From NCBI GenBank assembly GCA_021821195.1, contig JAKACT010000003.1, positions 124,001-188,000 on the forward strand: a DNA stretch of 64,000 nucleotides, given 5' to 3'. The notes under the pieces are model-generated. The model did no database searches. It saw only the letters and a list, made by a program, of their open reading frames with translations, and had not been told where the DNA came from. Shown here one piece after another: positions 1 to 64,000 of the stretch. A program made the position numbers and the translations under genes. This DNA is from Pseudomonadota bacterium (GTDB lineage Bacteria > Pseudomonadota > Gammaproteobacteria > Xanthomonadales > Xanthomonadaceae). The stretch's first letter is position 1. Each line of letters opens with the position of its first letter.

Positions 1-418
1 GCAAGGCGGGCGCCAGCCGCAGGGTTGCGCCCGCCGCCCGCGCGGCCAGCGCATACACCGCGAAACCGTATTGCGAAGCCACCACCTCGTCGCCCGGCCC
101 GGCGAACACCTGCGCGAACTGCATCAGCAATTCGTGCGAGCCGTTGCCCAGCACGATGCCGGCGATGTCGACGCCGAGCCTGTCCGCCAGCGCGCGTTTC
201 AGGTCGCCGCCCAGCGGATCGGGATACACATGCGCGCCGGCCAGCGCGGCGATGGCGGCGCGGACCGCCAGCTGGCTGGCGCCGTGGGGGTTCTCGTTGG
301 AACCCAGCTCCAGCAGCGGCCGCGGCGCGGCGCGGCGCAGCGCGACGAGATCGTGACCGGGATCGTAGGCGCGCAACCCACGGATGCCGGCGTTGGCAAG
401 CGAAGCGAAGTCGATCAT
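1..418 (-). CDS. hisC: Histidinol-phosphate aminotransferase, partial (C-terminus beyond the window)
   Basis: The first 139 codons of a PLP-dependent aminotransferase that converts imidazole acetol phosphate to histidinol phosphate; family members can also transaminate aromatic keto acids. Visible family signatures are LGSNENPHG near residue 40, a YPDP segment near residue 70 and LGNGSHELL near residue 95, typical of the HisC fold-type I N-terminus. ATG at 418 lies one base after the pheA stop codon, so translation is probably coupled to pheA. The order serC-pheA-hisC is the same as that known in Pseudomonas, where this copy is called hisC2. The reading frame is open to the left edge, so only the N-terminal third or so is seen. 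The lysine that binds PLP is not in the window. Confidence 0.88.
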   Translation of the reverse strand, partial: MIDFASLANAGIRGLRAYDPGHDLVALRRAAPRPLLELGSNENPHGASQLAVRAAIAALAGAHVYPDPLGGDLKRALADRLGVDIAGIVLGNGSHELLMQFAQVFAGPGDEVVASQYGFAVYALAARAAGATLRLAPAL

Positions 419-419
419 C

Positions 420-1682
420 TCAGAGGATCGCCACCGGATAGGACCCGAGTACGCGCACTTCGTCGCCGGCCGCGTTGATTTCCGCCAGCGCGTCCTTCAG
501 CGGCGACTCCTCGCAGTGGCCGGCCACGTCGATGAAGAACGCGTACTGCCACTTGTGGCCGTGCTCGGGCCGCGATTCGATCCGGTTCATGCTGATGCCG
601 CGGCGGGCCAGCGGTTCCAGCACGCCGTACAGCGCGCCAGGGCGGTCGCGGATGAACACCAGCAGCGAGGTGCGGTCGTTGCCCGACGGCGGGAACGCTT
701 GCCGGCCGATCACGAGGAAGCGGGTGGTGTTGTCGCTGCGGTCCTCGATCGGGCCGGCGATCTTGCGCAGGCCGTACACCACCGCCGCGGACTCGCCGGC
801 GATGGCTGCCGAATCGTCGGCGTTGCGCGCTCGCCGCGCGCCCTCGGCATTGCTGGAGGTCGGGATCTTCTCCACCCCCGGCAGGTGGGTGCGCAACCAG
901 CCACCGGCCTGCGCCAGCGCCTGCGGATGGCCGAAGATGCGTTCCACGTCCTCCAGCCGCCCGCTGCGCGAGAGCAGGTACTGGTGCACGCGCAACTCCA
1001 CTTCGCCACAGATGCGCAGCGGCGAGGTCAGGAACAGGTCCAGGGTCACCTGGATGGTGCCCTGTCCGGAGTTTTCCACCGGTACCACCCCGAAGTCCGC
1101 GCTGCCGCTGGCGACCTCCTGGAACACCTCCTCGATGCTGCCCAGCGGCAGGCCGTGCGCGGAATGGCCGAAATGCTTGTAGACCGCCTGCTGGCTGAAG
1201 GTGCCCTCCGGGCCGAGGTAGCCGATCTTCAGCGGCTCCTGCTGGGCCAGGCAGGCCGACATCACTTCCCGGAACAGCCGCACCAGCACGTCATCGGCCA
1301 GCGGGCCGTCGTTGCGGTCCACCACCCGCCGCAGCACCTGCGCCTCGCGCTCGGGACGGTAGTAATCCACCGCGGCCGCCAGCTTGCCCTTGGCCCGGCC
1401 GACCTGATGCGCCCAGTTGGCACGCTCGGCGATCAGCTGCTGGATCCGTAGGTCGATGCCATCGATCTGCGCACGGACCTGGGCCAGGTCGAGTTTGGGC
1501 TCGGCAACAGCCACAGCCTTCTTCGCGCTCTTTTCCGCGGACTTTTCCGCGGACTTTTCCGCGGACTTTTCCGCGGACTTTTCCGCGGACTTTTTCGCGG
1601 GCTTTTTCGCGGGCTTTTCCGCGGCCTTCTGCGCACCCATTTTCGAAGTGGCTTTCGTCGTGGTCGGAGTTTTCTTAGCCAT
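420..1682 (-). CDS. pheA: Bifunctional chorismate mutase / prephenate dehydratase
   Basis: A 420-residue P-protein that makes phenylpyruvate from chorismate in phenylalanine synthesis. Domains in order: a Lys/Ala/Glu-rich extension (residues 1-62), AroQ chorismate mutase (about 63-150), prephenate dehydratase (about 152-330, starting [11 protein letters not shown], with [10 protein letters not shown] and TTRFLVIG), then an ACT domain (about 338-412) with the ESRP motif used for phenylalanine feedback. The ordinary P-protein is about 360-390 residues, so the extension is extra. It contains a run of SAEK units encoded by a perfect 12-bp tandem repeat. The start ATG at 1682 overlaps the end of serC by 8 bases, and hisC follows after one base, so all three are probably one transcript. 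Function is clear; the role of the tail is unknown. Confidence 0.95.
1531..1626 (-). repeat. 12-bp tandem repeat inside pheA
   Basis: Five perfect copies of ttttccgcggac (1531-1590), followed by three imperfect copies to 1626. On the coding strand each unit encodes Ser-Ala-Glu-Lys. Because the unit is 12 bases, slippage would add or remove four residues without breaking the frame, so copy number may vary between strains. Confidence 0.9.
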
Positions 1683-2760
1683 GGGCCTGCTGGAACTCCC
1701 GCATGAAATCGACCAGTGCCTGCACGCCGGCTTCCGGCATGGCGTTGTAGAGCGAGGCGCGCATGCCGCCCAGCACGCGGTGGCCCTTCAGTGCCACCAG
1801 CCCGGCCTGCTTCGCCGCATCAAGGAAGAGCTTGTCCAGCGCGGGATCGTGCAGGAAGAACGGCACGTTCATGCGCGAACGCGCGCCCGGCGCCACCTCG
1901 TTGCGGTAATAGCCACCGGAGCCGTCGATGGCGGCGTACAGCAGCGCCGCCTTGCGCGCGCTGCGACGGGCGAACTCGGCCACGCCACCTTCGTCCAGCA
2001 TCCACTTCACGGTCAGGCCCAGCACATACCAGTTCCAGCTGGGCGGCGTGTTGAGCATCGACTCGGCCCTGGCCTGTGCGGCGTAATCGAAGATCGGCGC
2101 GCGCGGCTGGCCGCTGCGTTCCAGCAGGTCGCGGCGCACGATCAGCACGCTGATGCCGACCGGACCCAGGTTCTTCTGCGCGCCGGCGTAGATCGCGCCG
2201 AACTTGGCGATGTCCAGCGGTTCGGAGGCGATGGAGGAACTGAAATCGGCGATCAGCGGCGCATTGCCGGCTTCCGGGATGCCGCGCCACTCGACCCCGT
2301 GGATGGTTTCGTTGGCGGTGACGTGGACGTAGGCCGCGTCGGGCGAAAGCTGCCAGTCGGCGCGCGCCGGTACGTCGCGGAAACCGCCGGCCTCGCTGCT
2401 GGCGGCGGTGCGGGCGTCCACGCAGTGCGCCGCCTGCTTGAGCGCGGTCTTGCCCCAGTGGCCGCTGACCACGTAGTCACAGGGCTGGCCGGGCGCGGCG
2501 AAGTTCAGCGGCAGCAGCGCCTGCACCGTGGTCGCGCCGCCGGCGGTGAAGATCACCGCGTAGTCGTCGGGGATCGACAGCAGGGTGCGCAGGTCGGCCT
2601 CGGCCTGTTGCGCCACCTTGATGAACTCCGGGCCGCGGTGGCTGATCTCGAGGATCGACGCGCCGCAGTCGCCGAACTCCAGCATCGTGGCCTGCGCTTG
2701 GCGCAACACGGGTTCCGGCAGCATCGCGGGGCCGGGGCTGAAGTTGTAGGCGCGTGACAT
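1675..2760 (-). CDS. serC: Phosphoserine aminotransferase
   Basis: A 361-residue PLP enzyme that transaminates 3-phosphohydroxypyruvate in serine synthesis and also acts in pyridoxal phosphate synthesis. The start at 2760 gives the classic N-terminus [15 protein letters not shown]; a longer open frame back to 2844 has no family similarity and is ignored. Other marks are the ISHRGPEF segment, a TAGGATT phosphate-binding loop, the GAQKN segment carrying the PLP lysine (about residue 197), and the NTPPSW motif. It overlaps pheA by 8 bases (ATGGCTAA), which implies coupled translation. The upstream region 2761-2879 contains a small hairpin (TGATGC-ttcc-GCATCA, 2844-2859) that may separate it from the gene above. 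Length matches the family. Confidence 0.95.
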
Positions 2761-2879
2761 CGGGGCAGTCCGGTCCGGGAGTGGAACCCGAGTATGCCGC
2801 ACCGCAACAAGATTGCGACTGCCGTTGCTGCAGAAACCATCCATGATGCTTCCGCATCACGGACGAACGCTGGCGCGGA

Positions 2880-3152
2880 TCAGAACCGCTCCTGCAGCAC
2901 CCGCTTGATCTCCGCCTCGATCGGGTCCTTGAACATCGCGGCCAGGAAGCCGAGCTTGGCGAACACGTGCAGCCCGCCCTCCTCCAACGCGATGTGGCCA
3001 TCGATGCCGGAGCGCGAGAAGTTCAGCATGTCGCCGTCCCAGCCGCAGTCGACCTGGAAGCGTTCCTGCAGCTTGCGTGCAACTTCCTCCACCGCCTGGC
3101 GGGCTTGCGGCTTGGGCAGGGCATGGGCGTGGCGGATATCGATGCGGGACAT
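2880..3152 (-). CDS. Polyhydroxyalkanoic acid system family protein
   Basis: A 90-residue protein resembling the small family annotated as polyhydroxyalkanoic acid granule-region proteins. It starts SRIDIRHAHALPKPQARQAV, continues with a W-D-G-D patch followed by FSRSG, GHI and a FAKLGFLAAMF segment, and ends in a helical EIKRVLQERF tail. The start at 3152 is chosen because MSRIDI is the usual N-terminus; an open frame extends to 3218 but is Arg-rich and atypical. It lies upstream of serC on the same strand (119-base gap) and divergent from the FHA gene. Proteins of this family often sit near phasins or synthase genes, yet no PHA synthase is in the window. Biochemical function is not known. 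Confidence 0.7.
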   Translation of the reverse strand: MSRIDIRHAHALPKPQARQAVEEVARKLQERFQVDCGWDGDMLNFSRSGIDGHIALEEGGLHVFAKLGFLAAMFKDPIEAEIKRVLQERF

Positions 3153-3231
3153 GGCGATGGCGGCGATGGGTGTTGCCGCATTCTGCCGCGTGCGGCGGCG
3201 CGCGAACAGCCGGGGCACGCGCCGCGCGTGC

Positions 3232-3237
3232 TAGATT
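3232..3237 (+). promoter_or_regulatory. Putative extended -10 element for the FHA gene
   Basis: TGCTAGATT (TGnTAnnnT form; the hexamer TAGATT is at 3232-3237) ends 8 bases before the ATG at 3246. If used, the transcript would be leaderless or nearly so. No convincing -35 box is seen. The DUF6116 gene at 40170 has a closely similar TGCTAGTTT at the same distance. Confidence 0.35.
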
Positions 3238-3245
3238 CCGCGGCG

Positions 3246-4028
3246 ATGAACGACCTGCACCTGCGCTTCTGCGATGGCCGCCAGCCCGACCTGCCCCTGC
3301 AGCCCGGCGTGCATGCATTCGGCCGCACCCCCGTCGGGCTTGGCCCGGTGGAAGCCGAAGGGCCCGCGCTGCTGCAGCTCTGCAACGATCGCCGCGGCAT
3401 CTGGATGACCGTGAACGAAGGCGTGCGCGGCGTCCACGTCAACGGCCGCCCGGTGCAACAGGTGGCGATGCTGCGCGCCGGCGACAGCATCCACGCCGAC
3501 GGCAGCGAACTGCTGCTGTACGCGGCCAACGACGACCGCGTCCTGCCGCCCTCCACGCCGCCGGTGCGCGATCCGGCCGGCAACCTGCGGATGGTGCTGC
3601 GCGGTGTCGGCGGCCCCTACCACGGCCGCTGCATCAGCCTGGACCGCCCGCGCCGGGTCGGCAGCGCCGCGGCTGCGGACCTGCGCATCGAAGGCGCCGG
3701 CATCGCCGCCGAGCATGCGCTGTTGGAAGCCGGCAACGGCCTGGCGCTGCTGCGCCATGCCGCCGCCGACGTGCTGGTCAACGGCCGCCCGGTGCGCCAG
3801 GAGATCCTGCACAGCGGCGACCAGATCGTGTTCGGGGTACAGCATCGGTTCGTGCTGGAAGGCCCACCGCCGGCCCCCGACGCCCCGCGCACGCCGCCCT
3901 CCACCGAGGCCGACGCCCCGCCGGCACCGCCGCGCAAGCGCTGGACGCAAGGGGTGCCGTGGCTGCTGCTGGCCGCGCTGCTGCTGGCCGCGGCGCTGAC
4001 CGCGCTGCTGGTGTTCGGCGCGCGCTGA
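3246..4028 (+). CDS. FHA-domain protein with C-terminal membrane anchor
   Basis: A 260-residue protein. The C-terminal half of the soluble part has forkhead-associated features: RVGSAAAADLRI (about residues 136-148), an EHALLE turn, and VNGRPV with GDQIVFG near 178-200; FHA domains bind phosphothreonine peptides. The N-terminal 115 residues (HAFGRTPVGLG, VNGRPVQQ, LRAGDSIHADGSELLL) look like a second, more diverged FHA-like copy. A Pro-rich linker (about 205-230) precedes a single hydrophobic helix (about 236-257) ending in FGAR, so the protein is probably tail-anchored in the inner membrane. The gene is divergent from the granule-region gene. The kinase and ligand are unknown. Confidence 0.75.
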   Translation: MNDLHLRFCDGRQPDLPLQPGVHAFGRTPVGLGPVEAEGPALLQLCNDRRGIWMTVNEGVRGVHVNGRPVQQVAMLRAGDSIHADGSELLLYAANDDRVLPPSTPPVRDPAGNLRMVLRGVGGPYHGRCISLDRPRRVGSAAAADLRIEGAGIAAEHALLEAGNGLALLRHAAADVLVNGRPVRQEILHSGDQIVFGVQHRFVLEGPPPAPDAPRTPPSTEADAPPAPPRKRWTQGVPWLLLAALLLAAALTALLVFGAR

Positions 4029-4091
4029 TCCACCTGCCGGGACGACTCCGGGCCACCCCAACCTGCTGGGTAAGAAGCGCTGGCGCCTGCG

Positions 4092-4811
4092 TCAGCCGCC
4101 GCCGAACGGATCGCGATCGCCGGCGAACAGCCGCTGCATCGCCAATGTTTCGCTGCGCCGGATATCGCCGAGGAAATCGCCGACATCGCCCAGCCCGGCA
4201 AACGCCGCGCAGCCGCGTTCGAGGAAGGACTGCAGCGCACCCAACCCCGCCGCCCGCGCCGGCAGCCGCGACAGCCGCAGCAGCGAATGCACGCCGGGCA
4301 GTCGCAGCGCCTCGGCCAGCCCCCGCCCCACCTCGTCGATCAGCTCGATCTGCCGCTGGCGCAGCCGCGGCAGCCCCACCCGGCGATAAGCGCGCGCATA
4401 CAGGGCCACGTCCAGCGCACGCCGGCGCGGCGACAGCGCCTGCAGCGCTTCGGCCATGCGCAGGTCCAGCGCATGGCTGAGCGCGGCCAGGCCGATGCCA
4501 TCGGCCACCGTTTCCAGCAGCGCCGCCGGCAGCAGCCGCTGCATCATCGGGATCACCCGTGCGATGTCGGCATCACGGCGGCTGAAGTCGTGGTCGCCGT
4601 AGACGTCGGTCAGGAAGAACCGCGCCGCCGGACGCCGCGCCGGGTCGCGCAGGAAGACGTCGAAGCTGCGTTCCAGCCGCTGCGCCTGCCAGGCCTGCAG
4701 CGGCTTTAGCCACGCCAGGTCGTTGCGCGGCTCCACCGCCGGGTCGAACAGGCGCTGGTGCAACGCCAGCCGGCGCGCCAGCCGGGAATGCAGGTCAGGG
4801 CGTGGTTGCAT
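4092..4811 (-). CDS. Conserved hypothetical protein with an FFLxxxYG motif
   Basis: A 239-residue, Arg- and Leu-rich, mostly helical protein with no signal peptide or membrane helix. The segment FFLTDVYG (residues 65-72) followed by DFSRRDADI and a MMQRLLP stretch resembles a proteobacterial family named for an FFLEELY motif; no function is established. The start at 4811 gives MQPRPDLHSRL; an open frame to 4847 is possible but has a less likely Arg-rich leader. The gene is convergent with the FHA gene and divergent from the patatin gene, with which it may share the 87-base upstream region. Functional assignment is not possible. Confidence 0.6.
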   Translation of the reverse strand: MQPRPDLHSRLARRLALHQRLFDPAVEPRNDLAWLKPLQAWQAQRLERSFDVFLRDPARRPAARFFLTDVYGDHDFSRRDADIARVIPMMQRLLPAALLETVADGIGLAALSHALDLRMAEALQALSPRRRALDVALYARAYRRVGLPRLRQRQIELIDEVGRGLAEALRLPGVHSLLRLSRLPARAAGLGALQSFLERGCAAFAGLGDVGDFLGDIRRSETLAMQRLFAGDRDPFGGG

Positions 4812-4898
4812 GCGTGCAGTGTCGGCGCGCGCCGGTTCCCGACGCAATACTCTAAGGACGCTCCGCTACACTCGGGAAACCCCGCAAGAGCCGCCCGC

Positions 4899-6164
4899 AT
4901 GCTGTCCCTGCACGCCGCCCACGCCCCCCGCCCGGCCCACGATCCGCCACGGATCGGGCTGGCGATCGCCGGCGGCGGGCCGGTCGGCGCGATGTACGAA
5001 CTGGGTGCGCTGCGCGCGCTGGACGAAGCCTGCGACGGCCTCGACCTGACCCGGCTGGACTGCTACGTCGGGGTCAGCTCGGGCGCGTTCTTCGCCGCCG
5101 GCCTCGCCAACCGGATGGACACCGCAGAGCTGTGCCGGATCTTCATCAGCGGCGACAGCGAGGACGTGCGGTTCCGCCCGGAAACCTTCCTGCGCCCGGC
5201 GCTGGGCGAATACCTCAAGCGCGCCGCGGCCACCCCGCGGCTGGCCGCGCGGCTGCTGCGCGACGCCTGGTCGGGCCGCACCGATTCGCGCTGGTCGGAC
5301 CTGCTCAACCGGGTCGGCAGCCTGGTACCCACCGGGTTGTTCGACAACGCCGAGGTCGAACGCTTCCTGCGCGACGTGTTCTCCCGCCGCGGCCGCAGCA
5401 ATGACTTCCGCAAGCTCGACCGCGCGCTGTACGTGATCGGCGTGGACCTGGACAGCGGCGAGGCGGTGCGCTTCGGCGACAAAGGTTGGGACGACGTGCC
5501 GATCTCGCGCGCGGTGCAGGCCAGCGCGGCGCTGCCGGGGCTGTATCCGCCGGTGGAAATGGCCGACCGCGCCGGCCGCACCCGCCATTTCGTCGATGGT
5601 GCCCTGCGCCGCACCATGCACGCTTCGGTGGTGCTGGACCGCGGCGTCGACCTGATGCTGGGGATCAACCCGCTGGTGCCGTTCAATCCCGGCACCGACG
5701 CCAGCGAAGAGGCGCAGGCGCACCGCTTCAGCGACCGCCGCATCATCCAGGCCGGCCTGCCCGGCGTGTTGTCGCAAACCCTGCGCACCATGCTGCAATC
5801 GCGCATGCAGGTGGGCTTGGCGCGCTATCCGCAGCAGTACCCGGGGATCGACCAGGTGGTGTTCGAACCCAACGCCGCCGACCGCGAACTGTTCTACACC
5901 AACATCTTCAGCTTCTCGGCGCGGCGGCGGATCTCGCAACTGGCCTACCGCAACACGCTGGCCGACCTGCGCGAACGCCGCGCGCAGCTAGGGCCAGTGC
6001 TGGCCCGCCACGGCATCACCCTGCGCGAAGAGGTGATCGCCGACCGCCCGCGTTCGATCCTGGCCCACCTGCCGCCATCGCCGCGCGTCACCGACGCCAC
6101 CGCCCAACTCACCCACGCACTGGACGACATCGAACGCAGCCTACGCCGCCGCGGCATGGTGTGA
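4899..6164 (+). CDS. Patatin-like phospholipase
   Basis: A 421-residue protein with the patatin catalytic layout: the oxyanion-hole glycine run IAGGGPVGAMYELGALRAL (residues 23-41), the nucleophile motif GVSSG with Ser60, and the second dyad residue in FVDGA (Asp233). These enzymes hydrolyse acyl esters of phospholipids. No signal peptide is seen, so a cytoplasmic or peripheral membrane location is inferred. The C-terminal third (FSFSARRRISQLAYRNTLADLR) is helical and family-specific. ATG at 4899 is used because it precedes the conserved domain; an open frame from 4758 runs over the divergent gene and is not typical. TACACT at about 4868 may be a -10 element. The substrate is not predictable. 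Confidence 0.85.
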   Translation: MLSLHAAHAPRPAHDPPRIGLAIAGGGPVGAMYELGALRALDEACDGLDLTRLDCYVGVSSGAFFAAGLANRMDTAELCRIFISGDSEDVRFRPETFLRPALGEYLKRAAATPRLAARLLRDAWSGRTDSRWSDLLNRVGSLVPTGLFDNAEVERFLRDVFSRRGRSNDFRKLDRALYVIGVDLDSGEAVRFGDKGWDDVPISRAVQASAALPGLYPPVEMADRAGRTRHFVDGALRRTMHASVVLDRGVDLMLGINPLVPFNPGTDASEEAQAHRFSDRRIIQAGLPGVLSQTLRTMLQSRMQVGLARYPQQYPGIDQVVFEPNAADRELFYTNIFSFSARRRISQLAYRNTLADLRERRAQLGPVLARHGITLREEVIADRPRSILAHLPPSPRVTDATAQLTHALDDIERSLRRRGMV

Positions 6165-6239
6165 ATGCTCTAGACGGCGCGCGGATCCTGCATTGCAATC
6201 CATACCACGCATGCGTCGCCACGACGCGGGGAGTACGCC

Positions 6240-6884
6240 ATGGCCAAGCTCAAGAAGTCCGCCGCAAAGACCGCACGCACCACCACGCGCAAGGCCGGCG
6301 CCAGCAAGCCGCGCCCCGGCATCAACCCGAAGTCGATCACCGAATCGGCGCAGCAGATCTGGCTGGCCGGGATGGGCGCGTTCAACCGCGCGCAGTCCGA
6401 GGGCAGCAAGCTGTTTGAAACGCTGGTGCGTGACGGCCTGTCGTTGGAGCAAACCGCGCGCAAGTTCGCCGGCCACCGCGCCACCGTGGTTCGCGACGCC
6501 GTGGAAGGGCATGTCGACCAGGCCCGCGAACGCGCCGCCGACACCTGGGACAAGCTGGAAAAAGTGTTCGAGGAGCGCGTGCAGCGCGCACTGGTGAAGC
6601 TGGGCGTGCCCGGGCGCAATGACCTCAACGCCCTGGCCGAGCGGGTGGAACGCCTGACCGATGCACTGCGCAAGTCCGGCGGCGGCACGCCGACGCGCAA
6701 GCCGGCCAAGCCCGTCGCCAAGGCCAAGCCGGCCCCCCGCAAGCCGGCCAAGGCCGCAGGCAAGGCCGCCAAGCCCGCCGCCAAACCCGTAGCGAAGAAG
6801 ACCAGCAAGGTCGCCAAGGTACGCAAGCCGGGCAAGGCGCCCGCGCAGGCCGAAGCCACCGGCAGCGGCACCAGCAACGCCTGA
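6240..6884 (+). CDS. Phasin family protein (granule-associated) with Lys-rich tail
   Basis: A 214-residue protein of the PhaF/PhaI-like phasin group that coats polyhydroxyalkanoate granules. The central part (residues 35-145) has the family pattern: IWLAGMGAFNRAQSEGSKLFETLVRDG, then an amphipathic helix with repeated hydrophobic spacing, and LAERVERLTDAL. The N-terminal 25 and C-terminal 65 residues are rich in Lys, Ala and Pro with KPAKP and KPVAK units, like histone H1 tails, which in PhaF bind DNA. The start at 6240 is supported by GGGGAG just upstream. No PHA synthase is present here; phaR is 35 kb away. The role in granule segregation is inferred from the tail. Confidence 0.85.
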   Translation: MAKLKKSAAKTARTTTRKAGASKPRPGINPKSITESAQQIWLAGMGAFNRAQSEGSKLFETLVRDGLSLEQTARKFAGHRATVVRDAVEGHVDQARERAADTWDKLEKVFEERVQRALVKLGVPGRNDLNALAERVERLTDALRKSGGGTPTRKPAKPVAKAKPAPRKPAKAAGKAAKPAAKPVAKKTSKVAKVRKPGKAPAQAEATGSGTSNA

Positions 6885-6894
6885 TCCGGCCATT

Positions 6895-6916
6895 GCCGGG
6901 CCAGCAAGGCCCCGGC
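6895..6916 (+). terminator. Weak hairpin after the phasin gene
   Basis: GCCGGGCC and GGCCCCGGC can pair around a 5-base loop with one bulged base, 10 bases after the stop codon. There is no T-run, so this is a weak candidate. Confidence 0.3.
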
Positions 6917-7016
6917 TACGCGCCCACGGGCATCCTCCCGCCCATGCCACCTCGCCCGGCCCTCGGGAAACGGACGCGCGTGTCCTGCCTGCGCCTGCGT
7001 TCCACGTTCCAGTGGG

Positions 7017-7022
7017 TATAGT
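7017..7022 (+). promoter_or_regulatory. Putative -10 element of the Mrr-like gene
   Basis: TATAGT lies 32 bases before the ATG at 7055. The expected -35 position (about 6994-6999, cctgcg) is a poor match, so support is limited. Confidence 0.35.
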
Positions 7023-7054
7023 GACGTCCCCCGCGTCTTCCGCTGCCCGACCGC

Positions 7055-8017
7055 ATGATGCCGACCCTGATCGCCTTGATCGTCTTCGCCCTGTCCGGCC
7101 TCGGACTCACTGCTTGGCTGCGCCGCAACCAAGCAGCGCGACCGGCGCCCACGTCCGTGGAACGTAGCGCCGACCAGCTGAGCAAGCTGCGCTGGCGCGA
7201 CTTCGCCAAGCTGGTCCTGCAAGTGATGCACGCACGCGGTTACCGGGTCGCCGCCGAGGAAGGACAGCCGGCCGACGGCATCCCCACCGACGGCAGCGAT
7301 ATCGTGCTGGAGCGCGACGGCGTCCGCACCCTGCTGTCCTGCAAGTACGGCAGCGCCTCGGTGGTCGGCGCGCAGGCGCTGCTGGGGTTGGCCAAGTCCG
7401 CCACCCTACGCGGTGCCGGCGAGGTGATCGTGGTCACGCCGGGCCGCTTCGACGAAGAAGCCGCCCGCATCGCCCGCCAGCAGGACATCGAACTGATCGA
7501 CGGGCCGAGCCTGTGGCCGGAAGTGCGGCCATACGTCGGCAACGAGGCGGTACTGGCCGAAGCCAAGCCATCGAATGCCACTGCACCGACGATGATCGGG
7601 CTGGCCTGGGGTGGCGCCGCGGTCATCGGTGGCCTGGCCTGGATGTTGGCGCAGGGCGTGCTGCCCACCGAGGACACTGCACCGCAGGTCGACGCGCCAC
7701 CACCGGCCGTCGCCCACGCCACCCCACTGACGCCGCAGCCCACGCCAACCAGCGTGGTTCCTACCGACCCAGCCATGCTGGAAGCGCGCAGGCGGGAAGC
7801 CGCCAACGCCATCACCACGCTGTTTGGCGTCGATCGCGCGCTGTGGTCGACCCAGTCCACCCTGCTGGTATACCTGTCCACGGAAGACGTCGACCCGACC
7901 ACCGACCTGTGCCCGCTGCTCGAGCGCTACCCGGAACTGGCCGCTTCGCGCGTGCAGTTGCAGCCACCCGCCGGCAGCCGCAAGCCGGTACGTTTCAAGC
8001 AGTGCCGGACGTATTGA
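7055..8017 (+). CDS. Membrane-anchored Mrr-like restriction endonuclease-fold protein
   Basis: A 320-residue protein. An N-terminal hydrophobic helix (residues 4-21) is followed by an Mrr_cat-like nuclease fold: RWRDFAKLVLQVMHARGYRV (47-65), GSDIVLERDG with Asp82, and the LLSCKYG segment with Lys97, then GAGEVIVVTPGRF. The Asp...x-Lys spacing fits a PD-(D/E)xK core, with Cys before the Lys where Gln or Glu is more usual. A second hydrophobic segment (about 180-200), a Pro/Thr-rich linker and a C-terminal domain of about 100 residues follow. Related proteins are widespread in Xanthomonadaceae; activity is untested. Base composition is like the surrounding core, so it seems not to belong to the AT-richer module that begins 400 bases downstream. 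Confidence 0.7.
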   Translation: MMPTLIALIVFALSGLGLTAWLRRNQAARPAPTSVERSADQLSKLRWRDFAKLVLQVMHARGYRVAAEEGQPADGIPTDGSDIVLERDGVRTLLSCKYGSASVVGAQALLGLAKSATLRGAGEVIVVTPGRFDEEAARIARQQDIELIDGPSLWPEVRPYVGNEAVLAEAKPSNATAPTMIGLAWGGAAVIGGLAWMLAQGVLPTEDTAPQVDAPPPAVAHATPLTPQPTPTSVVPTDPAMLEARRREAANAITTLFGVDRALWSTQSTLLVYLSTEDVDPTTDLCPLLERYPELAASRVQLQPPAGSRKPVRFKQCRTY

Positions 8018-8107
8018 GCGGCGCGACACGGGCGCACCAGCGCACCTGCTGCCGGCCGCTGTTGCCGGCAATGGCACCGCCCGCTGGCTTGCCACCATGC
8101 CTCATCC

Positions 8108-8131
8108 AAAGCCCCGCGTGAGCGGGGCTTT
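8108..8131 (+). terminator. Rho-independent terminator
   Basis: A perfect 10-base stem (AAAGCCCCGC / GCGGGGCTTT) with a gtga loop, followed by TT, 90 bases after the Mrr-like gene. The A-run on one side and T-run on the other let it work in both directions. The rest of the 413-base gap 8018-8430 holds only the methyltransferase promoter region; I recognise no gene in it. Confidence 0.8.
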
Positions 8132-8399
8132 TGCTTGCCGAACACCCGGCGCAGCGACCATAGCCGCCTTGACCTTGACCGCGGAGCACACTTCCCCCAT
8201 CGACCGCGAAGGCGAGGATCCCAATTAGGCGACGGCGCCACCGACCACCCTCCAGCAACGTAGGCGTCCACATGGCTGATCGACAAGACCACGCACACTA
8301 TCACCGGCACCACGGGCTTCAGGACGCAAGTGGAGATGGAGACGATGGGCAGACAGCCAGAAGAGGAGGGAGATCAACGCAATGTCGGCTTCACACCCC

Positions 8400-8422
8400 T
8401 ATAATCCCCCTCGCACCGGGGG
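8400..8422 (+). promoter_or_regulatory. Putative methyltransferase promoter and operator hairpin
   Basis: A perfect TATAAT (8400-8405) is followed at once by an inverted repeat CCCCC (8406-8410) and GGGGG (8418-8422) that would span the transcription start. The ATG at 8431 is only 26 bases from the -10 box and has no good ribosome-binding site, so the message would have a short leader. A hairpin or operator at the start site is a plausible way to control methyltransferase dose. The -35 region is weak. Confidence 0.5.
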
Positions 8423-8430
8423 CCGCCTGA

Positions 8431-9372
8431 ATGACACGACCGACAGCCATTTCACTCTTCTCAGGTTGCGGTGGATCCGACAGCGGCCTTGTTGCGGCCG
8501 GCTTCGATGTACTGATGGCCAACGACCTCTTGGCCTACGCGGCAGAGACCTATCAAGCCAATCTGCCGCCGACCGACTACAGGCTGTGTCCGATCGAAGA
8601 GATCAGGAGCTTTCCTGCAGCCGACCTTCTAGTTGGCTGCTATCCCTGCCAGGGCTATAGCCAAGGTGGCGCGCGCGAAGCCTCGCGGGGCATCAACTAC
8701 TTGTTCAAAGAGTTCGGTCGCGCCCTGCGTGCCATTCGCCCCAAAGCTTTCATTGTTGAGAACGTCTCCGGACTTACGCGCGCAGATAATCGGGCGCTCT
8801 TCCAACATCAGCTACGCAATTTCCGCCAAGCGGGTTACACCGTGCAGTGGAAGCTGCTCAATGCAGCACATTACGGCGTAGCGCAGGAGCGAAACCGCGT
8901 CATCATCGTTGGCATTCGCACCGACATGGGAGTGAGCTACGAATACCCGGAACCTACGCACGGGCCCAATGCCGGCTTGCCGTACGTCACCATTCGCGAT
9001 GCGCTGCAAGGACTACCAGAATGGCCGGAGGGTGAATTTAATTCGGAAGAATTCCACTGGTATTACATGTCACGGAATCGCCGCCGCGACTGGGATGAGG
9101 TTTCGAAGACCGTTGTGAGCCGTGCCCGACACATGCCCCTGCATCCCATGAGCCCCCCCCTAGTCTACAAAGGGCCAGACCGCTACGAATTTGAGAACAG
9201 CGGACCTGCGCGCCGCTTTAGCTATCGTGAGGCTGCCTGCCTGCAGGGCTTCACCAAAGATATGGTGTTCCCGGACAGCAATGGAATGCACAATCGCTAT
9301 AAAGTTATTGGAAACGCAGTCCCGCCGCACTTGTTTGAGGCAGTAGCGCGCGCACTGCCCAATATATGGTAA
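8431..9372 (+). CDS. DNA (cytosine-5-)-methyltransferase
   Basis: A 313-residue C5-cytosine methyltransferase that moves a methyl group from S-adenosylmethionine to a DNA cytosine. Motifs are in the standard order: I (SLFSGCGGSDSG, 8-19), IV with the catalytic Cys73 in GCYPCQGYSQGG, VI (FIVENV, 107-112), VIII (QERNRVIIVG), and X (GNAVPPHLF) near the C-terminus. The short target-recognition region (about 185-250) gives no clue to the sequence recognised. The gene is complete. Its stop codon abuts the stop of the opposing nuclease-like gene with no space between. It should protect host DNA if the facing genes form a restriction activity, but a solitary regulatory role cannot be excluded. Confidence 0.93.
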   Translation: MTRPTAISLFSGCGGSDSGLVAAGFDVLMANDLLAYAAETYQANLPPTDYRLCPIEEIRSFPAADLLVGCYPCQGYSQGGAREASRGINYLFKEFGRALRAIRPKAFIVENVSGLTRADNRALFQHQLRNFRQAGYTVQWKLLNAAHYGVAQERNRVIIVGIRTDMGVSYEYPEPTHGPNAGLPYVTIRDALQGLPEWPEGEFNSEEFHWYYMSRNRRRDWDEVSKTVVSRARHMPLHPMSPPLVYKGPDRYEFENSGPARRFSYREAACLQGFTKDMVFPDSNGMHNRYKVIGNAVPPHLFEAVARALPNIW

Positions 9373-10281
9373 TCAAACAACCTCAAGGCGAGAATTAAGA
9401 AAATCGCTCAATATAGCCGGCGGATCTATCCGCACCCAATCCTCATCAGGCTGAATGAGGCGCAGCAACCTGTATCTATCGATCAGGATTTTGTCTGCAA
9501 CCTCGGAGTCCAAATACCAGCGGCCATTGTTGTTGCGGAAACATATGGGGATGCAGATTAGCTCCAACCAAGGACTGGTTGGATTAAAAAGCTTTCCTAG
9601 TCTCCCGACACTTATCTCAAATTGCTTACTCGTCCATTCATCGCGCGAGCATGCACATTGCGCCAAGCAAGTAAATTTATTTTCACCCTCGTGATCATCT
9701 AATGTAAGCCAGGCAGCTAAATCGATGCCGCCGTCCCCTGCATCGCCAGTACGAAACTTTGCAGGATCAATCGATGGACGACAACCCAGATCAACGGCAA
9801 GCTTGTGCAGACGCTCAGACTTCGTCCCTACATATTGGGCATTATTTTTCCCAAATGCCCTCACCTCGGCAGACTGAGGCCACATCCTTCGCAATGCGAG
9901 GTGTGCAGCACGCTCGAACGCGTCAGTTAGCGTCTTGTAATGTTTCCTTTCTAGATATGGCAGATTGGCGCAAAGCAATAGAAACACATAAGCCTGCTGC
10001 TTAATTGCCAACCCATCTGGCGCAGAAATTGACTGCTGATTATTTGCAACGCTAAATGCATAATAGTCACGGAAAGCACTAGCGCGCCAAGTCATGTGCG
10101 AGAAGACGTCCCCCAGCGATCTTCGACCGCGCACCTCGCCACATGTATCAACCAAATGATCCTCAAGGTCTTCAACAGACAGAATTCTGTCAGGCTTTAG
10201 TAGACAAAGAAGCTCTGCAAAGTCAGCGACCGTGTGGATATCCCCATCGGTAACGCGATCAAGCATCAGCATCGGTCGCAT
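9373..10281 (-). CDS. Restriction endonuclease-like protein (PD-(D/E)xK-type motif)
   Basis: A 302-residue protein I do not recognise as a whole. Residues 178-216 read RTGDAGDGGIDLAAW, then 16 residues on LAQCACSRDEW. This is the layout of a group of nuclease-fold proteins with a GDGGID strand followed by a QC-A/K-x-S/G strand; the usual lysine position appears to hold Ala, so the catalytic core may be altered. The N-terminal 160 residues are helical and family-specific. Three ATGs (10281, 10272, 10266) all overlap the ParB-like gene upstream by up to 23 bases, so the two are likely co-translated. It faces a cytosine methyltransferase and is proposed as its restriction partner. No target site can be read. 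Confidence 0.6.
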   Translation of the reverse strand: MRPMLMLDRVTDGDIHTVADFAELLCLLKPDRILSVEDLEDHLVDTCGEVRGRRSLGDVFSHMTWRASAFRDYYAFSVANNQQSISAPDGLAIKQQAYVFLLLCANLPYLERKHYKTLTDAFERAAHLALRRMWPQSAEVRAFGKNNAQYVGTKSERLHKLAVDLGCRPSIDPAKFRTGDAGDGGIDLAAWLTLDDHEGENKFTCLAQCACSRDEWTSKQFEISVGRLGKLFNPTSPWLELICIPICFRNNNGRWYLDSEVADKILIDRYRLLRLIQPDEDWVRIDPPAILSDFLNSRLEVV

Positions 10282-11350
10282 CCTCCACTACGCTCGACCT
10301 AAGTGACACATAAAGATTTTGAGCGGCTCGTGCAAGGCGATGTGAAAAAGACACATCGGAATTCTCCAACCCCACAGCATGAATACTTGTATCTTGAGCA
10401 GCCTTTAGAGACTTCTCTGCCTCCACCATGAATGTCCTAAGTGCCTCGAGCGGGCCGGACGTATAGAGGTAGGCGGTCTCAATGCCTTCGCTACGCCTAA
10501 CTGCCGCCAGCGCATCAGCGTGCAAAACAATCTTATTCAGTTGCTTGAATTTTCTGGAATCACCCAAGACTGTTGATCCGCCACGGCGATCAAAAATCCA
10601 CTTAAAAAATTCCCTGAACTCATCCCCTTTAAGATTTCCGAGATCTACATCCGCGATCCCGTCGAGACCAATAAATTTTTGAATACCGTCGTAGCCAATG
10701 CCTGTCGTTAGAAGAGAGAACTCAATATCGTCTTCCGATTGTTTGATCTCGCTCAGCAACCCAACATCGCGAGCATGCTCAAGAAGAGCATAGCCCGTGA
10801 GGAGCTTTGCCACATTAGTGGATTTACTGCCGATAGTTCGAGCCAATGCCCTATGCGCCAACAAATGATCGTCCCCATGCTGCGCCCGGAGCTGCTTCAA
10901 GTACCGAGCTTTTGCTAAAGGGCTCCATTCTTTGATGCCAGTGATGTGCCGGTACCCGAGATAACCCAAGATCTCATCGCGCTCCGGGAAGGCAAGCACG
11001 GGAATACTTGTTGGCTTGTGATTTGCGGACGCCCGAACCTGTTCAACCTCTCTCGGCTTGACCGGCGCAGGGTCAGCGCTTGCCAAAAGCTTCAAAGCCC
11101 CGAGCCTGCGATTCCCTTCAACCACCCAGTAACCCGTTTGCGGCGCTGGACGTGGGACTACGAGCAAAGGCTCACCTTCAAAGTAGCCCTTTTCACCTAT
11201 CGACTGCATCAGCTCGACAAGGTTTGCTTCGAGTAGCAGGTACTCCAAGACTGGACCGTCGTCTGCTCGATGAAGACTCGACGGCAATCTTGGATTGAGC
11301 GGGTCGAAATGCAGATCCCGCAAATCCAGACTCTGGGGCCTTCCACTCAT
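10259..11350 (-). CDS. ParB/Srx-fold N-terminal domain protein
   Basis: A 363-residue protein whose N-terminal 90 residues match the ParB/sulfiredoxin fold: LDLRDLHFDPLNPRLP, then YFEGEPLLVVP (56-66), and VVEGNRRLGALKLL (76-89), where ENR-R stands in for the GERR nucleotide-binding motif of ParB CTPases. The middle (about 135-200) is helical and may contain a helix-turn-helix (ALARTIGSKSTNVAKLLTGY). The C-terminus is unfamiliar. A good SD (GGAGAG, 8 bases before ATG) supports the start at 11350. There is no parA and no recognisable parS, so chromosome partition is unlikely. Its place upstream of, and overlapping, the nuclease-like gene suggests a role in a restriction or defence complex; this is inference. 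Confidence 0.65.
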   Translation of the reverse strand: MSGRPQSLDLRDLHFDPLNPRLPSSLHRADDGPVLEYLLLEANLVELMQSIGEKGYFEGEPLLVVPRPAPQTGYWVVEGNRRLGALKLLASADPAPVKPREVEQVRASANHKPTSIPVLAFPERDEILGYLGYRHITGIKEWSPLAKARYLKQLRAQHGDDHLLAHRALARTIGSKSTNVAKLLTGYALLEHARDVGLLSEIKQSEDDIEFSLLTTGIGYDGIQKFIGLDGIADVDLGNLKGDEFREFFKWIFDRRGGSTVLGDSRKFKQLNKIVLHADALAAVRRSEGIETAYLYTSGPLEALRTFMVEAEKSLKAAQDTSIHAVGLENSDVSFSHRLARAAQNLYVSLRSSVVEDATDADA

Positions 11351-11556
11351 CTAATGCTCTCCAAAAAAAACACAACAGCACACGCAAAGTGCAATCCTGT
11401 ACCGCAAATGATGCTGCCCTACACGTACGTTGAGCAGGAGATGCCGCTGGTTGCGGCGCGATCAACTAGTTTCTCAGACTAATCATTACTGTTTACCCAA
11501 TGAGCAGCACCGGTAAGAGCAGGTATCGCCGCCTTCCCTAGAATCCCCGCGCGAAC

Positions 11557-12228
11557 TCAGCGCAGGCTGCAGTCGCTCAGCGACGGCATGCCGATCACTT
11601 CACCGGCGCCGGTGCAGGCCAGGGTGATTTCCTGCCCCTTCGACAGGCCTGCGGCAGTGGCGGTGTCCAGACCGTTGGCGTGGACCATCTGGAACATCTC
11701 GCCGCCGGCCAGCTGCACCACCGGTTCGTCGGTGATGTTGGAGGTGATGGCCTCCACGACGCCGGTGATTTCGATGGACTTGCCCTTGAACTTGCTGTCG
11801 GCGGCCACCTCGTTGGCGTCGTAGGCCTTGAACAGCTCGCGCGCGGTGACCTTGATGGCGTCGGCGGGCGGCGCGGCCGGTTCAGCCTGTTCCGTGCGCG
11901 CGGCGCTAGCCGCTTCGGCGCGGGCCTTGTAGTCCTTGTACGCGCCGCCAGACACTGCGGCGCCGGCCAGCACTGCCAAGCCAATGAAATAGATGATCGG
12001 CGACACTACCAGCGACGCGATCAGCGGGATCAACCCCTTGCCGGTGAGGCCGCGCGTCATGACCACGATGGCCAGGATGAAGGCCACCAGATTGAGCGGC
12101 CAGCCGACGAATATGCCTACACCCGGAATGGGCAGCAGGAACAGCACCCACGCGATGATCAGGCAGATCCATGTAGCCTTGACCGGCGCGGGCTTCATCG
12201 CCGGCGATGCTTCGGTTGCTGCGTTCAT
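11557..12228 (-). CDS. Membrane protein with C-terminal tRNA_anti-like OB-fold domain
   Basis: A 223-residue protein. Residues 18-95 form two or three hydrophobic helices (WICLIIAWVLFLLPIPGVGIF; LVAFILAIVVM; PLIASLVVSPIIYFIGLAVL). After a charged, Ala-rich linker comes an OB-fold module (about 122-223): ARELFKAYDANEVAADSKFKGK, then IEITGVVEAI and GQEITLACTGAGEVIGMPSLSDC. This matches the tRNA_anti-like family of unknown function. The second in-frame ATG (12228) is preferred because the G-run lies about 7 bases before it; the first ATG (12234) is too close to that G-run. The gene borders the AT-richer module but has host-like composition. No pathway can be assigned. Confidence 0.7.
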   Translation of the reverse strand: MNAATEASPAMKPAPVKATWICLIIAWVLFLLPIPGVGIFVGWPLNLVAFILAIVVMTRGLTGKGLIPLIASLVVSPIIYFIGLAVLAGAAVSGGAYKDYKARAEAASAARTEQAEPAAPPADAIKVTARELFKAYDANEVAADSKFKGKSIEITGVVEAITSNITDEPVVQLAGGEMFQMVHANGLDTATAAGLSKGQEITLACTGAGEVIGMPSLSDCSLR

Positions 12229-12598
12229 TTCCATTCCCCCCGTGTAAGCGCCTATCCAATCCGCGGCGCAGTCGGCATTCGAAACTCAGGGCCACACAAT
12301 CGTGCAAGGCCGTGACGGCGGACACGAAGCTAGCGTGTGGCGGCAATTACCCGCATTTCTCTCAGCTCGCGCCCCAGCCATAGCGTTCCCCACTCCCCTC
12401 GCCCCCAACCATAGCTAAGGGAGATGGGAGGCCGCAACCACGCCAAAGCGTTCCGGTGCGCAACCGTCCCCAACAAAACTGGCCCTTGAGCCCGAGGAAG
12501 GGGCTGCATAGATACCGTGAGCGCTAGGGGCTCGCGCGTTTGACGCCCTCCCTACGCCGGCTCAGGAACACTCGCCGGCGACCGACCGAGGATTCGAG

Positions 12599-12713
12599 AT
12601 GTGCTACTCCGCGCAGGTGTGAACCCATTGGCGTAAGTACCAGCGCGCCTACGGCGCCACGATCGACATCGATGAGTTCGCCAGGATCTATGCTGCCCCA
12701 ACATGCCACTGAT
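12599..12713 (+). pseudogene. Remnant of an SRAP (YedK/HMCES-like) gene N-terminus
   Basis: The 625-base stretch between the OB-fold gene and tRNA-Cys holds no intact gene. In it, an ATG at 12599 begins MCYSAQV, the N-terminus of a group of SOS response-associated peptidases whose Cys2 is the DNA-crosslinking residue. An in-frame TGA follows at codon 8, after which the same frame continues with WRKYQRAYGATIDIDEFARIY, which also fits the family before decaying to a stop at 12711-12713. I infer a dead 5' fragment with the rest deleted. The match is from memory of the family, so confidence is moderate. Confidence 0.45.
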
Positions 12714-12814
12714 GGCCCGCACCTGAGCGACAACTTGGCTACGGTAACGCTTGCGAGGCGCAGGCTGAGACCGGATACGGATCGGATACTAGACCAGCGA
12801 CAGCCAGAAAAATA

Positions 12815-12848
12815 AAGCCCCGCAAGGGCTGAAACCGTTGCGGGGCTT
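12815..12848 (-). terminator. Terminator after tRNA-Cys
   Basis: An 11-base perfect stem (AAGCCCCGCAA / TTGCGGGGCTT) with a 12-base loop, just beyond the 3' end of tRNA-Cys on the minus strand. Confidence 0.75.
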
Positions 12849-12859
12849 AGCTTTCAAGA

Positions 12860-12933
12860 TGGAGGCCGAGGTCGGAATTGAACCGGCGTACGCGGATTTG
12901 CAGTCCGCTGCATAACCACTCTGCCACCCGGCC
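12860..12933 (-). tRNA. tRNA-Cys (GCA)
   Basis: A 74-base cloverleaf with encoded CCA. The acceptor stem is GGCCGGG paired with CTCGGCC, the anticodon loop reads CTGCAAA (anticodon GCA) and the T-loop has GGTTCAATTCC. It follows tRNA-Gly and pgsA on the same strand, an order like uvrC-pgsA-glyW-cysT of Escherichia coli. Confidence 0.95.
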
Positions 12934-13026
12934 GGATGACGTTTCGCGCCTTGGATTCTTCCACATCGCTTGACCACTTGCGATGCCGGGAAACCCTGGT
13001 GCACACCGGGACATGTCCCGGAAAAA

Positions 13027-13052
13027 ACGAAGCCCCGCGAACGGGGCTTCGT
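13027..13052 (-). terminator. Rho-independent terminator after tRNA-Gly
   Basis: An 11-base perfect stem (ACGAAGCCCCG / CGGGGCTTCGT) with a 4-base loop, followed on the minus strand by six T. It sits between tRNA-Gly and tRNA-Cys, so the two may be only partly co-transcribed. Confidence 0.8.
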
Positions 13053-13057
13053 GAATC

Positions 13058-13133
<76 letters not shown>

Positions 13134-13180
13134 GTTGAGCCCGCTATTCTACGGGCTTTTTTCAGTGCGTCAACACCTTC

Positions 13181-13753
13181 TCACAAACTTTTTTCATCAT
13201 CCGCGCGCAGTGCCGGCCAGGCCGCGCGCACGTACTCGAAACCCGACCACAGGGTCAGGATGGCGGCCGCCGCCAGCAGCCATTCGCCGACCACGAAGAC
13301 CGGGATGCCGAGCAGCGGTTCGCGGTACAGCAGGAAGCCCAGCGCGATCATCTGCACGGTGGTCTTGATCTTGCCGACCATGGCCACCGCCACCTTGGCG
13401 CGCTGGCCCAGCTCGGCCATCCACTCGCGTAGCGCCGATACCGCGATCTCGCGACCGATGATGACGCTGGCCCACAGTGCCATCCAGATCGTGTGGTGGT
13501 GCTGCACGGTGATGACCAGCGCGGTGGAGACCATCAGCTTGTCGGCCACCGGGTCGAGGAAAGCGCCGAACTTCGAGAATTGGCGATAGCGGCGCGCGAT
13601 CCAGCCGTCCAGCCAATCCGTTGCCGCCGCCGCCACGAAAACTACGGTCGCCGCCACGTTGGACCAGCGGTATTCGAGGTAGTAGATCACCACCAGCACC
13701 GGGATCAGGGCGATACGCGCCAGCGTCAGCCAGGTCGGAATGGTCAGGGTCAT
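13181..13753 (-). CDS. pgsA: CDP-diacylglycerol-glycerol-3-phosphate 3-phosphatidyltransferase
   Basis: A 190-residue inner-membrane enzyme making phosphatidylglycerol phosphate, the committed step to phosphatidylglycerol and cardiolipin. The CDP-alcohol phosphotransferase motif (DWLDGWIARR, then GAFLDPVADK) is complete with all its Asp residues. About five or six hydrophobic helices are visible (LVVIYYLEY, VAATVVFVAAAATDW, IWMALWASVIIG, VQMIALGFLLY, VVGEWLLAAAAILTLW). The gene starts 9 bases after uvrC ends and is followed by tRNA-Gly and tRNA-Cys, a gene order shared with enterobacteria. Length matches the family. Confidence 0.95.
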   Translation of the reverse strand: MTLTIPTWLTLARIALIPVLVVIYYLEYRWSNVAATVVFVAAAATDWLDGWIARRYRQFSKFGAFLDPVADKLMVSTALVITVQHHHTIWMALWASVIIGREIAVSALREWMAELGQRAKVAVAMVGKIKTTVQMIALGFLLYREPLLGIPVFVVGEWLLAAAAILTLWSGFEYVRAAWPALRADDEKSL

Positions 13754-13762
13754 GCGCGCATT

Positions 13763-15631
13763 CTACTTGCCGTCCCCGCCGGTGGCGGCATCGGTGGCAA
13801 GCCCGTGCAGGCTGTCCCACAGCCGCTGGGCCAAGGCCCGATTGATGCCTTCGACCTTGGCCAGCTCGTCCACCGGCGCGGCCCTGAGCCCCTGCAGTCC
13901 GCCGAAGTGCTTCAGCAGCGCCGCGCGGCGGCGTGGGCCGATGCCGGCGATGTCCTCGAGCCGGCTGGTGCTGCGCGCCTTCTGGCGCTTGCCGCGGTGG
14001 CCGGTGATGGCGAAGCGGTGGGCCTCGTCGCGCACCTGCTGGACCAGCTGCAGCGCCGGCGACGCCGCGCCGGGCTGGACTTCGCGCCCGTCCGGCAGCA
14101 GCAGGGTTTCCGCGCCGGGCTTGCGTTCCGGACCTTTCGCCACGCCGACCAGCGCGACGCCGGTGATGCCGGCGTCGGTCAGCACGTCGCGTGCCTGCGC
14201 CACCTGCCCGGCGCCGCCATCGATCAGCAGCACGTCAGGCAGCACCGCGTCGGGCTCGCCCTCCGCCGCGGGCCGGAAGCGCCGCTGCAGGGCCTGGTGC
14301 ATCGCCGCGTAGTCGTCGCCGGGCTCGATGCCGGTGATGTTGTAGCGGCGGTACTGCTTGCGCACCGGTCCCTGCGCGTCGAACACCACGCAGGAGGCCA
14401 CCGTCGCCTCGCCCATGGTGTGGCTGATGTCGAAGCACTCGATCCGCGCCGGCAATGCGGGCAGTCCCAGCAGCGCCTGCAACGCCTGCGCGCGCGCCTG
14501 CTGCGCACTGCTGCTGGCCAGCTCGGTGGCCAGCGTCAGCTGCGCATTGCGGCGCACCAGCTCCAGGTGCGCGGCACGCTCACCGCGCACGCTGGTCCGC
14601 AGCTCGACCCGGCGCCCGGCGTGTTCGGTGAGCGCCTGCTCGATCAGCTCGCGCTCCGGGATATCGCCGTCCAGCACGATCTCGGCCGGTGGCGGCTGTT
14701 CGGCGTAGTACTGGGAAACGAACGCAGCCAGCACCTCGGCGGCGCTGTCCTCACCGTTGGTCTTCGGGAAGAACGCGCGGGTGCCGAGGTTGCGGCCGTC
14801 GCGGAACGCCAGCAGCAGCACGCAGGCCGCCGCGCCCTGCATGGCCACGCCCAGCACGTCGAGATCGGCGCTGCGGCCGTCCACGTACTGGCGCGCCTGC
14901 AGCTTGCGGATGGTGGCGATCAGGTCGCGCAGGCGAGCGGCCTGCTCGAACTCCAGCGCGTCGCTGGCGGCCTGCATCGCCGCGCCGAGTTCGTCGCCCA
15001 GCTCCTGGCTGCGTCCTTCCAGGAAAAGCGTTGCACGGCGCACCGAATCCGCGTACTCGCGCTCGTCCACCAGCCCCACGCAGGGCGCGCTGCAGCGGCC
15101 GATCTGGTACTGCAGGCAAGGCCGGCTGCGGTTGCGGAACACGCTGTCTTCGCAGCTGCGCAGGCGGAACAGCTTGTGCATCAGGTTGAGCGTCTCGCGC
15201 ACCGACGCCGCGCTGGGATACGGGCCGAAATAGCGCCCCGGGATCGCGCGCGGGCCCCGATGGAAGGCCAGCCGCGGCCACTGCTCCTTGGTCAGCAGGA
15301 CGAAGGGATAGCTCTTGTCGTCGCGCAGCATCACGTTGTAACGCGGCTGCAGCGACTTGATCAGCTGGTTTTCCAGCAGCAGCGCGTCGGCCTCGCTGCG
15401 GGTGACGGTGGTTTCGATGCGCGCCACCTGCGCCAGCATCGCCATGATGCGGGTCGGCTTCGGGGTGGCGTTGAAGTAGCTGCCCACGCGATTGCGCAGG
15501 GCGCGCGCCTTGCCGACGTAGAGCAGGCCGCCGTCGGCGTCGAACATGCGGTAGACGCCCGGCGCCAGCGGCTGCGCGGCCGCGAATGCGCGGCCATCGA
15601 ATTCCAGTACTGGCGTTCCGCGCTTGCCCAT
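13763..15631 (-). CDS. uvrC: Excinuclease ABC subunit C
   Basis: A 622-residue nuclease that makes the two incisions in nucleotide excision repair after UvrAB recognise damage. Domains in order: GIY-YIG 3'-incision domain (GVYRMFDADGGLLYVGKA, about 20-40), a Cys-rich segment (PCLQYQIGRCSAPC), the UVR motif for UvrB contact (about 200-235, FEQAARLRDLIATI), the RNase H-like 5'-incision domain (CFDISHTMGEATVASCVVF; VLLIDGGAGQVAQA) and two C-terminal helix-hairpin-helix motifs (DIAGIGPRRRAALLKHFGG). The start at 15631 gives MGKRGTPVLEF; a longer open frame upstream belongs to other genes. It begins 4 bases after the phosphatase gene ends and is followed by pgsA. Confidence 0.96.
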   Translation of the reverse strand: MGKRGTPVLEFDGRAFAAAQPLAPGVYRMFDADGGLLYVGKARALRNRVGSYFNATPKPTRIMAMLAQVARIETTVTRSEADALLLENQLIKSLQPRYNVMLRDDKSYPFVLLTKEQWPRLAFHRGPRAIPGRYFGPYPSAASVRETLNLMHKLFRLRSCEDSVFRNRSRPCLQYQIGRCSAPCVGLVDEREYADSVRRATLFLEGRSQELGDELGAAMQAASDALEFEQAARLRDLIATIRKLQARQYVDGRSADLDVLGVAMQGAAACVLLLAFRDGRNLGTRAFFPKTNGEDSAAEVLAAFVSQYYAEQPPPAEIVLDGDIPERELIEQALTEHAGRRVELRTSVRGERAAHLELVRRNAQLTLATELASSSAQQARAQALQALLGLPALPARIECFDISHTMGEATVASCVVFDAQGPVRKQYRRYNITGIEPGDDYAAMHQALQRRFRPAAEGEPDAVLPDVLLIDGGAGQVAQARDVLTDAGITGVALVGVAKGPERKPGAETLLLPDGREVQPGAASPALQLVQQVRDEAHRFAITGHRGKRQKARSTSRLEDIAGIGPRRRAALLKHFGGLQGLRAAPVDELAKVEGINRALAQRLWDSLHGLATDAATGGDGK

Positions 15632-15635
15632 CCGC

Positions 15636-16115
15636 TCAGAACCGACCCTGGCGCACCCGCTCCACGATACCCTGCGCGGCGGCATCGACCAGCTTGAACG
15701 CCTGTTCGAAATCGCGCGCATTGCCGTAGTACGGATCCGGCACGTCCTTCTTGCCGACCCCGCTCCATTCCAGCAGCAGCTCCACCTGCGCATGCGAGGT
15801 ACGCGGCTTGCGCATGCGCGCCTCGTGCAGGATGGTGCGGTCGGCGCAGAGGATGGTGTCGAATTCGTCGAAGTCCTCCAGCGCCAGCCGGCGCGCGCGC
15901 AGTGCGGAGATGTCCACCCCGTGCTTCGCCGCGCAGGCGATGGCGCGCTCGTCCGGCGGGTGGCCGATGTGCGAGCTGCCGGTGGCCGCGGAATCCACGC
16001 GCGCGCGCGACGAGAGCCCCGCTTCTTCCAGCCGCAGGCGCAGTACGCCCTCGGCGGTGGGCGAGCGGCAGATGTTGCCCAGGCACACCATGAGGATGCC
16101 GGTGGCTCTAGCCAT
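15636..16115 (-). CDS. Low-molecular-weight protein-tyrosine phosphatase
   Basis: A 159-residue cytoplasmic phosphatase. The P-loop CLGNICRS (Cys11, Arg17) is near the N-terminus, and the general-acid loop reads DPYYG near residue 122, both intact. The start at 16115 places the P-loop at the usual distance; an open frame back to 16157 is rejected. It overlaps kdsB by 8 bases and precedes uvrC by 4 bases. The same neighbour pair (kdsB then a PtpA-like phosphatase) is known in Pseudomonas. The absence of a tyrosine kinase or capsule genes nearby leaves the substrate open. Confidence 0.92.
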
Positions 16116-16893
16116 GATCGATCCCTGACCTCTGTTGCATGAAGATGTGGTTCGCACGCGCCAGGTCCTCCGGCGTGTCCACGCCCGGCGGGAACGGCGA
16201 CGGCGCCAGCGCGACGGCGATGCGCCAGCCGGCTTCCAGCGCGCGCAGCTGCTCCAGCGCCTCGACCTGCTCCAGCCGGCCCGGCGGCAGCGCCGCGAAC
16301 GCGCGCAGCGCGGCCACGCGATAGCCGTAGATGCCGATGTGGCGCAGCCACTGCCCCGGCGGCATCACGCTGCGGTCGCGGGCGAAGGCATCGCGCGGCC
16401 ACGGTACCGGTGCGCGGCTGAAATACAGGGCGTCGCCGTTTGCGGCGCGCACCACCTTGACCGCGTTCGGATCCAGCAGGGTGTCCACCGCGTCGATCGG
16501 CGTGGCCAGGGTGGCGATGCCGGCGCCGCTGTCGGCGACCGCGCGCGCCACGCAGTTGATGCCATCGGCCGGGGCGAACGGCTCATCGCCCTGCAGGTTC
16601 ACCACGATGGCGTCATCGGCCCAGCCAGCGATGCCGGCGCATTCCGCCAGCCGGTCGGTGCCGGATGCGTGCGCGGGCGAGGTCATCGCGATCCGCACGC
16701 CGCTGTCCTGCAGCGCATCGGCGATGCGGACGTCATCCGTGGCCACCCACACCTCGCGCGCACCGGCGGCCAGCGCGCGGCGGGCGACGTGCAGCACCAT
16801 GGGTTCACCGCCGATCAGCTGCAGCGGCTTGCCCGGCAGGCGGGAGGCGGCATGGCGGGCGGGGATGGCGACGATGAAATCAGGGGTTTGCAT
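16108..16893 (-). CDS. kdsB: 3-deoxy-manno-octulosonate cytidylyltransferase
   Basis: A 261-residue enzyme that activates Kdo to CMP-Kdo for the inner core of lipopolysaccharide. The nucleotide-binding N-terminus [15 protein letters not shown] is intact, as are [30 protein letters not shown], and the GIYGYR and [15 protein letters not shown] segments. Length equals the family norm. A 161-base gap that contains a long inverted repeat separates it from lpxK upstream, so its expression may be partly independent of the lpxK message. The phosphatase gene overlaps its end. Confidence 0.95.
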
Positions 16894-16907
16894 GGATTGG
16901 ATTATCG

Positions 16908-17024
16908 CCGGTCATCGGCCTGCCGGGGCGTGCTTCGAGCAGGCCATGGAGGGCCTACGGCCGCGCATCGTAGCCGGACGCGAAGCCTGGGCAGCGAAGC
17001 ACGCCCCGGCAGGCCGACGACCGG
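16908..17024. repeat. 30-bp inverted repeat in the lpxK-kdsB gap
   Basis: The left arm (16908-16937) and right arm (16995-17024) are reverse complements at 29 of 30 positions. The 57-base loop contains further self-complementary GGCC-rich pieces. Nothing like a transposase is nearby. It may be a non-autonomous palindromic element, a REP-type repeat, or an RNA structure that modulates read-through from lpxK to kdsB. Confidence 0.75.
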
Positions 17025-17054
17025 CAAACGGGATTGCATTCCGGATGTAGGGCA

Positions 17055-18068
17055 TTACGGCAGGGGTCGTGGCAGGCGTTCCAGCAGCGCCTGCCAGAAC
17101 GCCTCCGGCAACTGCGCCGTCACCGGCACGGCATGCCAGCCGGGCTGGGCGAATGCCATGCACTTCACCGCGTCCTTTTCGGTCATCAGCACCGGCAGCG
17201 TGCTGCCGAACTCGAAGTCCGCGGGCGTGTAGGCATGGTGGTCGGGGAAGGCATGCGGCACCACGCCGATGCCGGCCTCGCGCAGCATCGAGAAGAAGCG
17301 CTCCGGCTCGCCGATCCCGGCCAGCGCATGCACGCGTTGGCCGGCGAACGCCGCCAGCGGCAGGCCGCGCCCGCCCGCCAACGGACGCAGTTCGCCGATG
17401 CCAAGGCGCATCGGCCATTCGCCGGCGCAGGCCGCCCCGGCGTCGCCCGCGGCCACGCCGAGATTGATCACGCGCAGGGTGCAGTCGGCCGCGCGCTCCA
17501 GCGGTTCGCGCAGCGGGCCGGCCGGCAGCAGCAGGCCGTTGCCATAGCGACGGCGCACGTCCTGCACTTCGATCTCGACATCGCGGGCCAGGCGATAGTG
17601 CTGCAGGCCGTCGTCGCAGACCACGATGTCGCAGCCGGCGGCGGCCAGCGCGGCGGCAGCCGCCGCGCGGTCGCGGTCCACCCGCACCGGTGCGCCGCTG
17701 GCATGCGCGACCAGCAGCGGTTCGTCGCCGCACAGCGATGCATCCATGCCCGCCTCCACCCAGCGCGGCGTCGACGCATCTTCGCGCCCATGGCCGCGGC
17801 TGGCGACGCCCGGCGTCCATCCTGCGGCGCGCAGGCGCTCGACCACGGCCAACACCAGCGGCGTCTTGCCGCTACCGCCTGCAACCAGGTTGCCCACCAC
17901 CACCACCGGCACGCCGGCACGCCGGGAACGCAGCAGCCCGCGGCGATAGGCCAGCCGGCGCAGCGCCACCGCGCCGGCATACAGCGGTGCGAGCGCGCGC
18001 GCCCACAGCGGCGGGGTGCTGCCGTCGAACCACCACGCGGGCGTCTGCGGCAACCGCGGACGGCTCAA
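17055..18068 (-). CDS. lpxK: Tetraacyldisaccharide 4'-kinase
   Basis: A 337-residue membrane-associated kinase that phosphorylates the lipid A disaccharide precursor at the 4' position. The P-loop [12 protein letters not shown], the SRGHGRE segment, [35 protein letters not shown] and MTEKDAVKC all match LpxK. No ATG precedes the conserved region; a TTG at 18068 overlaps the msbA stop as TTGA and is the most likely start, giving [12 protein letters not shown]. This arrangement implies translational coupling with msbA, which exports the product's descendant. The alternative of a slightly later start is less attractive because the N-terminal WW segment is typical. Confidence 0.92.
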
Positions 18069-19816
18069 GCCGCGCCCTCCCGGAACTGCGCGGCATGCAG
18101 TTGCGCATACACGCCGCCCTGTGCCAGCAGCTGCGCATGGGTGCCCTGCTCCACCAGCCGGCCTTCGTCCAGCACCAGGATCTGGTCGGCGTGCTCCACG
18201 GTGGACAGGCGATGGGCGATGACCAGCGTGGTGCGGTCCGGGATCAGCTGCGCCAGCGCTTCCTGCACCAGCCGCTCGGAGGCGTTGTCGAGCGCGGCGG
18301 TGGCCTCGTCGAGGATGAGGATCGGCGCGTCCTTCAGCATCGCGCGGGCGATGGCGAGGCGCTGGCGCTGGCCGCCGGACAGCTTGCCGCCCTTGACCCC
18401 GATCTGCGCCTGCGTGCCGTCGGGCAGGCGCTCCACGAATTCCATCGCGTTGGCATCGCGCAACGCCTGCGCCACGCCCTCCTCCGGCGCGCCGCCCAGC
18501 TCGCCATAGGCGACGTTGGCGGCCACCGTGCCATCGAACAACATGACTTGCTGTCCCACCATCGCCAGCTGCCGGCGCAGGTCGGCCAAAGGGTAGTCGG
18601 CCAGCGGATGGCCATCGAGCAGGACCTGCCCGCCATCCGGCTCGTAGAAGCGCGGGATCAGCTTGACCAGCGTGGACTTGCCGCCGCCGGAACGGCCGAC
18701 GATGGCGGTCACCGTGCCAGGGCGCGCAGTGAAGCTGATCCCGTCCAGCGCCGGCCGCGGCTGGCCTGGATAGACCAGGCGTACGTCGCGGAACTCGATT
18801 AGCCCGCGCGCACGCGCCAGCGGGCGGGTGCCGGCATCGACCTCGTCGTCGGCATCCAGCACCGAGAACAATCGCTCGGCGGAAGCGACGCCGCGCTGGA
18901 GCATGCCCTGCACGTTGGTGAGCTGCTTGAGCGCGGGGATGATGGCCAGCATCGCGATCATCAGCTGCACGAAGCCGCCGGCGGTCAGCCGCCCTTCCAG
19001 CGCCTCCCGGCCGGCGAAGAACAGCAGCACGGCCAGCCCGACGGCGCCGGTGAGCTGCACCACCGCGGAGGAAATGCTGCGGGTGGCCTCGACCTTCAGG
19101 CTCAGGCGCAGGTTGTGGTTGGCCAGTTCGGCATAGCGCTCCAATTCGGCCGCGCGGGCGCCGTAGACCTTCACTTCCTGCTGGTTGGACAGCGCCTGGT
19201 CGGCGGCCAACATCATCTGCGCGGAGGTTTCCTGCACCCGGTGGCCGAAGCGGCGGTAGCGCCGGCCCACCTTGTCCATCATCCACGCGATCAGCGGGCC
19301 CAGCAGCAGCACCGCCAGCGTCACCCGCCAACTGGCGTAGAGCATGACCGCCAGCATCGCCACCACCTGCAGCGACTGCTGCAGCATGACCTTGGCCGAA
19401 TCCACCACCGCCTGCGCGACCTGGTCGCTGTCCGAGCCCAGCCGCACCAGCATCGACGGCACCGGCTCGGCGTCGAAGCGCAGGCCGGGCAGGCGCAGGT
19501 ACTTGTCCAAGGCGTTCACCCGCATGTCGCGGGCGATGCCGCGCGCGGCCTTGGCCATGTACAGGTCGGTGGCATAACCGGCCACGCCGCGCACGACGAA
19601 GATGCCGATGATGGCCAACGGCAGCAACAGGCCATAGTCCTGGTTACGGGCGACGAAGGTTTCGTCGACCATGGGCTTGGTCAGCAGGCCGAACGCGCCG
19701 GCGGCAACGCCCTCCAGGGCCAGCCCCAGCAGCGCCACCAGCAGCACCCCGCGATAGGGCGTGGCCAGGCTGCGCAGGCGCCGGTAGATCGCCCACGGGG
19801 AAGCGGTTTCGCTCAT
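18065..19816 (-). CDS. msbA: Lipid A export ATP-binding/permease protein
   Basis: A 583-residue half-size ABC exporter that flips lipid A-core across the inner membrane. Six transmembrane helices occupy about residues 20-315. The nucleotide-binding domain has Walker [10 protein letters not shown], signature [14 protein letters not shown], Walker B ILILDEAT and the H-loop IAHRLST. The start at 19816 overlaps the exbD stop by 4 bases (ATGA) and its end overlaps lpxK, giving exbB-exbD-msbA-lpxK as one unit. Length matches MsbA. The position next to lpxK supports lipid A as substrate rather than a drug. Confidence 0.94.
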
Positions 19817-20250
19817 GCGCCCTTGCCTTTGCCCGCCGCGGCCGGGGTGGTGGCGTTGGCGACCTTGCGGAAGCCCAGCTGGGCCAGCGCTTCGTAGGCG
19901 GTCACCACCGCCTGCCAGGGCGTGCGCGCATCGGCGCGGATCAACACCACGCGCTGGCGATCGTCGCCGGCCACCTCGCGCAGCGCCTGCTTCAGCGAAT
20001 CCACGTCGGTGCGCAGCACCTCGCGGTCGCCGACGAAGTAGCGCCCGTCCGCGTTGATCAGGATGCCCAGCGGCTGCGCCTGCGCTTCGGCCGGCTGGCC
20101 GTCGGCGCGCGGCAACTCGAGCTTGAGCACCGAGCGCGCGTCGAAGGTGGTGGTGACGACGAAGAAGATCAGCAGGCACAGCAGCACGTCGATCAGCGGC
20201 ACCAGGTTGATCTCGGGGATGTCGTCGTCGCGACGGTCGGCGATCCGCAT
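19813..20250 (-). CDS. exbD: ExbD/TolR-family biopolymer transport protein
   Basis: A 145-residue inner-membrane protein with one N-terminal helix (about 13-34) containing the key proton-path residue in LVPLIDVLLCLLIFF, then a periplasmic domain (GILINADGRYFVGDR, VLIRADARTPWQAVV). It works with the ExbB-like protein encoded just upstream to turn proton flow into mechanical energy. The pair next to comEC, msbA and lpxK is a conserved gammaproteobacterial arrangement; which TonB or other partner it serves is unknown. Confidence 0.9.
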   Translation of the reverse strand: MRIADRRDDDIPEINLVPLIDVLLCLLIFFVVTTTFDARSVLKLELPRADGQPAEAQAQPLGILINADGRYFVGDREVLRTDVDSLKQALREVAGDDRQRVVLIRADARTPWQAVVTAYEALAQLGFRKVANATTPAAAGKGKGA

Positions 20251-20256
20251 CGGGGC

Positions 20257-20889
20257 TCAGTCCTGGCGGCCGCGGCCGGCGGCGGGGGCCTCGTCCAACA
20301 CGTCCTGCAGGCGCATCGCCTCGTGTTCCATGTCGACGATGTAGCCGGCGATGCGGCCACGGAAATAGCGGTGGAAGGCCAGCGCGGGGATCGCCACCAC
20401 CATGCCGGTGGCGGTGCAGATCAGCGCCTTGCCGATGCCGCCGGCAAGCTGGCCGGCATCGCCCAAACCGTGGTCGAGGATGCCGAGGAACATCTCGATC
20501 ATGCCGACCACGGTGCCGAACAGGCCCAGCAGCGGGCCGGCAGCGGCGATGGTGCCCAGCGCATTGAGGAACCGCTCCATGCGGTGGACAAGGTGGCGGC
20601 CGACGTCCTCCACCCGCTCGCGGATCACCTCGCGGCCGCGATGGCGCACGTCCAGTTCGGCCGCCAGCAGCGCGCCCAGCGGCGCGGTGGCGCGCAGCGA
20701 CTCGATGTGGGCCGGCTCCAGCGGCTTGCCGCGCGCCACCCAGGCGCGCACTTCGTCGCCCAGGCCGGGCGGCAGCACGCGCTCGCGGCGCAGGCTCCAG
20801 AACCGTTCAACGATGATGGCCAGCGCCGCCACGGTCAGCAGCAGCAGCGGGATCATCGGCCAGCCTCCGGCCTTGACGAGTTCCAGCAC
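20257..20889 (-). CDS. exbB: ExbB/TolQ-family proton channel protein
   Basis: A 210-residue MotA/TolQ/ExbB protein. Three hydrophobic helices are seen: residues 10-27 (WPMIPLLLLTVAALAIIV), about 110-133 (GTIAAAGPLLGLFGTVVGMIEMF) and about 150-172 (GKALICTATGMVVAIPALAF). The GLFGTVVGM and A-T-x-x-G patches are diagnostic. The start is GTG at 20889, with AAGGA 8 bases upstream; two ATGs just upstream are out of frame. It lies 6 bases before exbD and 18 bases after comEC on the opposite side of the operon order, so it is probably driven by its own promoter near 20900. Confidence 0.9.
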   Translation of the reverse strand: MLELVKAGGWPMIPLLLLTVAALAIIVERFWSLRRERVLPPGLGDEVRAWVARGKPLEPAHIESLRATAPLGALLAAELDVRHRGREVIRERVEDVGRHLVHRMERFLNALGTIAAAGPLLGLFGTVVGMIEMFLGILDHGLGDAGQLAGGIGKALICTATGMVVAIPALAFHRYFRGRIAGYIVDMEHEAMRLQDVLDEAPAAGRGRQD

Positions 20890-20907
20890 GCATCATCCTT
20901 CCGGCCG

Positions 20908-23331
20908 TCATGGCCGCGAAAACTCCGGCGCGTAGCATAGCCCAGCCGTTTCCCCGCGCCTGCGCACTGCGTCCCACAGGCGCCGATGGAAGCTGCGCTG
21001 CTCGCGCAGGCGCAGGCCATCGCGGCCCAGCCAAACCCGGATCGCCCCGGAGCGCGCACTGTCCAGCACCTCCGCGCCGGCCTCGCACCAGCGCCGCACC
21101 ACCGGCGGGCGCGGATGGCGAAAGCGGTTGTCGGCACCCGTCGACACGAGCGCCAGCTTCGCTCCCGTGGCCGCCACGAAACCGGGATCGGAAGAGCCGT
21201 CGCTACCGTGGTGCGGCACCAGGACGATGTCGCTGCGTAGCTGCGGTCGTGCTTCCGCCAGCAGTTTGCGCTCGACGTAGTGGCCGATGTCGCCGGCCAG
21301 CAGCGCATTGCCGTGGGCGCTCTCGATGCGCAGCACGCAGGCGGCCTCGTTGCCCAGGTACGGGAACTCCCTGCCCGGATGCAGGACGCGGAAGCGCACC
21401 CCATCCCATTGCCAGGCCTGGCCTGCCCGGCAATCACGATTGCCGGGCACCGGGCTGCCGCGGGGCGCCAGCACCAGCGGCATCGGGAAGGCCCGGGCCA
21501 CCGCCTGCAGCCCGCCTGCATGGTCGTTGTCGCCGTGGCTGACCATGGCCAGGTCCAGGCGCCTCACGCCCAGTGCATGCAGCGCCGGGACCACCGCCCG
21601 CTCGCCGGCATCGAAGCCATCGGGGATCGCCGGCCCCATGTCGTACAGCAGGCTGTGGCGGGCGGTGCGCACCAGCACCGACAGCCCCTGCCCCACGTCG
21701 ATCACGGTCAGCTCCACCTCGCCCGGCGCCGGCAACTCGCGCGGCGGATACAGCAGCGACAGCCACAGCAGCAGGGCCAGCCAACGGCCCGGCAGCCCGC
21801 GCGGCAGCAGCAGCCAGAACGCTGACAGCAGCGCCAGCGGCAGCGCGAACCAGCGCGGCGCCGGCAGCCAGGCCATCGCCAGCGGGCTGTCGGCGATGCG
21901 CGCCAGTAGCGGCCACAACAGATCGAAGCACCAGGCCGCCGCCTGCCAGCTCCACTGTCCGAGGCCGGCATGCAGGGTTTCTGCGAGCACGCCCAGCAGC
22001 GCCAACGGCACCACCACCAGGCTCCACCACGGCACCGCGGCCAGGTTGGCGATGGGCCCGGCGAAGGAGGCCTGCCCGAACAACAGCACGGTCAACGGCA
22101 GCAGCCCGAGGCTGGCCACCGCCTGCGCGGCAAGGAAGCCTCCGGCGAGCGCGCGCGGCCCTTTGCCGCCGGCATCCGGCAGGCACCACAGCAGCCATGC
22201 CACGCCGGCAAAACTGAGCCAGAAGCCGGCACCCAGCACCGCCAGCGGATCCAGCAGGAGCAACACGCAGCAGCCCAGCGCCAGCGTGTCGACCAGCCGC
22301 AGCCGTCGCCGCAGCCAGCGCGCGGCCACCAGCGCCGCGATCATCACCGCGGTGCGCAGGGTCGGCACCGCCAGGCCGGTCAGCAGCGCGTAGCCGAACG
22401 CGCCCAGCAGCGCACCGGCACCGGCCGCGAACGGACGCGGCATCCAGCGCGCCAGCGGCGGCCACAGCCACCACAGCGCCGCCGCGCACAGCGCGCAGAA
22501 CCCGGCCACCAGCCCGACGTGGAAGCCGGAAATCGCGATCAGGTGGGTCAGGCCCGCGGCGCGCAGCCGCGCCCAGTCGGCATCGTCCAACCCGCGGGTA
22601 TCGCCCAGCGCCAGCGCCCGCACGTAGCGCGAGGACGCGCTGGGCACCGCCACGGCGATGCGCGCGCTCATCGCTTCGCGCCAGGCATCGATGCCGGACG
22701 GCGCCGCCAGCCGGACGGCCAGCCCCGGCTCCAGCACGAAACCGGTGGCGACCAGCCGCGCCGCCAGCGCGAACTTCTCCGCGTCGCCGCCGCCCGGATT
22801 GCGCAGCCCGCGCGGCGCGCGCAGGCGCAGCGGGAACCGCCAGCGGCTGCCGGCCTGCAGGCGTTGGCGCGGCTGCAACTCCTCGCCGTACCACGCCAGT
22901 TGCAGGGTGCAGCCACGCAGTGCGGCGGGCTGGGTCGCCACGTCATCGACGACGAAACGGAAGCGGGTCCGGCGCGACTCGTGCACCGGCAGCTCGACGA
23001 TGCGGCCCTCGACCGTGGGCACCGCGCCCTGCAGGGTGGGCGGCAGCTGCGCGTCCAGCGCGGCGCCGGCCTGCCAGCCGGCGAGTGCCACCCCCGCAAG
23101 CAGCATCCCCAGCAGGCGCCATCTGGCGGCACGCAGCAGCGGGACCATGGCGACCAGCAGCAGCCCCAGCAGCCAGCGTGGCGGTAGCGCCGGCAGCAGC
23201 AGGCAAGAGGTGACGCCGGCCAGCAGCGCGGCTGCACAAGCGGGGCCGGACAGCGGAAACGCCGGCGCGGCGGGGCCGTGGACATCCGCCACCGCCGGTT
23301 GCGTTCGCGGGAATCGAAGCATGGCCGCCAT
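20908..23331 (-). CDS. comEC: DNA internalization-related competence protein ComEC/Rec2
   Basis: An 807-residue inner-membrane channel for uptake of single-stranded DNA. An N-terminal hydrophobic pair and an OB-like domain (VEGRIVELPVHES) are followed by the competence domain with about eight or more helices (LTHLIAISGFHVGLVAGF is a signature) and a C-terminal metallo-beta-lactamase-like domain (VIDVGQGLSVLVRT; VSHGDNDHAGG; LVPHHGS). All zinc-ligand motifs of the latter appear intact. Two ATGs (23331 and 23322) are possible starts. The gene is upstream of exbB and downstream of lolD on the same strand. Together with the FimX-type pilus regulator in this window it suggests natural transformation. 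Confidence 0.93.
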   Translation of the reverse strand: MAAMLRFPRTQPAVADVHGPAAPAFPLSGPACAAALLAGVTSCLLLPALPPRWLLGLLLVAMVPLLRAARWRLLGMLLAGVALAGWQAGAALDAQLPPTLQGAVPTVEGRIVELPVHESRRTRFRFVVDDVATQPAALRGCTLQLAWYGEELQPRQRLQAGSRWRFPLRLRAPRGLRNPGGGDAEKFALAARLVATGFVLEPGLAVRLAAPSGIDAWREAMSARIAVAVPSASSRYVRALALGDTRGLDDADWARLRAAGLTHLIAISGFHVGLVAGFCALCAAALWWLWPPLARWMPRPFAAGAGALLGAFGYALLTGLAVPTLRTAVMIAALVAARWLRRRLRLVDTLALGCCVLLLLDPLAVLGAGFWLSFAGVAWLLWCLPDAGGKGPRALAGGFLAAQAVASLGLLPLTVLLFGQASFAGPIANLAAVPWWSLVVVPLALLGVLAETLHAGLGQWSWQAAAWCFDLLWPLLARIADSPLAMAWLPAPRWFALPLALLSAFWLLLPRGLPGRWLALLLWLSLLYPPRELPAPGEVELTVIDVGQGLSVLVRTARHSLLYDMGPAIPDGFDAGERAVVPALHALGVRRLDLAMVSHGDNDHAGGLQAVARAFPMPLVLAPRGSPVPGNRDCRAGQAWQWDGVRFRVLHPGREFPYLGNEAACVLRIESAHGNALLAGDIGHYVERKLLAEARPQLRSDIVLVPHHGSDGSSDPGFVAATGAKLALVSTGADNRFRHPRPPVVRRWCEAGAEVLDSARSGAIRVWLGRDGLRLREQRSFHRRLWDAVRRRGETAGLCYAPEFSRP

Positions 23332-23407
23332 GCCCGTAGCGTCGCCGGCAGGGCGTCATCCGGCAGTCGGTGGGGGCCGCGCGCCGGGGTCGGGTTTTAC
23401 CTGATGC

Positions 23408-24112
23408 TCAGATGTCGGCCTTGGCCAGCGCGTGCAGCCGCCCCTCGCGCAGCTCCAGCACCCGGTCCAGCCGGCGCGCCAGGCGGCGGTCGTGGGTCAC
23501 CAGCACCAGGCTGGTGGCCTGCGCGCGGTTGAGCTCCAGCATCTGCTCGAACACGATCGCGGCAGTCTTCTCGTCGAGGTTGCCGGTAGGTTCGTCGCCG
23601 AGCACGCAGGCAGGATTATTCACCAGCGCGCGCGCCACCGCGGCACGCTGGCGCTCGCCGCCGGACAGCTCGCCGGGCTTGTGCGCCAGCCGGTGCCCCA
23701 GCCCCACCGACTCCAGCAGCGCCTGTGCGCGCCGCTGCGCCTCGGCGGTGGATTGTCCGGCCAGCAGCACCGGCATCATCACGTTCTCCAGCGCGGTGAA
23801 CTCCGGCAGCAGGTGGTGGAACTGGTAGACGAAGCCCAGTGCGCGGTTGCGCAGGCGGCCGCGGGCGGCGTCGGACAGCGCGCTCATCTTCTGCCCAGCC
23901 ACGAACACCTCCCCGGCGCTGGGCACGTCCAGCCCGCCCAGCAGGTGCAGCAGGGTGCTCTTGCCGGCGCCGGAGGCGCCGAGGATGGCCACCGTCTCGC
24001 CCGCTTGCACGACAAAGTCCAGGCCGTCGAACACCGGCGTGTGCAGCTTGCCCTCGGCATAGGTCTTGCCCAGGCTTTCCGCGCGGATCACGTCCTGCAT
24101 CGGCTCACTCAT
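23408..24112 (-). CDS. lolD: Lipoprotein-releasing system ATP-binding protein
   Basis: A 234-residue ATPase that drives extraction of outer-membrane lipoproteins from the inner membrane. Walker [10 protein letters not shown], the Q-loop [16 protein letters not shown] (typical of LolD), signature LSGGERQR, Walker [12 protein letters not shown] and the H-loop VTHDRRL are all present. The start at 24112 overlaps the end of lolC by 8 bases, so the two subunits are co-translated. Length equals that of known LolD. Confidence 0.95.
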
Positions 24113-25349
24113 AGCGCAGCGCCTCCGCAGGGGCCGTGCGCGAGGCGCGCCAGGCGGGATACAGGGTGGCGAGGAACGCCATCAGCAGCGCTGCACAAAC
24201 GATGGCCACCACGTCGCCGGTTTGCATGTCGGTGGGCAATCCGGTGATGTAGTACACGTCCTCCGGCAGCAGCTGCACGCCGAACAATTGCTCGATGCCC
24301 TGCAGGATGCGGTTGAGGTTGAGGGTCAGCGCGACGCCGCCGATCACCCCGGCCACGGTGCCGATGAAGCCGATCAAGCCGCCCTGCACCATGAAGGTGC
24401 GCATGACCTGCCCGGGGGTTAGACCCAGCGTGCGCAGGATGGCGATGTCGGCCTGCTTGTCGGTCACCAGCATCACCTGCGAGGACACCAGGTTGAACGC
24501 GCCCATCGCCACGATCAGCGACAGCAGGATCGCCATCACCGTCTTCTCCATCTTCAGTGCGCGGAACAGGTTGGCATTGTCCTGGGTCCAGTCGCTGACC
24601 CGGTACGGGCCCTTGAGCGTGAGGGCCAGGTCACGGGCGACCTCGAAGGCGCGGTCCATGTCGTGCAGCTTCAGGCGCACGCCGGTGACGCCGTCGCCCA
24701 TCCGCAGCACGCGCTGCAGGTCGGACAGGTTGACCACCGCCAGGCCCTTGTCGAATTCGTTGTAGCCGGCCTCGAAAATGCCGCTGACCTTGAACCGCTT
24801 CATGGTCTGCACGCCCCCCACCGGGGTGCTGCGGAACTCGGCCAGGGTGACGATGACATCGTCGCCCACGCCCACCCCCAACCAGATCGCCAGTTCCTTG
24901 CCCAGCACGATGTTGAAGCTGTCGGGGGTCAGGTCGGCGATCCGGCCCTGCACCATTTTCTCCGGCAATTCCGACACCTTGCCTTCCTGCGCCGGATCGA
25001 CCGCGCGCAGCATCGCTGGCTGGTTGTTGGCGCCGGAGACCAGCGCTTCCTTCTCGACGTAGGGAGCGGCGCCGGCCACCCGCGCGTCGGCCATCGCCAC
25101 CTGCACCGCATGTCGCCAGTCCTGCAACGGCTCGCCGTAGCCGCTGACGGTGGCATGCGCGGCCATGCCCAGCATGCGGTCGCGGATTTCCTTCTGGAAT
25201 CCGCTCATCACCGCCAGCGTGGTGATCAGCGCGGTGACGCCCAGCGCGATGCCGAGGATCGAGGCGAGCGAAATGAACGAGATGAAGCCGTTGCGGCGTT
25301 TCGCGCGCAGGTAGCGCAGGCCGATGGCGACGGGGACGGGTTTGAACAT
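24105..25349 (-). CDS. lolC: Lipoprotein-releasing system transmembrane protein (LolC/LolE family)
   Basis: A 414-residue permease with the MacB-like topology of four helices: one near residues 24-50 ([20 protein letters not shown]), a large periplasmic domain (about 50-265), and three at about 270-300, 318-345 and 375-400. The C-terminal [17 protein letters not shown] motif is diagnostic. Only one permease gene is found beside lolD; many bacteria have a lolC-lolD-lolE trio. The single copy may work as a homodimer, as proposed for LolF-type systems, or a second gene may lie elsewhere. The gene is first in the unit; the 23-base gap to the ygfX-like gene lies upstream. Confidence 0.93.
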
Positions 25350-25372
25350 CGAAGGCCCTTTCCAGTGACCGC

Positions 25373-25825
25373 CTATCCTGCCATCGATGCGCCGCCGCCG
25401 GCAGCCTCGCGTTTCTGCAGCGCCAGCTTCAGTTCACGCCGGGCAGCGGCCGGCAGCGTATCCGGCCAGAACACCAGACGCCGGGTGCGCCCGCCCGGAT
25501 CGCGCCAGCGCAGGAACGCCAGCGGGCCGCGCCAGCGCACGCCTAGCGAGGCCATCGGCAGACCATCGCAGCGGGCTTCTCCCAAACCTCCCGGAATCAC
25601 CAGCGAGCACGGCGACTGCAGAACATGTCGGCGCACCTCGCGAACGCCCCAAGCACCTGCCAGCAGCGCCAGGGGCGCGGCCACGATGGGTGGCAGGTCG
25701 GAAGCAAGCAGCGAGAATGGCGCCAGCAGCGCCAGTGCGGTGAGCGCGGCAGTCAGCCAGCGCGAGGGCGTCCACTCAAACCGGCAGGGCGCGGATGCGT
25801 TCGACAAGCGCCGCGATTTCGACAT
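25373..25825 (-). CDS. YgfX/CptA-like membrane protein
   Basis: A protein of about 150 residues resembling YgfX, the partner of SdhE in enterobacteria. After a short basic N-terminus come FEWTPSRWL, two closely spaced hydrophobic helices ([18 protein letters not shown] and [15 protein letters not shown]), then a soluble tail ([47 protein letters not shown]), all typical. The start is uncertain: ATG at 25825 or TTG at 25807 would overlap sdhE by 50 or 32 bases. The adjacency to sdhE is the strongest support. Its function is debated in model species, including a proposed toxin role, and cannot be decided here. Confidence 0.7.
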
Positions 25826-26030
25826 CGCCGGGCACCTCATGGCCAAGGAACCAGCGCCAGAGTCTGTCGTCTTCGCTGTCCAGCAGCCGCAGGAAAACCT
25901 CACGCTCGGCGGTCGGACTTTGCCGCCACGCGCGGTCCAGCCAGCGTTCCAGCAGCTGGTCGAGCTCGCGCATGCCGCGCCGGCAGCGCCAGCGCAGTTT
26001 TCGCAGTTCGGTTTCGTCGTCGGTCTGCAT
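25776..26030 (-). CDS. sdhE: FAD assembly factor for succinate dehydrogenase
   Basis: An 84-residue protein that helps attach FAD covalently to SdhA. The [13 protein letters not shown] segment includes the RGxxE motif (RRGMRE) needed for activity, followed by [18 protein letters not shown]. The start at 26030 gives [19 protein letters not shown], the usual length; the ATG at 26051 is rejected because it lies inside a palindromic repeat. It lies downstream of sdhB with a 73-base gap holding that repeat, and overlaps the ygfX-like gene. Confidence 0.9.
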
Positions 26031-26045
26031 CGCAACTCGCAATAG

Positions 26046-26073
26046 CGTCATCCCCGCGCAGGCGGGGATGACG
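26046..26073. repeat. REP-like palindrome between sdhB and sdhE
   Basis: CGTCATCCCCGC and GCGGGGATGACG pair perfectly (12 bases each) around a GCAG loop. Near-identical CGTCATCCCCGC-type palindromes are common intergenic repeats in proteobacteria. On the transcript it may stabilise the sdhCDAB message 3' end or reduce sdhE expression. Confidence 0.75.
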
Positions 26074-26103
26074 GCAACGGCTTCATGTAGGAAACGTGTT
26101 TCC

Positions 26104-26886
26104 TCAGACCTTGCGCGCCAGCATCAATTTCTTGATTTCGGCAATGGCCTTGGCCGGGTTCAGCCCCTTCGGGCAGGTCCGCGCACAGTTCATGATGGTG
26201 TGGCAGCGATACAGCTTGAACGGGTCTTCCAGCTCGTCGAGGCGGGCGCCGGTGTCTTCGTCGCGGCTATCCACGATCCAGCGGTAGGCCTGCAGCAGGA
26301 TCGCCGGGCCGAGGTAGCGGTCGCCGTTCCACCAGTAGCTGGGGCAGGACGTGCTGCAGCAGGCGCACAGGATGCACTCGTACAGGCCGTCGAGCTTGGC
26401 GCGGTCTTCCTTGCTCTGCAGGCGCTCGCGGTCGGTCGGCGCCGGCGTCTGCGTGCGCAGCCACGGGCGGATGCTGGCGTGCTGGGCATAGAAGTGGGTG
26501 AGGTCGGGCACCAAGTCCTTGACCACCGGCATGTGCGGCAGCGGGTAGATCGCCACTTCGGCGCCCTTCACGCTCTCGCTGGCGCAGATGCAGGCCAGCG
26601 TGTTGGTGCCGTCGATGTTCATCGCGCACGAACCGCAGATACCCTCGCGGCAGGAGCGGCGGAAGGTCAACGTGGGGTCGATCTCGTTCTTGATCTTGAT
26701 CAGCGCGTCCAGCACCATCGGCCCGCATGCCGCCATGTCCACCTCGTAGGTGTCGGTGCGTGGGTTCTGGTCGTCGTCCGGGCTCCAGCGATAAATCTTG
26801 AAGGTGCGCGGCTTCTTGGCACCGGGTGCCGGAAAGTGCTTGCCCTTCTGAACCTTGGAGTTCTTCGGGAGGGAAAATTCAGCCAT
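26104..26886 (-). CDS. sdhB: Succinate dehydrogenase iron-sulfur subunit
   Basis: A 260-residue subunit passing electrons from SdhA to ubiquinone. Cysteine clusters are complete: the plant-type 2Fe-2S site CREGICGSC with the later LACIC, the 4Fe-4S site [12 protein letters not shown], and the 3Fe-4S site [14 protein letters not shown]. The N-terminus has about 20 extra residues rich in Lys. It is the last of the structural genes sdhC-sdhD-sdhA-sdhB, 17 bases after sdhA. An intact quinone-site Trp (YWWNGD) is visible. Confidence 0.97.
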
Positions 26887-26903
26887 TGCTCAGGTCTCCC
26901 GGA

Positions 26904-28691
26904 TCAGTAAACGCGCTTCTTCGGCGGTACCACTTCGACGTCGCTGCTGAGCGTGTACATGTGCACCGGCCGGTAGTCGATGCGGGTCTTGCCCGCGTCG
27001 TCGGCCCAGCAGATGGTGTGCTTGTGCCAGTTGTCGTCGTCGCGGTCCGGGAAGTCCTCGCGGGCGTGCGCACCGCGCGATTCCTTGCGGTTCTCGGCCG
27101 AAACAATGGTCACCAGCGCCTGGCCCAGCAGGTTCTGCAGCTCCAGCGTTTCCACCAGGTCCGAGTTCCAGACCAGCGAGCGGTCGGCCACCTTGACGTC
27201 GGCGAAGCTGGCGTGGATGTCGCTGATCGCCTTGACGCCCTCGGCCAGCGTTTCGCCAGTGCGGAACACCGCGGCATCGCGCTGCATCGCGCGCTGCATG
27301 TTCATGCGGATCTGCGCGGTGGGGGTGTCGCCGCGGGCGTTGCGCAGCTTGTCGAGGTTGGCCAGCGAGCGATCACAGGCGTCGCCGGCCAGCTCCTTGT
27401 GCGGCGCGCCCGGCTTGATCGTCTCGCCGCAGCGGTTGGCCACCGCGCGGCCGAACACCACCAGGTCGAGCAGCGAGTTGGAGCCCAAGCGGTTGGCGCC
27501 GTGCACCGACACGCAGGCCGCCTCGCCGATGGCGTACAGGCCCGGCACCACGGTATCGGGGTTGCCGTCCTTCAGCTGCACCACTTCGCCGTGGTAGTTG
27601 GTCGGGATGCCACCCATGTTGTAATGCACGGTCGGGATCACCGGGATCGGCTGCTTCTCCACGTCCACGCCGGCGAAGATGCGCGCGCTCTCGGCGATGC
27701 CCGGCAGCTTCTCGTGGATGTCGGCTGGATTGAGGTGGGTGAGGTCGAGGAAGATGTGGTCCTTGTGCTCGCCCACGCCGCGGCCTTCGCGGATCTCGAT
27801 GGTCATCGAGCGCGACACCACGTCGCGCGACGCCAAGTCCTTGGCGTTCGGCGCATAGCGCTCCATGAAGCGCTCGCCATTGCTATTGCGCAGGATGCCG
27901 CCTTCGCCGCGCACGCCCTCGGTGATCAGGCAGCCGGCGCCGTAGATGCCGGTGGGGTGGAACTGCACGAACTCCATGTCCTGCAGGCCCAGTCCGGCGC
28001 GCAGCGCCATGCCGCCGCCGTCGCCGGTGCAGGTATGCGCCGAGGTCGCGGAGAAATACGCGCGGCCATAGCCGCCGGTGGCCAGCACCACGCCCTGGGC
28101 GCGGAACAGGTGCAGGGTGCCTTCGCTCATGTCCAGCGCCAGCACGCCGCGGCAGGCGCCGTCCTCATCCATGATCAGGTCGAGCGCGAAGTATTCGATG
28201 AAGAACCGCGCGTCATGCGCCAGCGCCTGCTGGTACAGCGTGTGCAGGATGGCGTGGCCGGTGCGGTCGGCGGCGGCGCAGGTGCGCTGCGCGGTGCCTT
28301 GGCCGTAATGCGTGGTCATGCCGCCGAACGGGCGCTGGTAGATCTTGCCTTCCTCGGTGCGCGAGAACGGCACGCCATAGTGCTCCAGCTCGATGATCGC
28401 CGCCGGGGCTTCCTTGCACATGTATTCGATCGCGTCCTGGTCGCCCAGCCAGTCCGACCCCTTGATGGTGTCGTAGAAGTGGAAGCGCCAGTCGTCCTCG
28501 CCCATGTTGCCCAGCGCGGCGGAGATGCCGCCCTGCGCCGCCACGGTGTGGCTACGGGTCGGGAAGACCTTGCTGATGCAGGCGGTCTGCAGGCCCTTCT
28601 GGGCCAGGCCGAAGGTGGCGCGCAGGCCGGCGCCGCCGGCCCCGACCACGATCATGTCGAACTTGTGTTCCTGGATCTTGTAGGCGGACAT
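26904..28691 (-). CDS. sdhA: Succinate dehydrogenase flavoprotein subunit
   Basis: A 595-residue catalytic subunit oxidising succinate to fumarate. The dinucleotide-binding GAGGAGLRA is near residue 18; the FAD-linking His is in [12 protein letters not shown] (about residues 45-50). Active-site segments [27 protein letters not shown] and the Arg-bearing [19 protein letters not shown] are conserved. The C-terminus [22 protein letters not shown] is typical. It begins 6 bases after sdhD and is followed by sdhB. FAD attachment should need the sdhE and SdhAF4-like products encoded in the same cluster. Confidence 0.97.
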
Positions 28692-28697
28692 CGCAGG

Positions 28698-29093
28698 TCA
28701 GCTCCCGAGCGCGATGCGCAGCACCGCAAGCACGCTGGCGATGGCCGCCAGTGCGCAGGTGAAAAGGACGGCAAGTTGGGCAACAGCGCCAGTCAGCGGC
28801 GTGTGCACGTAGTCTTCGATGATGACTTGCAGGCCGAGCTTGGCGTGCCAGAACATCCCCAGCAGGAAGGCCACCAGCACGGTGGCGTTGACCGGGTCGG
28901 CCACCAATGCGTGCACCACGGTGTAGTCGGCGGTGCGCAGCGACAGCACCATGCCCAGCAGCCACAGCCCGGAAAGGCCGGTGGCCACCGCGGTGATGCG
29001 CTGCCAGATGAAGTGATGGGTACCGTCCTTCGCCGAACCCCAGCCGCGCGCGCGCTTCAGCGGCGTGCGCAGATCCTTCGCGTTTCCGTTCAT
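28698..29093 (-). CDS. sdhD: Succinate dehydrogenase membrane anchor subunit
   Basis: A 131-residue anchor with three hydrophobic helices (about 30-50, 62-82 and 100-125). The N-terminal LKRARGWGSAKDGTHHFIWQRITAVA and the haem/quinone-region HAKLGLQVIIEDYVH segment match SdhD. The start at 29093 overlaps the sdhC stop by 4 bases (ATGA), showing coupled translation, and sdhA follows after 6 bases. Confidence 0.93.
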   Translation of the reverse strand: MNGNAKDLRTPLKRARGWGSAKDGTHHFIWQRITAVATGLSGLWLLGMVLSLRTADYTVVHALVADPVNATVLVAFLLGMFWHAKLGLQVIIEDYVHTPLTGAVAQLAVLFTCALAAIASVLAVLRIALGS

Positions 29094-29500
29094 GCCTGCC
29101 CCCAACGCGTCAGCACAATGCCCCAGGCCAGCACGGTGAACACCACGCTGCCGGTGATCGAGATCCAACTGCTGCGGATGAAATCCGGGATCGCGAAGCC
29201 CAGCCCGCCGTCCTGTAGCAGGTGGCGGATGCCGTTGATGAGGTGGTAGGCCAGCGCCCAGCTGAAGCCGAACATCAGCAGCTTGCCCAGCGGCGAACCG
29301 AGGCAGGTGGCGAAGGCGTTCCAGCGGGCGGGACCACCGGCCAGCGCCAGCAGCCCATAGACCAAGGCCAGTGCGCCGACGGACAGGATGGTGCCGGTGG
29401 CGCGGTGGATGATCGAGGTCATCATCTGCACCTGCCAACGATAGACCTGCAGGTGCGGTGACAGCGGACGTTCGCGGACGCGGGGTTCAGGAGCAGCCAT
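29090..29500 (-). CDS. sdhC: Succinate dehydrogenase cytochrome b556 subunit
   Basis: A 136-residue anchor that, with SdhD, binds haem b and ubiquinone. RPLSPHLQVYRW at residues 11-22, the IIHRATG haem-side motif and HLINGIRHLLQDGG with its His ligand are intact. Three hydrophobic helices are seen. It follows the SdhAF4-like gene by 48 bases and starts the structural block. Confidence 0.95.
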   Translation of the reverse strand: MAAPEPRVRERPLSPHLQVYRWQVQMMTSIIHRATGTILSVGALALVYGLLALAGGPARWNAFATCLGSPLGKLLMFGFSWALAYHLINGIRHLLQDGGLGFAIPDFIRSSWISITGSVVFTVLAWGIVLTRWGQA

Positions 29501-29548
29501 GAGCTGTGCTTTCTCCGGGCTGGGCGGCTTGCGCCGCGTGGCGGTGGA

Positions 29549-29740
29549 TCAAAAATCGATGCAGCGGCCGTTCTTTTCCCAATCCCCGTAACGGGTGGGA
29601 TCCAGGCCCCCGCGCCCACCATGCTCTTCGGCGGCGGGCGGAACGTCCGGAACCGGCTGTGGCGTGGGCGTTCCGGGCGCGGCCTGCGGAGGCGCGGACT
29701 CGGGGGCGGGACTGGATTGGCCTATGATCGACACGTTCAC
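29549..29740 (-). CDS. Succinate dehydrogenase assembly factor 4 homologue (DUF1674)
   Basis: A 63-residue protein beginning with GTG at 29740. Its Pro/Ala-rich N-terminal half is variable, but the C-terminus GGLDPTRYGDWEKNGRCIDF is the diagnostic DUF1674 signature shared with eukaryotic SDHAF4, which binds FAD-loaded SdhA and limits oxidant damage before assembly. Its place directly before sdhC on the same strand supports the role. Bacterial family members are common in alphaproteobacteria. It starts 28 bases from the divergent ygfZ. Confidence 0.85.
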   Translation of the reverse strand: MNVSIIGQSSPAPESAPPQAAPGTPTPQPVPDVPPAAEEHGGRGGLDPTRYGDWEKNGRCIDF

Positions 29741-29768
29741 AACCCGCTCAGTTTACGCCCCACGACCG

Positions 29769-30623
29769 ATGCACGACAAGCCACGACCCGCGCCAGGCCA
29801 CGAATCCCGGCTGCCCGGCCATCGCCTGCTGTCCATATGCGGACGCGATGCAATCGCATTCGCGCAGGCGCAATTCATGAATGACGTCGCCGCGCTGGCC
29901 GATGGCCACTGGCAATGGAACGGCTGGCTGACCGCCAAGGGCCGCGTGGTGGCGCTGTTCGCACTGCTGCGGCTAGATGCGGAAACGCTGTGGCTGCTGC
30001 TGCCGGATGCAGATCCCACCGAGCTGGCCACGCAGCTGCAGCGCTATGTATTCCGCAGCAAACTGAAGCTGGCGCCACTGGACCTACAAGTGACCGGCGG
30101 CTTCCTGCCGCCCCCGCTTGCGCGCGGTTCCGCGCTAGCGGGATCCGCAGCCGATGGCATCGAACTCGACATGGGCGGCGACCAAGGTCCACGACGCTTG
30201 CTGATCCACCAGCCAGCGGCCGCCGACGAGGCCCCCGCATGCGAACGCTGGGACGCGTTCGACCTTGCGCATGGCCTGCCCCGCCTGCCCGCCTCGCAGG
30301 CCGGCCAGTGGACGCCGCAGCAGCTGTCGCTGGAACGGCTGCGCGCCTTCAGCGTCAGCAAGGGCTGCTATCCGGGCCAGGAAATCGTCGCCCGCACGCA
30401 CTTCCTCGGGCAGGCCAAGCGCGGCCTAGGCCTGTTCGAGAGCGCGGCGCCGCTGGCCGCGGGCAGCGAAGTGAGCGAAGACGGCCGCGGCATCGGCACC
30501 ATCATCGCGAGCGCCGGCAACCTGTCGCTGGCGGTGTTGCCGCTGGAGCACACCGATGCCGGCATCGCCGCGGCCGGCTTGCCGCTGCATCGGCGCGAAC
30601 TGGCGGGCGGCCTCGCGCGCTGA
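29769..30623 (+). CDS. ygfZ: tRNA-modifying/folate-binding protein YgfZ
   Basis: A 284-residue homologue of the aminomethyltransferase-fold protein that supports repair or assembly of some iron-sulfur enzymes with a folate. The diagnostic KGCYPGQEIVARTHFLGQAKR (about residues 197-217) is intact, as is FMNDVAAL near residue 37. The ATG at 29769 is used because the upstream frame runs through the divergent SdhAF4-like gene. The location next to the Sdh iron-sulfur cluster genes fits its role in iron-sulfur upkeep. Confidence 0.9.
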   Translation: MHDKPRPAPGHESRLPGHRLLSICGRDAIAFAQAQFMNDVAALADGHWQWNGWLTAKGRVVALFALLRLDAETLWLLLPDADPTELATQLQRYVFRSKLKLAPLDLQVTGGFLPPPLARGSALAGSAADGIELDMGGDQGPRRLLIHQPAAADEAPACERWDAFDLAHGLPRLPASQAGQWTPQQLSLERLRAFSVSKGCYPGQEIVARTHFLGQAKRGLGLFESAAPLAAGSEVSEDGRGIGTIIASAGNLSLAVLPLEHTDAGIAAAGLPLHRRELAGGLAR

Positions 30624-30788
30624 GCTGCGCGAAAGCCTACCCCGCTGCAGGCCGCTACCGCCCAATCGAAACGGATCGACGCACGCATCGCGCAAGGACA
30701 TGGGGTTCGCCAATTGCCGCGGGGAACCGCTATGGTTGAAGTCGCCGCGGCAAACGGCGCGTGACCATGGCATTCCGGGGATGGCTGC

Positions 30789-32396
30789 ATGGCATTGTTG
30801 AAATCCGATGTACTGGTCGCTGGCGGTGGCCTCGCCGGCATCGTCACTGCATTGGAACTACTGCGCGCCGGCAAGCGCGTGGCGCTGGTGGATCGCGACA
30901 CGCCGGGGCGCTTCGGTGGGCTGGCGCTGTGGGCATTCGGCGGGATGGCGCTGGTAGGCACGCCGCTGCAGGCGCGCCGCAAGATCATCGATACGCCGGA
31001 AATCGGGCTGCGCGACTGGATGCGTTTCGGCGAACTCGACCCTGCCGACCTCCACGCCACGGCATGGGCGCGCCACTACGTCGAACATTCGCGCACCGAC
31101 GTGCACGACTGGCTGCTGGCCCACGGCATCAAGTTCATGCCGGCGGTGAACTGGGTGGAACGCGGGCGCGATGGGGACGGCAATTCGGTGCCGCGCTACC
31201 ACGTCGTCTGGGGCACCTCGCGCGAACTGGCCCGGCGGATGATCGCCGCGCTGCGCGAGGCCGGCGCGAACGGAAACCTCGTCCTGCTGCATGGCCATCG
31301 TGTCACCGCGCTCGAGACCGCCGACGGCCGCATGGCTGGCGCGCTGGCCATCGATGAGGGCACCGGCAGGGAAGTCCGCATCGACGCACCGGTGGTGGTG
31401 CTGGCCACCGGCGGCCTCAACGGTGGCCATGCCGAAGCGCGCCGCAACTGGCCGGCGGACCGCCCGCGACCGGCGACGATGCTCAACGGCGCGCACCCTT
31501 ATGCCGACGGCGCCATGCACCACGCCGCCGAAACGCTGGGCGCGCGCATCGTCCGCGCCGGCGAGATGTGGAACTACGCCGCCGGCTTCCCGCATCCGTT
31601 CCCGCATTTCGACGGCCACGGGCTGTCGGCGATCCCGTGCAAGTCGGCGCTGTGGCTGGACCATACGGGCCGGCGCATCGGCCCGGAGCCGCTGGTGACC
31701 GGCTTCGACACGCACTGGCTGTGCCAGCGGGTGGCCGAGCAGGAAAAACCGTGGACCTGGCACCTGCTGAACTGGCGCATCGCGGCCAAGGAGTTCGCGA
31801 TCTCAGGCGCCGAGCACAACCCGCGCATCCGCGACCAGCAGTTCCTGCGCTTCCTCAAGGAAACCCTGCTGGGCAACCACCGGCTGGTGCGGCAGATGCA
31901 GCGCGAGAGCGCGCACTTCCTGGTCGGCGACACGCTGGCCGGGCTGGCGGACCAGATGAACGCCCTGACCTGCTCGCACGACATCGCCCCGGCCACGCTG
32001 CAGGCCACCGCCGATGCCTTCGATGCGAACTTCGCGCCGGGCACGAACCCGGAAGGCGACCTGCAGGTCCGTCGCATCCTGCACGCGCGCCAGTGGGGAC
32101 CGGACCGGCTGCGCACCTGCAAGCCCGCGCCGCTGCAGCAACCGGGTGCCGGGCCCTACATCGCCATCCACATGCAGCTGGTCACCCGCAAGAGCCTGGG
32201 CGGGCTGCGCACCGACCTGCACTCGCGCGTGCTGGACGCCACCCACGCGCCGATCCCCGGCCTGTACTGCGTGGGCGAAGCCGCCGGCTTCGGCGGCGGC
32301 GGCGCCTGCGGCAAGCGCTCGCTGGAAGGCACCTTCCTGCCCGGCTGCATCCTCACCGCGCGCGCCGCCGCGCGCGCCATCGTTACCGGAGCCTGA
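30789..32396 (+). CDS. FAD-binding dehydrogenase (fumarate reductase/KstD-like flavoprotein)
   Basis: A 535-residue flavoprotein. The N-terminal VLVAGGGLAGIVTALELLRAGKRVALVDRD (about 8-37) is a Rossmann FAD site; WGTSRELARRMIAALREAG and APVVVLATGGLNGG (about 200-213) follow, and the C-terminal FAD loop is GLYCVGEAAGFGGGGACGKRSLEGTFLPGCILTARAAAR. This fits the fumarate reductase/3-ketosteroid dehydrogenase/tricarballylate dehydrogenase superfamily, without the SdhA histidyl-FAD motif, so FAD is probably non-covalent. The substrate is unknown. Three bases separate it from a ThDP enzyme gene, so they form a two-gene operon and probably serve one pathway. Confidence 0.8.
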   Translation: MALLKSDVLVAGGGLAGIVTALELLRAGKRVALVDRDTPGRFGGLALWAFGGMALVGTPLQARRKIIDTPEIGLRDWMRFGELDPADLHATAWARHYVEHSRTDVHDWLLAHGIKFMPAVNWVERGRDGDGNSVPRYHVVWGTSRELARRMIAALREAGANGNLVLLHGHRVTALETADGRMAGALAIDEGTGREVRIDAPVVVLATGGLNGGHAEARRNWPADRPRPATMLNGAHPYADGAMHHAAETLGARIVRAGEMWNYAAGFPHPFPHFDGHGLSAIPCKSALWLDHTGRRIGPEPLVTGFDTHWLCQRVAEQEKPWTWHLLNWRIAAKEFAISGAEHNPRIRDQQFLRFLKETLLGNHRLVRQMQRESAHFLVGDTLAGLADQMNALTCSHDIAPATLQATADAFDANFAPGTNPEGDLQVRRILHARQWGPDRLRTCKPAPLQQPGAGPYIAIHMQLVTRKSLGGLRTDLHSRVLDATHAPIPGLYCVGEAAGFGGGGACGKRSLEGTFLPGCILTARAAARAIVTGA

Positions 32397-32399
32397 GCC

Positions 32400-34058
32400 A
32401 TGAACGGCGCGCAAGCCCTGATGAAAACGCTGGCCGACGCCGGCATCGAGGTCTGCTTCTCCAACCCCGGCACCAGCGAGATGCATTTCGTGGCCGCGCT
32501 CGACGGCGAGCCGCGGATGCGCGCGGTGCTGGCGCTGTTCGAGGGCGTGGCCACCGGCGCCGCCGACGGCTACGCGCGGATGGCCGGCAAGCCCGCCGCC
32601 ACCCTGCTGCACCTGGGCTGCGGGCTGGGCAACGGCCTCGCCAACCTGCACAACGCGCGCAAGGGCAAGGTGCCGGTGCTCAACATCGTCGGCGACCACG
32701 CCACCCACCACGTGCGGTTCGACGCGCAGCTGCAGTCCGACATCGAAACCGTGGCGCGCAACGTCTCGCCCGACTTCGTGCGCACCTCCCAGGCCACCGC
32801 CGCGCTGTGCAGCGATGCGGTGGCGGCAATCCGGGCCGCGCGCGGCCTGCCAGGCCAGGTGGCCACGCTGATCCTGCCGGCCGACGTCAGCTGGGGCGAA
32901 GGCGGCACGCCCTGCCCGCCCCCGCCGCCGCCCACCCCGCTGCCGGCGGAAGACGCCACCGTAGCCGCCATCGCAAGCGCCATCCGGAGCGGCGGGAACG
33001 CCGCGCTGCTGCTGGGCGGCCAGGCCCTGCGTGAACCGGCACTGCTGGCCGCCGCGCGCATCGCCGCGCACAGCGGCGTCAAGCTGTTCTGCGAAGTGTT
33101 CCCGACCCGGCTGGAACGCGGCGCCGGCCTGCCGGCGGTGGAACGCATCGCCTACCTGGCCGAACTGGCGACGCTGCAGTTGACCGGGATCGAGCACCTG
33201 ATCCTGGTGGATGCCAAATCGCCGGTGTCGTTCTTCGCCTATCCGGGCAAGGCCAGTGACCTGGTGCCCGACGGCTGCACCGTGCATGCGTTGGCGACGC
33301 CGACGCAGGACGCCACCGCGAGTCTCGAGAAGCTAGCCGCCGCGCTGGGCGCAGCTCAGGCCACACCCGCGCTGCAGCCGGCCTCGCGCCCCTCGCGCCC
33401 GCGCGGCCGCCTCACCGCCGCCAAGGTCTGCAAGGCCGTGGGCCACCTGCTGCCGGAGCGCGCCATCGTCATCGACGAGGCGATCACCTCCGGCCTGTTG
33501 CTGGGCAAGATGACCGCAGGCGCGCCGCGCCATGACCTGCTCACCCTCACCGGCGGCGCCATCGGCCAGGCCCTGCCAAATGCAGTGGGCGCGGCCATCG
33601 CCTGCCCGGACCGCCCGGTCCTCGCGCTGGTCGGCGACGGCAGCGCGATGTACACGCTGCAGGCGCTGTGGACGATGGCGCGCGAGCGCCTCGACGTCAC
33701 CACGATTGTTTTCAACAACGCCAGCTATTCGGTGCTCAACGTCGAACTGGAACGCGTGGGTGCCGACGCTGCGCCGGGGCCCAAGGCCCGTTCGCAGCTG
33801 GACCTGCACGGCCCGGTGCTGGACTTCTGCCGGCTGGCGCAGGGCATGGGCGTGCACGCTGCCCGCGCCGACACGGCGGAGAGCTTCTGCAAGGCGCTGG
33901 AGTACGCGCTGGCACACCCCGGCCCGCACCTCATCGAAGCCGTGGTGCCGGAATCGCTGGGTGGCGCCAAGCGCCGCGTGCTGCCGTGGCTGCTGCGCTC
34001 GCTGCCCGGCCTGCCGCTGCCGCTGGCGCGGGCGCTGAAGCAGAGGATCGCGCCGTGA
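32400..34058 (+). CDS. ThDP-dependent enzyme (acetolactate synthase large-subunit-like)
   Basis: A 552-residue enzyme of the acetolactate synthase/benzoylformate decarboxylase class. The N-terminal EVCFSNPGTSEMHFVAAL and FEGVATGAADGYARMAG, with the catalytic Glu (about residue 48), and the ThDP-Mg motif LVGDGSAMYTLQAL ending in FNNASYSVL (about 413-445) are intact. It lacks an FAD-binding middle typical of true AHAS, and there is no small-subunit gene, so branched-chain amino acid synthesis is unlikely. A homologous group of this type is annotated as acetolactate synthase-like with no known reaction. Partner gene: the flavoprotein just upstream. A decarboxylase or lyase role is inferred. Confidence 0.8.
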   Translation: MNGAQALMKTLADAGIEVCFSNPGTSEMHFVAALDGEPRMRAVLALFEGVATGAADGYARMAGKPAATLLHLGCGLGNGLANLHNARKGKVPVLNIVGDHATHHVRFDAQLQSDIETVARNVSPDFVRTSQATAALCSDAVAAIRAARGLPGQVATLILPADVSWGEGGTPCPPPPPPTPLPAEDATVAAIASAIRSGGNAALLLGGQALREPALLAAARIAAHSGVKLFCEVFPTRLERGAGLPAVERIAYLAELATLQLTGIEHLILVDAKSPVSFFAYPGKASDLVPDGCTVHALATPTQDATASLEKLAAALGAAQATPALQPASRPSRPRGRLTAAKVCKAVGHLLPERAIVIDEAITSGLLLGKMTAGAPRHDLLTLTGGAIGQALPNAVGAAIACPDRPVLALVGDGSAMYTLQALWTMARERLDVTTIVFNNASYSVLNVELERVGADAAPGPKARSQLDLHGPVLDFCRLAQGMGVHAARADTAESFCKALEYALAHPGPHLIEAVVPESLGGAKRRVLPWLLRSLPGLPLPLARALKQRIAP

Positions 34059-34129
34059 TGATCCAGATCAAATCCCGCGCTGGCGCCGCGGGCCAAGATC
34101 CCGGTTCCATCCATGCCCCGGGAGCCACC

Positions 34130-34873
34130 ATGCGCCTGCTTGCCGCATCCTGCATCCTCATGTGCCTGTCGCTGCCGGCGTTGGCCGGCCAGCGCGTGGA
34201 TCCGTCCAGCATGGATCGCGCCCCGCTCGTGGCCAACCCCGGCGCACCCGAGACGGCAATTGCCGGCAGCTGGGACGTGTGGATCCCGGGCGCGGTGATG
34301 TATTCCAGCGACGGCCGCAACGTCTACCAGCACCATCAACCTGGTGCGGCAATGAACCGGCTGGAAGTCACCGCGGATGGCCGCTACCGCTGGGGCGGGC
34401 GCAGCGGGCGCCTGGAGGAAGTGCGTCCCTGGCACCGCCAGCCCGGCCGCCGCTATTACCGGCTGTTGCATCCGTCCGGCGGCGAGTACGAGTTCTATCG
34501 CGCACCCGATGATCGGCTGATCGTGCTGTTCGGCGGCGTCGGCGGCCATGCGGCAACCGGTACCCGGCTCGGCGGCGGCACCACGACAGCGCCAGCGCCA
34601 CGAGCTGGCGCAAGCGATGCCTATTCGCCCGGGACGCGCGTCAGCGTGGAGTGGAGCGGGCGCTGGTACCAAGCGCAGATCCTGCAGGCGAAGGACGGCC
34701 TCTATCTGGTCCGCTACGACGGCTACGGCAGTAACTGGGACGAATGGGTGCCGCCCCGCCGGATCCGCCGCGCTGCCACCGCGGTGGACGCCGGCAGCCG
34801 CGGCGGCGGCGCTCCGGGTGCCCCGAGCCAGGCACCCAAGCCGCTAGGGGTGGAGTGGCGCAGCGACCCGTAG
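34130..34873 (+). CDS. Secreted protein with a Tudor-knot/Agenet-like domain
   Basis: A 247-residue protein. The first 20 residues (MRLLAASCILMCLSLPALAG) form a signal peptide; an SD (GGGAG) precedes the ATG at 34130. An in-frame ATG at 34055 exists but would hide the signal. The middle (about 45-140) carries a repeated beta-pattern (MYSSDGRNVY, RYRWGGRSGRLEEV). The C-terminal part (about 165-208) reads SPGTRVSVEWSGRWYQAQIL, then YLVRYDGYGSNWDEWVPPRRIR, a typical tudor-knot/chromo-like barrel best known from eukaryotic chromatin proteins. In bacteria such domains occur in exported proteins of unknown role. Confidence 0.75.
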   Translation: MRLLAASCILMCLSLPALAGQRVDPSSMDRAPLVANPGAPETAIAGSWDVWIPGAVMYSSDGRNVYQHHQPGAAMNRLEVTADGRYRWGGRSGRLEEVRPWHRQPGRRYYRLLHPSGGEYEFYRAPDDRLIVLFGGVGGHAATGTRLGGGTTTAPAPRAGASDAYSPGTRVSVEWSGRWYQAQILQAKDGLYLVRYDGYGSNWDEWVPPRRIRRAATAVDAGSRGGGAPGAPSQAPKPLGVEWRSDP

Positions 34874-34878
34874 GCCGC

Positions 34879-37149
34879 TCAGGCCAGCCGCTGCGCCGCC
34901 GCGACGATGTCCTCGTCCTTCGGGATCACCAGGAAGGCCGCGCCCGCCAGCGGGGTGTAGGTGTCGGCGCCGACCACGCGCTGGATCGGCTTGCCGCCGA
35001 AGCCCGCCTCGGTGATCGCGGTGATGACACCTTCGCCGATGCCGGCGCTGAAGCGGCCTTCATCGACGACCAGGATCCGGTCGCATTCGCCCGCATGCTT
35101 GGCGATGGCCGCGTGGTTCAGCGGCACCAGCCAGCGCAGGTCGACCACGCGCACCTTCCAGCCGTGCTTCTTCTCGATCTCGCGCGCAGCACGCAGGCTC
35201 ATCGGCATGCCGTTGCCGAAGCTGAAGATCACGCAATCGGTGGCGCCTGCGTTGTAGACGCGCTCCTCGCCCAGCACCAGCGCCTGGTCGGGCGCCGGGT
35301 ACTCGGTCAGCCACTGGCCGTCACCCGCCTCGTACAGGTCCTTGGTCATGTACAGCGCGATGGGCTCGAGGAAGGCGGTGACGCGGCCATCCACCTTCGC
35401 CAGCGCCGCCAGCGTGCGCAGCATCATCGCGGCGTCGTCGCCGCGCGACGGGCAGCCCACGACCAGGCCCGGGATGTCGCGCAGCGCGGTCACCGAGTTG
35501 TCGTTGTGGAAGTGCCCGCCGAAGCCGCGCTGGTAGCCCAGGCCGGCGATGCGTACCACCATCGGGTTGGCGTACTGGTTGTCGCTGAAGAACTGCAGCG
35601 AGCAGGCCTCGCCGCGCAGCTGGTCGATGGCGTTGTGCAGGTAGGCCAAGTACTGGATCTCGGGGATCGGCAGCATGCCCATGTTGGCGAAGCCCTGCGC
35701 CATGCCCAGGATCATGGTTTCGTCGAGCAGCGTGTTGAACACGCGACGGTTGCCGAACGCCTTGTGCAGGCCCTTGGTCACCGTGTAGACGCCGCCCTTC
35801 TGGGCAACATCCTCGCCGAACAGCAGTGTCTCCGGGTACTTGGCGAACAGGTCGTGCAGGGCCTGGTTGATCTGGATGGCCAGGTGCTTCGGCACCTGCT
35901 TCTCGGGCAGCTTGTCCTCGCTGCCGAAAGCCTTGATGCGCGCCTCGTGCGACGGCGCGCGGGTGGCCTCGGCCCGGACCTTGTCGGGCGTGTACGGCGC
36001 CAGCGGACGCATCACGTGCTCCAGCGTCTCGATGCGCGGGCGGCTGTCCGCGTCCTCGGCGGCGGCGAAGCACTTCTTGCGCGTTTCCTCGTACAGCGCC
36101 AGCACTTCGTCCTGCGTCATCGCCCCGGATTCCAGCGCGATCGCGGCCGAGCGCAGCAGCGGATCGCCCGCCTCCACCGCGCACAGCTCCTCGAAGCTAC
36201 GCCACTCGATCTCGAAGTCGGTGCCGGCGTGGCCCATGATGCGCTGGGTGCGCAGGTGCAGGAAGGTCGGCCGGCGGGTGCGACGGCAGTGCTCCACCGC
36301 GCGCAGCACGTCGCCGTAACCGCTGGCGAGGTCGAGCCCGTCGGCGAAGAAGTAATCGAGGTCGGGGCGGTTGCGGAAGCTCTCGCCGATCCAGCCCGTC
36401 GGCGTCTTCACCGAGATGCCGATGCCGTTGTCCTCGCAGACGTACAGCACCGGCGCCGGCAGCTTCTGGTAGGCGGTCCAGCTGGCCGCGTTGAACGCGG
36501 TCTGCGCGGTAGCGTGGTTGGCGGAGGCGTCGCCGAACGAGCAGATGGCGATGGAATCGTCCGGGATCGGCAGGCCCACACCGAGGCGCTTGCCGGCTTC
36601 GATCGCCACCGCCGTGCCCAGCGCCTTCGGCAGGTGCGAGGCGATGGTCGAGGTCTGCGGCAACACCCACAACGGCTTGCTGCCCCAGACCTTGTGGCGG
36701 CCGCCGCTGGCCGGGTCTTCCGCGCTGGCGGCAAAGCTCAGCGCCGAATCCATGATCGGATCCATGCCCGGCAGCTTGCGGAAGCGCTCGGCCATGAAGC
36801 CGCCGCTGCGGTAGTGCAGGAACGCCGGGTCGGTGTGGCGGGCGGCGCGCGCGACCATCGCGTTGCCCTCGTGGCCACTCGAGCCGATGGTGTAGAAGAC
36901 CTTGTTCTGCACCCGCAGCACGCGCGCCATCAGGTCGAGGTGGCGGCTGATCAGCTGCGACTCGAACAGCTCGCGGAAGCCGCGGGCATCCAGCGCACTG
37001 CCGTCCAGGATGGCCTCATCCGGCGCCGGCCTAGGCTGCACATGGCCGTTCCAGCCGCGCACGAACTCCTGGAAATTAACGTCGCAGATTTCCGCGCGGT
37101 TGAGGCCCTTCATGCGGGCCGGGATGGGGTTGGGAACGGTGTTGAACAT
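34879..37149 (-). CDS. Fused 2-oxoisovalerate dehydrogenase-type E1 (alpha plus beta)
   Basis: A 756-residue ThDP enzyme combining both E1 subunits. Alpha part (about 1-390): YRSGGFMAERF, ICSFGDASANHATAQTAFNAA with the ThDP loop (GDA...N), and EDNGIGISVKT. Beta part (about 405-756): LLFGEDVAQKGGVYTVTKGL, the E-transketolase core DETMILGMAQGFANMG, and QYANPMVVRIAGLGYQRGFGGHFHNDNS. This architecture is common in Xanthomonadaceae as an E1 for branched-chain or related keto acids. No E2 or E3 gene is in the window. It follows the truncated GST and GNAT genes. Substrate is uncertain. Confidence 0.85.
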   Translation of the reverse strand: MFNTVPNPIPARMKGLNRAEICDVNFQEFVRGWNGHVQPRPAPDEAILDGSALDARGFRELFESQLISRHLDLMARVLRVQNKVFYTIGSSGHEGNAMVARAARHTDPAFLHYRSGGFMAERFRKLPGMDPIMDSALSFAASAEDPASGGRHKVWGSKPLWVLPQTSTIASHLPKALGTAVAIEAGKRLGVGLPIPDDSIAICSFGDASANHATAQTAFNAASWTAYQKLPAPVLYVCEDNGIGISVKTPTGWIGESFRNRPDLDYFFADGLDLASGYGDVLRAVEHCRRTRRPTFLHLRTQRIMGHAGTDFEIEWRSFEELCAVEAGDPLLRSAAIALESGAMTQDEVLALYEETRKKCFAAAEDADSRPRIETLEHVMRPLAPYTPDKVRAEATRAPSHEARIKAFGSEDKLPEKQVPKHLAIQINQALHDLFAKYPETLLFGEDVAQKGGVYTVTKGLHKAFGNRRVFNTLLDETMILGMAQGFANMGMLPIPEIQYLAYLHNAIDQLRGEACSLQFFSDNQYANPMVVRIAGLGYQRGFGGHFHNDNSVTALRDIPGLVVGCPSRGDDAAMMLRTLAALAKVDGRVTAFLEPIALYMTKDLYEAGDGQWLTEYPAPDQALVLGEERVYNAGATDCVIFSFGNGMPMSLRAAREIEKKHGWKVRVVDLRWLVPLNHAAIAKHAGECDRILVVDEGRFSAGIGEGVITAITEAGFGGKPIQRVVGADTYTPLAGAAFLVIPKDEDIVAAAQRLA

Positions 37150-37196
37150 GCAGGTCTCCCCTCCCCGCCGCGCGGGAAGGCCGATGGGAATGAAGG

Positions 37197-37313
37197 TCAG
37201 GTGGACTGGTCGATCTCGGTTTCAAACCAGCGGTAGGCGCGGCCCAGCTGCTCTAGCAGCAGCTTCACCTCGTGGTGGTTGCCCGGGGGCGGGAAGCCGT
37301 GCACGACGATCAT
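37197..37313 (-). pseudogene. Truncated glutathione S-transferase (N-terminal 38 codons)
   Basis: A short frame beginning at ATG 37313, overlapping the GNAT stop by 4 bases (ATGA). It encodes MIVVHGFPPPGNHHEVKLLL followed by EQLGRAYRWFETEI, which is the thioredoxin-fold N-terminus of a GST, but it runs into DQST and a stop where the family continues for about 160 more residues. Only 47 bases remain before the E1 gene, so the rest of the gene is lost by deletion. The coupling to the GNAT gene suggests that it was once an intact member of this operon. Confidence 0.6.
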
Positions 37314-37858
37314 GCGGAACGCTTCCGGTTTTCCGCCCAGTCCGTGCGGCGCTGGCCCCAGGCATCGGACGGCGCATCCTCGTACGGCGCCGGCAGCCTG
37401 ACCGGGCCCAGGTTGCGCGAACCCAAGCGTTGCGCCAGCGCCTGCGAGGCGGCGTTGGCCGGATGGATGCAGTGGATGGCATCGTCCCAACCGAGGTTGG
37501 CAAAGGCCCAGTCGAGCGCGGCGGCGGCGGCCTCGGTCGCATAGCCCTTGCCCCAGGCGTCCGGATGGAAGGTCCAGCCGATCTCGTTGCCCGGCCAGCC
37601 ATCCGGCTTCCACGGCCCGGCCTGGCCCAGCCAGCGGCCGCTGGCCTTGTCGATCACCGAGAACATGCCGAAACCCTGCACCGCCCACGCACCGGGCATC
37701 TGCAGGAAGCGCCGCCACGCCGCGGCGCGCGGCTGCTGGCCGCCGATGTAGCGCGCGGCCTCCTCGTTGCCCAGCATCTCGGCAAAGCGCTCGAAGTCGC
37801 CCGCCTGCGGCACCCGCAGGCGCAGGCGGGCGGTTTCGAGGGTGGGACCGAACTGCAT
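37310..37858 (-). CDS. GNAT-family N-acetyltransferase (RimJ/RimL-like)
   Basis: A 182-residue acetyltransferase. TLETARLRLRVPQAGDFERFAEML is the typical RimJ-like start; WLGQAGPW, then EIGWTFHPDAWGKGYATEAAAAALDWAF (about 98-125) with the acetyl-CoA Q/R-x-x-G-x-G/A variant (AWGKGYA) is intact, and NAASQALAQRLG follows. The start at 37858 is the natural one. It follows gcdH by 17 bases and precedes the GST remnant. Substrate is unknown. Confidence 0.85.
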   Translation of the reverse strand: MQFGPTLETARLRLRVPQAGDFERFAEMLGNEEAARYIGGQQPRAAAWRRFLQMPGAWAVQGFGMFSVIDKASGRWLGQAGPWKPDGWPGNEIGWTFHPDAWGKGYATEAAAAALDWAFANLGWDDAIHCIHPANAASQALAQRLGSRNLGPVRLPAPYEDAPSDAWGQRRTDWAENRKRSA

Positions 37859-37875
37859 CGCCGGCCTCCGCTGGA

Positions 37876-39039
37876 TCAGAACGCGTTGATGCCGGTCAGC
37901 TCGCGGCCGATCACCAGCTGGTGCACGGTTTCGGTGCCTTCGTAGGTGATGACGGATTCGAGGTTGAGCGCGTGGCGGATCGCCGCGTGCTCGGTGGTGA
38001 TGCCGGCACCGCCCAGCAGGTCGCGGCATTCGCGGGCGATGTCGATGGCCATGCGGCAGTTGTTCCACTTGGCCAGCGAGACCTGCTGCGGCTGCATGGT
38101 GCCGGCATCCTTGAGCCGGCCCAGCTGCAGCGACAGCAGCTGCGCCAGGGTGATGCGGCGGGCCATGTCGGCCATCTTGATCTGGGCGCTCTGGGTGGCG
38201 GCCACCGGGCGGCCGAACAGGATGCGCTCCTTGGTGTAGTGGACAACTTCGTCCAGGCAGGCGATGGCGGCGCCGATCGGCCCCCAGGTGATGCCGTAGC
38301 GGGCCTGGGTCAGGCAGCCCAGCGGGCCCTTCAGCCCCTTCACGTTGGGCAGGCGGCTGCTGTCCGGCACGCGCACGTTGTCGAAGAACAGCGCGCTGGT
38401 GACCGAGGCGCGCAGCGACATCTTGTGCTTGATCTCCTGCGCGGTGAATCCGGGCATGCCCTTTTCCAGCAGGAAGCCCTGGATGCCGTCGTCGGTCTGC
38501 GCCCAGACGATGGCGATGTCGGCCAGGTTGCCGTTGGTGATCCACATCTTGCTGCCGTTGATCACCCAGTCATCACCGTCGCGGCGGGCATGGGTCTTCA
38601 TGTTGGCCGGGTCCGACCCGCCGTGCGGTTCGGTCAGGCCGAAGCAGCCGATCACCTTGCCCGCCGCCATGTCCGGCAGCCAGCGCATGCGCTGCTCTTC
38701 GCTGCCGTAGGCGTAGATCGGGTACATGCACAGCGAGCTCTGCACGCTGACGAAACTGCGAATGCCGGAATCGCCGCGCTCCAGCTCCTGGCAGATCAGG
38801 CCGTAGCTGACGCCGTTGAGGCCGGCGCACCCGTACTTCTCCGGCAGCGACGAACCCAGCAGGCCCATCTCCGCGATCTCCGGCACCAGTTCCTTGGGGA
38901 AGCGGCCCGCATCGAAGGCGTCGCCGATGATCGGGCGCACGCGTTCATCGGTGAAGCGCGCCACGGTGTCCTGCACCGCGCGTTCTTCCTCGCTCAGCAG
39001 GGAGCGGACGTCGTAGAGATCGTACGGATGCAGGGCCAT
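37876..39039 (-). CDS. gcdH: Glutaryl-CoA dehydrogenase (acyl-CoA dehydrogenase family)
   Basis: A 387-residue FAD enzyme converting glutaryl-CoA to crotonyl-CoA in lysine and tryptophan breakdown. CFGLTEPHGGSDPANMKT and KMWITNGNLADIAIVWA are the FAD and substrate loops; the catalytic Glu is in VITYEGTETVHQLVIGRELTG near the C-terminus, and RYGITWGPIGAAIACLDEVVHY is typical of GcdH rather than other dehydrogenases. The start at 39039 gives MALHPYDLYD; an upstream open frame to 39189 overlaps the promoter area. TACAAT on the minus strand (39074-39069) may be its -10 box. Confidence 0.88.
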   Translation of the reverse strand: MALHPYDLYDVRSLLSEEERAVQDTVARFTDERVRPIIGDAFDAGRFPKELVPEIAEMGLLGSSLPEKYGCAGLNGVSYGLICQELERGDSGIRSFVSVQSSLCMYPIYAYGSEEQRMRWLPDMAAGKVIGCFGLTEPHGGSDPANMKTHARRDGDDWVINGSKMWITNGNLADIAIVWAQTDDGIQGFLLEKGMPGFTAQEIKHKMSLRASVTSALFFDNVRVPDSSRLPNVKGLKGPLGCLTQARYGITWGPIGAAIACLDEVVHYTKERILFGRPVAATQSAQIKMADMARRITLAQLLSLQLGRLKDAGTMQPQQVSLAKWNNCRMAIDIARECRDLLGGAGITTEHAAIRHALNLESVITYEGTETVHQLVIGRELTGINAF

Positions 39040-39194
39040 GTTTTGACGGTCGAATTGGACGAACCGCCATTGTAATCGCGCATGCCGCGCAATCGGTACG
39101 TACGAATTGCCAACCCCGCGCAGGCGTAACGACCGGCTTTGCGGGAAAGCCGTGCGTTTCGCCGGGGGCCGCCCGCAACGGCCGCGCAAACGCC

Positions 39195-39222
39195 GGCGGG
39201 GCCGGATCGCTCCGGCCCCGCC
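39195..39222 (-). terminator. Hairpin terminator after the glycine-zipper gene
   Basis: A perfect 12-base stem (GGCGGGGCCGGA / TCCGGCCCCGCC) with a TCGC loop, 31 bases beyond the stop of the minus-strand gene at 39254. No T-run, but the very stable stem makes termination likely. Confidence 0.55.
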
Positions 39223-39253
39223 AAGGGAACTGCAAGGGTCGGGACGCGCGGGA

Positions 39254-40015
39254 TCAGCGCAGCGTCGCGCCTTCTACCGATGCCGTTTGGGTCACTACCC
39301 GGCCGTCGATCACCGGCAGCTGCGTGCCCGGATCCTGGTCCATGCGCACGGTGCGCTGCTGGCCATCCCAACGGTAGGTCACGTCATATCCCACCGTCTT
39401 CTCGGCATCCCCCAGGGCGATCCGCTCGCCGGGCTTGCTGTCGGTGCGCATACTGCCGGTGGTGCCGTCGGGGTTGCGATAGGTCACGTTCCACGCCACG
39501 GTGCGGGCGTTGGTGGAGGTGCTGTTGACGGTGCGGCAGCGACGGTCGGTGCGATTGACCACCTGGCCGCCGACGTGGCGGCGGTCGATCTCGCGGCCGG
39601 CATAACCGCCAGCCACCGCGCCCGCCACCGTGGCCAGCTTGCGGCCATTGCCGCCGCCGACCTGGTTGCCGACCAGACCACCGATGACCGCGCCGGCCAC
39701 GGTGCCGCCGACATTGCCGTCGCGTTCCGGCAGGCGCTCCTGCACCGTCACGTTCTCGCAGACCTCGCGCGGCGTGCTGGTGGTGCTGGATTCGCGGATC
39801 GGCTCGCTGCCGATCACGGTGGCGTACATCGGCTCGCGCTCGGTGACCGGCTTGACGCCCACGACCTCGGCGAAGTCGACCTGCGCGCGCGTGCCGCCAT
39901 TGGCCAGCGGCGCGGTGATGGCATCGTTGCTGCGGCTGTTCATGTAGCCGGCGGTGGCCACGCCGCCAACCAGCAGCGCGGCAAGCGCAACCGCAAGAGT
40001 ATTGTTCCTGGACAT
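39254..40015 (-). CDS. Glycine-zipper 2TM-domain protein
   Basis: A 253-residue exported or membrane protein. Residues 5-24 are a hydrophobic N-terminal helix (TLAVALAALLVGGVATAGYM). The middle has a Gly-rich pair of helices (about 105-145: GGTVAGAVIGGLVGNQVGGG; ATVAGAVAGGYAGREI) typical of the glycine-zipper 2TM family of outer-membrane or periplasmic proteins. The C-terminal half (YDVTYRWDGQQRTVRMDQDPG) is a beta-rich family segment. Function is not known; such proteins often belong to the cell envelope stress response. The gene is divergent from the DUF6116 gene and has its own terminator. Confidence 0.75.
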   Translation of the reverse strand: MSRNNTLAVALAALLVGGVATAGYMNSRSNDAITAPLANGGTRAQVDFAEVVGVKPVTEREPMYATVIGSEPIRESSTTSTPREVCENVTVQERLPERDGNVGGTVAGAVIGGLVGNQVGGGNGRKLATVAGAVAGGYAGREIDRRHVGGQVVNRTDRRCRTVNSTSTNARTVAWNVTYRNPDGTTGSMRTDSKPGERIALGDAEKTVGYDVTYRWDGQQRTVRMDQDPGTQLPVIDGRVVTQTASVEGATLR

Positions 40016-40156
40016 GGTTCGGCCTCCGCTGAAGTTGAGTAACCCCTGTTCCGTGGCCGATTGCAGCACGGCCAATCTGAATCGATGCCGAGCAGGCCCG
40101 GGTGGCGCCCGCTTGCGTTCAGCTTCGCCCATGCGATGTTTGCGCCGTGTGCATGC

Positions 40157-40162
40157 TAGTTT
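40157..40162 (+). promoter_or_regulatory. Putative extended -10 element for the DUF6116 gene
   Basis: TGCTAGTTT (hexamer TAGTTT at about 40157-40162) lies 7 bases before the ATG, suggesting a leaderless message. Same pattern as upstream of the FHA gene. Confidence 0.35.
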
Positions 40163-40169
40163 TCCGCGC

Positions 40170-40397
40170 ATGGCCAATCCCCTCGTCTCTCCGCTCATGC
40201 GCTGGCTCGGCAGGCTCAGCTTCCCGCGCCTGTTCCTGCTGGCCGCGGCGCTGTTCTTCCTCGACCTGCTGGTCCCCGACTTCATCCCGCTTGCCGACGA
40301 GATCCTGCTGGGCCTCGGCACGCTGCTGCTGTCGCGCTGGAAGAAGCAGCCGGATGCCGGCAAGCCGCCCATCGAAGGACAGGCAAACCGGCGCTGA
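40170..40397 (+). CDS. DUF6116-type small membrane protein
   Basis: A 75-residue protein with one hydrophobic helix (about residues 19-42: LFLLAAALFFLDLLVPDFIPLADEILLGLG includes an Asp pair) and a basic C-terminal tail (SRWKKQ). It resembles short Xanthomonadaceae proteins annotated as DUF6116. The gene ends 7 bases before tatD, so the two are probably co-transcribed. Function is unknown. Confidence 0.65.
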   Translation: MANPLVSPLMRWLGRLSFPRLFLLAAALFFLDLLVPDFIPLADEILLGLGTLLLSRWKKQPDAGKPPIEGQANRR

Positions 40398-40404
40398 CCG
40401 CCTG

Positions 40405-41166
40405 ATGCGCCTGGTCGACAGCCACAGTCATTTCGACGCCGCCGAGTTCGATGCCGACCGCATCGCCGTGCATGCGCGCGCGCTGGCCGCAGGCGTGGAC
40501 ACCCAGATCGTGCCGGCCGTGGACGCCGCCGGCTGGCCGAAGCTGAAAGCCGTCTGCGCGCAGCTGCCCGGCCTGCATCCGGCCTATGGCCTGCATCCGA
40601 TGTATCTGGATGCCCATCGCCCGGAGCATCTGCAGGAACTGCGCTGCTGGATCGAGCGCGAGCGGCCGGTCGCGGTGGGGGAATGCGGGCTGGACTATTT
40701 CGTCGAAGGACTGGACCCCGCGCGCCAGCAACACTATTTCGACGGACAGCTGGCGCTCGCCGCCGAGTTCGACCTGCCCGTGATCGTGCATGCGCGCCGG
40801 GCGGTGGACGCGGTAATCGCCGCGATCCGCCGTTTCCCGGGCCTGCGCGGCGTGGTGCACAGCTTTTCCGGCAGCGCCGAACAGGCCGCGCAGCTGCACA
40901 GGCTCGGTTTCCTGCTCGGGATCGGCGGCCCGGTCACCTACGAGCGGGCAAACCGCCTGCGCGGCATCGTTGCGGCCATGCCGCTGGAACAACTGCTGCT
41001 GGAAACCGATTCGCCCGATCAGCCCGGCGCGGCGCATCGCGGTGAGCGCAACGAGCCGGCGCATCTGCGGGAAGCCCTCGACGTCGTTGCCACGTTGCGC
41101 CAGGTGCCGCGGGAGGAAATCGCCGCCGCCACCAGCGCCAACGCGCAACGGCTGTTCGGCTTCTGA
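40405..41166 (+). CDS. TatD-family metal-dependent hydrolase
   Basis: A 253-residue TIM-barrel nuclease of the TatD group, active on DNA and perhaps RNA. Metal ligands are intact: DSHSHFD (residues 4-10), GECGLDYF, VIVHARRA, HSFSG and ETDSP. The start at 40405 is the first ATG after the DUF6116 stop. Which of the TatD, YcfH or YjjV groups it belongs to is not decided by sequence here. Confidence 0.9.
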   Translation: MRLVDSHSHFDAAEFDADRIAVHARALAAGVDTQIVPAVDAAGWPKLKAVCAQLPGLHPAYGLHPMYLDAHRPEHLQELRCWIERERPVAVGECGLDYFVEGLDPARQQHYFDGQLALAAEFDLPVIVHARRAVDAVIAAIRRFPGLRGVVHSFSGSAEQAAQLHRLGFLLGIGGPVTYERANRLRGIVAAMPLEQLLLETDSPDQPGAAHRGERNEPAHLREALDVVATLRQVPREEIAAATSANAQRLFGF

Positions 41167-41185
41167 AAGCGCGACTCACTGCCCA

Positions 41186-41258
41186 GCCTTGCCGGGCCCG
41201 GCGCTCGCAACCAAGCGAGTATCGGGGAGCGACTTGCGAGCGTCGGGCCCGGCAAGGC
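41186..41258. repeat. 25-bp inverted repeat between convergent genes
   Basis: The arms 41186-41210 and 41234-41258 are reverse complements at 24 of 25 positions, built around GCCTTGCCGGGCCCG and CGCTCGCAA, with a 23-base loop. It lies just after tatD and before the end of tcdA, so it may act as a bidirectional terminator or be a palindromic repeat element. Confidence 0.7.
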
Positions 41259-41275
41259 CGTTCGGAACCGAACGG
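41258..41275. repeat. Perfect 8-bp palindrome next to the larger repeat
   Basis: CCGTTCGG and CCGAACGG with an AA centre. It abuts the 25-bp inverted repeat, so two stacked hairpins occupy the gap between tatD and tcdA. Confidence 0.7.
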
Positions 41276-41325
41276 ACATCAGTCGAGACCAACCGACCCG
41301 CGTCCGGCTGCGGACCACAGGAAGC

Positions 41326-42129
41326 TCAACCCGACTTCATCGGCTTCAGCAGCATCTCCATCGCCTTGCCCACCGCGGCGAACGCGAACGCACCGGTCAC
41401 ATGCGTGGCCGCGCCCAGACCCGCGCCGCAGTCCAGCTTCAGCGCCTCGTCCTTGCCCAGCTGCGGACGGGTGCCGCAGACGCTGCCATCGGCCTGCGGG
41501 TAGCGCACGTTCTCCAGCGAATACACCGCCGGCACGCCGAAATAGCGGTCGTGGTTCTTCGGGAAATTGAACTCGCCGCGCAGCTTCTTGCGGATCAAGG
41601 ACAGCATCGCGTCGTGCTCGGTGCGCGACAGGTCGCGCACGCGGACCTGGGTCACGTCGCTGCGCCCACCGGCGGCGCCCACGGTGAGGATCGGCTGCTT
41701 GCGGCGACGGCAGTACGCGATCATCTCGACCTTGCTGCGGAAGCTGTCGCAGGCATCCAGCACCAGGTCCACCGGCGTTCCGAGCAGGTCGTCCATGTTC
41801 GAGGGCGTGAGGAACTGCGGCTTCAACGCCAGCGCGATGCCCGGATTAATCGCGCGGCAGCGTTCGGCCATCGCCTCGATCTTGGCGCGGCCGTACTGCC
41901 CGTCCAGCGCCGGCAGCTGGCGGTTGGTGTTGGACACGCACAGGTCGTCGGCGTCGATCAGGGTCAGCCTGCCCACGCCGCTGCGCGCCAGCGCCTCCAC
42001 CGCCCACGAGCCGACGCCGCCGATGCCGACCACGACCACATGGCAACCCGACAGACGCGCCAGCGCGCCGCTGCCGTACAAACGGTCGATGCCGCCAAAA
42101 CGCTGCTTGAGGTCGTTTCCCATGTGCAT
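41326..42129 (-). CDS. tcdA: tRNA threonylcarbamoyladenosine dehydratase
   Basis: A 267-residue E1-like enzyme that cyclises t6A37 of tRNA using ATP. The nucleotide fold VVVVGIGGVGSWAVEALARSGVG (about 30-52), LIDADDLCVSNTNRQ with the ThiF-type Asp/Asn/Arg, DACDSFRSK, and the C-terminal GTRPQLGK are all conserved. Two ATGs (42129, 42123) are possible starts. The gene is convergent with tatD and divergent from phaR. A sulfur-transferring Cys seen in MoeB/ThiF proteins is not needed for TcdA. Confidence 0.92.
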   Translation of the reverse strand: MHMGNDLKQRFGGIDRLYGSGALARLSGCHVVVVGIGGVGSWAVEALARSGVGRLTLIDADDLCVSNTNRQLPALDGQYGRAKIEAMAERCRAINPGIALALKPQFLTPSNMDDLLGTPVDLVLDACDSFRSKVEMIAYCRRRKQPILTVGAAGGRSDVTQVRVRDLSRTEHDAMLSLIRKKLRGEFNFPKNHDRYFGVPAVYSLENVRYPQADGSVCGTRPQLGKDEALKLDCGAGLGAATHVTGAFAFAAVGKAMEMLLKPMKSG

Positions 42130-42203
42130 AGTCTAGTGGTCATCTTGCAACCCGTGCTGCGCTGCGCCATGCTGGCCGTAGCGCCGTCCAGAGTCCGTGC
42201 TCA

Positions 42204-42710
42204 ATGTCCGCGATCCGCGTCATCAAGAAGTATCCGAACCGCCGCCTCTACGACACCGAGATCTCCAGCTACATCACCATCGAGGACGTGCGCCAGCTGA
42301 TCGTGGACGGTGAATCCTTCGAGGTGCGCGACGCCAAGACCGGCGAGGACCTGACCCGGCAAGTGCTGTTGCAGATCATCACCGAACACGAACAGGACGG
42401 GCAGCCGATGCTGTCCACCCAGATGCTCAGCCAGCTGATCCGCTTCTATGGCGACTCGCTGCAGGGCTTCATGGGCAACTACCTGGAGCGTTCGATGCAG
42501 CTGTTCCTCGAACAGCAGCAGCAGTTCCGCTCGCAGATGAGCGGGATGCTGGGGCAGACGCCGTGGGCGATGCTGAACCAACTCACCGAGCGCAACATGG
42601 CGCTGTGGAAGGACTTCCAGCAGAACCTGGGCAACGGGCTGGGCAGCGCCACCGCGGCGCCCGCCGCCAAGGAAAAGGACAAGGCCGCGGCTGCGCGCAA
42701 GCCGCGCTGA
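42204..42710 (+). CDS. phaR: Polyhydroxyalkanoate synthesis repressor PhaR
   Basis: A 168-residue DNA- and granule-binding regulator of phasin genes. The N-terminal IKKYPNRRLYDTEISSYITI and the DAKTGEDLTRQVLLQII segment (about 6-62) are the defining PHB-accumulation regulator domain. A Gln-rich helix (about 95-115) and a Lys/Ala tail (AAPAAKEKDKAAAARKPR) follow. It stands alone on the plus strand. The phasin at 6240 and granule protein at 2880 are possible targets. No PHA synthase is in the window. Confidence 0.93.
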   Translation: MSAIRVIKKYPNRRLYDTEISSYITIEDVRQLIVDGESFEVRDAKTGEDLTRQVLLQIITEHEQDGQPMLSTQMLSQLIRFYGDSLQGFMGNYLERSMQLFLEQQQQFRSQMSGMLGQTPWAMLNQLTERNMALWKDFQQNLGNGLGSATAAPAAKEKDKAAAARKPR

Positions 42711-42726
42711 GCGCCGCGTCCGCGGG

Positions 42727-43116
42727 TCAATCCCCGTACAGCAGCCAGCGGCGGGCGGTATCTTCCTCGGAAAAGATCCGGACGATGATGCCGCGCTCCA
42801 GACACAAGGTTTCGGCTACTTCGTTGCCCTGAATGTCGTCCAGCAGCTCGACGAAGGCGATCCTCACCTCCCTCAACCCGGCGTCGATCATTGTATTGAT
42901 GATCGGGTCGATGTCTGCGGTGTCGACCGTCGCTCGCAATTCCTCCAGCATCAACAAGCGGGTTGCGGCCCGCACCCGGCACTCCTCGCCCAACATGCGC
43001 CACATCGCCAGCGAGACGTCCAACGAATCGGTGCCGTCGAAGACGTGCGCGCGCAGATAGCCGGGCTCGTCGTCGAAGCGAATCCTGAAGCCCGGCCCGT
43101 CGACGACGCGGGACAT
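42727..43116 (-). CDS. Small STAS-like protein (paralogue of the gene at 49930)
   Basis: A 129-residue soluble protein of alpha/beta pattern. The core has an alternating hydrophobic strand-helix order like SpoIIAA/STAS folds; the C-terminal signature is VRIAFVE, then ERGIIVRIFSEEDTARRWL. The same layout (VRIAYVE ... ERGYQVRMFANEPEARLWL) occurs in the 135-residue protein at 49930, so the two are clearly related. The start at 43116 leaves 2 bases to the fumarase stop; the upstream in-frame extension would overlap fumarase. It is probably co-transcribed with fumarase. Function is unknown. Confidence 0.7.
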   Translation of the reverse strand: MSRVVDGPGFRIRFDDEPGYLRAHVFDGTDSLDVSLAMWRMLGEECRVRAATRLLMLEELRATVDTADIDPIINTMIDAGLREVRIAFVELLDDIQGNEVAETLCLERGIIVRIFSEEDTARRWLLYGD

Positions 43117-43118
43117 AC

Positions 43119-44639
43119 TCACGTAAGCACCGCCAGCGGGATCTTGCCGATCTTCGCCTGCCATTCGCGCGGGCCGGTCTGGTGCACCGAGGTGCCGGTG
43201 CTGTCCACCGCCACCGTCACCGGCATGTCCTTGACCTCGAACTCGTAGATCGCCTCCATGCCGAGATCCGCGAAGCCAACGACCTTTGCCGCCTTGATCG
43301 CCTTCGACACCAGATAGGCCGAACCGCCGACCGCCATCAGGTACACCGACTGGTGCTTCTTGATCGCCTCCAGCGCCGCCGGGCCGCGCTCGGCCTTGCC
43401 GATCATGCCCAGCAGGCCGGTTTGCGCCAGCACCTGTTCGGTGAACTTGTCCATGCGGGTGGCGGTGGTCGGTCCGGCCGGACCGACCACTTCATCGCGC
43501 ACCGGATCGACCGGACCGACGTAGTAGATGAAGCGCCCGGCCAGATCGACCGGCAGCGCCTCGCCCTTGTTCAGCATGTCGACCATCCGCTTGTGCGCGG
43601 CGTCCCGACCAGTGAGCATCCTGCCGCTCAGCAGCAGCACCTCGCCCGGTTTGAAGGTCTTCACGTCCTCGCGGGTGATCGTGTCCAAGTCCACCCGGCG
43701 CGCGTTCTGCGGGCTGTAGGTGAGCTTGGGCCAGTCTTCCAGCGAGGGCGGATCCAGCACCACCGGGCCGCTGCCGTCGAGGGTGAAATGCGCATGGCGG
43801 GTGGCCGCGCAGTTGGGGATGAGCGCCACCGGCAGGTTGGCGGCATGGGTCGGGAAGTCCTTGATCTTGACGTCCAGCACCGTGGTCAGCCCGCCCAGGC
43901 CCTGCGCGCCGATGCCCAGCGCATTGACCTTCTCGAACAGCTCGATGCGCAGCTCTTCGACGCGATTGGACGGCCCGCGCGCGATCAGCTCCTGGATGTC
44001 GATCTCCTCCATCAGCGATTCCTTCGCCAGCAGCATCGCCTTTTCGGCAGTGCCGCCGATGCCGATGCCGAGCATGCCCGGCGGGCACCAGCCGGCGCCC
44101 ATGGTCGGCACGGTCTTGAGCACCCAGTCGACGATGGAATCGGACGGGTTGAGCATCGCGAACTTGCTCTTGGCTTCGCTGCCGCCGCCCTTCGCGGCCA
44201 CGATCACGTCGAGCTTGTCGCCGGCGACGATCTTGACGTTGATGACGCAGGGCGTGTTGTCCTTGGTATTGATGCGCTTGCCGGCCGGATCGGCCAGCAC
44301 GCTGGCGCGCAGCTTGTTGTCGGGATCGAGGTAGGCGCGGCGCACGCCCTCGTTGACGGCATCCTCCAGCGAGCCGGTGAAGCCCTCCCAGCGCACGTCC
44401 ATGCCCACTTCCAGGAACACGGTGACGATGCCGGTGTCCTGGCAGATCGGGCGGTGGCCTTCGGCGCACATGCGCGAATTGATCAGGATCTGCGCCATCG
44501 CGTCCTTGGCCGCGGGCGACTCTTCGCGCTCCCAGGCGGCGGCGAGGCTCTTGATGTAATCGACGGGGTGGTAATAGCTGATGTACTGCAGCGCGTCGGC
44601 GACGGACTGGATCAGGTCGTCCTGCTTGATGGTGGTCAC
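43119..44639 (-). CDS. Class I fumarate hydratase (iron-sulfur type)
   Basis: A 506-residue 4Fe-4S fumarase of the TCA cycle. Cluster cysteines are in CQDTG, GAGWCPPG and IPNCAATRHAHF. The substrate-side segments GRMLTGRDAAHKRM, VGPAGPTTATRMDKF and TTTIKQDD-type start are typical of fused alpha/beta class I enzymes. GTG at 44639 gives TTIKQDDLIQSV, the usual N-terminus; an ATG at 44711 would add 24 atypical residues and run into the divergent ABC gene. Its role next to the Sdh cluster is metabolic rather than operonic. Confidence 0.93.
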   Translation of the reverse strand: MTTIKQDDLIQSVADALQYISYYHPVDYIKSLAAAWEREESPAAKDAMAQILINSRMCAEGHRPICQDTGIVTVFLEVGMDVRWEGFTGSLEDAVNEGVRRAYLDPDNKLRASVLADPAGKRINTKDNTPCVINVKIVAGDKLDVIVAAKGGGSEAKSKFAMLNPSDSIVDWVLKTVPTMGAGWCPPGMLGIGIGGTAEKAMLLAKESLMEEIDIQELIARGPSNRVEELRIELFEKVNALGIGAQGLGGLTTVLDVKIKDFPTHAANLPVALIPNCAATRHAHFTLDGSGPVVLDPPSLEDWPKLTYSPQNARRVDLDTITREDVKTFKPGEVLLLSGRMLTGRDAAHKRMVDMLNKGEALPVDLAGRFIYYVGPVDPVRDEVVGPAGPTTATRMDKFTEQVLAQTGLLGMIGKAERGPAALEAIKKHQSVYLMAVGGSAYLVSKAIKAAKVVGFADLGMEAIYEFEVKDMPVTVAVDSTGTSVHQTGPREWQAKIGKIPLAVLT

Positions 44640-44677
44640 GGCGGTCCGGTATTCATGCGTGGGGGAAGCTTGGGGGT

Positions 44678-44683
44678 ATTTTA
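44678..44683 (-). promoter_or_regulatory. Putative -10 element of the fumarase gene
   Basis: TAAAAT on the minus strand, 38 bases before the GTG at 44639. The -35 position (44706-44701, CAGGTG) is weak. The same 77-base gap must also serve the divergent ABC gene. Confidence 0.4.
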
Positions 44684-44716
44684 CGGCCACTCGCCCCCGC
44701 CACCTGAACATCCACG

Positions 44717-46570
44717 ATGCCGCCCCCTTCCCCGCAGCCCCAGCTCGACCTGCGCCAGCGTTTCGATGCGATGCGCAACCTGCGGCCGTTCCTGCGCGAA
44801 ATCTGGAACACCAGCCGGCCGCTGACGCTGGCAGCCATCGGCCTGCGCCTGCTGCGGGCGTTGCTGCCGATCGCCACGTTGTACATCGGCAAGCTGATCA
44901 TCGACGAGGCGGTACGGCTGATCGGGCTGGGGCTGCCGCATGAACTGGCGCCGGCGTGGCGCTCCGGCCAACTCGACCACATGGTGCTGCTGCTGGCGCT
45001 GGAACTGGCGCTGGCGATCGGCTCCGACCTGCTGGGCCGGCTGGCCGGCTACGTCGACGCGGTGCTGTCCGAGCTGTTCACCAACGCCACCAGCATCCGC
45101 CTGATGGAACACGCGGCGCTGCTGGACTTGGAGGACTTCGAGGACGCCGACCTGCAGGACCGGCTGGACCGTGCGCGCCGGCAAACGGTGGGACGAATGA
45201 ACCTGCTCAGCCAGCTGTTCGGGCAGGCGCAGGACGCGATCACCGTGCTGACCTTCGCCGCCGGCCTGTTGACGTATGCGCCGTGGCTGATGGTGCTGCT
45301 GGCGGTGGCGCTGGTGCCGGCCTTCATCGGCGAATCGCACTTCAACGCGCTGAACTACTCGCTCAACTTCCAGTGGACGCCGGAGCGCCGCCAGCTGGAA
45401 TACCTGCGCCAGATGGGCGCCAGCGTGGAGACCGCGAAAGAGGTCAAGATCTTCAACCTCAACCGCTTCTTCATCGAGCGCTTCCGCACGCTGTCGCGAA
45501 AGTTCTTCGAGGCCAACCGGCGGCTGGCCGGCAGTCGTGCGCTGTGGGGCACGCTGCTAGCCACGCTGGGCACCCTTGGCTATTACGTCGCCTACGGCTA
45601 CATCGCCTGGCGCACCGTGCGCGGCGATTTCTCCATCGGCGACCTGACCTTCCTCGCCGGCAGCTTCCGCCGCCTGCGCCAGCTGCTGGAAAGCCTGCTG
45701 GGCGGCTTCTCGCAGGTGGCGGGACAGGCGTTGTACCTCGATGACCTGTACTCCTTCTTCGAGATCGAGCCGGAGATCGCCAGCAAACCCGATGCCATCG
45801 CGGTGCCCGACCCGATCCGCACCGGCTTCGTGTTCGAGGAGGTCGGCTTCCGCTACGAGGGCAGCGAGCGCTGGGCGTTGCGCGGCCTGAGCTTCGAGTT
45901 GCATGCCGGCGAAGTGCTGGCGCTGGTGGGCGAGAACGGGGCCGGCAAGACCACCCTGGTGAAGCTGCTGGCGCGCCTGTACGACCCCGACGAAGGCCGC
46001 ATCCTGCTGGACGGACGCGACCTGCGCGACTACGACCTGGACGACCTGCGCGCCAATACCGGGGTGATCTTCCAGGACTTCGTGCGCTACCACCTGACCG
46101 CGGCGGAGAACATCGGCGTGGGCCAGATCGACGCGATGGACGACCGCGAACGCATCGAGCGGGCCGCACGCAAGGGCCTGGCCGACGAGGTGGTGGCGGC
46201 GCTGCCGAATGGCTACGACCAGGTCATCGGGCGCCGCTTCAAGCAGGGCGTGGACCTGTCCGGCGGCCAGTGGCAGAAGATCGCGATCGCCCGCGCCTAC
46301 ATGCGCGACGCGCAGGTGATGATCCTCGACGAACCCACCGCGGCGCTGGACGCACGCAGCGAGTTCGAGGTGTTCGAACGCTTCAAGGAACTGTCCGAAG
46401 GCAAGACCGCCGTACTGATCAGCCACCGCTTCAGCAGCGTGCGCATGGCGGATCGCATCCTCGTGCTGGCCGATGGCCGGGTCGAAGCCAGCGGCACCCA
46501 CGAACAGCTGATGGCGCAGGGCGGACGTTATGCGGAGCTGTTCGAACTGCAGGCCGCCGGCTACCGTTGA
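44717..46570 (+). CDS. ABC exporter (fused permease and ATPase)
   Basis: A 617-residue half-transporter. About six transmembrane helices lie in residues 35-330, followed by an ATPase domain with Walker A GENGAGKTT, signature LSGGQWQKIAIARA, Walker B VMILDEPTAAL and H-loop ISHRFSSVR. The Q-loop IFQDFVRYHLTAAENI resembles peptide/multidrug exporters of a group with unusual LSGGQW signature. No membrane-fusion partner or substrate gene is next to it. Substrate is unknown. It is divergent from the fumarase gene. Confidence 0.88.
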   Translation: MPPPSPQPQLDLRQRFDAMRNLRPFLREIWNTSRPLTLAAIGLRLLRALLPIATLYIGKLIIDEAVRLIGLGLPHELAPAWRSGQLDHMVLLLALELALAIGSDLLGRLAGYVDAVLSELFTNATSIRLMEHAALLDLEDFEDADLQDRLDRARRQTVGRMNLLSQLFGQAQDAITVLTFAAGLLTYAPWLMVLLAVALVPAFIGESHFNALNYSLNFQWTPERRQLEYLRQMGASVETAKEVKIFNLNRFFIERFRTLSRKFFEANRRLAGSRALWGTLLATLGTLGYYVAYGYIAWRTVRGDFSIGDLTFLAGSFRRLRQLLESLLGGFSQVAGQALYLDDLYSFFEIEPEIASKPDAIAVPDPIRTGFVFEEVGFRYEGSERWALRGLSFELHAGEVLALVGENGAGKTTLVKLLARLYDPDEGRILLDGRDLRDYDLDDLRANTGVIFQDFVRYHLTAAENIGVGQIDAMDDRERIERAARKGLADEVVAALPNGYDQVIGRRFKQGVDLSGGQWQKIAIARAYMRDAQVMILDEPTAALDARSEFEVFERFKELSEGKTAVLISHRFSSVRMADRILVLADGRVEASGTHEQLMAQGGRYAELFELQAAGYR

Positions 46571-46607
46571 CCCGGCAACCAGCGCCACGCCAGAGAAGGA
46601 AACCGCC

Positions 46608-47780
46608 ATGCAACATATTCCCCGACTTCTCCTCTGCCTCGCGCTGCCACTGGCGCTGAATGCCTGCGCCCGGCCCGCCCCCGTCGCCAGCACCGCCCCG
46701 CCGCAGACCGAAGCCTCTCAAGCCGGCGAACTGCGCATTGAAACCGTGGCCAGCGGGCTGGAGCATCCATGGGCGGTGGCACTGCTGCCGGACGGCGGCT
46801 TCCTGGTCACCGAACGGCCGGGGCGGCTGCGGCGGATCTCCGCCGACGGCGTGGTGTCGGCGCCCCTCGCTGGCGTGCCGGCCGTGTTCGCCGAAGGCCA
46901 GGGCGGCTTGCTGGACGTCGTCCTCGATCCCGGCTTCTCCGGCAACCGGCGCATCTGGCTGAGCTACGCCGAACCCGGCCCGGACGACACCGCCGGCACC
47001 GCCGTGGCCACTGCCACCCTCGGCGATGCCGCACTCTCCGACCTGCGCGTGATCTATCGGCAAACCCCCAAGCTCAAGGGGCCGAACCACTTCGGCTCGC
47101 GCATCGCCTTCGACGGCCGTGGCCACGTCTTCATCAGCCAGGGCGAGCGCAACCAGAAGGAACTGGCGCAGGATCTCGAGGTGCTGCAGGGCAAACTCGT
47201 GCGCCTCAACCTGGACGGCAGCATTCCGGCCGACAACCCGTTCGCCGACGGCGTCGGCGTCCGCCGCACGATCTGGAGCTATGGCCATCGCAACATGCAG
47301 GGCATGACGGTCGATCCGCGCAGCGGCCGGCTGTGGCAGAGCGAACACGGCCCGCGCGGTGGCGACGAGATCAACCTGCCCGAGGCAGGCAAGAACTACG
47401 GCTGGCCGGTGATCAGCGACGGCATGGACTACCTCACCAACCGCCCTTATGCGGAAACCCGCGGCCGCGAAGCACCCGGCATGGAGCGGCCCTATCACGT
47501 GTGGGCGAAATCGCCGGCGCTGTCGGGCATGGCCTTCCTGGCCGGGCACCCGGACAGCGCGTGGAACGACAGCTTGCTGCTGGGCGCACTGGCCGGCCAG
47601 GGCCTGATCCGGCTGGGCCTGCAGGGCGACCGCATCGTCGCCGAGGAGCGCCTGCTGACCGAGTTGCACAGCCGCATCCGCGACGTGCGCGTGGGCAAGG
47701 ACGGCAAGGTGTACGTGTTGACCGACGAGAGCAACGGCCAGCTGCTGCGGCTGCTGCCGCCCGCCGCATCAAGACAGTGA
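46608..47780 (+). CDS. PQQ-dependent aldose sugar dehydrogenase-like lipoprotein
   Basis: A 390-residue protein with a lipoprotein signal (LALPLALNAC, lipobox Cys near residue 20; SD GAAGGA before the ATG at 46608). The mature part is the six-bladed glucose/sorbosone dehydrogenase propeller: ASGLEHPWAVALLPDGGFLVTERPGRL, GLLDVVLDPGF, FGSRIAFDGRGHVFISQGER, SYGHRNMQG, EHGPRGGDEIN and GKNYGWP (the PQQ and calcium region). Related enzymes oxidise sugars in the periplasm. Electron acceptor and substrate are not visible. Its end overlaps the convergent DUF488 gene by 12 bases. Confidence 0.85.
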   Translation: MQHIPRLLLCLALPLALNACARPAPVASTAPPQTEASQAGELRIETVASGLEHPWAVALLPDGGFLVTERPGRLRRISADGVVSAPLAGVPAVFAEGQGGLLDVVLDPGFSGNRRIWLSYAEPGPDDTAGTAVATATLGDAALSDLRVIYRQTPKLKGPNHFGSRIAFDGRGHVFISQGERNQKELAQDLEVLQGKLVRLNLDGSIPADNPFADGVGVRRTIWSYGHRNMQGMTVDPRSGRLWQSEHGPRGGDEINLPEAGKNYGWPVISDGMDYLTNRPYAETRGREAPGMERPYHVWAKSPALSGMAFLAGHPDSAWNDSLLLGALAGQGLIRLGLQGDRIVAEERLLTELHSRIRDVRVGKDGKVYVLTDESNGQLLRLLPPAASRQ

Positions 47781-48311
47781 CGGCTGCGGCCCCGGATAGC
47801 GCAGCACCCCATCCACCATCACCGCGTCGGGATTGGGCAGGTGCGGCTGGACGGTGCCCGGCCCCAGCAGGTGCAGCACCGTCCAGCCGCGGGCGACGAA
47901 ATCATCGGCGATCAAGCGGCGGTGGCAGCGCCACCACACCGCTTCGGCGCACATCACGCAGGTGCGCTCGCTGCGTGCCGCGTCCATCAACGCTTCGCGT
48001 GCCTCGATGTATCCGGGGCTGGCCAGGTGGTCGGCGTAGGCGCGGAAGGCGTCGACCCGCCACGCGGTGTTGGGCGAATCCGGCGCGGCCTTGCGGCGGC
48101 CACCCAGCGCCGGCAGCGGCCAGTAGCGGATGCCGGCCACGGCCAGCGCCGCCGGCAGCGCGTCGCGCGAGAACTGCGGGTTGCGGCGCGAGCCGGCAAA
48201 GCGACGCACGTCCGCCAGCCGCACGATGCCGGCTTCGGCCAGCATGGATTCGAATTGCGCCCACGGCCGGTTGGAATGGCCGATGGTCCAGAGCGTGCCC
48301 ACGGTATCCAT
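47769..48311 (-). CDS. DUF488 family protein
   Basis: A 180-residue protein with the family marks TIGHSNRPWAQF near the N-terminus, DVRRFAGSRRNPQF, and CAEAVWWRCHRRLIADDFV near residue 130, a segment with Cys, His and Arg residues. Members are of unknown function, sometimes proposed to bind nucleic acids or act in stress. The start at 48311 gives MDTVGTLWTIGHSNR; a longer frame to 48365 is rejected. Convergent overlap with the sugar dehydrogenase gene. Confidence 0.85.
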   Translation of the reverse strand: MDTVGTLWTIGHSNRPWAQFESMLAEAGIVRLADVRRFAGSRRNPQFSRDALPAALAVAGIRYWPLPALGGRRKAAPDSPNTAWRVDAFRAYADHLASPGYIEAREALMDAARSERTCVMCAEAVWWRCHRRLIADDFVARGWTVLHLLGPGTVQPHLPNPDAVMVDGVLRYPGPQPSLS

Positions 48312-48425
48312 GCACGCAGCATGGCGCGGCCCATGGCAAATCCGGGTCAATTTGTCCCGGATCAAACGCCATGCTGCGTCGCCACGTAAAATAGGCGGCT
48401 ACTCCCCGCAGCCCACCCCACGCGC

Positions 48426-49235
48426 ATGGCCTCCCCCTTCGGCACCGAAACGGTGCTCGATGTCCGTCATTGGACGGACGCCTACTTTAGCTTCACCACG
48501 ACCCGTGACGACGGCTTCCGTTTCGACAACGGCCAGTTCGTGATGATCGGGCTGGAAGTGGAACAGCCGGACGGCAGCAGCAAGCCGCTGATGCGCGCTT
48601 ATTCCATCGCCAGCGCCAACTGGGAGGAGCAGCTGGAGTTCTTCAGCATCAAGGTGGCCCATGGCCCACTGACCTCGCGCCTGCAGCACGTCAAGCCCGG
48701 CGACACCATCCTGATCGGGCGCAAGCCCACCGGCACGCTCTTGATCTCAGACCTGCACGCCGGCCGCAACCTGTACCTGCTGGGCACCGGCACCGGGCTG
48801 GCGCCGTGGCTGTCGGTGATCAAGGACCCGGAGACCTACGAACGCTTCGAGCGCGTGGTCCTGTGCCATGGCGTGCGCGGTGCCGAGGACCTGGCCTACC
48901 GCGACTACATCGAGCGCGAGCTGCCCAACCACGCCCTGCTGGGCGACATGATCCGCGACCGCCTGCTGTACTACCCGGCGGTCTCGCGCGAGGCGTTCGA
49001 GTATCGCGGACGCGACCACCGCGGCCGCATCACCGACCACCTGGACCAAGGCCGGATCGCCGACGCGCTGGGCCTCGACGCGCTGGACCCGGCCTTTGAC
49101 CGCGCGATGATCTGCGGCAGCCCGCAGATGCTCGCGGATTTCCGGGGCATCCTCGATGCGCGCGGCTTCAACGCCTCGCCGCGGATCGGCACCGCCGGCG
49201 AATACGTGTTCGAACGCGCGTTCGTGGAAAAGTAA
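48426..49235 (+). CDS. fpr: Ferredoxin-NADP reductase
   Basis: A 269-residue flavoenzyme linking NADPH and ferredoxin or flavodoxin. FAD motif RAYSIASANWEEQLEFF (about 57-74) and HGPLTSRL, NADP motif LLGTGTGLAPWLSV (about 118-131), ICGSPQMLADF and the C-terminal EYVFERAFVEK are as in bacterial subclass I Fpr. It precedes the thioredoxin-like gene with a gap of 121 bases. Possible roles are redox defence and iron-sulfur cluster supply. Confidence 0.92.
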   Translation: MASPFGTETVLDVRHWTDAYFSFTTTRDDGFRFDNGQFVMIGLEVEQPDGSSKPLMRAYSIASANWEEQLEFFSIKVAHGPLTSRLQHVKPGDTILIGRKPTGTLLISDLHAGRNLYLLGTGTGLAPWLSVIKDPETYERFERVVLCHGVRGAEDLAYRDYIERELPNHALLGDMIRDRLLYYPAVSREAFEYRGRDHRGRITDHLDQGRIADALGLDALDPAFDRAMICGSPQMLADFRGILDARGFNASPRIGTAGEYVFERAFVEK

Positions 49236-49327
49236 CCCACTGGACGGGATCCATCGGATACCGGGTGCCGCCCCACGGCCGGCAAGGCGCAGAAACCTTG
49301 CGGCCCGCGCAAAAATCCGCGATGTTG

Positions 49328-49347
49328 CCCCGGTTTGCAAACCGGGG
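49328..49347 (+). promoter_or_regulatory. Perfect 20-bp palindrome upstream of the thioredoxin-like gene
   Basis: CCCCGGTTTG followed by its exact reverse complement, ending 9 bases before the ATG at 49357. The right arm contains the GGGGA that could serve as the ribosome-binding site, so in RNA a hairpin would hide it. It could also be a dimeric repressor site. It is not a typical terminator (no T-run). Confidence 0.6.
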
Positions 49348-49356
49348 AAAACCACG

Positions 49357-49920
49357 ATGCCGCTCCGCCAACTGCTGCTGGCCGCCCTGCTGCTGCTCCC
49401 GCTGCCGGGCCTGGCTGCCGACCGCGACCTGCCGCCACCGCCACGGGTGGGCGAGTTGCCGCCGCAGCTGATCGGCAAGGACGGCAAGGGCAAGCCGGTC
49501 GACCTGGCCGATTATCGCGGCAAGGTCACCATCGTCACCTTCTGGGCAAGCTGGTGCGGGCCCTGCCGGCGCGAACTGCCGGTGCTGGGACACTTCCAGG
49601 GCACCGTGGGACGCGATGCGCTGGAAGTGCTGGCGGTGAATTACAAGGAGCCGCGCGACGAATATCGCTCGGTCGTCCGCGCCAATCGCGGCCTGGACGT
49701 CACCTTCCTGCACGATGCATACGGCAGCGTCAGCGACGCCTACGGCGTCAATTCGCTGCCCCATATGTTCATCCTCGGCCACGACGGCAAGGTGGCCTTC
49801 ACCCATCGCGGCTATTCGGAAGCGGCACTGCCGGGCATCGTGCAGGAAATCCTGTCGCTGCTGCCCGACGAGGTCAAGAATCGCCCGCCGGCCAAGACAC
49901 CTGCGTCCGCCTCCCCCTGA
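49357..49920 (+). CDS. TlpA/ResA-type thiol-disulfide protein
   Basis: A 187-residue periplasmic protein. An N-terminal signal (LLLAALLLLPLPGLAA, residues 5-20) is followed by a thioredoxin fold: DLADYRGKVTIVTFWASWCGPC (CxxC Cys near residues 68-71), then VLAVNYKEPRDEYRSV, the cis-Pro region SLPHMFIL, and FTHRGYSE. It likely reduces or isomerises disulfides in the envelope. An upstream frame from 49156 is not used because the signal peptide starts at 49357. Confidence 0.88.
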   Translation: MPLRQLLLAALLLLPLPGLAADRDLPPPPRVGELPPQLIGKDGKGKPVDLADYRGKVTIVTFWASWCGPCRRELPVLGHFQGTVGRDALEVLAVNYKEPRDEYRSVVRANRGLDVTFLHDAYGSVSDAYGVNSLPHMFILGHDGKVAFTHRGYSEAALPGIVQEILSLLPDEVKNRPPAKTPASASP

Positions 49921-49929
49921 AGCCGCGCC

Positions 49930-50337
49930 CTATCCGCCCCAGCGCAGCCAAAGCCGGGCTTCCGGCTCGTTGGCGAACATGCGGACCTGGTAGCCGCGTT
50001 CCAGTGCCAGCTGCTCGACGTACTCGATCCGCGGCATCTGGTCGGTGCGGGCCTCGACGTAGGCGATCCGCACCGCGTCCAGCCCCAGCCCGGCCATGCC
50101 GTTGAAGAAGCGGACCAGGTCGGCATCGCCCATCACCTCGCCCGGCAGCGCATCCAGCACCAGCAACGCATCGGCACCGCAAGCCGACACCCGGTCGGCG
50201 ATGTGCTGCCAGTACTCGCGGGTTGTCTCCAGATTCTCCTCGGCCGCGACCTCGCCCAGCAGCTGCACGGTCAGCAGCGGCGGCTGGTAGTCGAACTCCA
50301 GCCGGTAGCTGCCGCCGGTCAGCGTCTCCCGGGTCAT
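49930..50337 (-). CDS. Small STAS-like protein (paralogue of the gene at 42727)
   Basis: A 135-residue soluble protein related to the gene at 42727 over its whole length, with the same C-terminal pattern (AVRIAYVE ... ERGYQVRMFANEPEARLWL). The start ATG overlaps the glutathione peroxidase stop by 4 bases (ATGA), so it is co-translated with that gene. Function is unknown; the pair may sense or report stress, but this is speculation. Confidence 0.7.
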   Translation of the reverse strand: MTRETLTGGSYRLEFDYQPPLLTVQLLGEVAAEENLETTREYWQHIADRVSACGADALLVLDALPGEVMGDADLVRFFNGMAGLGLDAVRIAYVEARTDQMPRIEYVEQLALERGYQVRMFANEPEARLWLRWGG

Positions 50338-50819
50338 GCCAGCGCGTCCTCGACGTCGCCAGCCAGCGATTCCGGCTTGTCGGTGGGCGCATAACGCGCC
50401 AGCACCCGGCCGTCGCGCCCGACCAGGAACTTGCTGAAGTTCCACTTGATCGCATCGATGCCCAGCAGGCCGCCTTTCTCCTTCTTCAGCCACCGCCACA
50501 GCGGATGCGCGCCGGCGCCGTTCACCTCGACCTTGGCGAACATCGGGAAGCTCACGTCGTAGGTCAGCGAACAGAATTCGCGGATCTCGTCCGCATCGCC
50601 CGGCTCCTGGTGGCCGAACTGGTCGCAGGGAAACCCCAGCACCACCAGCCCGCGCTCGCGGTATTCGCGCCACAGCGCTTCCAACCCGGCGTACTGCGGG
50701 GTGAAGCCGCACTTGCTGGCAACGTTGACGACCAGCAGCACTTTGCCGCGCCATTGCGACAGCGGCTGCGGGGTGCCATCCAGGCCGAGGGCCTCGAACT
50801 CGAATGCGGTGTTGGGCAT
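50334..50819 (-). CDS. Glutathione peroxidase
   Basis: A 161-residue thiol peroxidase. Active Cys in VNVASKCGFTPQY (about residue 37), the Gln of GFPCDQFGHQEPG and the Trp of IKWNFSKFLV give the usual tetrad. The second Cys in FPCDQF may make it thioredoxin-dependent, as with many bacterial Gpx. Start at 50819 is the natural ATG. The downstream STAS-like gene overlaps by 4 bases. Confidence 0.92.
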   Translation of the reverse strand: MPNTAFEFEALGLDGTPQPLSQWRGKVLLVVNVASKCGFTPQYAGLEALWREYRERGLVVLGFPCDQFGHQEPGDADEIREFCSLTYDVSFPMFAKVEVNGAGAHPLWRWLKKEKGGLLGIDAIKWNFSKFLVGRDGRVLARYAPTDKPESLAGDVEDALA

Positions 50820-51029
50820 ATGGGAAACGGCTCGGCCGCGGCGAAGCGGCGCTCGGGGGATTGATCCAGCCTATCCCCAAACCGCAGGAAATCAATCGAC
50901 CATCGGCTATACCTGACCTCCTTCACTCCTGCCGCCAGCGGGCATGCGATACCCTTGCCGGCGCGCAAACCGCGTAGCGCCGAGCCTGCTCGGCCGCCAT
51001 CCTCCGTCGAACTACCGGACCCAGAAACC

Positions 51030-53204
51030 ATGAAACAACCCATCGCCTGCGCACTCGCGCTCGCCATTTCCGCCGCCCTGGGCGTGAACGCCGCCCACGC
51101 CGCGCAGAAGCAGGAGGCTTCGACTTCGATGCATACCGCCACCGCCTACAGCGGCCCGTTCGCCACCCCCAGCACGCTGGACCTGAACTACCCGCAGTTC
51201 GACAAGATCCAGGACAGCGACTTCGCCCCCGCTTTCGACGCCGGCATGGCCGAGCAGTTGCGCGAGATGGACGCGATCGCCAACAACCCGGAGGCACCGA
51301 CCTTCCAGAACACCATCGTGGCGATGGAGAAGAGCGGCCAACTGCTGGACCGCGCCACCAACGTGTTCTTCAACCTGGTGGGCACCGACAAGAACGACGC
51401 CCGCGACAAGCTGCAGACCGAGTACGCGCCGAAGTTCTCCGCGCACCGCGACGCGATCACCCTCAACCCGAAGCTGTTCGCGCGGATCAAGAAGCTGTAC
51501 GACGCCCGCGACACGCTGGGCCTGGATGCGGTGGATACGCGCCTGCTGGAAAAGCGCTACGAGGACTTCGTGCGCGGCGGCGCCGCATTGACCGACGCGC
51601 AGAAGGCGCGCATCCGCGACATCAACACGCAGATGTCGAAGCTGGGCACCCAGTTCAACCAGAACGTGCTGGCGGAAGTGAACGATTCCGCCATCGTGGT
51701 GGACAGCCGCGACGAGCTGGCCGGGATGAGCGACGAGCAGATCGCCGCCGCCGCCGAGGCCGCCAAGGCGCGCAAGCTCGACGGCAAGTACGTGATCGCG
51801 CTGCTCAACACGACCGGCCAGCCGGCGGAGGCACAGCTGGCCAACCGCGCGCTGCGCCAGCGCCTGCACGAGGCCTCGGTGGCCCGCGGCAGCCGCGGCA
51901 ACCAGTGGGACAACACCGCCATCGTCTCGCAGGTGCTGAAGCTGCGCGCCGAGCGCGCGCGCCTGCTGGGCTACGACACCTCGGCCAACTTCGTGCTGGC
52001 CGACGAAACCGCCGCCAACCAGGACAACGTCAATGCCATGCTGCGCCAGCTGGCGCCGAAGGCGGTGGCCAACGCCCGCCGCGAGGGCGCCGACCTGCAG
52101 GCGATGATCGACGCCGAGCAGAAGGCCAAGGGACAGCCGACCTTCACCCTGCAGCCGTGGGACTGGGCCTACTACAGCGAAAAGGTGCGGGCGGCGAAGT
52201 TCAGCTTCGACGAAAGCCAGCTCAAGCCGTACTTCGAGATGAAGAACGTGCTCGAGAACGGCGTCTTCCACGCCGCCAACAAGCTGTACGGGATCAGCTT
52301 CAAGGAGCGCACCGACCTGCCCAAGTACCACCCGGACACCTGGATCTACGACGTGTTCGACAAGGACGGCAAGCGCCTGTCGATCTTCATCTGGGATCCC
52401 TACGCGCGTGCCTCCAAGCGCGGCGGTGCGTGGATGAACACCTACGTGGCGCAGTCGGCGCTGCTGGGCGAAAAGCCGGTGGTGGCCAACCACCTGAACG
52501 TGCCCAAGCCGTCCGAAGGCAAGCCCACCCTGCTGACTTGGGATGAGGTCACCACCGCCTTCCACGAATTCGGCCATGCGCTGCACGGCTTCTTCCAGGA
52601 CGTGCGCTACCCGTACTTCTCGATGAACGTGCCGCGCGACTTCGTCGAATACCCGTCGCAGGTCAACGAGATGTGGGCCGACTGGCCCGAGATCCTGGCC
52701 CACTACGCCAAGCACTACCAAACCGGCGAGGCGATGCCGAAGGCGTTGCTGGACAAGGTGATCGCGGCGTCGAAGTTCAACCAGGGCTTCGCCACCACCG
52801 AATACCTGGAAGCGGCGATGCTGGACCAGCGCTGGCACCAGCTACCGCTGGAAAATATCCCGGAAGCCAGCGGCGTGATTGCGTTCGAAGCGCAGGCGCT
52901 GGAGGCCGACGGCTTCGACTACGCGCCGGTGCCGCCGCGCTACCGCACGCCCTACTTCAGCCACATCATGGGCGGCTATGCGGCCGGCTACTACGCCTAC
53001 ATCTGGTCGGAGGTGCTGGGTGCCAACACCACCCAGTGGATCCGCCAGAACGGCGGGCTGAGCCTGGAGAACGGCGACCGACTGCGCAAGTTCGTGCTGG
53101 CGCCGGGCGGGCAGATCGAAGCCGGCAAGCTGTTCCCCAACTTCGCCGGCTACGAGGCGAAGATCGAGGCCCTGCTGGAACAGCGCGGGCTGGACAGCAA
53201 GTAA
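51030..53204 (+). CDS. dcp: Peptidyl-dipeptidase Dcp (M3 family), exported
   Basis: A 724-residue M3 metallopeptidase with a signal peptide (residues 1-26, ALALAISAALGVNAAHA). The zinc site HEFGHALH (about residues 514-521) is intact, with the distal Glu in the following helix (YPSQVNEMWADWPE). The signature FDKDGKRLSIFIWDPYARASKRGGAW and HIMGGYAAGYYAYIWSEVLG match Dcp. It removes C-terminal dipeptides from peptides in the periplasm. The start at 51030 is preferred for the signal peptide. A strong terminator follows. Confidence 0.93.
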   Translation: MKQPIACALALAISAALGVNAAHAAQKQEASTSMHTATAYSGPFATPSTLDLNYPQFDKIQDSDFAPAFDAGMAEQLREMDAIANNPEAPTFQNTIVAMEKSGQLLDRATNVFFNLVGTDKNDARDKLQTEYAPKFSAHRDAITLNPKLFARIKKLYDARDTLGLDAVDTRLLEKRYEDFVRGGAALTDAQKARIRDINTQMSKLGTQFNQNVLAEVNDSAIVVDSRDELAGMSDEQIAAAAEAAKARKLDGKYVIALLNTTGQPAEAQLANRALRQRLHEASVARGSRGNQWDNTAIVSQVLKLRAERARLLGYDTSANFVLADETAANQDNVNAMLRQLAPKAVANARREGADLQAMIDAEQKAKGQPTFTLQPWDWAYYSEKVRAAKFSFDESQLKPYFEMKNVLENGVFHAANKLYGISFKERTDLPKYHPDTWIYDVFDKDGKRLSIFIWDPYARASKRGGAWMNTYVAQSALLGEKPVVANHLNVPKPSEGKPTLLTWDEVTTAFHEFGHALHGFFQDVRYPYFSMNVPRDFVEYPSQVNEMWADWPEILAHYAKHYQTGEAMPKALLDKVIAASKFNQGFATTEYLEAAMLDQRWHQLPLENIPEASGVIAFEAQALEADGFDYAPVPPRYRTPYFSHIMGGYAAGYYAYIWSEVLGANTTQWIRQNGGLSLENGDRLRKFVLAPGGQIEAGKLFPNFAGYEAKIEALLEQRGLDSK

Positions 53205-53271
53205 GCCTGCGGGCGCAGGGCGGGCATTCCGCCCTGCGCAAGCCCCTCCTAGGAAAGGGCAGCCCTACAAC

Positions 53272-53301
53272 GCACAAGCCCCGCCGGAGCGGGGCTTGTG
53301 C
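53272..53301 (+). terminator. Bidirectional terminator between dcp and dksA
   Basis: A perfect 13-base stem (GCACAAGCCCCGC / GCGGGGCTTGTGC) with a 4-base loop, in the gap between two convergent genes. It shares the AAGCCCCGC core with three other terminators in this window. Confidence 0.75.
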
Positions 53302-53328
53302 ATGCCTAGGCAATGCTGCCGGGAAGGC

Positions 53329-54360
53329 TCAGTCGCCCATCTGCTTCTGCAGGTGCTCCCAGCGCTCCTGGGCATCGATGGTGCGCTCGGCGGTCAGCCG
53401 CGCCTCCATCCGCTCCAAGCCGATCTCTTCGCCGGTATCGACGCAGAAGCCGTACTCGCCGCTGTCCACGCGCTTGAGCGTGCTATCGATCTTGCCGATC
53501 AGCTTGCGGTAGCGGTCGCGGGTGCGCAGTTCCAGCGAATTCTCGGTCTCGCGGGTGGCGCGCTCGGCTTCGTCGCCGATGTCGCGTACTTCCTCGCGCA
53601 GGTTCTCGATCGTCTGCTTGGACTCTTCCACCAGGTCCGCGCGCCACTGCAGCAGGCGCTGGCGGAAGTACTCCAACTGCAGCGGGCTCATGTATTCCTC
53701 GTCCGCCGCTGGCTTGTAGCCGGCCGGCAGGATCGGGCGGCCGCTGGCCTCATCGACCTTGTACGGCACGACCTTGTGCTTGCCCTTGGGCGCAGACTGC
53801 GCCGCGGGCGTTTTCTTCACCGCAACCATCACTTTCCCTTTCTTCTTGTTGTCCGCGGCCGGCGCCGGCTTCACGACCGGTGGTGCCACGGGCTTGTGCG
53901 TTTCTTTCTTCGGCGTTTCCACCGCCGCCTTGGCCGCCTTCTGCGGCTGGGGCTTGGGCGCTGGCGCCTTCTTGGCAACCACCGGCGCCTTGGCAACCAC
54001 CGGCTTCTTGGCCGGTGCCGGCTTGGCGACCGCGGCAACCTTCTTCACCGCGGGCTTCGCGACGGGCTTGGCGACAGGCTTCTTCGCCACTGCCTTGGCA
54101 GCAGGCTTGGCCGCCTTGGCGACGGGCTTGGCAACCGGCTTCTTGGCCACCACTGCCTTCTTGACGGGCGCGGCCTTTTTCACCGGCGCCTTCTTGGCCA
54201 CCACCTTCTTAGCCACCGCCTTCTTCGCGACAGGCTTGGCCGCCGGCTTTGCCGCCTTCTTGGCGACCGGCGCCGCCTTCTTGGCGGTCACGGGCTTCTT
54301 GGCCGGAGCGGCTTTCTTGGCCGCCTTGGCGACCTTCTTCGCGGGTTTCTTCGCTGCCAC
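53329..54360 (-). CDS. dksA: DksA-type RNA polymerase-binding protein with Lys/Ala-rich tail
   Basis: A 343-residue transcription factor that works with ppGpp at rRNA and stress promoters. The DksA core is residues 221-343: coiled coil with the tip motif DIGDEA (Asp260, Asp263, Ala265), then the zinc-finger region. Only one of four zinc cysteines is present (FCVDT, Cys306; the others are Thr and Ala), which is the pattern of zinc-independent DksA forms. The first 220 residues are Lys/Ala/Pro-rich (KPAKK, AAPVAKK, PVAKP units), like histone H1 tails. GTG at 54360 is chosen: an SD (AAGGA) lies 12 bases upstream and it matches the AAKKPAKK start. A promoter TTGCCG-17-TATAAC precedes it. Confidence 0.85.
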   Translation of the reverse strand: MAAKKPAKKVAKAAKKAAPAKKPVTAKKAAPVAKKAAKPAAKPVAKKAVAKKVVAKKAPVKKAAPVKKAVVAKKPVAKPVAKAAKPAAKAVAKKPVAKPVAKPAVKKVAAVAKPAPAKKPVVAKAPVVAKKAPAPKPQPQKAAKAAVETPKKETHKPVAPPVVKPAPAADNKKKGKVMVAVKKTPAAQSAPKGKHKVVPYKVDEASGRPILPAGYKPAADEEYMSPLQLEYFRQRLLQWRADLVEESKQTIENLREEVRDIGDEAERATRETENSLELRTRDRYRKLIGKIDSTLKRVDSGEYGFCVDTGEEIGLERMEARLTAERTIDAQERWEHLQKQMGD

Positions 54361-54405
54361 GTCGAGGTGTTCCTTCGGTTTTCCCTTGAGGCGGGAAGGC
54401 GCGCT

Positions 54406-54434
54406 GTTATACCCTGCCAAGCGCAAGGCGGCAA
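54406..54434 (-). promoter_or_regulatory. sigma70-type promoter of dksA
   Basis: On the minus strand, TTGCCG (54434-54429), a 17-base spacer and TATAAC (54411-54406), giving a start near 54399 and a leader of about 39 bases. The spacing and both boxes are near consensus, unusually so for this G+C-rich window. Confidence 0.6.
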
Positions 54435-54482
54435 CCACGCGGATCCCGCGGCGGCGCCTGCCTCCCCGTCCGTGGCCGGTCC

Positions 54483-54701
54483 GTGATCGACAGACTCCTC
54501 ATTGCGCTGCTGCGCGGCTACAAGCGCTGGATCAGCCCCCTGCTGGGGACGCGCTGCCGGTTCGTCCCGACCTGTTCGGAATACGCAATGGACGCCATCG
54601 GCCGCTTCGGCGCGCTCCGCGGCGGCTGGCTGGCGATCCGTCGCATCGGCCGCTGCCATCCCCTGCATCCCGGCGGGCACGACCCCGTGCCGCCGCACTA
54701 G
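54483..54701 (+). CDS. yidD: Membrane protein insertion efficiency factor
   Basis: A 72-residue protein beginning with GTG at 54483. The [55 protein letters not shown] pattern with its three Cys (CRF, TCSEY, RCHP) is the YidD signature. It helps YidC insert membrane proteins. The gene is divergent from dksA. The dihydroorotase remnant follows 9 bases after its stop. Confidence 0.93.
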
Positions 54702-54709
54702 AGAAGCCC

Positions 54710-55068
54710 CCTGCCCTCCTGACCGTCAACACCCGGCTTGTGGGCGAAGGGCGCGAATTCGACGGCGACCTGCGCTTCGGCGACGGCCGCATCGAGGCCA
54801 TCGGAGGCCTGCATCAAGCCCCCCCGGCGATCAGGGACGTGGCCGACCCCGCGACGCCGTCGTGCGTGCACTGGCCGTCCGCCGCGAGGACGTACCCAGC
54901 AAGTGCGGCCGGTCGCCGTCCGAGGGCTATACGTTCCGCTCGCGCATCGCCTCGACTTGGGTCAATGGCGTAGTGGCTTGGGACGGCGACAAGCTGGCCG
55001 GCAGCCCGCGGGGGCAGCGGCTGGCGTTCGATCACTGGCTGGAACAGTACTGGCGCCCTTCCCCTGCC
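54710..55068 (+). pseudogene. Collapsed dihydroorotase gene (pyrC-like)
   Basis: The 382-base gap between yidD and folE2 holds two pieces of one gene. From about 54719 a frame reads LLTVNTRLVGEGREFDGDLRF and GDGRIEAIGGLHQ, the N-terminal beta-sandwich of a dihydroorotase/amidohydrolase. From about 54877, in another frame, it reads REDVPSKCG, then SPSEGYTFRSRIASTWVNG and VVAWDGDKLAG, ending GQRLAFD, the usual C-terminus. The whole TIM-barrel middle with metal ligands (about 330 residues) is missing and there is a frame change, so it cannot make a working enzyme. A working pyrC must lie elsewhere, or pyrimidines are scavenged. Confidence 0.6.
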
Positions 55069-55083
55069 AGGGAAGGCGCCGCC

Positions 55084-56007
55084 TCAGGCATTCCTGCCGC
55101 TGACGCTGGCGACGGCGTCGTGCGGGTGCAGGCTCTCGAAATGCGCCACGCGGGCGCTCCACGCGCCGATGCGGGGATCGGCCGCAAGCACCGAGGACAC
55201 CCGCCGCGCGGCGTCCTCGCAGAACATCAGGTTGGCCGCATTGGCCTGCGCGAACGCCTGCTCGTCCTCGCGCTTGACCGCCGTCTGCACCGGCGTGCCC
55301 AGCGCGGTTTCCAGCGCGTCCACCAGCGATGCCAGCGGCAGCTCGTCGAACGCCGGCCGCAGTTCCACGCGCACGTCGGCACGGCTGCGCTGTGCATGCG
55401 GAGTGGCGGCCAGGCCGCGCTCGCCGGCCAGCCAGTCGTGGACAGAGGCCACCGACAGCGACGGCGCCTCGGCGAAATCCTCGGCGAAGCGCCGTGCGTT
55501 GGCCTGCCGTGACAGCGCAGCCGAGGCCGGGCAGGTGCTGGAGTATTCGACCGAGAAGCCCAGCGCCAGCCGCAGGTGGCCGTCGGCAAGCTCCGCCTCG
55601 ATCTCGACCGGGTAACGCTTCCAGCCGGCGTTGTCGCTCAGCAGGGCGCGGCGCAGCAGCAGGTGGTCGAAGCGCAGGCGCAGGCGCGCACGTTCGGCCA
55701 GGCCCTTCTGCGAGGCGATGCAGGCGTCCAGCAGCCGCCGCAGCGAGGGCGCGCCCAGGGTTTCGTTCGCAAGGCCTTCCTGCAGCTGCAGGTACAGCCG
55801 CGACATATGGATGCCGCGGGCGTCGGGATCACGCAGGTTGACGGCTACGTCCACACTGGCGGGCACCAGCAGCGGCGCGCCACCCTCGCCAGGCAGGCGG
55901 ATGGGCAGGGCCATGCCGTCCATCCCCACCCAGTCCAACGGGCGCGCCAGCGCGACCGCGTCAAAGGCGACATCGGGCAGGGGGACGGGGGAAACGGTCT
56001 TGTGCAT
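55084..56007 (-). CDS. folE2: GTP cyclohydrolase FolE2 (type IB)
   Basis: A 307-residue enzyme that converts GTP to dihydroneopterin triphosphate for folate synthesis and can use metals other than zinc. LDWVGMDGMALPIRL at the N-terminus, RGIHMSRLYLQLQE, the active-site VEYSSTCPASAALSRQ with its Cys, and KREDEQAFAQANAANLMFCEDAARR are all as in GCYH-IB. The start at 56007 is used; an upstream Arg-rich open frame belongs to the antisense of another gene. It follows the squalene/phytoene gene on the same strand by 70 bases. Confidence 0.92.
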   Translation of the reverse strand: MHKTVSPVPLPDVAFDAVALARPLDWVGMDGMALPIRLPGEGGAPLLVPASVDVAVNLRDPDARGIHMSRLYLQLQEGLANETLGAPSLRRLLDACIASQKGLAERARLRLRFDHLLLRRALLSDNAGWKRYPVEIEAELADGHLRLALGFSVEYSSTCPASAALSRQANARRFAEDFAEAPSLSVASVHDWLAGERGLAATPHAQRSRADVRVELRPAFDELPLASLVDALETALGTPVQTAVKREDEQAFAQANAANLMFCEDAARRVSSVLAADPRIGAWSARVAHFESLHPHDAVASVSGRNA

Positions 56008-56077
56008 CGCGACATTGTACCGGTGCGGGCATGAGCGCCTACGCAACGCTCTGGTGCATCCGCACCGCTGCGCGCGA

Positions 56078-56749
56078 TCAGCCGCGGGCGGCGCGCCAGG
56101 CGGCCCACAGCGCGACCGGCGCAGGCAGCGGGCCCTTGGCGGCGCGCGCCAGCCGGCCCAGCCGCGCCCGCACCAGCGCGGCATGTATGCGCTCGGCGCG
56201 GGGCGCATCGCGCAGCGGCGGCAACGCCAGCAGGCTGGGGATATCGGTGCCGGCCGCCGGTACGCCGCGCACCGGCAGGTGCAATACCCATTCGGCCAGC
56301 AGCGCTTCGGCCATCGCCTGCGTGGATGCCGGCGGCATGGCGTCAAACAGCTGCGCGGCCAGCACCGCCTGCGCGCGCGCAAACGGCTCCAGCCCGCGCA
56401 GGCTCGCCGCGCGGTCGTCTTCGGGGCTGCGGCTGGCGCGCAGGGCGGGGATGCCGGCCGCCAGCAGCGCCCAGTCCAGCGGCAGCTTCTGCAGCGCCAG
56501 CCCCAGCGGATGGCGGCGCGCGCCGCGCGACCAGCCCGCGAGTTCTTCTTCCCACCAGCCCAGCTTGGCCGCGCCGGGCGTCGGGTCGTCCCCGCCCCAG
56601 GCCGCCTCGGTCAGCTCGCCACGCAGGGCCAGCCAGGCGCGCGCGCGCTGGCGCTGCGCTGCCGGCAGGAACACTTCCGCCACGGCCCATTCCGGCCACT
56701 GCGCCCGCCACTTGGCGAGGAAACTGTCGAGGGAGGCGCTGTCGGTCAT
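56078..56749 (-). CDS. Short squalene/phytoene synthase family protein
   Basis: A 223-residue protein, shorter than usual enzymes (about 280). WLALRGELTEAAWG and KLGWWEEELAGWSRGARRHPLG are of the family, but I see no clear DxxxD aspartate-rich motif pair for prenyl diphosphate binding, so it may be inactive or a small homologue of unknown role, as seen in other Xanthomonadaceae. The start at 56749 is the natural ATG. It lies between the HAD phosphatase and folE2 genes on the same strand. Confidence 0.65.
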   Translation of the reverse strand: MTDSASLDSFLAKWRAQWPEWAVAEVFLPAAQRQRARAWLALRGELTEAAWGGDDPTPGAAKLGWWEEELAGWSRGARRHPLGLALQKLPLDWALLAAGIPALRASRSPEDDRAASLRGLEPFARAQAVLAAQLFDAMPPASTQAMAEALLAEWVLHLPVRGVPAAGTDIPSLLALPPLRDAPRAERIHAALVRARLGRLARAAKGPLPAPVALWAAWRAARG

Positions 56750-56799
56750 GGGGAAATTGTAGGCGGACGGCGGCGTGGAAGCCGGCCTGCCTGCTCTGA

Positions 56800-57465
56800 T
56801 CAGCGGGTGGGGATTCCGCCGAGCAGATCGCTCGGCGTTGCCACCATCACGTCGCCGCCCCACGCCGCCGGCTCGTCGCCCTCGGGGCGGTAACCCCAGA
56901 GGGCCACCACCGAGCGCATGCCGGCGGCACGGGCGGCATCGATATCGCGGCGGTCGTCGCCGACGTACACGCAGTCGTCGATGGCAGCGCCCAGTTCGGC
57001 CGCGGCGTGCAGCAGCGGCAGCGGGTGCGGCTTGCGTTCGGGAAGGGTGTCGCCGCCGATGAGGATGGCACTGCGCGTTTCCCAACCCAGTGCCGGCAGC
57101 ACCTGCCGGGCCAGGTATTCCGGCTTGTTGGTGACGATGCCCCAGCGGCTGCCGGCGGCCTCGATGGCGTCCAGCAGCTCGGCCACGCCCTCGAACAGCA
57201 CGCTGTGCTGGCCCAGTACCTGCTCGTAGATGTCGAGGAACTCGCGGATCATCTCGCCCGGCACGTCCCCGCCCAGCTGCGGGAACGCCGCCGCGCTCAT
57301 CGCCCGCGAGCCCTTGGACACGTGCGGGCGCAGCGCCTCCAGCGCCATCGGCCCCTGTCCACGCGCAGCGCGCATCTGGTTGACGGTGGCCACCATGTCC
57401 GGGGCACTGTCGAGCAGGGTGCCGTCGAGGTCGAACAGCACCAGCTTCGGAAACACCGCGCTCAT
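56800..57465 (-). CDS. HAD-family phosphatase (phosphoglycolate or MurNAc-6-P type)
   Basis: A 221-residue HAD hydrolase. [14 protein letters not shown] (nucleophile Asp and acid Asp), GIVTNKPEY and [16 protein letters not shown] are intact. It overlaps ubiG by 4 bases and is in the order mtaD-ubiG-phosphatase. In Pseudomonas the gene in this place is mupP, the N-acetylmuramate-6-phosphate phosphatase of a cell-wall recycling route, so that role is at least as likely as phosphoglycolate phosphatase. Sequence alone does not decide. Confidence 0.85.
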
Positions 57466-58175
57466 TCCGGCCTGCGCGCGCAGGCCAGGTAGTTGACGTC
57501 GGTACGCCGCACCACCCGCGCGGCGTTGCGCCACGGCTCGTACATCAGGCCGCTGACGTCTTCCAGCGCCAGCCCGGCCTCGCGCAGCAGCCGCGCCAGT
57601 TCCGACGGCTTGATGAAGTCGCGGTACTGGTGGGTGCCCTTGGGCAGCAGGCGCGCGATGTATTCCGCGCCGACGATGGCCAGCGCGAACGCGGCCGGAG
57701 TGCGGTTGAGCGTGGACAGGAACAGGCGTCCGCCCGGCTTCAGCAGGGTTGCGCAGGCGCGCACGATGGAGGCCGGATCGGGCACGTGCTCGAGCATCTC
57801 CATGCAGGTGACGACATCGAACGAGGCCGGCGCTTCCTCGGCCAGCGCTTCCACCGCCAGCTGCCGGTATTCGACCTTCACGCCAGACTCCAGGCCGTGC
57901 AGGCGCGCGACCTTCAGTAGGTTCGGCGCCAGGTCGATGGCAGTGACGCGGGCGCCGGCCTTGGCCAGCGCCTCGCTGAGCAGGCCGCCGCCGCAGCCCA
58001 CGTCCAGCACGGCCGCATCGCGTAGCGCCGCCCGCCCTGCCACGTAGCCCAGCCGCGCCGGGTTCAGTGCGTGCAGCGCCTTCTGCGGGCCGTTCGGGTC
58101 CCACCAGCGCTGCGCAAGCTCGTCGAACTTGTCGAGCTCGGCCTGGTGGAAATTGGTCTGGGCGGTTGCGCTCAT
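57462..58175 (-). CDS. ubiG: Ubiquinone biosynthesis O-methyltransferase
   Basis: A 237-residue SAM-dependent methyltransferase doing both O-methylations of ubiquinone synthesis. [29 protein letters not shown] is the UbiG start; [16 protein letters not shown] is the SAM loop, followed by [13 protein letters not shown] and [10 protein letters not shown], then [12 protein letters not shown]. The start at 58175 matches the family. It overlaps the phosphatase gene by 4 bases and lies 34 bases after the deaminase gene. Confidence 0.95.
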
Positions 58176-58209
58176 GGGTGGCGTCCTGCGGATCCCTGCG
58201 GGAGGAAAA

Positions 58210-59547
58210 TCATCGTTGGATGGCGGCAATGCGCTGGCGCCACTGCCTGGCGTTGGCGACGATGGCGTCGATGTCCATGTCCACCAGCACGCGCTGGCGC
58301 AGCTTGGGCGCGCCGTCGATCCAGACGTCGCTGACCTGCTGGCGACCGGTGGCGTAGACCAGCTGCGAGACCACGTGGTGCAGCGGCTGCGTCTCGAGCT
58401 GCGACAGGTCCACGCACACCAGGTCGGCGCGCTTGCCGATTTCGATACTGCCGATGCGTGCATCGAAGCCAAGCGCCTTCGCGCCGCCCAGCGTGGCCGC
58501 GTGCAGCGCCTCGAAGGCCGAGAAACCGGCGGCGTCGTTGGCCACCGCCTTGCCCAGCAGCGCAGCGGTGCGGGTCTCGCCGAACATGTCGAGGTCGTTG
58601 TTGCTGGCGCAGCCGTCGGTGCCGATGGCGAGGTTCACGCCCGCCTTCAACAGCGCACAGGCCGGGCAGAAGCCCGAAGCCAGCTTGAGGTTGGATTCCG
58701 GGCAATGCACCACGCTGACGCCGCGCTCGGCGCACAGGTGGATCTCGGCCTCGGTGAGCTGGGTCATGTGCACCGCGATCAGGCGGTCGTTGACCAGGCC
58801 CAGCCGGTCCAGCCGCGCCAGCGGGCGCTGGCCGTGCAGGCTGATCGAATCGGCGATTTCCTGCGCGGTCTCGTGGGTGTGCAGGTGCACCGGCACGTCG
58901 AGCTGGTCGGACAGCATCCGCACGCGCTCGAAATTGGCATCGTTGACCGTGTACGGCGCGTGCGGGGCGAACGCGGTGCCGACCAGCGGGTCACCGCGCC
59001 AGGCATCGTGCAGTTCGCAGGCGCGGTCGAAGTATTCGTCGTCCGACTTCGCCCAGGCGCTGGGGAAATCGATGATCACCGCGCCGACCAGCGCGCGGAA
59101 ACCGTGCTTCTTGTAGACGCCTGCCTGCACGTCGGGGAAGAAGTAGTTCTCGTTGGCGCAGGTGGTGCCGCCGCGCAGCATCTCGGCGATCGACAGCGCC
59201 ATGCCGTCGGCCACGAATTCCGGCCCGATCACCGCCGCTTCCACCGGCCAGATGTGCTCGCGCAGCCAGGTCATCAGCGGCAGGTCGTCGGCGATCCCGC
59301 GCAGCAGGGTCATCGGGTTGTGGGTGTGGGCGTTGACCAGGCCGGGGATCAGCGCGGCATCCGGGCGCGACACGGTTTCCTTCGCCGCGAAGCGCGCGCG
59401 CGCCTCGGCGATGGGCAGCACGGCAACGATGGCGCCGGCAGAAACGGCAACGGCGTGATCCGGAAGGACCACGCCGTGCGGGACCACCGGAACCACCCAG
59501 CCGGCTTCGATCAGCAGATCGCAGGGCTGCGGGGCGGTATCCGTCAT
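58210..59547 (-). CDS. TRZ/ATZ-family amidohydrolase (MTA/SAH deaminase type)
   Basis: A 445-residue metal-dependent deaminase. [19 protein letters not shown] (HxH), [25 protein letters not shown] (His, Glu), [11 protein letters not shown] and [16 protein letters not shown] (Asp) carry the metal ligands. Related enzymes next to ubiG are annotated as 5-methylthioadenosine/S-adenosylhomocysteine deaminase (mtaD) in Pseudomonas. Substrate is inferred from position and similarity. It starts 3 bases before the end of efp. Confidence 0.88.
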
Positions 59548-59550
59548 CGC

Positions 59551-60117
59551 TTACTTCACCCGGCCGACGTATTCGCCGCTGCGGGTATCGACCTTGATGA
59601 TCTCGTCCTGGGCGACGAACAGCGGCACGCGCACCACCGCGCCGGTTTCCAGGGTGGCCGGCTTGCCGCCGGTGCCGGCGGTATCGCCCTTCACGCCCGG
59701 GTCGGTCTCGACGATCTTCAGCTCGACGAAGTTCGGCGGCGTCACCTGGATCGGATTGCCGTTGAACAGGGTGACCACGCAGTCTTCCTCACCCTTGATC
59801 CACTTGGCGGCATCGCCGACGCCGGCCTTGTCGGCCTGCACCTGCTCGAAGGTTTCCTGGTTCATGAAGTGCCAGTACTCGCCGTCCGTGTACAGGTACT
59901 GCATGTCGGTATCGACCACGTCCGCGGCCTCCACCGAATCGGTGGACTTCATGGTGATTTCCTGCACCCGGCCAGTGCGGATCTGGCGGTAGCGCACGCG
60001 GGTGAAGGCCTGACCCTTGCCCGGCTTCACGTAATCGGTTTCGAAAATGACCGCGGGCTCGTTGTTGACGAGGATCTTCTGGCCGGATTTGACGTCGTTC
60101 ATGCCCAGAGTGGCCAT
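59551..60117 (-). CDS. efp: Elongation factor P
   Basis: A 188-residue translation factor that relieves stalling at polyproline stretches. The modified loop PGKGQAF has Lys34, the residue beta-lysylated by EpmA after EpmB action; the three-domain OB/KOW pattern is intact with the C-terminal [11 protein letters not shown] at 60117 with AAGGAG upstream. It is divergent from epmB with a gap of 91 bases, and the amidohydrolase gene follows downstream by 3 bases. Confidence 0.96.
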
Positions 60118-60208
60118 GGGTGCTCCTTGGGGCCACCCGTCCGGGCGGCTAGACTGTGTGTTTGGCGAGGATTCCGGCGTGGCCGGAACGGTTTTCTTGC
60201 AGCCCGAC

Positions 60209-61249
<1,041 letters not shown>

Positions 61250-61287
61250 TGTAGCCTGTCGGCAACGAACACCGCAAGATCTTCCGC

Positions 61288-63387
61288 ATGGCCACAGGCA
61301 AAGACATTGCGCTGCGACTGATGCTGGTGGCCGATCTGGTCAACGAGGCCGAGGCCCTGGTCAGCCGCCTGCGCAACGCCGGTACCGCGGTGCGCCCGTT
61401 GCGCCCGGAATCGCTGGATGAAATGGTCGAGATGCTGGCCGGGCAACCGGTGGACATGGTGCTGGCCGACTATGCCTCCGCCCTGCTGCCCTTCGAGCAA
61501 GTAGCCAAGGCGGTGATAGGCTGCGGCCGCGACGTGCCGCTGCTGGCCACGCTGGACGGCATCAGCGACGACATCCTCGAGAACGTGCAGGCGCTGGGCG
61601 CACAGGCGGTGGCCCTGCGCGACCGCCCGCAGCAGTTCCTGAAGACCGTGCAGGCGGAATGGCAGGCGCTGGAAGCCCGCCGCACCCAGCGCCGGCTGGA
61701 GGCGCAGATGCGCGAGACCCAGCGCCGCTGCGACATGCTGATCGATTCCTCGCGCGAGCCCATCGCCTACATCCACGAAGGCATGCACATCCGCGCCAAC
61801 CAGGCCTACCTGGAGATGTTCGGCTTCGAGTCGTTCGAGGACATCGAGGGCATGTCGCTGCTGGACCTGGTGGCGCCCGGCGACGTGACCGCGTTCAAGG
61901 CGCTGCTCAAGAGCCTGTCCAAGGGCGAGGAAGCGCCGCCGCGCTACGAGCTGACCGCGCACGACGCCGACGGCAACGAGTTCCCGGCGGTGATGGAGTT
62001 CACCGCCGCGCAGTACCAGGGCGAGGCCTGCCAGCAGGTGATATTCCGCCACCAGGCCGCCGAGGTGGACCCGGAGCTGGCCCGCGAGGTCGAGGAACTG
62101 CGCCAGCGCGACCAGAGCACCGGCCTGCTCAACCGCCCCACCTTCCTGCGCGTGCTCGAAGACGCGGTGGCCGAAGCCGCCCAGCAGCGCGCCCAGTACG
62201 GCCTGCTGCTGCTGGAGCCCGACAACTACCAGCGCATCCTGCAGGAGATCGGCCTGGACAGCGCCGACGACCTACTGGCGGCGATCGCCGACTGCATCCG
62301 CCAGGTGGTCGGCGAGCAGCTAGCCGACGGCAGCGCCCACGCGGCGCGCTTCAGCGAGCACAGCTTCGCGGTGCTGGCCCACGGCGACCACGCACGCACC
62401 GCTGCACTGGCCGATCGCATCATCGACGCGTTCGCGGCGCGGCTGTTCGAGGTCGGCGGCAGTTCCAGCACCATCACCGCCAGCATTGGCGGCGTGCAGA
62501 TCGGCGAGAAGATCGCCAGCGTCACCCAGGTGCTGGCCAAGGCCAGCCAATGCCTGCAGTCCTCGCTGGGCGTGGGCGGCAACCATGCCGAAGTGTTCGA
62601 CCCCAGCGCCACCGACCGCGCCGAGGAAGAGCGCATCCAGGCCTGGGTGGACCGCCTGCACGACGCGCTGGCCAACGACCGCTTCCTGCTCCATTACCAG
62701 CCGATCATCCACCTGCTGGGCGAGCCGCGGGCGATGTACGAAAGCTACCTGCGGCTGGAATCGGGCACCGGCGAAACCATCACCCCGATGAACTTCCTGC
62801 CGATCGCCGAGGAACATGGCCTGATGGGGCAGATCGACCGCTGGGTGATCGGCCATGCCATCTCGGTGCTGGGCGCGCGCACGCGCGCCGGCAAGCCGGT
62901 GACGCTGCTGGTGAAGATCACCCAGGCCTCCCTGCAGGACCCCACCCTGCCCGCCTACATCGGCGAGCAGCTGGCCGCGCACGGGGTCCCCGGCGACGCG
63001 CTGCTGCTGCAGCTGCCGGAATCGAAGGTGTTCATCAACCTGCGCGCCACCCAGGATTTCGCCGCCGCGATCGGCAGGCTGGGCTGCAAGCTGGTGCTGG
63101 AGCAGTTCGGCGCCGGGCTGGACTCGTTCCAGCTGCTGTCCCACTTCACCCCCGGTTTCGTCAAGATCGACCGCAGCTTCATGGAAGACCTGTCGAAGCA
63201 CCAGGCCAACCAGAACCGGGTGCGCGAGCTGGCGCAGAAGGCCCGTGACCTCGGCATCCAGAGCATCGCCGAGTTCGTGCAGGACGCCGCCAGCATGAGC
63301 ATCCTGTTCTCGCAGGGCATCGACTATGTCGAGGGCAACTTCCTGGCCATCGCCGGCCCGGACATGAACTACGAGTTCGACGCCTGA
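61288..63387 (+). CDS. fimX: FimX-like type IV pilus c-di-GMP effector
   Basis: A 699-residue protein of REC-PAS-GGDEF-EAL layout: REC-like (about 8-120), PAS (about 150-255), GGDEF (about 275-440) and EAL (about 455-695). Both catalytic motifs are degenerate: the GGDEF site reads FSEHSF (355-360) and the EAL motif YESYLRL (484-490), so it should bind but not make or break c-di-GMP. This matches FimX of Pseudomonas and Xanthomonas, which drives pilus assembly with PilZ and PilB partners. ATG at 61288 is used. A hairpin terminator follows. Confidence 0.88.
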   Translation: MATGKDIALRLMLVADLVNEAEALVSRLRNAGTAVRPLRPESLDEMVEMLAGQPVDMVLADYASALLPFEQVAKAVIGCGRDVPLLATLDGISDDILENVQALGAQAVALRDRPQQFLKTVQAEWQALEARRTQRRLEAQMRETQRRCDMLIDSSREPIAYIHEGMHIRANQAYLEMFGFESFEDIEGMSLLDLVAPGDVTAFKALLKSLSKGEEAPPRYELTAHDADGNEFPAVMEFTAAQYQGEACQQVIFRHQAAEVDPELAREVEELRQRDQSTGLLNRPTFLRVLEDAVAEAAQQRAQYGLLLLEPDNYQRILQEIGLDSADDLLAAIADCIRQVVGEQLADGSAHAARFSEHSFAVLAHGDHARTAALADRIIDAFAARLFEVGGSSSTITASIGGVQIGEKIASVTQVLAKASQCLQSSLGVGGNHAEVFDPSATDRAEEERIQAWVDRLHDALANDRFLLHYQPIIHLLGEPRAMYESYLRLESGTGETITPMNFLPIAEEHGLMGQIDRWVIGHAISVLGARTRAGKPVTLLVKITQASLQDPTLPAYIGEQLAAHGVPGDALLLQLPESKVFINLRATQDFAAAIGRLGCKLVLEQFGAGLDSFQLLSHFTPGFVKIDRSFMEDLSKHQANQNRVRELAQKARDLGIQSIAEFVQDAASMSILFSQGIDYVEGNFLAIAGPDMNYEFDA

Positions 63388-63393
63388 GGACGA

Positions 63394-63419
63394 CGAAGCC
63401 CGCCGGGTGGCGGGCTTCG
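63394..63419 (+). terminator. Hairpin between fimX and htpX
   Basis: An 11-base stem (CGAAGCCCGCC / GGCGGGCTTCG) with a GGGT loop, 7 bases after the fimX stop, in a convergent gap. No T-run; termination in both directions is plausible. Confidence 0.65.
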
Positions 63420-63444
63420 CGTGGTGCATTCCGGCGTTCCCGGA

Positions 63445-64000
63445 TCAGCCGGCCTGGCGCAGCGCCGCGATGCGGTCCTCCAGCGGCGGATGGCTGCGCA
63501 GCAGGCCGCTCATCCCGCCACTGATGCCGAACGCCGCCACCTGCTTGGGAAGGGTGCTGGCGCCGTGGGTCTGCGCCAGCCGCTCCAGCGCGGCGATCAT
63601 CTTGTGGCGGCCAGCCAGCGACGCACCGCCGGCATCGGCGCGGAACTCGCGGTGGCGCGAGAACCACATCGCGATCATCGAGGCGAACACGCCGAAGACC
63701 ATCTCCAGCACGAACACGATGATGTAGTAGCCGAAGCCCGGCGCATCGCTGTCGCGGTTTCCGCTGATCGCGCCGTCCACCACCCGGCCGACCACGCGGG
63801 CCAGCACGATCACGAAGGTGTTGAGCACGCCCTGCAGCAGCGCCATGGTCACCATGTCGCCGTTGGCGACGTGGCTGACCTCGTGCGCCAGCACCGCCTC
63901 GGCCTCGTCGCGGTTCATCGCCCGCAGCAGGCCGGTGGACACCGCCACGAGCGCGTTGTTGCGGTTGGCGCCGGTGGCGAAGGCGTTGATCTCAGGGGCG
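63445..64000 (-). CDS. htpX: Protease HtpX, partial (N-terminus beyond the window)
   Basis: The C-terminal 184 residues of an M48 membrane zinc protease. The frame is open to the right edge ([25 protein letters not shown]), with the zinc motif [11 protein letters not shown], two hydrophobic helices ([42 protein letters not shown]) and the [14 protein letters not shown] segment carrying the third ligand Glu. The C-terminal [14 protein letters not shown] is typical. HtpX degrades misfolded inner-membrane proteins during stress. The first about 110 residues are missing from the window. Confidence 0.93.

What the first reader, a model, noticed from the sequence alone, without database searches (positions are those of the whole stretch)
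8400..11350. Three-gene, AT-richer module: cytosine methyltransferase facing a ParB-like protein and a nuclease-like protein
The methyltransferase has intact motifs. The two opposing genes overlap each other and end flush against the methyltransferase stop. A ParB/Srx-fold protein as the upstream partner of a nuclease in a restriction-modification setting is unusual; in other systems ParB-like domains bind nucleotides or DNA. DNA composition differs from both flanks. This is the best candidate here for an undescribed defence system.
Basis: partly seen in the sequence, partly recalled or inferred. Interest (0 to 1): 0.85.

Follow-up and report, generated by a model that had tools for sequence, protein, structure and literature searches.

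The report
ParB-gated restriction module with methyltransferase
Three adjacent genes form a conserved but apparently undescribed DNA-defence module, in which a methyltransferase probably marks the cell's own DNA while a ParB-type nucleotide switch controls a nuclease that cuts unmarked DNA; it matters because the ParB-nuclease pair recurs across bacteria and prophages beside quite different DNA marks.

Summary
The trio is real and sits where stated. It is not unique: the same three genes, tail to tail, occur in P2-like phages (Wphi gp98/gp96/mth; Pseudomonas D14A), in 30 of 34 viral loci fetched, in proteobacterial chromosomes, and in 103 + 36 of 5,426 E. coli genomes.

The ParB-nuclease pair is the constant core (ParB directly upstream in 63 of 65 genome loci). 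Modification genes lie within 6 kb in 59 of these 65, but their kind varies: cytosine-5 methyltransferase (47), Dnd phosphorothioation (10), N6-adenine methyltransferase (2).

The nuclease has a restriction-fold core nearest MspJI. Its lysine has moved: 106 of 109 sequences carry it at position 219, the other 3 at the canonical place. The ParB-like protein has ParB's nucleotide-binding and DNA-binding domains. The methyltransferase resembles M.HaeIII through its target domain, predicting GGCC or a close variant.

Best reading: a restriction-modification-type defence in which a ParB NTP switch licenses a separate nuclease on unmodified DNA, related in logic to PD-Lambda-5 and DndI but a member of neither. 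No experiment was run. Ten searches of an open-licence paper library found no description of the trio.

The parts
8431..9372 (+). Cytosine-5 DNA methyltransferase, 313 aa (modification component; HaeIII-like)
   Evidence: Pfam PF00145 E 3e-62; closest solved structure M.HaeIII E 4e-43 over residues 6-309
9052..9156 (+). Target recognition region of the methyltransferase (residues 208-242), nearly invariant among 44 distinct trio methyltransferases
9373..10281 (-). Nuclease-like protein, 302 aa (restriction effector, predicted)
   Evidence: AlphaFold2 model pLDDT 94.8; Foldseek best match MspJI E 6e-4, probability 1.00; profile match MspJI E 0.011
9625..9735 (-). Predicted active-site stretch of the nuclease: D183, D187, Q208, K219
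   Evidence: D183, D187 and Q208 in 109 of 109 distinct sequences; K219 in 106 of 109, the other 3 with lysine at 210
10259..11350 (-). ParB-like protein, 363 aa (predicted NTP-switch and DNA-binding component)
   Evidence: AlphaFold2 model pLDDT 94.6; Foldseek KorB/ParB/Noc E about 1e-5
11105..11119 (-). EGNRR nucleotide-binding motif of the ParB-like protein (residues 78-82)
   Evidence: invariant in 42 of 42 aligned sequences
10766..10867 (-). Predicted helix-turn-helix region of the ParB-like protein (about residues 162-195)
   Evidence: model helices 162-173 and 177-195; A170 40/42, I173 41/42, G174 40/42
11351..11556 (.). Upstream region of the ParB-nuclease operon; probable promoter, none found by consensus scan
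8018..12859 (.). Stretch between two blocks conserved in the genus; it holds the module
   Evidence: left block ends with the gene 7055-8017; right block begins at tRNA-Cys 12860

Best explanation
A restriction-modification-type defence module. (1) The HaeIII-like methyltransferase methylates cytosine at GGCC or a close variant in the host genome (family shown by sequence; target inferred). (2) The ParB-like protein binds DNA through its helix-turn-helix and binds an NTP (CTP or ATP) in its EGNRR pocket; unmodified sites let it load or switch state (inferred). (3) It recruits or licenses the MspJI-like PD-(D/E)XK nuclease encoded by the overlapping next gene, which cuts or nicks the unmodified, invading DNA (nuclease fold supported; cutting inferred). 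(4) Methylated self DNA blocks loading or resets the switch, so the host is spared (inferred, by analogy with phosphorothioate gating of DndI). The pair is a portable reader-effector that has been joined to different modification enzymes.
For: Three-gene layout conserved and flush in three annotated phages; a C5 methyltransferase convergent within 200 bp in 30 of 34 viral loci and in 18 of 65 genome loci, with 10 more of the 65 on the same strand. ParB directly upstream of the nuclease in 34 of 34 and 63 of 65. Within 6 kb, modification genes were found in 59 of 65 genome loci: C5 methyltransferase 47, Dnd genes 10, D12 N6 methyltransferase 2; two more (L089, L093) show only Dpt restriction genes before their contigs end (example partners in L077, L106, L110, L115 and L120 named). 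In the ParB tree (75 rows) the Dnd/Dpt rows are one group and the N6 rows another (SH-aLRT 99 and 100), so the partner has been exchanged. Nuclease: MspJI by profile and by fold; reciprocal lysine swap. ParB fold with invariant EGNRR; in a survey of this fold 11 of 28 purified proteins bound NTP, and changing the box arginine abolished binding (PMC12704722, passages seen). DndI, a ParB-superfamily NTPase domain fused to an HNH nuclease, spares phosphorothioated self DNA and restricts unmodified phage DNA (PMC11662687, passages seen).
Confidence: 0.62

Rival explanations
1. Abortive-infection module: the ParB-like protein guards the modification state or a nucleotide pool, and when a phage interferes it releases the nuclease to destroy host and phage DNA alike.
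For: PD-Lambda-5, whose A protein shares the ParB-type N-terminal domain, is described by its discoverers as appearing to be a compacted prophage version of an RM+Abi system (PMC9519451, passages and one section seen). ParB-fold proteins bind NTPs (PMC12704722, passages).
Against: The nuclease has a DNA-restriction fold, and a methyltransferase lies flush or near in 30 of 34 viral loci, which fits self-protection better than guarding.
Confidence: 0.2
2. Modification-dependent (type IV-like) restriction: the pair cuts foreign modified DNA, as MspJI and GmrSD do, and the neighbouring methyltransferase serves another purpose.
For: The nuclease core is nearest MspJI; GmrSD also pairs a ParB-fold domain with a nuclease (PMC12373910, passages seen).
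Against: The partner methyltransferase itself makes 5-methylcytosine and is within 200 bp of the nuclease in 30 of 34 viral and 28 of 65 genome loci; a 5mC-dependent nuclease would attack its own host. The partner can also be phosphorothioation or N6 methylation.
Confidence: 0.1
3. Type II-like restriction: the nuclease alone recognises the site, and the ParB-like protein is only a regulator, like C proteins of restriction-modification systems.
For: Simple three-gene layout with convergent methyltransferase; the ParB-like protein has a predicted helix-turn-helix.
Against: ParB is retained with the nuclease when the modification enzyme changes, and its nucleotide motif is invariant in 42 of 42, more than a repressor needs.
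Confidence: 0.12
4. Not defence: phage self-methylation to evade host restriction, with the pair acting in DNA partition or maintenance.
For: Carried by temperate P2-like phages; the ParB fold is best known from partition.
Against: No ParA is annotated beside the pair in the four annotated loci read, some of them poorly annotated; chromosomal and Dnd-island copies exist.
Confidence: 0.06

Closest known systems
PD-Lambda-5 (PADLOC PD-Lambda-5_A and _B; Vassallo 2022)
   Same: ParB-type N-terminal domain (E 1.7e-20 to the first 173 of 440 positions of an A profile), a DNA methyltransferase partner, origin in a P2-like prophage (PMC10482375, passage seen)
   Different: PD-Lambda-5_A is a longer single protein with its own C-terminal region and its partner is a D12-class N6 methyltransferase; here a separate nuclease and a C5 methyltransferase. 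L110 and L111 carry our pair beside a D12 methyltransferase; that of L110 matches PD-Lambda-5_B.
DndI and GmrSD (ParB-fold DUF262 plus HNH)
   Same: ParB-superfamily NTPase coupled to a nuclease; DndI discriminates by a DNA mark; the pair also occurs in Dnd islands
   Different: Motif EGNRR rather than DGQQR, restriction-fold nuclease rather than HNH, two genes, and a helix-turn-helix as in true ParB
MspJI restriction endonuclease
   Same: Nuclease core and GDGG-x-D...Q motif
   Different: The lysine of Q-x-K is displaced in 106 of 109 homologues; MspJI acts on methylated DNA (recalled)
HaeIII restriction-modification (M.HaeIII)
   Same: Methyltransferase homologous through the target domain
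   Different: The neighbouring nuclease's only PDB sequence-profile match is MspJI; a comparison with the HaeIII endonuclease itself was not made
Escherichia phage Wphi gp98, gp96, mth
   Same: Same trio and orientation
   Different: 35% and 26% identical in ParB and nuclease, 61% in methyltransferase; the first two carry no function in the record

Membership tests
PD-Lambda-5 | A protein matching over most of its length | tested here: not met
   best match of the window ParB covers residues 1-170, profile 1-173 of 440; a member (L061) matches profile 6-464 of 466
PD-Lambda-5 | D12-class N6 methyltransferase (B) | tested here: not met
   partner is a C5 methyltransferase, PF00145
Type II restriction-modification | Intact methyltransferase beside a nuclease | tested here: met
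Type II restriction-modification | Endonuclease acting alone at the same site | not testable with these tools
   needs purified protein; conserved ParB partner argues against
Druantia type II | DruM-like methyltransferase | tested here: met
   PADLOC DruM2 E 1e-105
Druantia type II | Large DruE-type helicase nearby (feature recalled) | tested here: not met
   the longest ORF overlapping 5000-15000 is 879 aa (13763-16402), UvrC by eye; no profile search for DruE was made
DndI / GmrSD | DUF262 domain with DGQQR plus HNH nuclease | tested here: not met
   no GmrSD Pfam match in either window protein; motif EGNRR
MspJI family | D...Q-x-K catalytic motif in the canonical place | tested here: not met
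   lysine at 219 instead of 210 in the window and in 106 of 109
ParB/KorB/Noc fold | ParB NTP-binding fold with helix-turn-helix | tested here: met
ParABS partition | parA gene beside it and parS sites | tested here: inconclusive
   no parA among annotated neighbours; parS not searched

The most novel reading that the evidence does not exclude
Probability: 0.3. Interest if true: 0.9.

Novelty: new variant of a known kind. Interest (0 to 1): 0.72.

Why it matters
It points to a nuclease family with no clear Pfam match (at best weak Mrr_cat, 5 of 50 members) and listed in PHROGs as unknown function (phrog_3984), and would give a role to two unassigned genes of phage Wphi. The same pair beside three chemically different DNA marks makes it a natural test of how a ParB-type switch reads DNA modification, and whether the clamp logic of chromosome segregation was reused for self/non-self discrimination. 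Ready carriers exist: 139 of 5,426 complete E. coli genomes match the phage-type locus.

Tried and rejected
Considered and rejected: PDC-M38A as the system's name (its C-terminal half matches other, recF-like loci (by eye) throughout the family, so only the ParB half is shared). Membership in PD-Lambda-5, Druantia II, DndI/GmrSD and MspJI, for the reasons in the membership table. A shared operator: an upstream alignment of window, L063 and L064 gave nothing usable. Consensus promoter, terminator and repeat scans gave nothing above chance or of note, and Rfam only the two tRNAs. A single-sequence scan of genome contigs found nothing; the alignment scan found 65. The surveys that return few genomes (3 of 299; 6 of 398; the window's own genome is counted in both) show a patchy distribution but are samples. 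The ten paper searches found no paper that describes ParB plus this nuclease plus a C5 methyltransferase; the library lacks most subscription papers and all preprints, and supplements could not be read. Of the papers listed I saw passages of thirteen and, of one of these, also one section; none was read whole. Nearest earlier remarks: PMC3710099 notes a HEPN family in operon with ParB and DNA methylase genes (passages); PMC10853773 describes diverse nucleases, and cytosine methylases, in Dnd neighbourhoods, but its ParB passages concern DndB (passages).

Counts that are weaker than they look: viral loci include near copies (for example L013/L014, L019-L021, L027-L029). Partner calls within 6 kb are limited by contig ends, some C5 partners are distant (up to about 4.8 kb) or weak (E 1e-4 in L125), and Dnd partners were named by NCBIfam only for L077 and L106, the rest by BLAST to those. 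The lysine swap rests on 3 sequences, two of them near-identical (L110, L111), so two lineages. The E. coli sum assumes that both queries hit the same 139 genomes, which the complementary identity bands suggest but I did not list.

Full report
Observation. The methyltransferase (8431-9372, +) ends at 9372 and the nuclease-like gene (9373-10281, -) ends against it; the ParB-like gene (10259-11350, -) overlaps the nuclease start by 23 bp. GC is 0.48-0.59 in the module against 0.68-0.74 to the left; to the right it is 0.66, dips to 0.59-0.63 before and over the tRNAs, then reaches 0.66-0.74.

First identification. The methyltransferase is a C5 enzyme (PF00145 E 3e-62). The nuclease-like protein alone matches nothing in Pfam or NCBIfam, and PADLOC only at E 0.006. 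The ParB-like protein is below the Pfam cut-off (E 0.02) but matches the N-terminal part of PADLOC PD-Lambda-5_A (E 1.7e-20).

The trio elsewhere. tblastn of the nuclease in 50,697 phage records found 11 records. The annotated regions of D14A, Wphi and 12474II show the same ParB, nuclease and convergent methyltransferase. Identities to the window are 58/48/66% (D14A), 35/26/61% (Wphi) and 29/27/61% (12474II) for ParB, nuclease and methyltransferase. The methyltransferase matches 10 phage records at E<=1e-60, all among the 11. ParB matches 15 phage records, 4 of them without the nuclease, and 6 plasmid records, of which only Persicobacter has it. In E. coli each of two phage-type queries matches 139 of 5,426 genomes; 103 hold at least 80% of the Wphi type and 36 of the 12474 type. 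In the window's order 3 of 299 genomes, the window's own included, have the nuclease.

Nuclease. A 50-sequence alignment gave a model of mean pLDDT 94.8. Both the profile (E 0.011) and the fold search (E 6e-4, probability 1.00) name MspJI first. The fold match is partial (TM about 0.3). Among 109 distinct sequences, D183, D187, Q208, R66, R269 and R271 are invariant. In 106 the residue two after Q208 is A, G or T and position 219 is lysine; in the other 3 the residue two after Q208 is lysine and 219 is not. This exchange is what a displaced catalytic lysine predicts and suggests an active enzyme.

ParB-like protein. A 42-sequence alignment gave a model of mean pLDDT 94.6; KorB, ParB and Noc are the best folds (E about 1e-5). 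NPR, E60, EGNRR, H135, G138 and W142 are invariant in 42 of 42. The second box and the following helix-turn-helix resemble ParB; a long C-terminal helix may dimerise (inference). In a survey of the fold, changing the box arginine abolished NTP binding, and CTP, ATP and GTP binders all occur (PMC12704722, passages seen).

Methyltransferase. M.HaeIII is the closest solved relative, aligned through the target region. That region (FHWYY-x-SR-x-RR...RHMPLHP) is nearly invariant in 44 distinct trio methyltransferases, so one target is expected across phages and hosts; GGCC is the prediction (the specificity of M.HaeIII is recalled).

Location. In four same-genus genomes the gene at 7055-8017 and left neighbours are syntenic, though in G160 that gene is in pieces, and tRNA-Gly, tRNA-Cys and tRNA-Leu form one cluster. 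In the window homology stops at tRNA-Cys (12860), and the tRNA-Leu block lies on another contig of the same genome. The module therefore sits at a synteny break, as expected of an acquired island.

Mechanism. Shown: gene conservation, predicted folds, motifs and partner exchange. Inferred: the methyltransferase protects self DNA; the ParB switch reads its absence; the nuclease cuts. The nearest tested precedent is DndI, where a ParB-superfamily NTPase domain and an HNH nuclease in one protein spare phosphorothioated DNA and restrict unmodified phage DNA (PMC11662687, passages seen). [quoted passage not shown] that paper does not use the word ParB, and the ParB domain and the D12 methyltransferase are read here from loci found with the PADLOC profile.

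Against. Some pairs have no modification gene nearby (L079, L088, L091, L101 and plasmid locus L007). Dnd islands already carry DptFGH. Two distant methyltransferase relatives in the order lack the pair in the flanks held. Nothing was tested in cells.

Novelty. The parts are of known kinds; the combination, the nuclease family and its link to Dnd islands were not found in the papers searched (ten searches, open-licence library only). I file it as a new variant of modification-coupled restriction, with a real chance that it is a distinct NTP-clamp class.

Noticed in passing
window 12860; G000:C4:133362-135279: The tRNA-Gly/Cys/Leu cluster seen in four same-genus genomes is broken exactly after tRNA-Cys; the tRNA-Leu block lies on another contig.
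   Followed up: partly
window 7055-8017: A protein with an Mrr-type restriction domain (Mrr_cat E 2e-14) left of the module matches in four same-genus genomes, in pieces in one.
   Followed up: no
window 11557-12234: A tRNA_anti-like protein gene lies between the module and the tRNAs and has no match in five relatives searched.
   Followed up: no
L005 1-227 and aligned upstream regions of L024, L025, L030, L031 (alignment A8): ATGCA boxes upstream of the ParB gene are invariant in five diverged Wphi-like loci while the rest varies; they may be an operator. The window lacks an obvious equivalent (by eye).
   Followed up: partly
L110 6710-10873 and L111: In L110 a PD-Lambda-5_A-like ParB protein and a PD-Lambda-5_B methyltransferase are directly followed by the ParB-nuclease pair, a possible link between the two systems; L111 has a near copy.
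   Followed up: partly
[not shown]
   Followed up: no
L012: A viral contig in which the nuclease gene is split in two by about 940 bp.
   Followed up: no
L105 7176-11739: A Campylobacterota locus puts the pair between a GmrSD gene and an Mrr-type restriction gene with a HARE-HTH domain.
   Followed up: no
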